Source: Candidatus Stoquefichus massiliensis AP9 (GTDB lineage Bacteria; Bacillota_I; Bacilli_A; Erysipelotrichales; Coprobacillaceae). Taken from it: a stretch of 46,634 nucleotides of DNA. Each line of letters starts with the position of its first letter. Position 1 is the stretch's first letter. Under the pieces are notes generated by a model. It had not been told where the DNA came from. It worked only from the letters and a program-made list of their open reading frames with translations, and did no database searches. Positions 1-46,634 of the stretch are shown here, piece after piece. The DNA lies in contig NZ_HG005295.1 in the NCBI RefSeq assembly GCF_000455285.1, positions 49,932 to 96,565 of the forward strand, in the 5' to 3' direction. Position numbers and translations under genes: made by a program.

Positions 1-1889
1 CCATTGTTAATCACGCCAACACTACAATTAATAGCAGTACTTAAGCTATTTCCTAATTGTTCAAGAGATCCCATATCAACCATAACGATGACATCCGCAT
101 TATGATTCATACGATTTAATCGTCCTACTAATACTTCTTTAATTTCATCAACTGTCACATCTAATGGCATATCCACAGCATCAAACACATAATTTTCTAA
201 TAAACTGTTCACTGCTTCTGCAATCGAAGTTGCTGTTGAATAACCATGACAAACAATCATTCCAAAAATATTTCGTCTTGAGACTTGAGCATTGTAATGA
301 TGTAAATAGATAATCATAATAATAGAGAGAATATCTATCATCTTCATTTCTAAATTTGTATTAATCAGATGTGTAATATCATCAACAATAATAGCTTCAT
401 ACATCAATTCTGTTTTCATCTGACTTAAGACTTCATCTATCATCGAATGATGTTCAGAATGCCAATTTTGTATAGAAGAACTATAAAGTTCATTAATATA
501 AATTAGTTTTGCAAGTGTACAACAGAATCCACTTGGTAGATTGATATACCTTTTCTTTAAAACAACATCTAAAATATTTGATAAAGAAATTTCAGTTCCT
601 TTAATTCTTTCTGGTGGAATTCTTTGTTTATAAGATAGATAATCACTTAATAAATCAAAATTATGTTTACTATCTTGTAGTGCTAAGAGAAAGTCTTTTG
701 TATGATAAAGCGGTTTGATAATACGATCAAAGTAATCTAGTATATAATCAATTTCTTGGCTTTTTTTGTAAGTTGTTGTATCGATGTAAATGATTGCTTC
801 ATCTGTGGCTATTGGCATTGTACGTAAGATCTGTTCTGGTAAATCATAAGTATGAATAATAACTTCTTTTTTACCTGCACTCTTTCTTAATGCTGTGGCA
901 CACATGATTTGAATTGTTGACTGCATTCCTAACATATTGTTTTCATAATCACCATTGACTAATGCTCTTAAAACAGCACTTGAAATTTTAATGATTTTAT
1001 TCATCTTTAATCCTTCATTTTGAATAAAATGAATAATGAGTTCTTCTTTTTCTTCTTTGCTCTTATATTGAAGTTTAGGAATATCTAAGATAAGAGGTAT
1101 GTTTTTAAGAAGTCTTTCACTCATATAAAGATGAGGATGAATATCACTTAAAATCATATAACGAATATTTTTATTCTTATACTTGCCTTTATGAACTGTA
1201 GTATTCTTATCTGTATCCATCAATTGACATAAATATTCTTGAAATTCATAAGACATATGTTGTGCTCCACATATGAGGAATACCAGATAATCATGACTAT
1301 CAACAATCCCTAACTGATTATTTTGACCAAAAACCTTTACCAATAATTCATGACTATTCGTTGCTGAAAATTCTAATTTCACTAATTTTGTATTTTCATG
1401 AATTGTTCCTTTTCTTGCAGCATTTTCAAAAATTGTTGTACATAATGTTCTTTTGCCAGTTCCTTTCTCTCCACATAAGATGACTGGTAACCCAGCTGGT
1501 GGATATTCAAAACTTTCACGTAACTGTTTAATGACACCTGCTAACGATTTATCAGAACCAATGATTTTTGAATAATCACCTTCGCCATAAGAATGATTAG
1601 AAACATATTGTTTTACTTCCTCTAAATCATAGAAGTCATCATCTTGAAAAGTTGTTTTATAGAGTTCTTCCATTTTTTTACGATGTAAGAAATAGACCGG
1701 TCTAGAATTAATTTTCATAACAACTTTTTCTTTAACGAGTTCATTGAGATACTGGCTTGCAAGGCTTCTACTAATATGCATTTCATCACTAATTGAACTT
1801 GCTGTAAATGCATTAACTTGAGTAAAGTCAAAGTTTTCTGTCAGATCACTCATATAATTTAATATCAAATCTTTTGTACTATTTGCCAT
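1..1889 (-). CDS. LevR-like PTS-regulated transcriptional regulator, 3' end outside window
   Basis: About 629 codons are present and the gene runs off the left edge. The first 75 residues look like a winged-helix DNA-binding domain. A Walker A site (GEKGTGK) follows at about residue 133 in an AAA+ module like that of LevR and other sigma-54 activators. The last part in the window resembles the mannose-family EIIA domain of LevR, with CHGYSTATSIAEAV containing the phosphorylatable His and later VDMGSLEQLG. The AAA+ core is unusual: I see no GAFTGA loop, and the Walker B region reads YLVFLICGAQ instead of a hydrophobic run ending in DE, so contact with sigma-54 is doubtful. The ATG at 1889 is chosen because GGAAGG lies just upstream. 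Its target is normally a PTS operon, probably to the left. The family call is firm; the function is inferred. Confidence 0.8.
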   Translation of the reverse strand, partial: MANSTKDLILNYMSDLTENFDFTQVNAFTASSISDEMHISRSLASQYLNELVKEKVVMKINSRPVYFLHRKKMEELYKTTFQDDDFYDLEEVKQYVSNHSYGEGDYSKIIGSDKSLAGVIKQLRESFEYPPAGLPVILCGEKGTGKRTLCTTIFENAARKGTIHENTKLVKLEFSATNSHELLVKVFGQNNQLGIVDSHDYLVFLICGAQHMSYEFQEYLCQLMDTDKNTTVHKGKYKNKNIRYMILSDIHPHLYMSERLLKNIPLILDIPKLQYKSKEEKEELIIHFIQNEGLKMNKIIKISSAVLRALVNGDYENNMLGMQSTIQIMCATALRKSAGKKEVIIHTYDLPEQILRTMPIATDEAIIYIDTTTYKKSQEIDYILDYFDRIIKPLYHTKDFLLALQDSKHNFDLLSDYLSYKQRIPPERIKGTEISLSNILDVVLKKRYINLPSGFCCTLAKLIYINELYSSSIQNWHSEHHSMIDEVLSQMKTELMYEAIIVDDITHLINTNLEMKMIDILSIIMIIYLHHYNAQVSRRNIFGMIVCHGYSTATSIAEAVNSLLENYVFDAVDMPLDVTVDEIKEVLVGRLNRMNHNADVIVMVDMGSLEQLGNSLSTAINCSVGVINN

Positions 1890-1971
1890 TTGTATCCTTC
1901 CTTTCATGAGTTTTCTGATTCATCCCTGCCTCACAACACCACTATATCGTATTATGACATCTTATAACATT

Positions 1972-2052
1972 AGTGTTGAAAGATTTGACACACATTTATT
2001 ATTTTTTATCTTTTTCATACTTTTTCAACACTGTTCAACACTTCTCAACACT
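1972..2052. repeat. Helically phased TCAACACT repeats upstream of the LevR-like gene
   Basis: TCAACACT occurs at 2025-2032, 2035-2042 and 2045-2052, exactly 10 bp apart. An inverted copy, AGTGTTGA, lies at 1972-1979. The array sits in the 239-bp gap from which the LevR-like gene must be transcribed. Same-face spacing suggests cooperative binding of a regulator. The protein that binds is unknown. Confidence 0.6.
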
Positions 2053-2128
2053 TATTTTCATTTGTTGCAAGATAGAGACGAATCTCCTTTTATTTTACAA
2101 CATCTGACAACGGTTTCGGACTTTTTTC

Positions 2129-3499
2129 TTATTTCGTAATAAGTGTTGTTAAATTCACTGCCCATTCCCCTTTTTGATAACGTTTTAAGCCAAAATAGAC
2201 ACGAATAATCTGTTCTAACTGACAAATTAAGAAAACAAAAGCGATACTTTGAAGATGTAAAAAATGAACACTTATAAAAGCTAAAGGTATACCAATTCCC
2301 CACATGAGTCCACTATCTAATAATGTTAGCATTTTAGAATCTCCACCAGCACGAAGTGATGAAAACACAATCACAATAAAGAATCTTAAGGCAATTCTTA
2401 AAGCAAAAACTTTAACAATTAAGATAGCTTCTTTAATGACTTCAAAACTATTTAAGTGGAAAATTGAGACAAAAAATTCTGAGCATATAAATATCAATCC
2501 CATGACAGCAATAGATAAACAAATGGCCATACCAATAAAATAGTTTCCCTCTCGCTTTGCTTTTTCAATATCTCCTGATCCTAATGTTATACCAATAACT
2601 GCAGCAACTGCATTTGAGAAACCATTTGCAAATGCATAGAATATATCTGATATTTTTGCACCAACATAGTAAGCATCCATTGAAGCAGTTCCTAATGTTC
2701 CAAATGCCTTAATGAATAATGTAGAACCAAATCCAAAAAATAATTCATTTATAATGATTGGTCTTGTTTTACGCATAATAGGTTTTATGAAACGATAATC
2801 TAGAGAAAACATTTCCTGAAACGACCCAATAAATGGTTGCTTTGTACGATAAGCATATAGAAAATGACAAATTACACCACTCATATGTGCCATACAAGTT
2901 CCAAGTGCGGCTCCCTGTATTCCTAATTTAGGAAAACCATACATACCAAAGATCAATATATAGTTACAGACAATATTAATAATCATTGTCATCAACCCAA
3001 TTATTAAAGGAATACGTGGTTTATTAATATTTCGATAGATAATATTAAAGGCGAATTCTAATGCTAAAAAAACATATGAAAACATTGCTATTCTAAGATA
3101 AAGCAAGCCATTATTAATAACAGATATGTCCTGAATATAGAAACATAATATCTGTCTGCCAAATAATGCTGCTAAAACAAGCCAAACTCCCCCTGAAATG
3201 ACTGCCAAAATCATACTTAACCCAAATGATTTCTTTAGATTTAATATATCTTTAGCCCCAAAGAACTGGACTGAAAAGATACCTACACCTGCTGCACAAG
3301 CCCATGAGACAGCTGTACATAATGTTTCTATTTGAACTGCTGTTCCTACAGCTGTCACTTGTCCTATCCAGGAAACCATTAAAGAATCAATAATCCCCAT
3401 ACAACTTGTTATAAGTTGCTGCAACCCTAATGGTATTGCAATTAAACTAACATATTTATAAAACCCAATAGACCCAATATAACTTCTTATTCTCTCCAT
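2129..3499 (-). CDS. MATE family efflux transporter
   Basis: This is a 456-residue polytopic membrane protein of the MATE family (NorM/DinF/MepA type), which exports drugs or metabolites using a Na+ or H+ gradient. The N-terminal half contains the family-typical IPLGLQQLITSCMGIIDSLM and a helix with GTAVQIETL; the second half repeats the fold, starting near TRPIIINELFFGFGSTLF. Length fits the family (about 440-470). The start has a GGGGG-rich ribosome site. The gene is separated from the upstream GntR gene by a terminator, so it is probably monocistronic. The substrate cannot be read from the sequence. Confidence 0.9.
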   Translation of the reverse strand: MERIRSYIGSIGFYKYVSLIAIPLGLQQLITSCMGIIDSLMVSWIGQVTAVGTAVQIETLCTAVSWACAAGVGIFSVQFFGAKDILNLKKSFGLSMILAVISGGVWLVLAALFGRQILCFYIQDISVINNGLLYLRIAMFSYVFLALEFAFNIIYRNINKPRIPLIIGLMTMIINIVCNYILIFGMYGFPKLGIQGAALGTCMAHMSGVICHFLYAYRTKQPFIGSFQEMFSLDYRFIKPIMRKTRPIIINELFFGFGSTLFIKAFGTLGTASMDAYYVGAKISDIFYAFANGFSNAVAAVIGITLGSGDIEKAKREGNYFIGMAICLSIAVMGLIFICSEFFVSIFHLNSFEVIKEAILIVKVFALRIALRFFIVIVFSSLRAGGDSKMLTLLDSGLMWGIGIPLAFISVHFLHLQSIAFVFLICQLEQIIRVYFGLKRYQKGEWAVNLTTLITK

Positions 3500-3550
3500 T
3501 TTCCCTAACCCCCTTTTTGTTAATTCTCATTATAATTTTTTCAAATGAAA

Positions 3551-3600
3551 ACAAAAAAAGTGTTTAAAGACTCAACACTCTTTTGAGAATTCAAACACTT
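3551..3600 (-). terminator. Rho-independent terminator after the GntR gene
   Basis: Arms AAGTGTTT (3558-3565) and AAACACTT (3593-3600) are followed on the minus strand by a T run. An inner CTCAA/TTGAG pair strengthens the stem. Confidence 0.75.
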
Positions 3601-3618
3601 GATTTTCTATTTTTTGAC

Positions 3619-4335
3619 TTATCTGACAAACGAATACTTTTCTCCAACAATATATTGCAAACTATAATGAACAGGTTCACCATGCTCATCACCCATAATT
3701 CCATCCATAACAAATAATGGTGCTCCAATAGGAACCTGTAATATTTTAACCAAATCACCACTTGCTGTCGTGACAGTAATCACAGTTTTTAAAGAACGGT
3801 CACAAATAATTCCTTTTTTCTCAGCCAATAATTCATATAATGAACCTGTTAATGGTTCATTATAAAGAAATCCATACTTTTGATAAGAATAATAATTATT
3901 TTCTATCATTAATGGAATTCCATCAGCTAATCTTAATCTTTGAATATATAAGACCTGATCATTATCATCTAATTTTAATATATCTTTCATACGATCATCC
4001 ATTGGATGAATCTCTCTTTTTAATACAACAGAAGAACTTTGCATTCCAGCATTTTTACATGATTCACTAAATCCTACACTATCTTCCAACGGTCTAAATA
4101 GTTTTGGAGTTGTTGCAAAGGTTCCTTTACCTTGTTTTTTAATCAAATATCCTTCATTTTCTAAATCAGCTAATGCATTTCTGACTGTAATACGACTAAC
4201 ATCATATTTTTTGCAGAGTTCATTTTCAGAAGGGATTTTTTCACCCTTTTGAATTTCGCCACTATCAATTAAACCTTTAATTGTATTTTTTAACTGAAGA
4301 TATAAAGGCATTGAATTATTATCATCTAGTTTCAT
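3619..4335 (-). CDS. GntR/HutC-family regulator with UTRA sensor domain (FrlR-like)
   Basis: 238 residues. The first 70 are a GntR winged helix (GEKIPSENELCKKYDVSRITVRNAL is the recognition region), and residues 90-236 are a UTRA ligand-binding domain like those of FrlR, NagR and HutC, ending in YSLQYIVGEKYSF. It lies downstream of the FrlB-HAD pair in the same direction, but a strong terminator separates it from them. By context it should sense a phosphorylated fructosamine or related sugar phosphate. Likely targets are the near-identical palindromes in front of frlB and the YitT gene. Family is certain; ligand and targets are inferred. Ribosome site GAGAGG is present. Confidence 0.88.
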   Translation of the reverse strand: MKLDDNNSMPLYLQLKNTIKGLIDSGEIQKGEKIPSENELCKKYDVSRITVRNALADLENEGYLIKKQGKGTFATTPKLFRPLEDSVGFSESCKNAGMQSSSVVLKREIHPMDDRMKDILKLDDNDQVLYIQRLRLADGIPLMIENNYYSYQKYGFLYNEPLTGSLYELLAEKKGIICDRSLKTVITVTTASGDLVKILQVPIGAPLFVMDGIMGDEHGEPVHYSLQYIVGEKYSFVR

Positions 4336-4374
4336 ATATATACCTCTCTTATTCTTTATTATATCCTTTTTTGA

Positions 4375-4403
4375 AAGAAAAAGCGATAGTGAAACTATCG
4401 CTT
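4375..4403 (-). terminator. Terminator at the end of the HAD gene
   Basis: Perfect stem AAGCGATAGT/ACTATCGCTT (4381-4390 and 4394-4403) with a GAA loop, followed on the minus strand by TTTTTC. The stop codon of the HAD gene lies inside the stem. Confidence 0.85.
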
Positions 4404-5052
4404 ACTCGAATAATTCTATGACATCATGTAAAGAAGAAACAATGGCAAGTGCTTGTTGTTTTTGAGTTTCCCTAGGTGCTATTAAATCAGGAATCATAAT
4501 ACAAGGAATGTCTGCTCTATATGCTGCTTCTACTCCAACAATTGAATCTTCTAAAACTAATGCTTTTGAATGATCAATTTGAAAGTGCTGAACAACTTTT
4601 TGATATATTTCTGGATGTGGTTTACGTTTTGTCACTTCATTACCGCAGAGAAGATAATCAAAATGATGGAGTAGATTTAATCTATCTAATCTTTCTATTG
4701 TTAAATTTCGATCAGTTGCTGTAGCAACTGCTTTTGGAATGTTTAATTCATTTAATAATTCAAGGAGTTCATAGATTCCTGGTTTGGGATCAATATGTTC
4801 ATCCAATAGCTTTTTCCCATAGACTCGTGCTTCTTCTAAAATCATTTCAGGATTAAGATGTTCATTTCTTAAATCATCATAAACGATTTGCTCTACTTCT
4901 TTTCCATTTCTCCCCACACATCTTAAAAAAGTCGTATATCCTAAATCATCTATTCCGTGTTTTAGACCTACTTCCTGCCAGGCCTGCTGCCACCTCGCTT
5001 CAGTATCTAGCATCAAACCATCAACATCAAATATAACAAGTTCTGGACGCAT
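4402..5052 (-). CDS. HAD-superfamily hydrolase, beta-phosphoglucomutase-like
   Basis: 216 residues. All four HAD motifs are visible: FDVDGLMLD near the N-terminus (nucleophile and acid/base Asp), VATATDRN (motif II Thr), KRKPHPEIY (motif III Lys) and LVLEDSIVGVEAA (motif IV). The helical cap between motifs I and II is that of the beta-phosphoglucomutase/sugar-phosphatase subgroup. It lies 29 bp after frlB in the same transcript, so it may remove phosphate from or isomerise a sugar phosphate made by deglycation. The exact substrate is unknown. Ribosome site AGGGGGAA supports the ATG. Confidence 0.87.
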   Translation of the reverse strand: MRPELVIFDVDGLMLDTEARWQQAWQEVGLKHGIDDLGYTTFLRCVGRNGKEVEQIVYDDLRNEHLNPEMILEEARVYGKKLLDEHIDPKPGIYELLELLNELNIPKAVATATDRNLTIERLDRLNLLHHFDYLLCGNEVTKRKPHPEIYQKVVQHFQIDHSKALVLEDSIVGVEAAYRADIPCIMIPDLIAPRETQKQQALAIVSSLHDVIELFE

Positions 5053-5081
5053 AACGTTCCCCCTTTTCCCTACAATTTATA

Positions 5082-6050
5082 TTAGTATTCTAATTTCCAC
5101 ATATATCTACGTTTTGTAAGTGGATGATTTCTCACAATTGCTAATTGTTCGGCATAAATTCTTAAAACTGCTGAAATAATCATTGGGCTATAATATTCTG
5201 CAACCCCACCTGGTACTCGTGATCCTAGACCAAAGTCTTTTGCATCAATAACTGTTGTTTTTGCATCAAATCTTTCTAAGAATGTTAATGCTCTTGAATC
5301 CATTGCACGTGTACGTCCGTCATTCATTAATAAGATAAATGGAACATCTTTGTCTGTAATTTCAAATGGACCATGGAAGAATTCACCATCATGGAATGAT
5401 CCAGAGTTCATCCATTGCATTTCCATTAATAAACAAATTGAGAATGAATAAGCGACTTTGTGAGTTGCTCCTGATGACATAACATAAATCACTTCATCAT
5501 CTTTATAAGCTTCAGCAAATGTCTGTGCTGCTGGCACGACACTCTTCACTGCATCATCAATGATACCATAAATAGCTTGATTTGCTTTAATCATAGCATC
5601 ATATGTTTCAAATCCTTCATATTGGTTTAAAATTTCTACTGCAACCAATAAAGCTTTATTCATTTTGTCCATTTTTGCTGAGTAACTCCCCTCCCAATCA
5701 TGAACAACTAAATGATGACAAGCTTTTGCTAATGGAGAATTTCCATTGTTTGTGATTGCAATTACTGCTGCTCCTTTTTCCATTGCTAATTTTGAAGCGG
5801 CAACTGTTTCTGGTGTTGTTCCCCCTAATGAACAAGTCACAACAATTGCATCTTCATTTAACCCTACAGGTGTTGCATAATTAAATTCATTTGCTGTATA
5901 TAAAGCAATACGTAATGTTTTTGCATTCGCTTCTAAAAAATATTTAGCAGGATATAACTCTGCTTGTGATGCTCCACATCCAACATAATAAACTGATTTT
6001 ATATTTGGTTTCCCTTTCTTAATTGTTGCAATAATGTCTTTAATTTCCAT
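5082..6050 (-). CDS. frlB: Fructosamine-6-phosphate deglycase (SIS domain protein FrlB)
   Basis: 322 residues made of two SIS domains. The N-terminal YYVGCGASQAELYPAKYF, the central MEMQWMNSGSFHDGEFFHGP and the C-terminal NHPLTKRRYMWKLEY closely resemble Bacillus FrlB as I remember it. FrlB splits fructosamine 6-phosphates (Maillard products of amino acids) into glucose 6-phosphate and the free amino acid. The kinase FrlD and an amino-acid-conjugate transporter are not in this window, so the phosphorylated substrate must come from elsewhere, possibly a PTS. It heads an operon with the HAD gene. It has a strong promoter and a palindromic operator. A related glucosamine-type deglycase specificity is the main alternative. 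Confidence 0.88.
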   Translation of the reverse strand: MEIKDIIATIKKGKPNIKSVYYVGCGASQAELYPAKYFLEANAKTLRIALYTANEFNYATPVGLNEDAIVVTCSLGGTTPETVAASKLAMEKGAAVIAITNNGNSPLAKACHHLVVHDWEGSYSAKMDKMNKALLVAVEILNQYEGFETYDAMIKANQAIYGIIDDAVKSVVPAAQTFAEAYKDDEVIYVMSSGATHKVAYSFSICLLMEMQWMNSGSFHDGEFFHGPFEITDKDVPFILLMNDGRTRAMDSRALTFLERFDAKTTVIDAKDFGLGSRVPGGVAEYYSPMIISAVLRIYAEQLAIVRNHPLTKRRYMWKLEY

Positions 6051-6073
6051 TTTCTTCTCTCCTTTTAGTTTGT

Positions 6074-6133
6074 TTTAATACATCTTATAACAACTCACAT
6101 ACATAATATAACATCTTATTACAAGTATGTCAA
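6074..6133 (-). promoter_or_regulatory. frlB promoter with two palindromic operator sites
   Basis: TTGACA (complement at 6128-6133), 17 bp, TATATT (complement at 6105-6110). A palindrome TAATATAA-CA-TCTTATTA covers the -10 box (6104-6121), and a related site TTTAATA-CA-TCTTATAA lies downstream at 6074-6090. A near-identical site precedes the YitT gene. Confidence 0.75.
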
Positions 6134-6140
6134 TGATGAA

Positions 6141-6179
6141 AATAAAAAACTTTAAAAGATTTATTTTAATCCTTTAAAG
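6141..6179 (-). terminator. Terminator after the YitT gene
   Basis: Arms CTTTAAAAGATT (6150-6161) and AATCCTTTAAAG (6168-6179) with one mismatch, followed by a T run on the minus strand. It includes the stop codon of the YitT gene. Confidence 0.75.
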
Positions 6180-6997
6180 CCTTTTCCTAGCACTTGATTC
6201 ACATCACTAATAATCACAAATGCATGCTGATCTATACTTTTCACGGTATCTACAAATACTTGAACTTGACGAGGAGAAAGAACACTCATTAAAACAGCTT
6301 TTTCCTCATTAGAATAGCATCCTTTGGCATATGATAAAGTCATACCACGATATGTCTTTTCAAGAAAATGATTACGAATTTCTTCCGGATATGTTGTAAT
6401 AACCTGACACATTTTGGCCTGATCACCACCAACAATAATCACGTCACTCACTTTTCCACTTACAAAAAATTCAATAATTGAATAATAAACCAATGTATAA
6501 CTCTGCGTAGCAAGAGTTGCAAGAGTAATGACAACAGCACTTAAAATCATTAACATCTGCCCCGGTGTCATCCAAGTCATTTTATGTAAAATAAGTCTTG
6601 CTAAAAGTTCAGTTCCTCCTGACGACATTCTTGAACGATAACAAATCCCTACACCAATTCCTTCAATGACACCACCAAACAATGCACTTAATATAACATC
6701 ATCACACAAAATAGGCATAAAACTTAAAAAGTCTGTAATCACCCCCAGTATCAAGGTTGTTATAACTGCATCAATAATAAACTCTTTTCCTTCTTTCAAA
6801 AATGCTAACATAAATAGTGGAATATTTAATATAATGATAAGTGTCCCTATAGGTACATCGATTAAATGATGAATAGCAATGGCTAAACCTCCAAACCCAC
6901 CAGTAACAAAACCATGTGGCGAAATAAATCCATTAATTGCAATAGCCATCAAAAGACATCCTAAACAACACAATGTATACTTTTTTACATATTTCAT
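6161..6997 (-). CDS. YitT family membrane protein (DUF161/DUF2179)
   Basis: 278 residues from the ATG at 6997, preferred over an in-frame ATG at 7024 because GGGAGG lies 5 bp before it. Five to six membrane helices fill the first 190 residues, with the family signatures GFVTGGFGGLAIAIHHL and the RMSSGGTELLAR region. The last 80 residues are the soluble DUF2179 domain (KTYRGMTLSYAKGCYSNEEKAVLMSVL). Family members are often called YitT, YpjC or YqfU and have no settled function. The promoter has an almost perfect palindrome shared with frlB, so it probably belongs to the GntR regulon. That link is inferred from the sites. Confidence 0.88.
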   Translation of the reverse strand: MKYVKKYTLCCLGCLLMAIAINGFISPHGFVTGGFGGLAIAIHHLIDVPIGTLIIILNIPLFMLAFLKEGKEFIIDAVITTLILGVITDFLSFMPILCDDVILSALFGGVIEGIGVGICYRSRMSSGGTELLARLILHKMTWMTPGQMLMILSAVVITLATLATQSYTLVYYSIIEFFVSGKVSDVIIVGGDQAKMCQVITTYPEEIRNHFLEKTYRGMTLSYAKGCYSNEEKAVLMSVLSPRQVQVFVDTVKSIDQHAFVIISDVNQVLGKGFKGLK

Positions 6998-7013
6998 AGT
7001 ATCCTCCCGATCA

Positions 7014-7061
7014 TAATATAACATTATATTACAAGTATAAATAAAATGTTTATTTTGTCAA
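7014..7061 (-). promoter_or_regulatory. YitT promoter with perfect palindromic operator
   Basis: TTGACA (complement at 7056-7061), 16 bp, TATACT (complement at 7034-7039). Downstream is TAATATAA-CA-TTATATTA (7014-7031), a perfect inverted repeat followed by ACAAG, just as at frlB. Confidence 0.7.
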
Positions 7062-7090
7062 CTATGAATTATTATTATCAAATTATTTTA

Positions 7091-7121
7091 TAGAAAAAGT
7101 GTAGCTAATTCACTACACTTT
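7091..7121 (-). terminator. Terminator of the aroE-rdgB-trmL cluster
   Basis: Arms AAAGTGTAG (7096-7104) and CTACACTTT (7113-7121), followed by TTTTTC on the minus strand just after the last gene of the cluster. Confidence 0.75.
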
Positions 7122-7767
7122 CTAAAATAACAATTCTTTTTTTCTTATATATCCAATACATTATAACACTGATCACTATCACAATAATAATAATCATCAT
7201 AAAACAATGCATGAAAAATGACTCAGGTAAGATAGTAATTACAGGATCTGTTGTATAATCAAAAATCCAATAATTATTTCTAAAGACAATATTATGGAAT
7301 ATAACAAATGCCTTGTCAAAATCTAAAGCTACAAAAAAGCCTAATATTGCTGGAATGCCAACCGAAAAGAAAGAAGTTAATTGTAAAAAGCGATATTCTT
7401 TCTGTTTTAAATTTTGGTAAATCATAATACCAGATATGACTCCAGTCACAACAAAAGTTATTTGTATAACTTCAAAAACTCTTTTCACTTCTTCAAAATG
7501 AATACGACCAGTTGTTGACATGACAAAATTGGGCATATTTAAAGTTCCTTGATAAAAGATACTCTGATACTGTATCAAAATATCATAATTTTGTTTAATA
7601 ACTTCTTTTGATAGACCTGTATTTTTAGCAATATGAAGATAATCAATATCGAAATAATATAATTGTTTAAAGAAAACTGTAACTATCACTGCCAAGCATA
7701 TAATACAAATCGTCAACAATAAAGCTAAAACAATATCTTTCTTTCTATTCATAAATAAAGTCTGCAC
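7105..7767 (-). CDS. TIGR01906/DUF1461 family integral membrane protein
   Basis: 220 residues with four clear membrane helices (about residues 13-33, 100-118, 128-148 and 185-207). The extracellular loops carry the family hallmarks HNIVFRNNYWIFD and TDPVITILPESFF. Function is unknown in the literature I can recall. It overlaps the end of trmL, so the two are translationally coupled. A GTG at 7767 has GAGG upstream. The ATG at 7752, which overlaps the trmL stop, is an alternative and would give 215 residues. Confidence 0.82.
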   Translation of the reverse strand: MQTLFMNRKKDIVLALLLTICIICLAVIVTVFFKQLYYFDIDYLHIAKNTGLSKEVIKQNYDILIQYQSIFYQGTLNMPNFVMSTTGRIHFEEVKRVFEVIQITFVVTGVISGIMIYQNLKQKEYRFLQLTSFFSVGIPAILGFFVALDFDKAFVIFHNIVFRNNYWIFDYTTDPVITILPESFFMHCFMMIIIIVIVISVIMYWIYKKKRIVILESVVN

Positions 7768-8248
7768 CTTTTTGAACCTCTACCTTTGATAATTTTGGAT
7801 AATCTTGCTGACGTAAGACTTCATAGATTCCTATTGCCACACAATTGGATAAGTTTAAGCTTCTTGCGTTTCCATCCATTGGAATACGAACACATTCATC
7901 AAGATGATCTTTTAATATATCATGAGGGATTCCATCATGTTCATGTCCAAAAAGGATATATTGATCTTGATCAGATACATAGTTTTGATCTGTATAACAT
8001 AACTTAGAATAACGTGTAAAGAAATGAAAATCACCATGATTTTTTGATAGAAAATCTTCCCAATTTTCATATATTTCCATTTCTAAATCTTTAATATAAT
8101 CTAACCCTGCTCTTTTCATATGTTTGTCATCTAATGAAAATCCCATTGGTTTAATAATATGTAACTTTGAATGTGTAGCTACACATGTTCTCATAATATT
8201 TCCAGTATTCTGTGGAATAGCTGGATGGACTAAAACAATATGATTCAT
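7745..8248 (-). CDS. trmL: tRNA (cytidine/uridine-34 2'-O-)-methyltransferase
   Basis: 167 residues, a full-length SpoU-class (SPOUT) methyltransferase of the TrmL group. It methylates the wobble base ribose of tRNA-Leu using S-adenosylmethionine. Diagnostic segments are HPAIPQNTGNIMRTC at the N-terminus, ILFGHEHDGIP in the middle and IPMDGNARSLNLSNCVAI in the C-terminal trefoil knot that binds the cofactor. It starts 2 bp after rdgB and overlaps the next gene, so it is part of the aroE-rdgB-trmL transcript. Confidence 0.93.
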   Translation of the reverse strand: MNHIVLVHPAIPQNTGNIMRTCVATHSKLHIIKPMGFSLDDKHMKRAGLDYIKDLEMEIYENWEDFLSKNHGDFHFFTRYSKLCYTDQNYVSDQDQYILFGHEHDGIPHDILKDHLDECVRIPMDGNARSLNLSNCVAIGIYEVLRQQDYPKLSKVEVQKGADFIYE

Positions 8249-8250
8249 TC

Positions 8251-8844
8251 TTATTTCTCCTTTAATATTTGATATAGTTTTTTGAGTGCTTTTGCACGAT
8301 GTGAATATTGATTTTTTTCTTCTAATGTTAATGATGCAGAAGTTTTATGAAGTTCAGGCACATAAAAGATAGGATCATAACCAAAGCCATTTTCTCCTTC
8401 AATACAATCATTAATTTCTCCATTGAAATATTCTTCAATGAAAATAGGTTCTTCATCAGGTATACAAAGTGCCATTGCACAAACAAATCTTGCCCCTTTT
8501 TCTTTTCCCTTTACAGCATCTATAATATACTGATTCTTAATATCATAACTTGTATCATGTCCCATAAAACGTGCTGAATAAATACCTGGTTCTCCATTTA
8601 ATGCATCAACTTCCAAACCAGAATCATCAGCTAATGTTGGTAAATGTATCATATCACAAATTGTTTTCGCTTTAATATAAGCATTCTCTTGAAAAGTTTT
8701 ACCTGTTTCTTCAATTTCTATTTCTTCATCAAAGACATCTTTTATAGATTTCACTTCTATTCCTATTTCATTTAACATGGCTTTTATTTCTCTAATCTTT
8801 CCTTCATTTGTAGAGGCAACAACGATTTCTTTCACTTTTTTCAC
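8251..8844 (-). CDS. rdgB: XTP/dITP diphosphatase (RdgB/HAM1)
   Basis: 197 residues. It hydrolyses dITP, XTP and ITP to the monophosphate, removing deaminated purines from the nucleotide pool. The conserved blocks are VASTNEGKIREI, the metal site LADDSGLEVDALNGEPG, GFGYDPIFYVPE and the C-terminal YSHRAKALKKL. It overlaps the aroE stop by 4 bp. The GTG at 8844 fits that overlap. The GTG at 8835 has a better-spaced GGAG and gives the family-typical start KEIVVASTN, so either may be used. Confidence 0.94.
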   Translation of the reverse strand: MKKVKEIVVASTNEGKIREIKAMLNEIGIEVKSIKDVFDEEIEIEETGKTFQENAYIKAKTICDMIHLPTLADDSGLEVDALNGEPGIYSARFMGHDTSYDIKNQYIIDAVKGKEKGARFVCAMALCIPDEEPIFIEEYFNGEINDCIEGENGFGYDPIFYVPELHKTSASLTLEEKNQYSHRAKALKKLYQILKEK

Positions 8845-9701
8845 TCCATTCCTAAGGCTTTTTTAACTTCTGGTATTGGCATCTTTTGTCCTGTCCAAAA
8901 TTCAAAAGAGACAGCACCTTGATATAAAATCATACCTTCACCATTCATATATTCTAAACCTTTTTCTTTTGCCATAGATAATATTTTTGTTTCTAACGGG
9001 TTATAAATAATATCAGCTACTTTTAATTGAGATGATAAATAAGATTTATCAATGAGACACTGATCAGTATGAGGACTCATTCCTACATTTGTTGTTTGTA
9101 TTAATAAATAAGTATCACTTAAATCTTTTTTCAATTCTTCATGATGATCTAATGCTTTTAATACAATTGAACAATTTAATTGCTGTGCCAAACTTCTTAT
9201 AAAAGGTTTATCACTACGATTATAAACAATAATTTCTTTAGCTCCAGCTTTTGCTAGGGCTACAAGAATTGCACATGCTGCTCCACCTGCACCCAATATA
9301 ACAATTTTCTGCCCTTGTACATGCCATCCTTTGTTTAGACATGCCATCACAAAGCCTTCACCATCACTAATATGTCCAATTAACTTACCATTTTCATTTT
9401 TAACAGTATTCACTGCCTGACATAACTGTGCTTCCTGCGTTAATTCATCTAAATACTTCATGATTTTTATTTTGTATGGCATAGATATATTAAAACCTTT
9501 TATATTCAATGTTTTTACACTTGTTATATAATCACTAAGTTGACCTTCTCCTACTTCAAAAGCTAAATAAACATCATCTATCCCTAATACCTGGAATGCA
9601 GTATTATGCATCATTGGTGAAAATGAATGTTTAATAGGATTCGCAACAATCCCATATAAACCTGTATAACCTGTAATTGTATTTTTATTCAAGTTCTTCA
9701 T
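8841..9701 (-). CDS. aroE: Shikimate dehydrogenase
   Basis: 286 residues. It reduces 3-dehydroshikimate to shikimate with NADPH in aromatic amino acid synthesis. The substrate domain has IKHSFSPMMHN (Ser pair), GFNISMPYKIK (catalytic Lys) and GHISDGEGF (Asp). The cofactor site is VILGAGGAACAI followed by YNRS. The SDG block replaces the more usual NTDG, which is seen in some Firmicute relatives. ATG at 9701 directly abuts AAGGAG; the TTG at 9692 has better spacing and may be the true start. It heads the cluster with rdgB and trmL and is transcribed away from chbG. Confidence 0.92.
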   Translation of the reverse strand: MKNLNKNTITGYTGLYGIVANPIKHSFSPMMHNTAFQVLGIDDVYLAFEVGEGQLSDYITSVKTLNIKGFNISMPYKIKIMKYLDELTQEAQLCQAVNTVKNENGKLIGHISDGEGFVMACLNKGWHVQGQKIVILGAGGAACAILVALAKAGAKEIIVYNRSDKPFIRSLAQQLNCSIVLKALDHHEELKKDLSDTYLLIQTTNVGMSPHTDQCLIDKSYLSSQLKVADIIYNPLETKILSMAKEKGLEYMNGEGMILYQGAVSFEFWTGQKMPIPEVKKALGME

Positions 9702-9809
9702 CTCCTTACATCTCCCTTATTATATAGCAATATACTTCAGACAGAAAGAAAAAAATTGAATCTTATTTTCATAATGTTAAAATAATTTCCTTTTTCTTTC
9801 TTTTCGCTA

Positions 9810-9815
9810 TATAAT
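9810..9815 (+). promoter_or_regulatory. Candidate -10 box for chbG
   Basis: TATAAT lies 26 bp before the chbG start. I see no convincing -35 hexamer at the usual distance. Confidence 0.45.
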
Positions 9816-9841
9816 GGATATATATACGGGAGGATATAACA

Positions 9842-10585
9842 ATGATTAAAAAACTGATTATGAATGCTGATGATTTTGGAATGACACAAGGAAATTCTAT
9901 TGGTATCTTAATGGCACACGCTCAAGGTGTTTTAACATCTACAACTTGTATGATGAATATGCCTTATGCAGAATTTGCCTTAAATGAAGCAAAAAAATTC
10001 CCTAAACTAGGTGTAGGAATTCACTTTGTATTAACTGCAGGTAGACCTCTAGTAGATGGTGCGAAATCATTTACTGATAAAGATGGGAACTTTATCCGTC
10101 CTAAAGACTATCCAGATAAACAACCCCATGCTGACCCTGAAGAACTATATGTAGAATGGAAAGCACAAATGGAGAAATTCATTGCTGTTGCAGGACATAA
10201 ACCAACACATATTGATTCACATCATCATGTTCACCTTTTACCTTGGCACGTAGAAGTTGCAAAAAGGCTAGCAAAAGAATATGATTTACCAATGCGTCAA
10301 AGAGAACAAGTTTTAGATACTTATGAATATGCTCGTTGTGATGATCGTATGTATGGTGATGATGCAAACTATGACTTTGTTACAAAAGCATATAGTGTTG
10401 ATGAAAATATTCTTGAATTTATGTGTCATCCTGCTTATGTTGATCAAAGATTATATGATATGACAAGTTATTGTTTACCTAGAATGAAAGAATTAGAATT
10501 AATTCTATCTCCTGAATTAAAACAATTTATAGAAGATAATCATATTGAATTAATTAATTTCTCAGACATTAAGAAAGTGGCCTAA
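9842..10585 (+). CDS. chbG: YdjC/ChbG family carbohydrate deacetylase
   Basis: 247 residues. Members remove an acetyl group from chitooligosaccharides such as diacetylchitobiose 6-phosphate; the fold is a TIM-barrel-like carbohydrate esterase. Visible metal and catalytic residues are the NADDFGM motif (Asp11), VGIHFVLTAG (His) and IDSHHHVHLLP. A well-placed GGGAGG precedes the ATG. It stands alone on the plus strand, between the divergent aroE and the convergent acetyltransferase gene. No chitobiose PTS lies next to it, so the exact acetylated substrate is not fixed. Confidence 0.9.
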   Translation: MIKKLIMNADDFGMTQGNSIGILMAHAQGVLTSTTCMMNMPYAEFALNEAKKFPKLGVGIHFVLTAGRPLVDGAKSFTDKDGNFIRPKDYPDKQPHADPEELYVEWKAQMEKFIAVAGHKPTHIDSHHHVHLLPWHVEVAKRLAKEYDLPMRQREQVLDTYEYARCDDRMYGDDANYDFVTKAYSVDENILEFMCHPAYVDQRLYDMTSYCLPRMKELELILSPELKQFIEDNHIELINFSDIKKVA

Positions 10586-10600
10586 GCCACTTTTTGTTTA
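10574..10600. terminator. Bidirectional terminator between chbG and maa
   Basis: Perfect stem AAAGTGGC/GCCACTTT with a CTAA loop that contains the chbG stop codon. A T run follows on the plus strand and a weaker one on the minus strand, which suits these convergent genes. Confidence 0.8.
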
Positions 10601-11173
10601 CCAATTTTTATGAACATCCTCTTTTGTAATAGATCGAATCACTTCACATGGATTTCCAACTGCAATCACATATGGTGGTATATCATGAGTCACAACACTC
10701 CCTGCTCCAATAATTGCTCCCTGATTAATTTTCACTCCAGGCAAAATCGTCACATTTCCGCCAATCCAAACATTATCATAGATAATAACAGGTTTTGTAT
10801 ACTCTAGTCCTTTAATTCTTTGCACTTCATTGTAAGGATGTGATGCAGTATAAATATTGACATGTGGTCCTAAAATGACATTATCACCAAAACTAACTCC
10901 ACCCTGATCTAAAATTGTTAATCCTACATCACTATAAAAATTAAGACCAATTGTTATATTATAACCATAGCTGCAATAAAAAGGCTGTTCAATGCATAAT
11001 TCCCCTTTACATTTTAGTAACTTCTTTAATATAAGATCTCGACTATCTTTATCTAAAGGATTTAATAGATTATATTCATGCAGCAATCCTTTGCAAAATT
11101 CTCTATCTTTATAAAGTTCACTGCTATAAGGCTGATATAAATGCCCTTCTAGCATTTTTTGTTTTTCACTCAT
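10598..11173 (-). CDS. maa: Maltose/galactoside O-acetyltransferase family (hexapeptide repeat)
   Basis: 191 residues. The N-terminal Mac domain (MLEGHLYQPYSSEL...) is followed by left-handed beta-helix hexapeptide repeats, with VNIYTASHPYN containing the catalytic His and VWIGGNVTILPGVKI further on. Family enzymes (Maa, LacA, NodL) transfer acetyl from acetyl-CoA to a sugar hydroxyl, often as detoxification of non-metabolised sugars. The start overlaps the stop of the EIIB-like gene by 4 bp, so both proteins are made from one message. The sugar acceptor is unknown. Confidence 0.9.
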   Translation of the reverse strand: MSEKQKMLEGHLYQPYSSELYKDREFCKGLLHEYNLLNPLDKDSRDLILKKLLKCKGELCIEQPFYCSYGYNITIGLNFYSDVGLTILDQGGVSFGDNVILGPHVNIYTASHPYNEVQRIKGLEYTKPVIIYDNVWIGGNVTILPGVKINQGAIIGAGSVVTHDIPPYVIAVGNPCEVIRSITKEDVHKNW

Positions 11174-11775
11174 AACGTCTCCTTATTTTTATAAAAATTC
11201 TCTATTTGACCTAATAAAGCATCACAATCATAAGTTGCAAATGTTGTCGGATCTATACATTCAACAACTGTAGGTTTTAACTCCTGTGACAAAGTCACAA
11301 CCTTATATCTTAATTGCGGAGCAATTAAGATTAAATCATAATCTTTATAAATTTGATTCAAATGATAGGCAGCTGTTGCCTTAATGTCATAAGGTATTTT
11401 ATTAAGCTGACAATATTTATTCATCTTTTCAGCAAAATAACCTGTGGTCATACCACCTGTACAACATAATAAAATAGATTTCTTTTCCTCATTTTCTTCT
11501 GTTAGTTTTTCAACCATTCGATAAAACAAATCAGTCGCAAAATGAAAATTATAAAACTGATAATGCAAATAGAATAAAAGTTCCTCCCCTTGAGTTACAG
11601 CTTCTTCTACTATCCCAATTGGCCAAACAACAAACCTAGCCACTTTATCTTTATAAAATATTTTATACGTTCTTGAATCATACTCCTCTAAAGTCAATCG
11701 AGAATCATTTAAAACTTGATAATATACCCATTTCTTAAAAATTTCTATGTTTTCAATACGATAGAAAGGATCCAT
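11170..11775 (-). CDS. PTS EIIB-like (lactose/cellobiose type) protein with unknown N-terminal domain
   Basis: 201 residues. Residues 100-195 match the lactose/cellobiose-type EIIB fold: SILLCCTGGMTTGYFAEKM has the Cys of the phosphocysteine loop, and LILIAPQLRYKV is the family-typical second motif. The first 95 residues (rich in Tyr and Phe, for example YLHYQFYNFHFATDLFYRM) resemble nothing I recognise. A normal EIIB is about 100 residues, so this is a fusion. No EIIC or EIIA is adjacent; the only partner is the overlapping acetyltransferase. It may be a phosphorylation-sensing protein rather than a transporter part. The start is set by AGGGGTGAGG. Confidence 0.75.
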   Translation of the reverse strand: MDPFYRIENIEIFKKWVYYQVLNDSRLTLEEYDSRTYKIFYKDKVARFVVWPIGIVEEAVTQGEELLFYLHYQFYNFHFATDLFYRMVEKLTEENEEKKSILLCCTGGMTTGYFAEKMNKYCQLNKIPYDIKATAAYHLNQIYKDYDLILIAPQLRYKVVTLSQELKPTVVECIDPTTFATYDCDALLGQIENFYKNKETL

Positions 11776-12408
11776 ATCCTCACCCCTTTTTACATCTGTC
11801 CCTTATTTTGTTTACATCTTACAGAATAACTATATCACATATTTGAAAAGAAAAGAAAGATATAAATATCCCTTCTTTAAAATCCTTTGTATTTATCTCA
11901 TTATTTTTACATTAATATATTTATTATATCATCTTTTTAAATTATATTGAGATTTATTCGGAATCAGAGGCTTTTCATCCGGAATCCGCCTATTTATCAT
12001 TAGTTTTTATCATATCACATATTTTTAATCTATGCGTAATTTGTAATCAAATGGTCAATTCTTGTAATCATTCGGTCATTGAACAAACTTATTATTATAA
12101 CATTTTTTCATTTAATGATGAGATTTATTCGGAATCAGGGGGGTTTCATCTGGAATCCGCCTATTTATGATTAGTTTTTATCATATCACATATTTTCAAT
12201 CTATGCGTAATTTGTAATCAAATGGTCAATTTTTACAACTATTCGGTTATTGAATAAATAATTTATTATATCATCTTTTTAAATTATATTGAGATTTATT
12301 CGGAATCAGGGGGTTTTCATCTGGAATCCGCTTTTTCATGATTAATTTTTTATCAATCTTACTCATCTGTTTCTTCTTCACTGATATGGTTTTCTTATGC
12401 CATGTCTT
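11776..12408. other. Intergenic region with promoter motifs and tandem repeats
   Basis: 633 bp without an intact gene. The part nearest the EIIB-like gene has an extended -10 motif (TGATATAGT on the minus strand, about 11834-11842). The rest is filled by the 171-bp repeat array and the decayed end of the TnpB-like gene. Confidence 0.7.
11918..12345. repeat. Tandem 171-bp repeat array (three copies, last one partial)
   Basis: The anchor GAGATTTATTCGG occurs at 11949, 12120 and 12291, exactly 171 bp apart each time. Each unit has two pairs of direct repeats spaced exactly 21 bp: C/TGGAATC at 11959 and 11980 (12130 and 12151 in copy 2), and TTGTAATCA at 12041 and 12062. Between them are minus-strand extended -10 motifs (TGATATAAT, TGATATGAT). 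The pattern looks like duplicated regulatory DNA, not a coding repeat or CRISPR. Confidence 0.8.
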
Positions 12409-12642
12409 CTAGGATTTCAGTATACCTCTGGCTTCACTAATAGCACTTAGTAGTAAATAGTCGCTTGTATGATAGATGTTCTTTAAATACTTTGGATTCA
12501 TCTTATGATCATAATATTCTTCTCTGTAGGCCTTATGAAGTATAGATTGATAGAGAACAATATCATGATGAACAGTCAATGCATCATCAAGAGATAAATC
12601 CTTATAATAGACACGCGTTGAAGAAATAGTGATCCTAAGCAT
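12409..12642 (-). pseudogene. N-terminal fragment of a TnpB-like (IS605 OrfB) transposon protein
   Basis: 77 codons: a basic, helix-rich N-terminus ending LLSAISEARGILKS followed by TAG. Reading through the TAG in the same frame continues for about 48 more codons with KTWHKKTISVKKKQMSKIDK, the kind of Lys-rich helix expected at this point in TnpB-type proteins, then stops at TGA inside the first 171-bp repeat unit. No RuvC or zinc-ribbon part is left. I read this as a nonsense-mutated, 3'-truncated relic. The family assignment rests on memory of similar N-termini and is moderate. Confidence 0.5.
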
Positions 12643-12665
12643 AATAGACTCCTTTCAGTAGAATA

Positions 12666-12754
12666 AAGAAAGGACAAAACAAAGACACATATCACATGCA
12701 TATTCATCTCATCCTCAAAAACTTCCGCACCCATATTATATCACAATCAGCAAA
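12666..12754 (-). repeat. Shared leader repeat, copy A (upstream of the TnpB-like fragment)
   Basis: About 90 bp similar to copies at 28751 and 29351. On the minus strand it contains an extended -10 box (TGATATAAT, complement of TATAAT at 12735-12740), then GGAAGTTTTTGAGGA, then a long arm pairing AGGA (12671-12674) with TCCT (12712-12715). Confidence 0.65.
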
Positions 12755-12795
12755 TATATTTCATAAATATTTGACGAATCCAAAATTCTTTATAG

Positions 12796-12822
12796 ACAAA
12801 AAAAGAAAGATATTTCTATCTT
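12796..12822 (-). terminator. Terminator of the sugar-acid cluster
   Basis: Stem AAGATA/TATCTT (12807-12812, 12817-12822) followed on the minus strand by TCTTTTTTTG. Confidence 0.75.
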
Positions 12823-12828
12823 CCTTGA

Positions 12829-15257
<2,429 letters not shown>

Positions 15258-15259
15258 GG

Positions 15260-15901
15260 TTATTTCGCCTCTCTTGTACGACTAACATACTGACTTGCTA
15301 TTTCAGTGACTTCATCAAACTTTCCTTGAGCCCCCAATTTATTTAATTCGCCACCAACACCAATTGCATCAACACCAGCCTTAAACCAATCCTGAACATT
15401 GTCTAAATTGACACCACCAGTCACCATTAAAGAAACTTGTGGCAAAGGAGAGCGAATAGCCCCTATATATCCAGGTCCAAAGGCACTGCCAGGGAATAAT
15501 TTAATGATTTCACTACCTGCTTCCATTGCTGTGACAATTTCTTTAATTGTCATACATCCAGGAATATACGGAATACCATAACGATTACAAAGAATAGCTG
15601 TCTCTTTATCAAACGAAGGAGAAACGATATATTTTGCACCTGCAAGAATAGCCATTCTGGCTGTTGGTGCATCTAAAACAGTCCCAGCTCCAATACACAC
15701 TTCCTGATCTTCTTTATAGATTTCACAAAGCTGTTTGATAATTTCAGAAGCACTGGTATTTGTATAAGCCATTTCAATAGCTTTTAATCCACCTTTAATA
15801 CAAGCTTTAGAAATTTCAATTCCTTCTGATAAACTATGACCTCTAATCACAGCAACAACACCTTGTTTTTTTAATTCCATAATTGTTTCTGATTTTTTCA
15901 T
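15260..15901 (-). CDS. eda: KDPG aldolase (2-keto-3-deoxy-6-phosphogluconate aldolase)
   Basis: 213 residues, class I aldolase TIM barrel. VAVIRGHS contains the conserved Arg, GAGTVLD follows, IVSPSFDKE and PGCMTIKEI line the site, and SEIIKLFPGS carries the Schiff-base Lys. It cleaves KDPG into pyruvate and glyceraldehyde 3-phosphate, closing the route that starts with the dehydratases in this cluster. It overlaps the small membrane protein gene by 4 bp, a sign of translational coupling. Ribosome site CAGGAGG. Confidence 0.93.
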   Translation of the reverse strand: MKKSETIMELKKQGVVAVIRGHSLSEGIEISKACIKGGLKAIEMAYTNTSASEIIKQLCEIYKEDQEVCIGAGTVLDAPTARMAILAGAKYIVSPSFDKETAILCNRYGIPYIPGCMTIKEIVTAMEAGSEIIKLFPGSAFGPGYIGAIRSPLPQVSLMVTGGVNLDNVQDWFKAGVDAIGVGGELNKLGAQGKFDEVTEIASQYVSRTREAK

Positions 15902-16191
15902 GATGATATTCCTCCTGTTAATAATGTAAATAAGACAATCATATAAATAATACAGACAGCTGTTTGTATCCCTTTTTCATTTTTATTAAATTCTGAATTT
16001 TTGTTCCATATACGATACAAGGCATAGGGAGGAAACAAAATATTAAATATATAGGTAATGATTTTATATGGTGTAAATACACGAATAGCATTAGGATCAG
16101 GTTTATTTAACTTTTCACGTAATTCAACGATATGTTTTTGACGATCTGTTAAGCCATCCATTTGACCTTTCTTTTGTTTCTTTGTTGCCAT
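15898..16191 (-). CDS. Small membrane protein of unknown function
   Basis: 97 residues. The first 40 are charged and rich in Lys (KKQKKGQMDGLTDRQKHIVEL). Two hydrophobic segments follow at about residues 45-62 and 77-94, with YRIWNKNSEFNKNEKG between them. It overlaps the preceding gene by 1 bp and the aldolase by 4 bp, so it is clearly an operon member. I do not recognise the family. A role as an accessory to transport or as a small membrane anchor is possible but unsupported. Confidence 0.7.
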   Translation of the reverse strand: MATKKQKKGQMDGLTDRQKHIVELREKLNKPDPNAIRVFTPYKIITYIFNILFPPYALYRIWNKNSEFNKNEKGIQTAVCIIYMIVLFTLLTGGISS

Positions 16192-17906
16192 TATTTCATA
16201 TACCCACCTTTCATTGGTGAAACTGCATGCTCTGTATAAAGTGCCAATACACCTTTTTGATATTTAGGTGTTTTGGGTTGCCATTTTGCTTGTCTTTCTT
16301 TTAAAATTTTATCAATCAAATCCAATGGTGTTCTCTTTCCATGAATACCAACAATATTTAAAGAACGATTTTTCACGCTAATTTCAATCAAATCACCATC
16401 TTCAACCAGTGCAATTGGGCCACCACTGGCAGCTTCTGGTGATATATGTCCAATCGCTGGTCCTTTGCTTGCTCCTGAAAAACGGCCATCAGTCAATAAA
16501 GCAATAGAAGCAGATAATTCAGGATCACTAGAAATAGCTTCTGTTGTATAGAACATTTCAGGCATTCCACTTCCTTTAGGTCCTTCATAACGAATAAATA
16601 CAGCTTCCCCAGGATGAATATAATGTTTTAAAATCGCATCAATAGCATCTTCTTCACAATCAAACACACGAGCTGATAAAACGACTTCATGCATTTCTCT
16701 AGGAACTGCAGAATGTTTGACAACTGCACCTTCAGGAGCTAAGTTTCCTTTTAATATGGCAATTGCACCTTCTTCATTTAAAGGTTGTGTGACAGGATAA
16801 ATAATATCTTCTCCTTTCACATGAATATCTTTTAAGAAAGCGTAACATTTTTCATAATAGCCATTGCATTTTAACTCTTTTAAGTTTTCACCTAATGTTT
16901 TTCCAGTGACAGTCATAACATCAAGGTGCAAATGTTCTTTTATCACTTCCATGATGGCAGGTGTTCCTCCTGCATAATAATAATATTGAGCAGGATAGAA
17001 ACCACTTGGTCTTAAATTGAGTATATATGGAATTTTACGATGAATACGATCAAAATCATCACCAGTTAATTCAATTCCTGCTTCATGTGCAATTGCTGGC
17101 AAATGCAATAATGCATTTGTTGATCCAGCAATGGCAGCATGAACCATAATCGCATTCTCAAAAGCCTCTTTTGTTAAAATATCAGAAGGTTTAATATCTT
17201 TTTCAACCAAGAATTTTATATATTTTCCTATGTTTTTCGCAACATCTTTTAATGCTTCACTTGTTGCTGGTAATAAAGATGTCCCTGGCAATGCCAAACC
17301 AAGTGCTTCAGCCATGATTTGCATTGTGGTTGCAGTCCCAATAAAACTGCAGGCTCCACAACTTGGGCAAGCATTGTGTTTATAATAATTAAACTCATCT
17401 AAAGTAATCTCACCACGCTGATATTGAGCAGAATATTTACCAATCTGTTCTAATGTTAATAAATCTGGTCCTGCATTCATGACACCACCAGGAATCATAA
17501 TAGCTGGTGCATTCAATCTCGCAATTGCTTTTAAATGAGCGGGTACAGCTTTATCACAACTTGATAAAAAGACACAGCCATCAAATGGTGTCGCACAATA
17601 CTGAATTTCAATCATATTGGTCATCATTTCTCTTGAACATAATGAATAATTAATCCCATCATGACCTTGAGCTTCTCCATCACAAATATCGGTTGTATAA
17701 TATTTTGCACCTTTGGCATTGACTGCTTGAAGACTTTCTTCAACATACCCTACCAATTCATTAAGATGCACACTTCCTGGGTGAGAATCCCCATATGTAC
17801 TTCCAATAAAAATTTGCATTTTTTCTAATTCTTCTACTTTCCAACCTGTTCCAATTCTTAACGGATCTAATTCAGGTGCTATCTTTCTTAATTCCTGGCT
17901 TTTCAA
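16191..17906 (-). CDS. IlvD/Edd-family dehydratase, probably a sugar-acid dehydratase
   Basis: 571 residues. The family includes dihydroxy-acid, 6-phosphogluconate, gluconate, arabonate and xylonate dehydratases. Visible motifs are STYGDSHPGSVHLNEL, TDICDGEAQGHDGINYS, FLSSCDKAVPAHL (Cys117) and NACPSCGACSFIGTA (Cys180-186), then GRFSGASKGPAIGHISPEA near the C-terminus. The first cluster Cys of classic dihydroxy-acid dehydratase is absent; GSVHL stands in its place. Among KDG genes it most likely dehydrates gluconate or a similar aldonate to KDG rather than making branched-chain amino acids. TTG start at 17906 is supported by AGGAGG. Confidence 0.85.
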   Translation of the reverse strand: MKSQELRKIAPELDPLRIGTGWKVEELEKMQIFIGSTYGDSHPGSVHLNELVGYVEESLQAVNAKGAKYYTTDICDGEAQGHDGINYSLCSREMMTNMIEIQYCATPFDGCVFLSSCDKAVPAHLKAIARLNAPAIMIPGGVMNAGPDLLTLEQIGKYSAQYQRGEITLDEFNYYKHNACPSCGACSFIGTATTMQIMAEALGLALPGTSLLPATSEALKDVAKNIGKYIKFLVEKDIKPSDILTKEAFENAIMVHAAIAGSTNALLHLPAIAHEAGIELTGDDFDRIHRKIPYILNLRPSGFYPAQYYYYAGGTPAIMEVIKEHLHLDVMTVTGKTLGENLKELKCNGYYEKCYAFLKDIHVKGEDIIYPVTQPLNEEGAIAILKGNLAPEGAVVKHSAVPREMHEVVLSARVFDCEEDAIDAILKHYIHPGEAVFIRYEGPKGSGMPEMFYTTEAISSDPELSASIALLTDGRFSGASKGPAIGHISPEAASGGPIALVEDGDLIEISVKNRSLNIVGIHGKRTPLDLIDKILKERQAKWQPKTPKYQKGVLALYTEHAVSPMKGGYMK

Positions 17907-17923
17907 TGCTCTAACCTCCTTCT

Positions 17924-19360
17924 TTATTTATAAACGTTCTCTTCATCCTCTATTTCAAATTCTCTTGTTTGAATCATATTTTGATAAAAGTAAGCTGATT
18001 TTTTAAGATGTCTGTTACGGTTATCTTCTAAATCTATTTCAACTAATCCATAACGATTTTTAAAAGCATTCATTGGAGAAACATTATCTGTAAATGCCCA
18101 TAACATATAACCTTTACAATTAGAACCTGCTTGAATACCTCTTAATAACCAATCTAAATGCATCTTGATAAATTCAATACGATAATTATCTTGAATCATA
18201 CCTGTTTCATCTTTATACTGCTTTTCATTTTCCACACCCATGCCACTTTCAGCAATAAACCATTCAAAGTTATTGTAATGATTTTTCATACGCATTGCCA
18301 TATCATACATGATTTTTGGATAGATTTCCCAGCCACGATGAGGATTCATCTTCTTTCCTGGCATATTGAAATCTTCATAGTAGAAATCTGGATGGAAAGG
18401 CGCATCGGGATGAATCGCTGTTGTACGTTCCTTGACACGATTTGGATGATATAAGTTAATACCAACCCAATCCACTGTATTGTTTTGGATAATTTCTAAC
18501 TCTTCTGTCGTATAATCCATTAAAATATCATGTTGATTGAGTAAATCAAAGAACCCATTTTCGTAATGTCCTAAAATGGCAGGATCCAAGAATACACGGT
18601 TATAGAATAAATCGTATTTATCAGCTGCATCTAAATCTCTAGGACTATTACCTCTAGGATAAGCTGTTTCTACATTGACAATTGTTCCAAACTTACCACC
18701 ATCAATGCGATAACCACCTTCCTTATAAACTTTCATAATCATATTTGTTGCAAGAGCCTTGTTATAATTCCACTGCATCCATGCTTTACTATCCTGATAA
18801 AATGGATAACGTAAAGCATCTAAATGAATTCTTGTTTGTACAACCACAGGTTCATTAAAGGCAAACCAATACTTCACTTTATGTCCAAATCTTTGAAATG
18901 CTTTTTCAGCATATCTTACAAATAAGTCAACAACATGTTTGCTGGCAAATCCATCATACTTTTTGAATAATTCTCCAGGTATTTCATAATGTTCTAAACA
19001 TACCATTGGTTCTATCCCTTGAGCAATCAATTCATCTAACATAGCAGCATAATAAGCAGCATAATCTTCATCAACAATCACATTCTCATAATCAATTAAA
19101 AATCTTGACCAATTGAGTGATGTTCGATAACAATTCATGCCAATCTCTTTCATATAACCAATATCTTCCTGATAACGATGATAATAATCCGTAGCAATTG
19201 CTGGCCCATAACCGTTGTGCCATACATCTTTATTTTCTTTATACCATAAATCTATATATGAATCTTGATGTTCTTTTTTTCCTGTCCAACCTTCAGTCTG
19301 CCAAGCACTGGCAGCAGCCCCTAAGAAAAAATCATCAGGTAACTTTACTCTTTTTTTCAT
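17924..19360 (-). CDS. GH1 glycosidase, divergent 6-phospho-beta-glucosidase/galactosidase type
   Basis: 478 residues, complete GH1 barrel but distinct from the three other GH1 proteins here. Acid/base Glu lies in FAFNEPVV and the nucleophile in WFIAESGMGVE. The C-terminal NVSPMNAFKNRYGLVEID keeps Ser, Lys and Tyr at positions that in relatives hold a 6-phosphate, so the substrate is probably phosphorylated. It sits between mannonate dehydratase and the IlvD/Edd-type dehydratase, so it may release a sugar acid from a glycoside. Substrate is unproven. Ribosome site AAGGAAAA. Confidence 0.87.
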   Translation of the reverse strand: MKKRVKLPDDFFLGAAASAWQTEGWTGKKEHQDSYIDLWYKENKDVWHNGYGPAIATDYYHRYQEDIGYMKEIGMNCYRTSLNWSRFLIDYENVIVDEDYAAYYAAMLDELIAQGIEPMVCLEHYEIPGELFKKYDGFASKHVVDLFVRYAEKAFQRFGHKVKYWFAFNEPVVVQTRIHLDALRYPFYQDSKAWMQWNYNKALATNMIMKVYKEGGYRIDGGKFGTIVNVETAYPRGNSPRDLDAADKYDLFYNRVFLDPAILGHYENGFFDLLNQHDILMDYTTEELEIIQNNTVDWVGINLYHPNRVKERTTAIHPDAPFHPDFYYEDFNMPGKKMNPHRGWEIYPKIMYDMAMRMKNHYNNFEWFIAESGMGVENEKQYKDETGMIQDNYRIEFIKMHLDWLLRGIQAGSNCKGYMLWAFTDNVSPMNAFKNRYGLVEIDLEDNRNRHLKKSAYFYQNMIQTREFEIEDEENVYK

Positions 19361-19361
19361 C

Positions 19362-20402
19362 TTATTTTCCTTTCAAAGCATCAATAATCCCACCCAAGTA
19401 CATAGCGCCAAGTGCACGATCATATAAACCATAACCTGGTTTCCCTTTTTCTCCCCAAATCATCCGTCCATGATCTGGTCTTATATACCCTTCAAAACCA
19501 GCTTCTATATATGCTTTCATTAATTCAACCATATCAAGTGATCCACAACTTGAATAATGAGCGCTTTCTTCAAAAGAACCATCTGCCAATAATTTCACAT
19601 TTCTGACATGTGCAAAGTGAATTCTTTTCATTGCTCCATATTTTCTAATTAATTTTGGCATATCATTGAACGTAGCACACCCTAATGAGCCACTACATAA
19701 TGTGAGACCATGATGAATATCATCATATAAATTGAGAAATCTATCTAGATTTTTTTCATTTGTAATAATTCTTGGTATTCCAAAAATTGACCATGGTGGA
19801 TCATCTGGATGAATGGCCATATTAACATCACAAGCACTTGCAACTGGCAAAATTTCTTTAATAAAATAATGCAAATTTTCCCATAGACCTTCTTCTCCTT
19901 GAATTTTATAGGCCTCTATCAATTCACTAACCTCTTCAACAGAATAAGATGCATCCCACCCTGGTAAACTTAGTTTTGTTGGATCAAGTTGATCCACTTC
20001 TTCTTTATAATAAACCAAAGCATATGAACCATCAGCTAATTGGTGATCTATTGATGATCTTGTCCAATCAAAAACTGGCATAAAATTATAACAAATACAT
20101 TTGATTCCACACTTTGCTAAATTTTGAATTGTTTCTTTATAATTATCAATATATCTTTGATAATTTCCTCTTTTTAATTTAATGTCTTCATGAACTGGAA
20201 CACTCTCAATCACTTCTAATTCTAATCCAGCATTCTGTACAGTTTGTTTTAATTCTTCTATTCTCTCCATTGGCCAAACTTCACCAACAGGTATATCATA
20301 AATGGCACTAACAACTCCTGTCACATTAGGAATCTGTTTAATATTCTCCAAAGTCACTGGATCATCTTCACCATACCAACGAAATGTCATTTTCATTTTC
20401 AT
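19362..20402 (-). CDS. uxuA: Mannonate dehydratase
   Basis: 346 residues. It converts D-mannonate to 2-keto-3-deoxygluconate. Characteristic segments are MKMTFRWYGEDDPV, YNFMPVFDWTRSS, MAIHPDDPPWSIFGIPRI and GYIRPDHGRMIWGE, with the metal-binding His, Asp and Cys (LCSGSLG) that are typical of UxuA. The uronate isomerase UxaC and fructuronate reductase UxuB that usually supply mannonate are missing. The third codon (ATG at 20396) is better spaced from GAGGT than the annotated ATG. It directly follows the IclR gene. Confidence 0.94.
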   Translation of the reverse strand: MKMKMTFRWYGEDDPVTLENIKQIPNVTGVVSAIYDIPVGEVWPMERIEELKQTVQNAGLELEVIESVPVHEDIKLKRGNYQRYIDNYKETIQNLAKCGIKCICYNFMPVFDWTRSSIDHQLADGSYALVYYKEEVDQLDPTKLSLPGWDASYSVEEVSELIEAYKIQGEEGLWENLHYFIKEILPVASACDVNMAIHPDDPPWSIFGIPRIITNEKNLDRFLNLYDDIHHGLTLCSGSLGCATFNDMPKLIRKYGAMKRIHFAHVRNVKLLADGSFEESAHYSSCGSLDMVELMKAYIEAGFEGYIRPDHGRMIWGEKGKPGYGLYDRALGAMYLGGIIDALKGK

Positions 20403-20407
20403 ACCTC

Positions 20408-21163
20408 TTATGCATAACCAAGTTTTGCTGAAATTTTTTCAGCAACTTCTTTAACAATAAGACCCAAATCATCTAAATTGATTTGACTCTCATAAAAACC
20501 TACACAACTAATTGCAGCAATAACTTTCCCATCATGATCACGAATCGGTGCAGCTGCAGCAATTTGTTGAAGTGTATCTTCACGGTCGCTCTTTGCATAA
20601 CCTAATCTTCTCACTTCTTTTAATTCATCTAAATATTTCTCAACTGATGTTATTGTATATTCTGTATAAGCAACAAACTCTGTTTTTTGAATAGTTCTTT
20701 TTAAATCTTCATCTGTTGCAAATGCTAACATGACTTTACCTAATGCTGCTGAATGAACTGAACGTCGACTGCCTATATTGGCTGTTGTAATTATTGTCTT
20801 TTCTGATTCATATTTATATAAATATGTCACCATATCGTCATCCAATATAGCCATGAAAGTTGTTGACTGCATTTTATTTGCCAAATCAATTAAGTCTTGT
20901 TTAGCAACATTAACAATATCTATATCATTTAAGTAACTGCTACCAATAAGAAATGTCTGTAAACCTATTTTATATTTTGTAATACCTGTCTGATTATCTT
21001 CAACAATCATATTTTTATAAACCAATGTTTTGACAATATCAAAAACACTTGATTTTGGAGAATCTAATAATGAAGATAATTGAGTTAGTGTATATCCTTC
21101 CTTTGTCTTAGATAGCAATTCAAGAATCTCAATTGCTCTTAATAATGTTCGATTCAATTTCAT
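20408..21163 (-). CDS. IclR/KdgR-family transcriptional regulator
   Basis: 251 residues. An N-terminal winged helix (ILELLSKTKEGYTLTQLSSLL, then KSSVFDIVKTLV) is followed by the IclR effector domain with SAALGKVMLAF and PIRDHDGKVIAAISCVG. Relatives such as KdgR respond to KDG and control uronate genes. Here it stands inside the cluster, 5 bp before uxuA, making it the likely local regulator. Ligand inferred as KDG or a related acid. Confidence 0.9.
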   Translation of the reverse strand: MKLNRTLLRAIEILELLSKTKEGYTLTQLSSLLDSPKSSVFDIVKTLVYKNMIVEDNQTGITKYKIGLQTFLIGSSYLNDIDIVNVAKQDLIDLANKMQSTTFMAILDDDMVTYLYKYESEKTIITTANIGSRRSVHSAALGKVMLAFATDEDLKRTIQKTEFVAYTEYTITSVEKYLDELKEVRRLGYAKSDREDTLQQIAAAAPIRDHDGKVIAAISCVGFYESQINLDDLGLIVKEVAEKISAKLGYA

Positions 21164-21222
21164 ATGATCACACCTTTCCTGTTAAGATAATCATAGCATA
21201 GGTCATAACAAATATAAATACA

Positions 21223-21243
21223 AACCACCCTTATCAGGTGGTT
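21223..21243 (-). terminator. Hairpin between the EIIC and IclR genes
   Basis: Arms AACCACC (21223-21229) and GGTGGTT (21237-21243) directly after the EIIC stop, followed by an interrupted T-rich stretch on the minus strand. Probably a partial terminator that lowers expression of downstream genes. Confidence 0.55.
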
Positions 21244-21251
21244 ATATTTAT

Positions 21252-22574
21252 TTATTCAGATACGATCTTTTGCTTGTTAGCTGCCATCACAAATGGAATA
21301 TAAATCAAAATAGAGACAGCAATACAAATCACTTGTGTGATAATACAAGTCATACTTCCACCACTTGCTAACCAAGCACTTAAAATCGGTGGAGTTGTCC
21401 ATGGCACTGCATAAACAAGTACATCAGCAAATCCAATTGATGTTAAGAAATAACCAATTGTTCCAGTAATTAATGGTGTGATAATAAACGGAATAGCCAT
21501 GATTGGATTTAACATAATTGGTAATCCAAATGTCATTGTTTCATTAATATTAAATATACCAGGTACTAATGATAATTTTGCAATTCCTTTATAATCTTCA
21601 CGTTTTGAGAATAAGAAGATTGCAATAACTAAACCAATAGTTACCCCAGAACCACCCATAGACATATAAACATCCCAGAAAGACATATTGATGATATTCA
21701 AATCTCCACGATTAAAACTTCCTGAATTCACTAAATCCGTATTTGCCATAATTGCAGCATTCAATAATGGTTCACGTACTGGTTTAATAATTTGATTCCC
21801 ATGAATACCAATTACCCAGAATAACTGTGCAACTAGCATTAAGATTAATAATCCAGGTAATCCCTGCATAACTGCTTCTAATGGTTTTTGTAACATTGTA
21901 TAAATAATGTCATATAAAGTCATACCAGTTACTTGTGTAATGCCAAAGTTAATTGCTGCGAATGCAATAATTGTGAACATCGCTGGGAATAAAACATTAA
22001 ATGAGTTAGATACATTTGGTGGTACTGAATCAGGCATTGATATTTTCATTTTCCCTGACTTAACAACCCATGAGAATAACTCAACAGATAACATTGCAAT
22101 AACCATCCCCAAGAACAATCCTTTAGCAGCTGTATAATCTTTACCAAATACATCAGCCACTTGAATAACCTCTTTATTTTCTAAGGTAAAATTAATAAAA
22201 GATGGGCAACATGCAACATAAGAACATAATGCAATAAATGCAGGTGCATATCCTTTCATCTTATTTGTCTGACCAAGTTCAAGACCAATTAAAATAACTG
22301 CACCAATTGTAAAGAAATTCAATGTTGCATAGTTTGCAGATGTAAAGATTGGCTGTAAGAATTCTAACCAAGCCATACCAGGTACCTTTGCAAGCGAGAT
22401 ACCATTTGTTGTTGTAGAACATACAACATTTGAAATCAATGTACAGAATGCACCAGTGATAATAACTGGCATTAAAGTTGAGAATGCATTTTTAATTGCA
22501 CTCATGTGTTTTTGATTACTGATTTTATCAGCAACCATCAGCAACTTCTCAGTTGCCGCTTCCGAAAAATTCAT
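21252..22574 (-). CDS. PTS EIIC permease, lactose/cellobiose family
   Basis: 440 residues with about ten membrane helices. The opening NQKHMSAIKNAFSTLMPVIITGAFCTLI is typical of CelB-type EIIC, and FNINETMTFGLPIMLNPIMAIPF is the conserved loop around the substrate Glu. It carries a sugar across the membrane with phosphorylation by an EIIB. No EIIA or EIIB of this class is encoded beside it, so it must use partners from elsewhere. The only EIIB-like protein of this class here is the fusion at 11170. As first gene of the sugar-acid cluster it probably imports the glycoside substrate. Confidence 0.9.
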   Translation of the reverse strand: MNFSEAATEKLLMVADKISNQKHMSAIKNAFSTLMPVIITGAFCTLISNVVCSTTTNGISLAKVPGMAWLEFLQPIFTSANYATLNFFTIGAVILIGLELGQTNKMKGYAPAFIALCSYVACCPSFINFTLENKEVIQVADVFGKDYTAAKGLFLGMVIAMLSVELFSWVVKSGKMKISMPDSVPPNVSNSFNVLFPAMFTIIAFAAINFGITQVTGMTLYDIIYTMLQKPLEAVMQGLPGLLILMLVAQLFWVIGIHGNQIIKPVREPLLNAAIMANTDLVNSGSFNRGDLNIINMSFWDVYMSMGGSGVTIGLVIAIFLFSKREDYKGIAKLSLVPGIFNINETMTFGLPIMLNPIMAIPFIITPLITGTIGYFLTSIGFADVLVYAVPWTTPPILSAWLASGGSMTCIITQVICIAVSILIYIPFVMAANKQKIVSE

Positions 22575-22590
22575 TCCTCTTCCTCCCTTG

Positions 22591-22662
22591 TACGTATTTA
22601 CGAATTATATACGTAATTTCGTATTACATATTAAATATATCTATAAATGGACCACACGTCAA
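22591..22662 (-). promoter_or_regulatory. Promoter and double operator for the EIIC/sugar-acid cluster
   Basis: TTGACG (complement at 22657-22662), 17 bp, TATATT (complement at 22634-22639). Two repeats follow just downstream of the start of transcription: TACGTATTTACGAATTA (22591-22607) and TACGTAATTTCGTATTA (22610-22626), each a near-palindrome of TACG-N6-CGTA form. Position suggests repressor sites. Confidence 0.72.
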
Positions 22663-22789
22663 TAAAAATTTGACAATTTTTTCATCTTTTTTACATTGTC
22701 CACAATACCGTTTAATTCTGTTCATAAATACGATTTAATAGATGTTTTTATCAAATCTCTACTTCTTTTCTTTCAAAATAAAGAGAGCA

Positions 22790-22832
22790 ACAAAAAAATA
22801 AAAAGTAGGAATGACTAAAATCAAACCTACTT
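22790..22832 (-). terminator. Terminator of the beta-glucoside operon
   Basis: Arms AAGTAGG (22803-22809) and CCTACTT (22826-22832), followed by TTTATTTTTTTG on the minus strand after the GH1 stop. Confidence 0.75.
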
Positions 22833-22839
22833 CTAACAC

Positions 22840-24321
<1,482 letters not shown>

Positions 24322-25713
24322 CTACACCTCTTTTTCTTCTATTCCTAAAATATAAGTTAATACAAATGTAACAACAATACCTATAACAGCAGCAATCAAG
24401 AAATAAACTAGATTATTTCCAGGACCTGCAAAAGTCACAATCGCAAACATTCCTCCTGAACCAGGAAAAGCATAACACGCTACACCTAATAATCCAGCAA
24501 CAAGTCCTCCAGCTGCATTTCCAATCATAGCTGCATATAAAGGCTTTTTATATTTTAATGTCACACCAAACATAGCTGGTTCTGTCACACCTCCAACAAT
24601 AGCCGTAACGGCACATGACATTGCTGTTGATTTGACTTTCTTTGTTTTAGCTTTCAGTGATACAGCTAACGATGCAGAAAACTGGTTCAAATTTGATATA
24701 ATCATGGCTGGCAAGAAAAATGGATCATACCCCAAACTCGCAAATGCTGAAGTCCAATATGGTGTCATCATTGTATGCATACCTGTCATAACCATTAATG
24801 GTAATAATGCACATAAAACAGAAACACCTAAGAATCCAATTGTTTCGTAAATCCAAATAACTGCATCAGCAACATAAGTTCCAATATAATATCCTAATGG
24901 TGCTGTGATAACTAACATGATAGGTAACATAATTAATAATGAACCTGTTGGCACAACAAATGATTTTAAAATATCAGGGCAATAACGACTTACCAATTTT
25001 TCCACTTTACTCAATACAAAGACAGTCATAATAATTGGGATTACTGTTGTTGAATAATTAGCTACATAAACGGGCAATCCAAAAATAGACAATGCTGTTC
25101 CTTCTGTGGCAGCAGTAATAAAACTTGGATAAATCAGTAATGCTCCAAGCAACATTCCAATCCCTTGGTTGGCACCAAATTTCTTAGCAGCAGTTGCTCC
25201 TAAAAAGACTGGAAAGAAATAAATAAATGCATCTCCTAACCAAAATAAAATCTGATATGTCGGACTTGTTTCAGGTAATATCCCTGCCATATTGGCTAAC
25301 ATATAAAAGACTTTAATCATTCCTCCACCAATCATCATTGGAATAATTGGTGTTATACTTCCTGATATGCCATCCATAATAGCCATTAGTACAGATTTAA
25401 AACTCAATTTCTTCTTTTCTAAATTGCCATCTAGATTCTCATCAACTGCTTCCTCTTTTTGTAAACCTCCAAAATCACAAATTTCTGCATATGCATCAGC
25501 AACTGCTGGACCAATAATAATCTGTAATTCATCATTAGACCATTGAATACCTAATACTTGATCAGCATTTTCAATAGATTTAGTATCTACAATTCCTCTA
25601 TCTTTTAAATTAAAGCGTAATCTTGTTGTACAATGTTGAAAATATGTAATATTTTCTTTACCACCGATAGAGTTTAAAATAATCTTTGACAATTCTTCAT
25701 ACTTCTTTTTCAT
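24322..25713 (-). CDS. PTS beta-glucoside EIIBC permease
   Basis: 463 residues. The N-terminal EIIB domain (residues 1-80) has the phosphocysteine in FQHCTTRLRF. The EIIC domain follows from about residue 105 with around ten helices and the conserved GVTEPAMFGV loop. The EIIA domain that ends fused relatives such as BglP is absent; it is supplied by the separate gene at 26682. It starts after the second RAT/terminator switch, so its expression depends on the antiterminator. Ribosome site GGAGGAGAG. Confidence 0.94.
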   Translation of the reverse strand: MKKKYEELSKIILNSIGGKENITYFQHCTTRLRFNLKDRGIVDTKSIENADQVLGIQWSNDELQIIIGPAVADAYAEICDFGGLQKEEAVDENLDGNLEKKKLSFKSVLMAIMDGISGSITPIIPMMIGGGMIKVFYMLANMAGILPETSPTYQILFWLGDAFIYFFPVFLGATAAKKFGANQGIGMLLGALLIYPSFITAATEGTALSIFGLPVYVANYSTTVIPIIMTVFVLSKVEKLVSRYCPDILKSFVVPTGSLLIMLPIMLVITAPLGYYIGTYVADAVIWIYETIGFLGVSVLCALLPLMVMTGMHTMMTPYWTSAFASLGYDPFFLPAMIISNLNQFSASLAVSLKAKTKKVKSTAMSCAVTAIVGGVTEPAMFGVTLKYKKPLYAAMIGNAAGGLVAGLLGVACYAFPGSGGMFAIVTFAGPGNNLVYFLIAAVIGIVVTFVLTYILGIEEKEV

Positions 25714-25774
25714 TTTCTCTCCTCCTCATTTATATATACAAAACATCGTATGCGCGCTATACAATGTCATGAAC

Positions 25775-25843
25775 ATTGAAAAACCTCAAATACATAAATA
25801 TTTCTTTCATGTATCTGAGGTTATGCCCTTTTGGTTACAGTCC
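25775..25843 (-). promoter_or_regulatory. Second RAT antiterminator and terminator, between licT and EIIBC
   Basis: The RAT-like sequence occupies 25819-25843 on the minus strand (GGACTGTAAC, CAAAA, GGGCATAACC). It lies inside the last codons of the antiterminator gene. Its 3' end overlaps the terminator arm AACCTCA (arms at 25782-25788 and 25816-25822, followed by TTTTTC). Binding of LicT-type protein to the RAT would block the terminator. Confidence 0.8.
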
Positions 25844-26664
25844 TCTCTCGTTAATAGTCTATTCACATGTAATATTAAATATAAAAGTTCTTCTTCATCT
25901 AACTTCCAGTTCTTTTTTCTATTTAAGTAACGCTTCATTTGATAAACACATTGATATGTCTCTGGTGTTTCTTTTTGTAATGATTGAAATATCTTTAGGT
26001 TATCACTGGATATCGCTTTATCTTGAGATATTCTTTTGAAGAGATATCTTAAATGTGTAGCAAATCGAGAATAATTCACTGATGTTTGATCAATAGTCAT
26101 GTGAAAATAATTCTCTATAATAACTGTCATATGTATAATTAATTCATTAAAATCTTGTTCGTTATTTGGTATTGATGAATATAATTCTGAATTAATGATA
26201 TTCATTGCAATCCCTAATACTTCTGTCTTTGGTAATTGAATATTAACTTGTTCTTTAATAAGTTTTAAAGCATATTTTCCAATTTGTATTTCTTTTGAAT
26301 AGAGTTGTTCAAAATCATATGTTAATGGAAATTCAAACACTATATGCTTTTTATATCTTTCAATACTAAAATGAATATGATCTGCAAGAGTAAATATCAA
26401 ATTAGGATTAAGACGATTCTTTAACTTATTTTTAGCAAAATCAACTACTTTCACTGATATATTTAGAATATCCTCTGGAATTTCATTAAGTAATCCTATA
26501 TATTTTGAATCTATATCATAATAAGTTCGAGTAATAATACTTAAATCAGTAATTGTACAAGGCATTTTTATAAATCCTATGCCTCTACCAGATACAATAA
26601 CTTCTTCACCTTGACTATCACATGCCAATGCAAAGTTATTATTAATCTTTTTGATAAGTTTCAT
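25807..26664 (-). CDS. licT: BglG/LicT-family transcriptional antiterminator
   Basis: 285 residues from the ATG at 26664, chosen because GGGAGG precedes it; an upstream ATG at 26682 has no such site. The first 55 residues are the RNA-binding CAT domain (MKLIKKINNNFALACDSQGEEVIVSGRGIGF). Two PRD domains follow, with candidate phosphorylation His in LADHIHFSIERYK, SRFATHLRYLF and YLILHVNRL. It binds RAT hairpins when beta-glucoside is present, preventing termination. Two RATs flank it: one in the operon leader and one within its own 3' end. Confidence 0.93.
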   Translation of the reverse strand: MKLIKKINNNFALACDSQGEEVIVSGRGIGFIKMPCTITDLSIITRTYYDIDSKYIGLLNEIPEDILNISVKVVDFAKNKLKNRLNPNLIFTLADHIHFSIERYKKHIVFEFPLTYDFEQLYSKEIQIGKYALKLIKEQVNIQLPKTEVLGIAMNIINSELYSSIPNNEQDFNELIIHMTVIIENYFHMTIDQTSVNYSRFATHLRYLFKRISQDKAISSDNLKIFQSLQKETPETYQCVYQMKRYLNRKKNWKLDEEELLYLILHVNRLLTREDCNQKGITSDT

Positions 26665-26681
26665 GAAAATACCTCCCTTCA

Positions 26682-27152
26682 TTAATAACTAACAATTAAA
26701 TCTTTTACTTCTACCATTTCCCCTAGTTTTTGTTTTTTCATTGAATTTGATTGATTTGTAACAATAACCATTGTTGTCAAATCATAATTTTGACTTTCAA
26801 TATTTATTTTATCAAATTGAATAACAGGTTCACCAATCTTAACATGTTCATTCACTTGTTTAAATGATACAAATCCATTACCATTAAGTTGAACTGTATC
26901 AATACCAATATGTATTAGTATCTCTTTACCATCTTTCATCTTGATTCCAAATGCATGTTTTGATGGAAATATCATTGTAATCACTCCTTCACATGGTGAA
27001 CAAATGACATTATCATCTGGTATAACTGCAAAACCATCCCCCATAACCTTTGATGCAAAGACCTTATCTTTTACCTCAGCAATATCTATACATTTTCCTT
27101 TAATAGGAGCATATAAATTAAAATCTGTTTTCTTTTTTAAAAACTGAAACAT
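26682..27152 (-). CDS. PTS EIIA, glucose type
   Basis: 156 residues from the ATG at 27152 (GAGAGG upstream). The in-frame ATG at 27191 lies inside the leader terminator and is rejected. The glucose-type EIIA fold is shown by YAPIKGKCIDIAEV, IFPSKHAFGIKM and the phosphorylated His in LIHIGIDTVQLNG. It passes phosphate from HPr to the EIIB domain of the protein at 24322 and probably also to other EIIB domains of this class. First gene of the operon. The stop is followed within 20 bp by the antiterminator start. Confidence 0.93.
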   Translation of the reverse strand: MFQFLKKKTDFNLYAPIKGKCIDIAEVKDKVFASKVMGDGFAVIPDDNVICSPCEGVITMIFPSKHAFGIKMKDGKEILIHIGIDTVQLNGNGFVSFKQVNEHVKIGEPVIQFDKINIESQNYDLTTMVIVTNQSNSMKKQKLGEMVEVKDLIVSY

Positions 27153-27163
27153 ATCTCTCATCC

Positions 27164-27233
27164 TCTCAAAATAAAAACTCTTCAAGTGCAACCAAAAATA
27201 CTTTTGGTTATGCCTCCCGAAGAGTTACAGTCC
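27164..27233 (-). promoter_or_regulatory. First RAT antiterminator and leader terminator of the bgl operon
   Basis: The RAT occupies 27206-27233 on the minus strand (GGACTGTAACTC, TTCGGG, AGGCATAACC). The terminator has arms AACTCTTC (27176-27183) and GAAGAGTT (27219-27226) followed by TTTTATTTTG. RAT and terminator overlap, so only one can form at a time. Confidence 0.85.
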
Positions 27234-27262
27234 ATTCCATTTTTATTTCTTTATCTACATTT

Positions 27263-27291
27263 AGATTATCACGATATGAAAACGCTGTCAA
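27263..27291 (-). promoter_or_regulatory. bgl operon promoter with CcpA cre site
   Basis: TTGACA (complement at 27286-27291), 17 bp, TAATCT (complement at 27263-27268). A full match to the cre consensus, TGAAAACGCTGTCA (27277-27290), overlaps the -35 box, so CcpA should block transcription when glucose is present. Confidence 0.85.
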
Positions 27292-27303
27292 CATATTTTT
27301 TAT

Positions 27304-27538
27304 TTATTATAGTTTTTATTGAATGAAAAAGTAAATTCCCGTTATTTTCACCCTACGGGAATTTAGTCTTACACAACGAAAAAACAAATAAAAAAAGTTA
27401 GAAATCTTTCCGTATGTATTATAACTGATTTGATTAAAAAATAAATATTTTATTAATAAAACACAAGATTAAGTTCCCGTTATCAGCATTTTTTAACGGG
27501 AACTTACTTTTACATTTTAACTTATTATAGTTTTCATT
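27304..27538. mobile_element. MITE-like element with terminal hairpins and flanking direct repeats
   Basis: Each end is a hairpin: AAATTCCCGT/ACGGGAATTT (27333-27342, 27355-27364) and AAGTTCCCGTT/AACGGGAACTT (27471-27481, 27495-27505). The two ends are also inverted copies of each other (AAAAGTAARTTCCCGTTA outward). Direct repeats of TTATTATAGTTTTYATT flank the whole at 27304-27320 and 27522-27538. No gene is inside. This fits a small non-autonomous element. The rest of the 423-bp gap (27192-27614) holds only the bgl promoter and leader. Confidence 0.55.
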
Positions 27539-27614
27539 TATGCACAAATATAGTTGTATTTAATAATAACATTGACTTAACTGTGTAATAAGATATATTT
27601 CATTACCTTCCTAT

Positions 27615-28696
27615 TTATTCAAATATATAATCATCATGCATTAACAATTCATCAATAATTGAATAAATAATATCTGATGTTGAAAATAGGCTTATACAGC
27701 AAACTTTCTTTCCAGCATCTTTACTAGATGCTCCACAATGATAGATCTTTTCTGTATCTGTTTGATAATCTATAATGATAAATCTATCATGACATCTTTG
27801 ATTATTTTTCTTAATAGACAAAGTTGGATACTCTCTATTAAAATTATCAAACTCTAATTGATTTAATTTTCCACTACCTCTTCCCTTATTATCTGAGAAA
27901 ACAATAACATTAACTTCCTTTTTCTTTGCAGACAATAAAGATAAAGTATGACAATTAATATAATCATCTGCAATTAAATAGAATGTTTTGCTTCTTTATA
28001 GATATCCATATAAGCAACATTTGCTTCAAATGGCTGACTATCCTTAAAAACAAATTGTTTCAATTCTTCTTTAGGAATAAAACTATTTAATACTTTATTC
28101 ATAGAAGCTTTCATATCATTTTTAGTGACCATATTTTCTTTAATCCCATCAATTTCTGTCTTTAGTTCTTTATGACCATTGTACATTTCTTCTTTAATCT
28201 TTATGTTATCTTGTATTAATGAGTTCAATATATCTGTACTACCTAATAATTGTCTGTTTTCATTAATATAATGTCTCATCTTTTTAAATGTTCTCATAAT
28301 TATTAAACTCTGATGGACTGCAACTTCCCCTTTTAATACAGTCGCAAGCATATAAACACCTTGTTCAGTAAATGCATTAATTTTATAAGTTCTTCCACCT
28401 TTAATATCAAATGTCTGTATCGAGGTCGCAAATTGCGACCTCGATAATTCAAGCATTTCATCTTGCGTTAATGGAAACATAAAATCTTCTGGAAATCTTT
28501 CTTTATTTCTTTTGACTTGCTCATTAAGTCTTTTAACTTCATATCCATACAACTTCGCTAAATCAAAGTCAAGCATAACTTGTTGTCCACGAATTTCATA
28601 TATCATCCCTTGAATATCTAAGTCATTATATGACGGAAGAAATTCTTCTTGATTTTCTTTATTTTTCAATGCAATTGCTGTTTTGTCTTTATCCAT
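27615..28696 (-). pseudogene. ORF6N-domain/HKD-nuclease-like protein, frameshifted into two parts
   Basis: The 5' part (27974-28696, 240 codons) has the ORF6N DNA-binding-type domain of phage antirepressors: GQQVMLDFDLAKLYGYEVKRLNEQVKRN, SRSQFATS, INAFTEQGVYMLATVL. A coiled region then leads to QPFEANVAYMDIYKEAKHSI and a stop. The next frame, from about 27990 down to 27615, continues LIADDYINCHTLSLLSAKK and ends in a phospholipase-D-like segment CHDRFIIIDYQ...YHCGASSKDAGKK. Joined, they match the usual ORF6N plus HKD-like architecture. A deletion of 2 nt (or gain of 1) near 27975 explains the split. No slippery site is evident. Ribosome site GGAGG precedes the ATG at 28696. Confidence 0.75.
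28418..28446. repeat. Perfect 29-bp palindrome inside the ORF6N gene
   Basis: Arms TATCGAGGTCGCAA and TTGCGACCTCGATA around a single central A. On the coding strand it encodes the conserved SRSQFATS of the ORF6N domain. One arm set is kept, with a few changes, in the decayed copy at 28999-29021. Confidence 0.75.
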
Positions 28697-28750
28697 TTTT
28701 TACCTCCAATTTATAATATTATTTGTATTTATCACTGTGAATCTTCTAAA

Positions 28751-28841
28751 AACAAGGGGAGCAAAACAAAGCACATAAAATACATGTATCATTATCTTAC
28801 CCCAAACACTTCCATACTCTTAGTATATCACAATTAGCAAA
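28751..28841 (-). repeat. Shared leader repeat, copy B (upstream of the ORF6N gene)
   Basis: Similar to copies A and C. It has an extended -10 (TGATATACT on the minus strand; complement of TATACT at 28822-28827), the CTTCC block, and a long-range arm pair GGGG (28756-28759) with CCCC (28800-28803). Confidence 0.65.
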
Positions 28842-28959
28842 CAAAGAAAATGCTATAAGCAATTTTTTGCACAATTAAAAAAGGAAACTGACGCAAAATT
28901 TATTCAAATAGGCATACTCTTGTATATAATATTGAAATTATATTAATGGAAAACATGAA

Positions 28960-29275
28960 CAAATGACGACTTCTCCCTTTCATACCAAATATCTGCATCG
29001 AGGTCGCAAATTGTGACCTCACGAAATTTATTTCTTCTCTAGTTAATTAAACATAAAATTATCTAGAAATCTTTCTATATTTTTCTTACCTGTTGATTCA
29101 ATCTTTATATCATATCTATATAACATTGCTTAATTAGACTCAAGCCCCACTTTTTACCCTCGAATTTCATATACTATTCCTTGGATATCTAAATCGTTAT
29201 ATTTAAGAATAATAATTTCATTATCTGCCTTGTTTTTGACTGCAATTGTCGTTATGTCCCTATTTTCTCTATGTT
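28960..29275 (-). pseudogene. Decayed second copy of the ORF6N gene (5' third only)
   Basis: Aligned by eye with the 5' third of the gene at 28696: the palindrome region at 28999-29021, the segment around 29155-29200 matching the stretch that encodes GQQVMLDFD, and a segment near 29240-29265 matching the N-terminus. Several indels and stops break the frame. No start codon or ribosome site remains recognisable. The gap 28697-29508 holds this relic, leader repeats B and C, and otherwise AT-rich DNA in which I see nothing else. Confidence 0.65.
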
Positions 29276-29350
29276 ATTATCATCATTCTACTTACCCAAA
29301 TATATCTCTAATTTATTATTCTTGTGTTAATATATTTATAAAATAAAAAA

Positions 29351-29441
29351 AATAATGGAGCAATACAACGATACATCAACAAGATATATAATCATTTTAC
29401 TCCGAAATCTTCCATATTCACTGTTTATCACAATCAGTAAA
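29351..29441 (-). repeat. Shared leader repeat, copy C (upstream of the decayed ORF6N copy)
   Basis: Third member of the family. Arms GGAG (29357-29360) and CTCC (29400-29403) remain paired, but the -10 box is poor (TGTTTATCA on the plus strand), as expected for a decaying locus. Confidence 0.6.
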
Positions 29442-29508
29442 CCAAAATAATACTTAAAGTAAATATTAGCTGTATAGATTTTTAAATTTCAAAGACATAT
29501 GCATATCC

Positions 29509-30216
29509 TTATGCTAATTTTCGTTTAAACACAAATACAAGTATCACTATCCATAAAACCGATATGAATAATCCCATAAGCATAAAGAAAACTTCTACAT
29601 TGACTAATCCCTTTCCTATCCAAAAAGTTGGAACCCATGCAAACACATATGAATATGCATTGTGCATAAAATAAGGGATTAATACAACAAATGATTCTAG
29701 CGAAGCCATTTTTGCTACTGCCATTCCTTCTAATTTATGTGACGATAAACTGACAACCAGTAAAGAAACAATCAGCCCTTGCATACATCCCAATATACAA
29801 ATCAAAATCATCATATCAAATGGCAAAGATGAAATATGAAATATTGGTAATAATATACATGTAAAAATGAAACTCATCAATGTTGGTATTCCTAACCTCG
29901 AAATTAAATACCCTATCTTCCCTAATGGAGTGACAAATAAACCATTGATTATATGATCGTCTCTTTCTTCTAGAATGATCAAAGCAGAAACAATACACAG
30001 CATATCAGAAATGAGTATTCCATAAAAGGTATCAATCAAAGAATAATACTGATGAAAATCAATCTTAAAATATTGTATAGACATTTGATTGAATATTGGA
30101 ACTCCATAACGAAAGATAAAACCACACAATATAGGTACAAAGCAAATCAGTAACAACATTTTATCCTTTTTAACCATAAATAATAATTGTTGAAAACTTA
30201 TCAAGAGAGATTTCAT
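29509..30216 (-). CDS. ABC-2 type transporter permease subunit
   Basis: 235 residues from the ATG at 30216, which has AGGAGG 9 bp upstream; the longer frame to 30282 has no ribosome site and overlaps the gene before it. Six hydrophobic segments are visible, with a short EERDDHIINGLFVTPLG loop after the second, the amphipathic stretch typical of fluoroquinolone/ABC-2 exporters. It overlaps the other permease gene by 4 bp. The two permeases and the ATPase at 30890 should form one exporter. Cargo unknown. Confidence 0.85.
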   Translation of the reverse strand: MKSLLISFQQLLFMVKKDKMLLLICFVPILCGFIFRYGVPIFNQMSIQYFKIDFHQYYSLIDTFYGILISDMLCIVSALIILEERDDHIINGLFVTPLGKIGYLISRLGIPTLMSFIFTCILLPIFHISSLPFDMMILICILGCMQGLIVSLLVVSLSSHKLEGMAVAKMASLESFVVLIPYFMHNAYSYVFAWVPTFWIGKGLVNVEVFFMLMGLFISVLWIVILVFVFKRKLA

Positions 30217-30893
30217 AGATGAACACCTCCTACGCTTTTCCACATTTTCTTTGTCATATAAACAGCAATTTTCCATAAACAAACAAGCATAATCACAACA
30301 ATCAATATACTTAATAAATCATTCTGACTTTTTCCATTGATAAGTGATAAACAATGTGTCATAGGATAGACCATTAAATATTGATTTTCAATAAAAATAG
30401 AAGCAAGAGGTGGAACAAAACAGAGGATTTCAACTGGAACTGTCCATAAGATAAACTGATTAAGACTGTGAATCTTTGTCGATACGATGAGTCCTAATAG
30501 GCTAAAAATAAATGAAGATAATAATGTTCCAATAAAAACCATAATGAGATTTTGATGATGGGAGATAACTGCTAATATCATAGCAACTATTTCTGAAATC
30601 AAAGCAAGCGAAATGATTTTTGATAAAATATATTCTGAAATATGAATAGGTGAAACAGCTAAACTATTGAGAACTCTTTGACTCTTTTCAAATAGGATAA
30701 TAGCTCCCATAAAGAATAAACCCATTGCAGCAGGATCAGAATATATCATTATACTCGCAACTGTTTCCTGCCAAGTCTCTGGTAAAATGACTAAAACAAA
30801 AGCATAAAGAACTGTAAAAACAACATAGAGGAAATAAAAACCATATTTGATTTGAAATACAATATCTCCTTTTATCAAATGAATCATTCTCAT
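30213..30893 (-). CDS. ABC-2 type transporter permease subunit
   Basis: 226 residues with about six membrane helices (for example FYFLYVVFTVLYAFVLVIL and FIGTLLSSFIFSLLGLIVS). The loop FEKSQRVLNSLAVSPI is the counterpart of the loop in the partner permease. Both ends overlap neighbours by 4 bp (ATGA), which implies tight coupling of ATPase and both membrane subunits. It is not closely similar to its partner, so the exporter is a heterodimer. Confidence 0.87.
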   Translation of the reverse strand: MRMIHLIKGDIVFQIKYGFYFLYVVFTVLYAFVLVILPETWQETVASIMIYSDPAAMGLFFMGAIILFEKSQRVLNSLAVSPIHISEYILSKIISLALISEIVAMILAVISHHQNLIMVFIGTLLSSFIFSLLGLIVSTKIHSLNQFILWTVPVEILCFVPPLASIFIENQYLMVYPMTHCLSLINGKSQNDLLSILIVVIMLVCLWKIAVYMTKKMWKSVGGVHL

Positions 30894-31735
30894 AATAAAG
30901 TTCTCCCCGTTAATTCTATGAAGATATCATTTAAAGTTGGTTCGCTACTATGAATAGAAAGAATCTTATTCTGTTGCATGAGTTGATGCAATCTTTCATC
31001 ATCTGATATTTGTTGCAATAAACAGTTGGCTGTTTTGAATCCATTATCTTCATATGTGTAAGTCACCTGTTTGGCACCATGAGATAAAATTAAATTTTGA
31101 GGACTGTCTATTGCACATATTTGTCCATTAATGATAAAAGCAACCTGATCACATAATTCTGTCGCATCTTCCATGTTATGGGTTGTTAAAATAATTGTTT
31201 TGCCTTTATTTTTTTCTAATAGAATCAAGTCTTTCATCATACGGCTATTGGTTGGATCCAAACCACTTGTTGGTTCATCTAAAAAGAGGATATCTGGATC
31301 ATTAATTAGCGCTTTGATAAAATTCAATCTCGATTTCATTCCTTTAGAATAGTCGCTGACTTTTTTATCAGCATCATTTTGTAATCCAACAGATTCTAAC
31401 AACTGATCTATAGAACGCGTCTGGTGAGTATAGAGTGATGCAAAAAATTTAAGATTCTCTCTTGCGGTTAGTTTCTCATATAGTGTTGGAAACTCAAAGT
31501 CTACACCAATATTCTCATAAAAAGCATTCGTATGATGTTTACATTCCACACCATTCACAATCGCATGTCCTTTATAGTTTGTGATTAATCCTGTTAATAT
31601 TTTCTGTAATGTAGATTTTCCTGCACCAGATGGTCCCAAGAAACCAAATATCATCCCTTTCTCTACTTTAAAATTGATTTCTTTGATAAATTCATTCTTG
31701 TTATAACTGAATTGTAAATCTTTGACTTCTATCAT
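30890..31735 (-). CDS. ABC transporter ATP-binding protein (exporter type)
   Basis: 281 residues. Walker A is GPSGAGKST (about residue 35), the signature is DYSKGMKSRL in place of LSGGQ, Walker B is ILFLDEPTSGLDP, and the H-loop is TTHNMED. The last 60 residues form the accessory domain seen in ABC-2 drug or peptide exporters (LNDIFIELTGRTLL). It starts an operon of three genes controlled by the TetR-type gene upstream; an operator half-matching the TetR site lies just before it. Confidence 0.94.
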   Translation of the reverse strand: MIEVKDLQFSYNKNEFIKEINFKVEKGMIFGFLGPSGAGKSTLQKILTGLITNYKGHAIVNGVECKHHTNAFYENIGVDFEFPTLYEKLTARENLKFFASLYTHQTRSIDQLLESVGLQNDADKKVSDYSKGMKSRLNFIKALINDPDILFLDEPTSGLDPTNSRMMKDLILLEKNKGKTIILTTHNMEDATELCDQVAFIINGQICAIDSPQNLILSHGAKQVTYTYEDNGFKTANCLLQQISDDERLHQLMQQNKILSIHSSEPTLNDIFIELTGRTLL

Positions 31736-31750
31736 ATTTATCTCCTTTTT

Positions 31751-31774
31751 TGACCGTTTATATATATTTAGTCA
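31751..31774. promoter_or_regulatory. Predicted TetR operator before the ABC operon
   Basis: 24-bp site of the form TGAC-N16-GTCA (31751-31774), the same length as the site before the TetR gene. The right arm TTTAGTCA is identical; the left arm is degenerate (TGACCGTT). Confidence 0.6.
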
Positions 31775-31810
31775 AATAAATATATAAATGAACTTGGTTC
31801 TATGACCAAG

Positions 31811-32395
31811 TTATTGTTTCAAAAATTGTAAAACTAAACCTTGAATTAACATCTTTAATGATTGCTCGTCTTGACAGCAATCCGAAAACATAAACATAAA
31901 TAAATCTCGAAATGCTCCAGATAACGCCTTGATATCTATATCTTCCTGATGAGGAATATACATCAAAATCTCTTCTAACATTTGATGATCATGTTGAAAA
32001 TGTTCATTCACTATATCTGGAGGTAATTTCATTGCAAGTAACTCTAATTCTCCAGATGTTAAGACTTGAAACAAAGGGTTATCTTTGGCTTTTAGAAAGA
32101 AGTCAAGAATAAAATCAGTAAGTTGATGAACATCCATATGTTGAAAATCCAACTGTGATAATGCTATTTTCATATCTTTTTCAAAGACTTCATGAAACTC
32201 AAGCAGAACCTCAAATACTAATATTTCTTTAGATTTATAAAACAAATAAAAGGTTCCTTTAGGAATATTGACTTCTTTTACAAGTGAATCAACTGTTGTT
32301 TTTTTAATTCCATTTATTGATAAACTTTTCCTTGTTGCTTCTTTTAATCTGTCTTTAATATCATCTTTTTCACTCTGAGAATAAACCTTTGGCAT
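31811..32395 (-). CDS. TetR-family transcriptional regulator
   Basis: 194 residues from the ATG at 32395, which has GAGGTGG upstream; the frame extends to 32422, but the extra codons overlap the operator. The N-terminal HTH is SINGIKKTTVDSLVKEVNIPKGTFYLFYKSKEIL. The C-terminal ligand domain is not diagnostic. It lies directly upstream of, and parallel to, the exporter operon and should repress both itself and the exporter until a toxic or signalling compound binds. A hairpin (AACTTGGT/ACCAAGTT, 31791-31812) covers its stop codon. Confidence 0.92.
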   Translation of the reverse strand: MPKVYSQSEKDDIKDRLKEATRKSLSINGIKKTTVDSLVKEVNIPKGTFYLFYKSKEILVFEVLLEFHEVFEKDMKIALSQLDFQHMDVHQLTDFILDFFLKAKDNPLFQVLTSGELELLAMKLPPDIVNEHFQHDHQMLEEILMYIPHQEDIDIKALSGAFRDLFMFMFSDCCQDEQSLKMLIQGLVLQFLKQ

Positions 32396-32411
32396 TTGAC
32401 CACCTCTTTTT

Positions 32412-32463
32412 TGACTAAACATATATTTTTAGTCATTATAAATCTATTTACATATAAAGTCAA
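32412..32463 (-). promoter_or_regulatory. TetR gene promoter and operator
   Basis: TTGACT (complement at 32458-32463), 17 bp, TATAAT (complement at 32435-32440). The palindrome TGACTAAA-N8-TTTAGTCA (32412-32435) abuts the -10 box. The same TGAC-N16-GTCA layout recurs before the ABC operon. Confidence 0.75.
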
Positions 32464-32477
32464 TTCAAATTAACTTA

Positions 32478-32777
32478 TTAATCTTGAAATATTTTTTTGA
32501 GTTTATTCTTTATTTTCATAATCAATTGATTATTCTCATCTAATTGAATAATCCAAATACCATGAGATAACCTATCAATTCTATATTCATTCAATTCATC
32601 TTCTATATCTTTAAGCACTTCACCTTCAATACCCTCAATATCTTTAAAAACACTTTCAATCATTCTCATTTGATTTTCATCTTTACTCTCACTAACATCG
32701 TTCAATTGAATAACCCATAATCCTGGCAATAATTGTTTACATTCCCATTTCTTATAATCATTATTTTCTTTATTCAT
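32478..32777 (-). CDS. Small protein with two hydrophobic WVIQL repeats, divergent from Rgg-like regulator
   Basis: 99 residues from the ATG at 32777 (AAGGAGG upstream; the ATG at 32798 lies before this site and is rejected). No signal peptide or membrane helix. Two similar segments occur: LPGLWVIQLND near residue 20 and LSHGIWIIQLDE near 74, with an acidic linker between them. I do not recognise the family. It is transcribed away from the Rgg-like gene, a layout typical of Rgg and its target or signal gene. It could be a regulated effector or a source of short peptides; neither is proven. Confidence 0.6.
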   Translation of the reverse strand: MNKENNDYKKWECKQLLPGLWVIQLNDVSESKDENQMRMIESVFKDIEGIEGEVLKDIEDELNEYRIDRLSHGIWIIQLDENNQLIMKIKNKLKKIFQD

Positions 32778-32867
32778 ATACGTTTCCTCCTTATACATCT
32801 ATCTTATCTTATAATTGAACAAATCTATAAAAAAGTCCGAATACTCGTACTAATAATATTCCTATTA

Positions 32868-32876
32868 TGTTATAAT
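32868..32876 (+). promoter_or_regulatory. Extended -10 promoter for the Rgg-like gene
   Basis: TG-T-TATAAT at 32868-32876, 23 bp before the start codon. The upstream GAATA (32839-32843) and TATTC (32857-32861) arms could form a regulator site for the divergent pair. Confidence 0.45.
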
Positions 32877-32898
32877 AACGATACAATGGAGGTTAATT

Positions 32899-33786
32899 AT
32901 GGAAAAATATGGTTGTACGATTCGTAAAATTCGATTAAATAAAGGTTTTAGTCAAAAAGAAATTTATTCAGGACTTTTAAGTAAGTCATTTTCCATTGAC
33001 TTTGAAAAAGGAAAGTATGATATTAAGTTTTCAATTATGATAGAAGTTTTAAAACGTTTAATGATTTCTGTTGAAGAACTTCTTCTTATTCATAACAATT
33101 ATCAGGAAACACCTATTAACAAAGTACTTACACAGTTAGACATAAAAAAATTTGCAAATAATACAAATTATGCTTTGAATATCACAAATATAATTAATGA
33201 AAAACGAAAAGAAAATTCTGATTATGTTAATCATTTAGAATATTGGCAATTGCTGATACTACAATCAATATATTCAAATTTCCATGACACTTCATCAAAA
33301 GAGTATTTAAGAGCGAAACAAAATATCCAGAAACACTTATTTAACATGGAAACATGGACATTATCTGAAATAAGATTATTTTCTAATATGCATTTTCTTT
33401 TTGATGATACAAAGATAAAAACAAGTTTATTTCTTACTTCCTGGAAATCAATGGAAAAATACCAATATCATCCAGAATTTATGACTTATATATCTCATCT
33501 TTTAACAAATAATCTTTTCTTTTTAATTTATACAGAACAATATGATCTGGTAAATCAAGTTATAAAAAGACTATATGAACTAACTGATGATATCACAATG
33601 ATGACATGGAAAGTTATGTTATATTTTTTAGAAGGACTTTACTACTATGCTACTGATAAACAAGAAAAAGGATTACAACTTATTAATAAAGCAAAATTAA
33701 TTTGTAAACTTACAGATAACGAAAACATAATTGAACAAATAGAAACAGGATTAGACATTATTCAAAATAAGAAACATATCTCCTGA
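32899..33786 (+). CDS. Rgg/GadR/MutR-like transcriptional regulator
   Basis: 295 residues. An N-terminal XRE-type HTH (CTIRKIRLNKGFSQKEIYSGLLSKSFSIDFEKGKYDIKF) is followed by an all-helical C-terminal region of about 220 residues with the repeat-like pattern of Rgg family peptide receptors. Rgg proteins of the RRNPP group bind short peptide pheromones. The GGAGG ribosome site fits. It is one of two plus-strand genes. Its partner in the divergent promoter is the small repeat protein at 32478. Family call is moderate to good; peptide signalling is inferred. Confidence 0.78.
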   Translation: MEKYGCTIRKIRLNKGFSQKEIYSGLLSKSFSIDFEKGKYDIKFSIMIEVLKRLMISVEELLLIHNNYQETPINKVLTQLDIKKFANNTNYALNITNIINEKRKENSDYVNHLEYWQLLILQSIYSNFHDTSSKEYLRAKQNIQKHLFNMETWTLSEIRLFSNMHFLFDDTKIKTSLFLTSWKSMEKYQYHPEFMTYISHLLTNNLFFLIYTEQYDLVNQVIKRLYELTDDITMMTWKVMLYFLEGLYYYATDKQEKGLQLINKAKLICKLTDNENIIEQIETGLDIIQNKKHIS

Positions 33787-33804
33787 AAATATGCTCTACA
33801 CACA

Positions 33805-33838
33805 TAAAAAGATATTGAAATCATATATTCAATATCTT
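33805..33838. terminator. Bidirectional terminator between Rgg-like and YjdF-like genes
   Basis: Perfect stem AAGATATTGA/TCAATATCTT (33809-33818, 33829-33838) between two convergent genes. A-rich and T-rich flanks serve both strands. Confidence 0.7.
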
Positions 33839-34451
33839 ATTTATGATTGATTTTATACAATTTTCTTTCCAAAGATACAAAGAAATGATCTTTTGTTGAT
33901 TGATCATACTTTACTAAATAAATCGTTAAAAGTATTCCTCCAATCACTGCCACTAACATGTCTGTTATTGTATCATGAACACCTGTTACATTTCTAATAG
34001 CATCATATTGAAAGAAAACAAGTAGCGCATACTCATAAAACTCCCAAAGCAATGCAACACTAGCATTAACTGCATTGATAAATAGACACATCACTATTTT
34101 TCTTTTCTCATTTCTTAAAAGATATTTATATAACATATACGCCAACTCACAAATCACAATTCCACTTGCAAAATGTGTAAACTTATCATAATAAGGTGTT
34201 GAATAACCACCTAAACAACTGCCCCATAGACTTGCAAAATAGATAAAAATAATATTCAATAAATAAAATTCTTCAGGAACTTTTATTTTGATCATTTTCA
34301 TAAACAAGGGTGCAATAAATGGTGTTAAACAAGCAACAAATGTCATACCAAAATATTTTCCTTGCCAATTGATATAAAAAGCATAGCCTAAAGTTATCAC
34401 ATAAATCACCATACAAATTTTTATGAATATATTCAGTTTCTTATTCTTCAC
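33837..34451 (-). CDS. YjdF/DUF2238-like membrane protein
   Basis: 204 residues from the GTG at 34451. The open frame extends to 34562, but that ATG is inside the terminator of the previous gene, whereas GAAGGTG sits 6 bp before the GTG and an extended -10 (TGGTACAAT) lies about 15 bp further upstream. Five or six membrane helices are present. Conserved blocks are YYDKFTHFASGIVICEL, LLWEFYEYALLVFF and HDTITDMLVAVIGG, typical of this family. Function unknown. Confidence 0.8.
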   Translation of the reverse strand: MKNKKLNIFIKICMVIYVITLGYAFYINWQGKYFGMTFVACLTPFIAPLFMKMIKIKVPEEFYLLNIIFIYFASLWGSCLGGYSTPYYDKFTHFASGIVICELAYMLYKYLLRNEKRKIVMCLFINAVNASVALLWEFYEYALLVFFQYDAIRNVTGVHDTITDMLVAVIGGILLTIYLVKYDQSTKDHFFVSLERKLYKINHK

Positions 34452-34525
34452 AAATGACACCTTCTTTAAAATTATTGTACCACTTCTTAACACAAATAAA
34501 AACACTAAGTATTTTCTATTATAGA

Positions 34526-34560
34526 CAATAAAGGATATCTTCAACAATAAAGATATCCTC
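34526..34560 (-). terminator. Terminator of the second beta-glucoside operon
   Basis: Stem GGATATCTT/AAGATATCC (34533-34541, 34550-34558) followed by TTTATTG on the minus strand, just after the GH1 stop. Confidence 0.7.
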
Positions 34561-34565
34561 AATAA

Positions 34566-37776
<3,211 letters not shown>

Positions 37777-37900
37777 TTTATCCTCCTCTAAAACTAATTT
37801 TTACAATTCACATTATACTTTGTGTACCATAATATTTCTCATGAATTCTTATCCACATTTTTATAATTTGTTAATAATTTTGACATTAAATCATGTATAC

Positions 37901-37941
37901 GAAAAAATGAGGTTAATTTTTAAGTATTAAAAATTAACCTC
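37901..37941 (-). terminator. Strong terminator after the AraC/GH39-like gene
   Basis: Perfect 13-bp stem GAGGTTAATTTTT/AAAAATTAACCTC (37909-37921, 37929-37941) followed by ATTTTTTCG on the minus strand. It separates the regulator from the PTS gene. Confidence 0.85.
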
Positions 37942-40211
37942 TAATATAAATAAATAATATGTATATGTTTAAATTCATTAGCTTTAAGAGTAACAGATAA
38001 CTCTAAAGAATTTCCTTTAACAGATCTTTGTAGTAATTGTATAGATGGAATTGAAACTTGCTTTAAAAATTCCAATTCGGAAGCACTTAAAGTCAATGTA
38101 TCATCTTCTAGCATATTCATCATTGTATCTTGAACACTTCCAAACTGCTGATTCACAGTTCTGATTTTAATGAGGTATGTTCCGTTTTTAACATGGTCCA
38201 ATCTATAATTTAAAGTCAAATCATCATAATCTTCAAAATATTCATGAAAACTATGAATATCTAGATTGTTTTCTTCAAGATAATACTTATGATTTAATCG
38301 CTTGTAATTATGACAAAGAATGACATAATTTCCAGTGCCTGAAGCCGTGATTAAAGAATGCTCATCTTTATCTATATAGTATTGACCAAGATGATTTAAA
38401 AAGTAATAAGCAAAATAAACCGGTTTTTTAATTCCATGTTTCGATACAAGTCCTTCAGCACCTAATAAATCCTTACCTTGAAAATCAGATAAAGTTGTTA
38501 AATCCAATGGTTTTCCATATGTTAATGCATCAACTACACCAAGACATTCAATCATGTTTTTGACTATATATGCCCCTCTATAACAAGAATCATTTAAAAT
38601 ATTATTTTGGCTTAAAGAATGATTCCAGTTTGTAATACAAATATGATGTGTATGTTCCAGTAATGTTCCACACTGATTTTTTAATTCATTCATTTTATTT
38701 TTGATGTAGTTCATATCCTTGGTTCTTTGGATTTCAATTCCATTTTCAGTCTGAATAAAAACAAAAGGTTCTGCTGAAAAAGTCATTGTCTGTATATCTA
38801 TATTACGTTTTCGCATATTTATTATAAAATTTTCAATATATTGAGGATATCCTAACATCATACATGGGCCATATAAAGAATAATAAGAATCATATTCACC
38901 TAAAATATTCTGGATTCTTGTATAAACATCAAAATACTGTTGACTTTTATTATCATTATAAGTTGTATTATAGATGAGTTCAAACTTCCATTTTTTTATA
39001 TTATCAATACTATATCTATTTGCAAAATGTGATAACAGTTTTCTAAAATAAGCAAAGAATCCTTCATTATTGACTATTCGACGAAAATCAATTTTCAACC
39101 AAATTGTAAAGTCTAATTTCATCAAATAATCATAAATACGTTCTTCTTTGTAAAAAGAATAATCTTCATAATGATAATATTCAGGATAAAATATATCTAT
39201 TCTTAAATATCGAAATGATAATTCTTTTTGAAGAAGTGAAAGTTGTGTTTGAACATCAATATCATTCATATTCAAAATATTACCCAAATTTAGAATTTCT
39301 TTCCAATACTCCTGATACTTCTCATATTTTAAACAATCTATCATAAAACAATGGTCTTTGTTTTCTAAATATTGATCTTTTTTCAAAATATCATTAAGAA
39401 TATCATCTATCATTTCAGGTTGTTTTTCTATATTGTTATTTTGATATTGATATTTCTTTTTATACTCTGAGGGTTTCATTTCATGTAATTCATAAAATGA
39501 TTTATTAAAAGAATCAATATTAGGAAATCCATTATCCAATGCAATATGTAATAATGTTTTTTGAGACATTAATAGATCTTGAGTGGCATGTTCTAATTTT
39601 ATTTGAGTCTTATATTTATGAAAAGTAATATTCATCTTTTCTTTAAAATATTTAGAAAAATATTGCGGTGTCATTGAAAAATGTTCACTGATTTCATGAA
39701 GTGATATATCTTGGCTATAAAAACTATCAATATAATCAATAACATCTTCTAACTTCTGATTTTCACTACTTTTAAAACTAGAAACAGTAAAGTTATCAAC
39801 CAAAAAGATCATAAACTCATACTCTATTTGTCTTATTTCAGCATTCTTATATTCATTATTCTCATACATCTTTGATATCATTTTTGCAAGATATCTCTCT
39901 AAAATTCTATAATTATCATTCTGTTCAATAGATGAATTACATAAAAAATAATATTTTTTTTGATGAAACAGCATTTTAAATAAATAATAATCTATAATAA
40001 ATTGAACATATAAACTATGAGATGTCACTGTTATCTTCATAGTATCCATAGAATTCAATAAGATGATATCATTCTTTTTTAATTTATATTCTTTATCAAT
40101 AACTTGTATTTGAAGATCATCTCTTAAATTAAGTATAATCATTATATTTCTATTATGATGTATCTCTAAGCTATCTTTTCTCACATGATAATGAACTATT
40201 CTATCAAGCAT
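37941..40211 (-). CDS. AraC-family regulator with GH39-like pseudo-glycosidase sensor domain
   Basis: 756 residues. The N-terminal 140 are a cupin-like region, residues about 165-265 hold two AraC HTH motifs (ISLHEISEHFSMTPQYFSKYFKE and LLHIALDNGFPNIDSFNKSFYE), and about 300-750 resemble GH39 beta-xylosidases (YRGAYIVKN, GLVSKHGIKKPVYFAYYFLNHLG). Both catalytic Glu appear lost: where GH39 has FEIWNEP this has FELIYNTT, and where it has ITEFN this has ITNWN. The domain therefore probably binds, not cuts, sugar. It is transcribed in line with the EIIBCA-GH1 operon and is its likely activator. Ribosome site GAGGTG. Confidence 0.85.
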   Translation of the reverse strand: MLDRIVHYHVRKDSLEIHHNRNIMIILNLRDDLQIQVIDKEYKLKKNDIILLNSMDTMKITVTSHSLYVQFIIDYYLFKMLFHQKKYYFLCNSSIEQNDNYRILERYLAKMISKMYENNEYKNAEIRQIEYEFMIFLVDNFTVSSFKSSENQKLEDVIDYIDSFYSQDISLHEISEHFSMTPQYFSKYFKEKMNITFHKYKTQIKLEHATQDLLMSQKTLLHIALDNGFPNIDSFNKSFYELHEMKPSEYKKKYQYQNNNIEKQPEMIDDILNDILKKDQYLENKDHCFMIDCLKYEKYQEYWKEILNLGNILNMNDIDVQTQLSLLQKELSFRYLRIDIFYPEYYHYEDYSFYKEERIYDYLMKLDFTIWLKIDFRRIVNNEGFFAYFRKLLSHFANRYSIDNIKKWKFELIYNTTYNDNKSQQYFDVYTRIQNILGEYDSYYSLYGPCMMLGYPQYIENFIINMRKRNIDIQTMTFSAEPFVFIQTENGIEIQRTKDMNYIKNKMNELKNQCGTLLEHTHHICITNWNHSLSQNNILNDSCYRGAYIVKNMIECLGVVDALTYGKPLDLTTLSDFQGKDLLGAEGLVSKHGIKKPVYFAYYFLNHLGQYYIDKDEHSLITASGTGNYVILCHNYKRLNHKYYLEENNLDIHSFHEYFEDYDDLTLNYRLDHVKNGTYLIKIRTVNQQFGSVQDTMMNMLEDDTLTLSASELEFLKQVSIPSIQLLQRSVKGNSLELSVTLKANEFKHIHIIYLY

Positions 40212-40246
40212 TCATGACACCTCACTTTCATCGCTTATTTCAAATG

Positions 40247-41989
40247 CTAGTTTTCTGATAAGAGCTGATAGAAAGACTCTAAATCCTCAGCAATCATATC
40301 AATGGAATTCTGCCAAAATACCTCTGATGTTAAATCAATGCCTACACTATGACCAACATCTTCTAAACTCATCTTACCTGTTAATGATAAGAAACGTTCA
40401 TATGTTTCACTAAAAGAATCTCCTTCTTTTAAATACAATCCATATAATCCCTTTGCTAATAAAAGTCCAAATGCATATGGAAAGTTATAAAAAGCATAGT
40501 CTGCTTCATAATAATGGGGTTTCCATGTCCACATATATGGATGTAAAATATCATGATCCAATCCATGACCATAAGCCTCTTTTTGTGCATTAATCATAAG
40601 TTTCTTGATTTCATCTACACTTAAAGGCCCTTCTTCACGCTTTTCGAAGAAATGACTTTCAAATAAGAAACGAGAATAAATATCGACAATCACTTGTGCA
40701 CAATCTGATAACTCATTTTCTAAAATCATTAATTGCTCAGCCTTTGATGCTTTCTTTAAAGCAGCTTTTTTCACAATTGTTTCACAGAATGTAGATGCTG
40801 TTTCAGCAATTGGCATAGGGTATTGAGCATTCATAGCTGTTTGGCTATTTAAACAATGTCCATGAAAACCATGTCCAAGTTCATGTGCCATTGTAATGAC
40901 ATCGCTAAAATCATTTCCATAATTCAATAAGAAACGACTTTCTTCAATACAATGTAAGTTATTACAAAATGCGCCACCTACTTTTCCTTGTCTAGGATAA
41001 ACATCAATCCAATTTTTTTCTATTGCCATTTTGGCATAATCACCTAAGTTTTGTGAAAATGAAGAAAATTGTTCAATCACAAACTGACTTCCTTTTTCAT
41101 AATCATATTCACTATTTACATCAACAATGGGTGCATACATATCATACCAAGGTAGACCTTTTTGATAACCTAAATATTGTGCTTTTGTTTGAAAATACTT
41201 TTCAAACATAGGCAAGGCTTTTTTCATTGTTGCTAATAAAACATCTAATGTTTTTTGAGACATTCTTGAATCTATTAATGTTCTTTGTAAAACTGAATCA
41301 TATCCTCTTAATCTTGTAACTGTCAGTGCCTCACCTTTAATTGCATTCAGCGCACTTGCAACACCTAATTCAACATCTTTATAAGCAGCGATTTCAGCTT
41401 CATATGCCTTTTTTCTTATCTCTTTATCTTTAGAATAAGCCATATTTAAAACTTCTGTCAAAGGATATTCCTGATCATCTAGTTTGACTTTCATTGATGA
41501 AATCAATTGATCTTTATATTTAAGCCATGCACTTGATCCTGTTGTTTTCATATTGGCTAAAACTGATTCGCTTTGATCATCTAATAAATATTGATTTTGT
41601 TGTTTGATTTCATTTAAAACAAAAAGATGTTCTTGAATATAATGATGTGTGATGTGATCAAAATCAAACTGTGCAATCCATTTTTGAATTTGTGCACTTG
41701 TATCAGCAAAAGCAGCTAACAAGTTTTCAATAACTGATGCATATTTGATAGCCTCCTGATCATTTGTATTAGCATTCATAGTTAAACTGATATAAGAATA
41801 TACTTTTTCTACCAAATCATCTAATCTATTCTCTTGGTGTAAATAATCTGTCAAAGCAATTTCATTTTGACCTAAATTAAAATATTTTTTCATATCTATC
41901 AAAATATCTTCAATTTGCTTTAAATCATTGAAAAAGTTCTCATCTTGAAAAGATGTATACAATTCATCTAAACTCCAGTTTTTATCCAT
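40247..41989 (-). CDS. pepF: Oligoendopeptidase F (M3B metallopeptidase)
   Basis: 580 residues, normal length for PepF. It cleaves peptides of about 7-17 residues in the cytoplasm. The zinc site is MAHELGHGFHGHC (two His and Glu), and the third ligand follows in the ETASTFCET helix. The C-terminal HDILHPYMWTWKPHYYEADYAFYNFPYAFG matches the family's substrate-binding Tyr/His region. Stands alone between the AraC gene and the c-di-GMP genes. Ribosome site AAGGAG. Confidence 0.95.
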   Translation of the reverse strand: MDKNWSLDELYTSFQDENFFNDLKQIEDILIDMKKYFNLGQNEIALTDYLHQENRLDDLVEKVYSYISLTMNANTNDQEAIKYASVIENLLAAFADTSAQIQKWIAQFDFDHITHHYIQEHLFVLNEIKQQNQYLLDDQSESVLANMKTTGSSAWLKYKDQLISSMKVKLDDQEYPLTEVLNMAYSKDKEIRKKAYEAEIAAYKDVELGVASALNAIKGEALTVTRLRGYDSVLQRTLIDSRMSQKTLDVLLATMKKALPMFEKYFQTKAQYLGYQKGLPWYDMYAPIVDVNSEYDYEKGSQFVIEQFSSFSQNLGDYAKMAIEKNWIDVYPRQGKVGGAFCNNLHCIEESRFLLNYGNDFSDVITMAHELGHGFHGHCLNSQTAMNAQYPMPIAETASTFCETIVKKAALKKASKAEQLMILENELSDCAQVIVDIYSRFLFESHFFEKREEGPLSVDEIKKLMINAQKEAYGHGLDHDILHPYMWTWKPHYYEADYAFYNFPYAFGLLLAKGLYGLYLKEGDSFSETYERFLSLTGKMSLEDVGHSVGIDLTSEVFWQNSIDMIAEDLESFYQLLSEN

Positions 41990-42033
41990 ATCAATATCTC
42001 CTTATCTTCCCTTATTATACACTCTTCTTATTG

Positions 42034-42063
42034 AAAAGAGACCTCAAAAGAAGTCACTTTTCA
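42034..42063 (-). terminator. Possible terminator after the c-di-GMP genes
   Basis: Imperfect stem GAAAAG...CTTTTC with AGACCTC/GAAGTCA inside, just after the stop. The T run is short, so this is weak. Confidence 0.4.
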
Positions 42064-44762
42064 ATAAGCTTTTCATATTCTGTTATATCATGACAGCTTA
42101 ACATAACAGCATTCTCTCCATGCCAATTCACATACGTTGCATCTACATCAACCCAAACTTTGAAATAAGGGTTATAGACTTTCATTTTCTGATTAGTACA
42201 ATTCCTATGTATCTTTTGAACAGGACAAAACTCACAAGGTTTATCACGTTTCATAAAGACTTTATAACAAGGCATTCCAATCATTGCTTCAGGACATAGC
42301 TGTTTTGTTTTCTTATTGATGAATAACATTTGATATGTTTTTGGATTAATAACATAAATCCACGAACTTTGATTATTCAATAAATTCAACAAACCTTCAC
42401 TTTCTTGTTTTAAAGTTTCTTCAACACGATTCTTTAATAAGAAAACACTTAATATTTCTGAAACGAAAACCAAAGCATCAATCTGTTCCTGAGTCCAATA
42501 TCTATTCTTACGACATTCATCAAAACCAACATATCCTTTAATTTGACCATTATCTTTAATAGCACATTGTAACATAGATTTAATTCCTTGTGGTGCTAAG
42601 ATAGCATATTGCAATTTAGGCAAATTATGAATATCTGCACAATAGAATATTCCATTTTCATTAAAATTATCATAATAATTCCCACCCAAGTCATCTTTAT
42701 AAGATACTTGTTTTAAGTTTTCCATTTGTGGTTCAACACCTTGATTACACCACTCAAAAGTATTACAACAATATAAATCATTCTCAATATTTTCAAAAAT
42801 ATATACACGACTCACATCAAATTGTAATCCCACAATTTCCAAAATAGAAGAAATTGCATATTCTAAATCAGATGAATTATACAGTACTCTAAACACATAT
42901 TCTGCAATCTGCCCACTAGATATTCTATTATTTTCATTAGAATCAATTTTCTCATTTATTAGAGAACGTGGTTTAGCATTAAACACATACTCATGCATTA
43001 TTGATTCATTATAAATAACATATTGTTTTTTACCTTCATTCTTCGCCTGATATAATGCCTGATCTGCTTTTTGAAATAATTCTGTAAATTCGATACCATC
43101 ACGTGGTGTTATAGAAATGCCTATACTACATGAAATATGTAAATGATCATGAGTATCTTCAAGTTTTTCCATCTCATCAAGCATTTTTTGAGCACTCATC
43201 TTTATGTTGTTAATACTTTGAATATCCTTGAAAAAGACAATAAATTCATCTCCACCAATACGTCCTATAATATCCGTATACTCAAATTCATTTTTCATTC
43301 TTCTTGCTATATCACCTAATATAGCATCACCAAACAAATGTCCTTGAGAATCATTAATTTCCTTAAAATTGTCAATATCAATAATCATCATTGCACCTAA
43401 TTCATGAATATCTATTTTTGACAAATAATCTTTAATTAAATTTTGAGTTGTTATTTTATTATAAATACCAGTTAATGCATCTTGTTGTGCTTTACGCAAT
43501 AAATATTGTGAGCGATGCTTTTCTTCATCTATATCTACTATAATTCCAATTGCTCTTAATGGCTTATTTTCTTTATCAAATTGAACAGTTAATCGTAATC
43601 GCCACCAACGATACTGATGTTTAGGATCAATCAGTCGTATTTCTTGTTCTATATACTTTTGACCATTTTGTATTTCATTTAAAATATCATCTATCTTACT
43701 AACATCATAAGGATGAAATCCCTTCTTTAAATCATCCTTATTAACCTGACAATCTTTAAATTCAAAAATATCATTATCAAAAGCATGAATCCAATTATGA
43801 GAAAATCTAAAATGTTTATGAACAATATCCCACTCAATGATAACATCATTTGTCTGTTCCATAATAATATTATATCTTTCCAAACTTAATCTTAATTCTT
43901 CTTCAATTTTCTTTTCTTGTGTAACATCAATCATAATGCAATAAAAAGAAGAACATGTCTCATGTGTTTCCTCAATTAATTGACCTTTATCAAAAACCCA
44001 AACATAATGTCCATCTTTATGCATAACTCGATATTCTATACGCTTAGTTTTCCCTAACGCCATTTGGCGTTGGACTTCATGTAATGTAGGTTCACGATCT
44101 TCTGGTACAATCATTTCCCAAAAGCTGTTATGAAAGCGTTCATGAATTTCTTGACGTGTATATCCAAACATAGATAAGAATCCATCACTCATATAAAGAA
44201 TCGTTAATTCCTCATTATAAAGGCATTTAAAGATACCTCCAGGTACATTATTTGTTAAAACTTCCAAATCATCATTCACTTGTTTTAAACGTAATGCATT
44301 TTCATATTGTATTTGTTTTAAATAAAAGTTTTGTTTTTGAGATGTTTCTTTTTGCATATGATTAATAATTTGTTCTTTTGATTCAAACAAAGACATGACA
44401 ACCTCATATAAGAAAACATGCTGATGATCTTGTTTAAATGTCAAATAACCATAGATAGTCATTGGACGACAAAAATCACCTTTTTCAATTCTTAACTCTG
44501 TTTTATAAGAGACATAACAAAAACAATCATTACAGTCAACATTATCAATATGAACATGATCAACTGTAAGAGAATGTGCATCTTCTTTTTCCCTCATAAG
44601 CATGTTCTCAACAGCATCAATTCCTCTTACAATCTGCTGACAGTACAAATGACTCCAGCATATATGAGGATGTAACATTGACACCAAAGCAGAAATATTT
44701 TTATCATAATAATTATTTAAAAAATATTCTGCATATTTTAATCCAATTTTTTCCTCTATCAA
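42054..44762 (-). CDS. SnoaL-like/PAS/GGDEF/GAF/PAS diguanylate cyclase
   Basis: 902 residues from the TTG at 44762, preferred because AGAGGTG lies 8 bp before it; the TTG at 44783 has no such site. Order: SnoaL-like N-terminal domain (to about 130), PAS domains (about 175-420), GGDEF (GRIGGDEFIVFF, intact active site), a GAF-like domain (about 660-790) and a final PAS with RDKPCEFCPVQK. It should make cyclic di-GMP in response to an unknown signal. No RxxD inhibitory site is seen before the active site. It overlaps nothing but follows the EAL gene by a few bases, so the two are co-transcribed. Confidence 0.88.
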   Translation of the reverse strand: MIEEKIGLKYAEYFLNNYYDKNISALVSMLHPHICWSHLYCQQIVRGIDAVENMLMREKEDAHSLTVDHVHIDNVDCNDCFCYVSYKTELRIEKGDFCRPMTIYGYLTFKQDHQHVFLYEVVMSLFESKEQIINHMQKETSQKQNFYLKQIQYENALRLKQVNDDLEVLTNNVPGGIFKCLYNEELTILYMSDGFLSMFGYTRQEIHERFHNSFWEMIVPEDREPTLHEVQRQMALGKTKRIEYRVMHKDGHYVWVFDKGQLIEETHETCSSFYCIMIDVTQEKKIEEELRLSLERYNIIMEQTNDVIIEWDIVHKHFRFSHNWIHAFDNDIFEFKDCQVNKDDLKKGFHPYDVSKIDDILNEIQNGQKYIEQEIRLIDPKHQYRWWRLRLTVQFDKENKPLRAIGIIVDIDEEKHRSQYLLRKAQQDALTGIYNKITTQNLIKDYLSKIDIHELGAMMIIDIDNFKEINDSQGHLFGDAILGDIARRMKNEFEYTDIIGRIGGDEFIVFFKDIQSINNIKMSAQKMLDEMEKLEDTHDHLHISCSIGISITPRDGIEFTELFQKADQALYQAKNEGKKQYVIYNESIMHEYVFNAKPRSLINEKIDSNENNRISSGQIAEYVFRVLYNSSDLEYAISSILEIVGLQFDVSRVYIFENIENDLYCCNTFEWCNQGVEPQMENLKQVSYKDDLGGNYYDNFNENGIFYCADIHNLPKLQYAILAPQGIKSMLQCAIKDNGQIKGYVGFDECRKNRYWTQEQIDALVFVSEILSVFLLKNRVEETLKQESEGLLNLLNNQSSWIYVINPKTYQMLFINKKTKQLCPEAMIGMPCYKVFMKRDKPCEFCPVQKIHRNCTNQKMKVYNPYFKVWVDVDATYVNWHGENAVMLSCHDITEYEKLIEK

Positions 44763-44779
44763 AATAATTTCACCTCTTA

Positions 44780-46441
44780 TCAAACATGAAAATACATTTT
44801 TTCAAATTCAGAAGCAGATACCGGTCTTCCAAATAAGAAACCCTGTATATAATCAGGATCAGTTTTTTTCACAACATGATATTCTTCCTCAGTCTCAACA
44901 CCTTCAACACAAACTTTTAAATGTGTCACATGAGCCAATTTCACAATATATTCTAAAAATATATACTCGTAACTTTCTTCTTTAATTCCCTGAATAAAAC
45001 TACGATCTATCTTGATAACATTAGCTGGTAATTCTTTTAAATGGCTTAATGATGAATAGCCTGTTCCAAAATCATCTATAGCTATTCCATAACCCATTTC
45101 TTGAATATTTCTAAACTCTTGGTTAATAAACTGTAAATTAGGAATCCAACAATTCTCTGTTAATTCTAAAATACAATGATTAATAGGTGAATGTGAATGC
45201 TCATTTTTCAAATATTCTAATAAGGCATTCTCCTTTAATTGAATATAAGAAACATTAATACTCATTGTAAAGTCCTGATTATATTTTTGCCATATTTGAC
45301 ATTGTTTTATAGCCTCTTCAAGTACCCATTTTCCAACTTGAATAATTAACTGACTTTCTTCTAATAATGGAATAAATTCAATTGGGGATACTTCTCCATG
45401 CTTAGGCGAATGCCATCTTAAAAGAGCTTCAGCCCCAACAACACTCTTTGTTTTAACATCTATTTGAGGTTGATAATATAATTCAAATTCTTGAAATCCA
45501 TTTGCGACTGTTGCATGTAAACTTTCTTGCAGTTCAATAATTTTTAATTTTCTTTGATACATTTCTTTTGAGAAGAAAACCAATTGATTTTTACCATTCA
45601 TTTTTGCAATTTCTACTGCATTTTCAGCATGCCTAAATAACTTCTGATAAGAATGTCCATCTTTTGGATAAAAACAAGCACCAGCTGATAATGAAATATA
45701 TAAACGCTGATCATCCATTATAAAATGATTTGTAACATATAATTGTATATCTTCATAAATCGCTTGAGTAGATTGTTCAGATCCATTTTTAATCAGAAAT
45801 GCAAATTCATCACCATCTAATCTATACATTTGACAACCTTTAGGTAAGAGAGCTATTAGTTTTGTTGAAATCAGATTTAAAGCACGATCTCCAAATGCAT
45901 ATCCATAGCGCTCATTTATATTTTTAAAGTTATCTATATCTAAAACAACCACTACACCTTGCGTCTGTTTATCTGAGTTTATAAGATGTCCTAAATCTTT
46001 TTCAAACTGTTTCCTATTCTTTAATCCAGTAATATTATCAAATTTATTTTCTTTACCTATATTTGAAATTCTACCAATTAAATATAGAGGATGTCCTTGA
46101 CTATCTTGACTCACTTTCCCACGACAAGACACCCATATAACTTGCCCTTCTCTATTATAAACACGATACTCCATATCATGATAATCTTTTATACCTTCTT
46201 GAAGCATTTGCATATCATTAAGCCAAAGTGGTATATCTTCATTCACCATTATACTCGACCAGACATCTACAACATTTTCTCTAATGGAATGATCGATGTT
46301 GAAATCTATAAATGCATTCTCAGAAATATGAAAAACACCATTTTGAATATCCCACATAAAAAGATAATCATCTGTACTTTCAGAAAGCAACTCAAAAAAG
46401 ATATCAACATTAAGTTCCTCACTCTTTGTTAAACCTGCCAT
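44780..46441 (-). CDS. PAS-GGDEF-EAL protein, likely cyclic di-GMP phosphodiesterase
   Basis: 553 residues. A PAS domain (to about 130) precedes a GGDEF domain with the variant RLDGDEFAFL, so cyclase activity is doubtful. The EAL domain (about 305-553) keeps all catalytic residues: GAEALLRW, SINVSYIQL, LELTEN, IAIDDFGTGYSS, KIDRSFIQ, CVEGVET and QGFLFGRP. It most likely degrades cyclic di-GMP, opposing the cyclase encoded next in the operon. Ribosome site AAGGAGG. Confidence 0.92.
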   Translation of the reverse strand: MAGLTKSEELNVDIFFELLSESTDDYLFMWDIQNGVFHISENAFIDFNIDHSIRENVVDVWSSIMVNEDIPLWLNDMQMLQEGIKDYHDMEYRVYNREGQVIWVSCRGKVSQDSQGHPLYLIGRISNIGKENKFDNITGLKNRKQFEKDLGHLINSDKQTQGVVVVLDIDNFKNINERYGYAFGDRALNLISTKLIALLPKGCQMYRLDGDEFAFLIKNGSEQSTQAIYEDIQLYVTNHFIMDDQRLYISLSAGACFYPKDGHSYQKLFRHAENAVEIAKMNGKNQLVFFSKEMYQRKLKIIELQESLHATVANGFQEFELYYQPQIDVKTKSVVGAEALLRWHSPKHGEVSPIEFIPLLEESQLIIQVGKWVLEEAIKQCQIWQKYNQDFTMSINVSYIQLKENALLEYLKNEHSHSPINHCILELTENCWIPNLQFINQEFRNIQEMGYGIAIDDFGTGYSSLSHLKELPANVIKIDRSFIQGIKEESYEYIFLEYIVKLAHVTHLKVCVEGVETEEEYHVVKKTDPDYIQGFLFGRPVSASEFEKMYFHV

Positions 46442-46514
46442 AATATCCTCCTTATCCCTTTGTACCTCTATTATATATGAATTAACTTCCCAATACTAGA
46501 ATGATTGAATAAAA

Positions 46515-46536
46515 ACAAAAAAAGACTCCTAAGAGT
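46515..46536 (-). terminator. Terminator before the c-di-GMP operon
   Basis: Stem GACTC/GAGTC with a CTAA loop (about 46524-46536), followed by a seven-T run on the minus strand. It ends the gene that enters from the right edge. Confidence 0.75.
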
Positions 46537-46539
46537 CCA

Positions 46540-46634
46540 TCAATTGAAACGTATACGTTCAATAAAAGCAGTTATAATTGCTACAACAGGAAAAATAATC
46601 CACCCTGGATGCCACCAGCCATAAACAAAACCCC
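46540..46634 (-). CDS. C-terminal end of a membrane protein (partial)
   Basis: Only 31 codons are in the window, ending at TGA. The translation GFVYGWWHPGWIIFPVVA followed by ITAFIERIRFN is a membrane helix with the WHPGW motif seen at the end of small Firmicute membrane proteins, some fused to an HTH. The 5' part lies beyond the right edge. Confidence 0.6.
   Translation of the reverse strand, partial: GFVYGWWHPGWIIFPVVAIITAFIERIRFN

Follow-up and report, generated by a model that had tools for sequence, protein, structure and literature searches.

Why should one and the same short sequence stand at three sites in a single stretch of bacterial DNA, each time before a gene of the accessory kind? 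The stretch (hereafter the window, by which we mean all 46,634 nucleotides analyzed) comes from Candidatus Stoquefichus massiliensis AP9, and the original prediction saw in it a common leader with covarying arms ahead of a TnpB-like fragment, an ORF6N gene and a decayed copy of that gene. In other words, is this a structured 5′ leader, a DNA element that travels, or a device that controls unrelated genes?

A Common Leader at Three Sites

The three copies are homologous. All lie on the minus strand, at 12669-12744, 28756-28841 and 29357-29441 (copies 1, 2 and 3), with a mean column identity of 77% in their alignment; copy 2 matches copy 1 across 80 nt at E=1.7e-8, and the local alignment score is 82, against 47 or less in 500 shuffles. 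They share one layout, a promoter (consensus TTTGCTNATTGTGATATAAT) followed by GGAAGT.TT.G and then by a hairpin of ~47 nt, the arms of which differ in sequence from copy to copy while their pairing is kept. The extended −10 that had been ascribed to every copy is present in copies 1 and 2 (it is seen as TGATATAAT and TGATATACT) and is degenerate in copy 3, and the TTCC block, conserved as claimed, is the opposite strand of GGAAG. Across the window's genome the promoter pattern TTTGCTNATTGTGATATAAT has 12 matches, and its reversed control has none. The parts, with the evidence for each, are as follows.

12735..12744, minus strand: extended −10 promoter element of copy 1 (TGATATAAT); copy alignment and pattern count
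12669..12716, minus strand: leader hairpin of copy 1, terminator-like with a borderline score of −0.8; fold (z = −3.3), covariation over 26 copies and terminator score
28822..28841, minus strand: promoter of copy 2 (TTTGCTAATTGTGATATACT); copy alignment and pattern search
28756..28803, minus strand: leader hairpin of copy 2, GGGG/CTCC type, with a delayed U-tract and a score that is not terminator-like; fold, covariation and terminator score
29422..29441, minus strand: degenerate promoter of copy 3 (TTTACTGATTGTGATAAACA); copy alignment
29357..29403, minus strand: leader hairpin of copy 3, GGAG/CTCC type, terminator score low; fold (z = −4.6) and covariation

Upstream of the −10 in several copies (28849-28862 in the window; L005 and L009 elsewhere) there is also a direct repeat, TTTGCTTAT(A/T)G, its units ~22 bp apart, which could be a candidate operator.

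A Covarying, Strand-Specific Hairpin

Each window copy contains one hairpin of ~19 bp, with minimum free energy z scores of −3.3, −2.9 and −4.6 in copies 1, 2 and 3. Searching with a covariance model built from six copies turned up ~20 in the window's own genome, and another 10 came from the one congener examined. Over 26 copies, 95.7% of the stem cells are paired and two-sided changes occur at 8 of the 19 stem pairs (18 such cells, where 3.6 are expected), figures to be read with the knowledge that copies recruited with a covariance model lean towards the model's own structure. None of 500 shuffles reaches either the observed pairing fraction or the observed count of two-sided changes, and sliding the partners as a control lowers pairing to 41-62%. 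Most of the two-sided changes fall within the five basal pairs, and they divide the copies into sub-groups: an IS type with AGGA/TCCT and an ORF6N type with GGGG, GGAG or GAGG opposite CTCC or CCTC. The covarying arms are thus real, and paired changes are present in the further copies as well.

The strand that would be transcribed folds better than its complement in 25 of the 26 copies (mean −16.2 vs −7.1 kcal/mol), the complement being weaker because the hairpin has so many G-U pairs. The structure is therefore more than a plain DNA palindrome, and its strand specificity is as expected of an RNA transcribed in the promoter's direction. Covariation and strand-specific folding together support the structured 5′ leader that had been proposed.

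How far does this family extend? No covariance-model match was found among 41 genomes of other genera in the family, where the filters were stricter and weak copies could escape. The exact pattern had one match in the wider genome contigs, a coincidence with the Shine-Dalgarno sequence and start of an unrelated gene, and no match in viral contigs; a TnpB protein search of the genome contigs found no relative. The hairpin-leader family appears to be restricted to the genus. Rfam gave no match above its gathering score in the window (sub-threshold matches were chance-like), on which ground a known riboswitch or RNA family was rejected. A leader peptide was rejected too: the frame after an internal AUG has neither a constant length nor a constant sequence from copy to copy, and it is 5 codons long in the intact form of the element described below.

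The Element That Carried the Leader

The congener shows what the leader belongs to: it is the start of a TnpB-type insertion sequence (IS) of ~1868 bp (~1.87 kb), found there intact four times, with proteins 90-100% identical to that of the query copy, and once more in interrupted form. Its parts run in the order left tip ATCTATTAAGAATTTGGATGCG, promoter, hairpin, GAAAGGAG, tnpB (~484 aa), structured 3′ region and right end, the ends being placed from the alignment of the copies alone. Within its leader, a short GGAAGTYTTCG stretch is followed by the GU-rich hairpin of ~47 nt and then by a U-rich tract before the Shine-Dalgarno sequence. The ~1868-bp element has one open frame and no transposase gene inside; the protein scores 33.7 bits with TIGR01766, just above the cut-off of 32, and 34.4 bits with guided_TnpB, under the cut-off of 100, and has no Pfam match. 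The 3′ region (~250 nt) is strongly structured (z=−5.0), and the right end has two small hairpins. The best explanation of these features is a genus-restricted, TnpB-only IS family of the IS200/IS605 type. The proposal of an element that travels was well founded, the leader being the 5′ end of a multicopy IS in the congener. We rejected the idea that the leader is ancestral to this type of TnpB, since the model matched nothing ahead of relatives from other genera.

The window's species retains only fragments of the tnpB-type protein, and in both genomes Y1 transposase is found as fragments only; near-identical TnpB copies have nevertheless spread in the congener. In the TnpB-like protein (L061, L063, L081, L082) a CxxC zinc ribbon is not evident, and the third of the RuvC acidic positions can be D or H; its nuclease may be altered. 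There is also a miniature element (L148, at G000:C2:279945, flanked by a KH-domain gene and rimM) that lacks both hairpin and tnpB and in which the left end and promoter of the IS run straight into its structured 3′ RNA region and right end; it is possibly a promoter-driven, guide-RNA-only element.

Around copy 1 the window contains the following features.

12798..12824, minus strand: intrinsic terminator (hairpin and T7) of a GH1 (glycosidase) gene; the IS remnant begins directly after its U-tract
12780..12796, minus strand: left tip of a decayed TnpB-type IS (TCTATAAAGAATTTTGG), common to IS copies of both species
12647..12656, minus strand: Shine-Dalgarno sequence GAAAGGAG of the tnpB remnant, conserved in IS copies; start codon at 12640-12642
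12334..12642, minus strand: decayed 5′ part of tnpB; protein 61% identical, with one internal stop

The TnpB-like fragment noticed behind copy 1 is thus a decayed piece of TnpB, and the whole IS fragment (~12334-12796, minus strand), whose tip adjoins the U-tract of the GH1 terminator, corresponds to positions 66-476 of the intact IS (73.7% DNA identity, E=3e-65). On sequence grounds, copy 1 is the decayed left end of a TnpB-type IS. In dead copies the hairpin is the best-kept part, at 83% vs 70-75% in the flanks, a difference that is partly ascertainment, since the copies were found through the hairpin.

The ORF6N Genes

27974..28696, minus strand: ORF6N gene, 240 aa, its frame broken before the C-terminal part; PF10543 (E=1e-34) and comparison with an intact 331-aa relative
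27615..27935, minus strand: C-terminal part of the same gene, now detached (106 aa; PLD-like on visual inspection), which is 66% identical to the intact relative over residues 207-331 of the latter
28970..29286, minus strand: truncated and decayed copy of ORF6N that follows copy 3; a partial PF10543 match interrupted by 3 stops, its DNA 68% identical to that of the copy 2 unit

The gene behind copy 2 is indeed an ORF6N gene, split into parts of 240 and 106 aa relative to the intact 331-aa protein, and the one behind copy 3 is, as had been said, its decayed counterpart; every ORF6N copy in the window's genome is decayed. The intact relative lies in the congener (L066:1650-2642), at a different locus and again behind this leader; it matches PDC-S05, which PADLOC lists as a candidate defence family (E=1e-108), and its C-terminal half is PLD-like. 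ORF6N, in both species, is the sole non-TnpB gene seen directly behind the whole leader.

How did it come by one? ORF6N as cargo of the TnpB-type IS was rejected, there being no match to the IS right end behind the ORF6N genes. A leader ancestral to ORF6N was rejected as well: upstream of ORF6N relatives in other genera nothing matches the model. Because there is neither a right end here nor a model match before relatives elsewhere, the ORF6N leader was probably acquired from the IS, after which leader and gene would have moved, or been duplicated, as a pair; comparing the leaders with one another does not decide the order of these events. The third ORF6N copy of the window's genome has no model match. 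Within the ORF6N coding region, and again in the decayed copy (~28392-28450 and 28990-29020), the sequence forms an inverted repeat (GAGGTCGCAAATTGTGACCTC type) reaching 29 bp, which probably arises from the codons of a conserved RSQFATS peptide.

Position Behind Genes, and Terminator Scores

What, then, do all the copies have in common? Of 29 copies, 28 share their strand with the nearest gene upstream (p=1e-7); with TnpB left out, only 17 of 25 share it with the gene downstream (p=0.11), and most downstream genes are mutually unrelated. The constant feature is therefore a position after a gene, in that gene's direction, which fits insertion behind terminators. Control of unrelated accessory genes is not supported in the form first proposed: the constant neighbor is the upstream gene, copies with no gene to lead, named in the original prediction as a result that would refute it, do exist, and most copies are left-end remnants of one IS. 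Orthologous spacers are instructive. Between apt and rel the window's species has the hairpin and the congener an ordinary terminator; in the L059/L144 spacer the arrangement is reversed, with the hairpin in the congener. The hairpin is therefore not conserved there and occupies the place of the other species' terminator. At two sites an IS-type promoter occurs without the whole hairpin, directly before an AAA-ATPase_like gene (PF09820; L144, G000:C6:263937) and before an AlbA_2/Schlafen-type fragment (PF04326; L149/L009, G000:C4:217461).

We scored the hairpins with our own version of the classical hairpin/U-tract formula (d'Aubenton Carafa type), on which ordinary terminators nearby score −5 to +18. 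IS copies score +14.5 and +15.4, the congener's ORF6N leader +12.1, and the copies behind apt, L059 and L060 +11 to +15; for one IS copy, the congener's ORF6N leader, apt, L059 and L060, none of 40 shuffles scores as high. The same is true of copy 1 at its borderline −0.8. The copy at the end of glnB scores −22, copy 3 −16.5 and copy 2 −35, within the range of its own shuffles; for copies 2 and 3 such low scores agree with the decayed state of the ORF6N genes behind them. The stems are long and GU-rich, unlike those of textbook terminators.

Discussion

We think it fairly probable that the leader is an IS-borne terminator or attenuator, scattered with its element and kept as the leader of ORF6N genes. 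The hairpin would act as an intrinsic terminator or attenuator at the 5′ end of a TnpB-only IS, so that many transcripts, whether begun at the IS promoter or outside, would end there, and stopping there would keep tnpB expression low. The IS would land behind the terminators of host genes, in sense orientation, and then decay, and the hairpin would outlast it as a terminator of the upstream gene; promoter and hairpin could persist together as the leader of another gene (ORF6N), and the promoter part alone could persist before the AAA-ATPase-like gene. We infer that the hairpin terminates transcription in the cell and thereby limits tnpB.

The main rival, a control of the IS200 kind, would act on translation: the leader fold would hide the Shine-Dalgarno sequence and keep TnpB low, with the hairpin as its scaffold. 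The fold predicted for the intact IS pairs that sequence with a conserved GUCUUC lying ahead of the hairpin, which leaves it a probability of 0.05 of being unpaired, and the IS200 leader (PMC12594629) and ISPpu9 leader (PMC8450116) are precedents for such hiding. But the Shine-Dalgarno sequence is predicted to be free in the congener's ORF6N leader (0.98) and partly so in copies 1 and 2 (~0.4), and hiding it leaves the copies at gene ends unexplained; we regard this reading as unlikely. (A three-way switch, with 3′ arm, 5′ arm and Shine-Dalgarno sequence co-varying, was rejected, the cognate duplexes of 3′ arm and Shine-Dalgarno sequence not being the strongest.) Still less probable is a single-stranded DNA hairpin for transposition, a left-end structure recognized by Y1 transposase in trans, which an IS200/IS605-like element might lead one to expect; strand specificity and G-T pairing would fit single-stranded DNA of that strand as well. 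Against it, ~95 nt separate the hairpin from the left tip, with the promoter in between, the hairpin-less mini-element exists (a later deletion could account for this), and Y1 transposase persists only in fragments.

Could the leader instead be a dedicated regulatory device, riboswitch-like or protein-bound, that responds to a signal by controlling TnpB elements and ORF6N genes jointly? In its favor, the promoter is shared as well as the hairpin, ORF6N stands behind the leader in each of the two species, at loci that differ between them, and the single-stranded GGAAGTYTTCG is conserved. Against these points stand the lack of a model match at the ORF6N genes of other genera or at the third copy here, the lack of an Rfam family, downstream genes that are otherwise unrelated and often on the opposite strand, and gene-end copies that are not conserved between the sister species, and we give the idea the same slight weight as the transposition hairpin. 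Slighter again is the chance of an attenuator that answers a signal, for example a phage altering termination, and so releases the TnpB element and ORF6N (PDC-S05) together; if it were true, a candidate anti-phage gene would have captured a transposon's control switch.

An IS-borne terminator, as we prefer, would have relatives. Naville and Gautheret (2010, PMC2965389) described "mobile attenuators," species- or genus-specific 5′ terminators before IS genes, together with terminators of IS origin exapted before unrelated genes. Like these, our hairpin lies 5′ of an IS gene in several IS copies (four intact, one interrupted), with related copies before an unrelated cellular gene (ORF6N, in both species). 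Unlike them, it belongs to a TnpB-only IS, is long, GU-rich and covarying, travels with a promoter, and is found also at gene ends, occupying the place of ordinary terminators; termination here is predicted. In the IS200 tnpA leader (PMC12594629) a 5′ hairpin hides the ribosome site, and ours is likewise a long leader hairpin in an IS200/IS605-superfamily element that would lower expression; here, however, hiding is predicted in intact IS copies only, and the gene is tnpB, not tnpA. With IS1341-type (TnpB-only) elements it shares a lone tnpB-type gene, the structured 3′ region of ~250 nt and the small right-end hairpins, from which it departs in its divergent TnpB without an evident zinc ribbon and its added 5′ leader. 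The structured 5′ leader of ISPpu9 in Pseudomonas putida (PMC8450116) lowers IS gene expression too, but that IS is of a different family and works with two small RNAs. The mobile attenuator as a kind is already known; this hairpin-leader family appears to be unreported, no earlier report having been found in a search that covered part of the literature.

That is, covariation and the synteny of sister species show an IS-borne unit of promoter plus hairpin that has been scattered and has outlived its element, standing where ordinary terminators stand and coming before a candidate phage-defence gene. If termination holds, the family would offer a clean test of attenuator exaptation, and it would add expression control to TnpB elements, so far studied mainly for their 3′ guide RNA.
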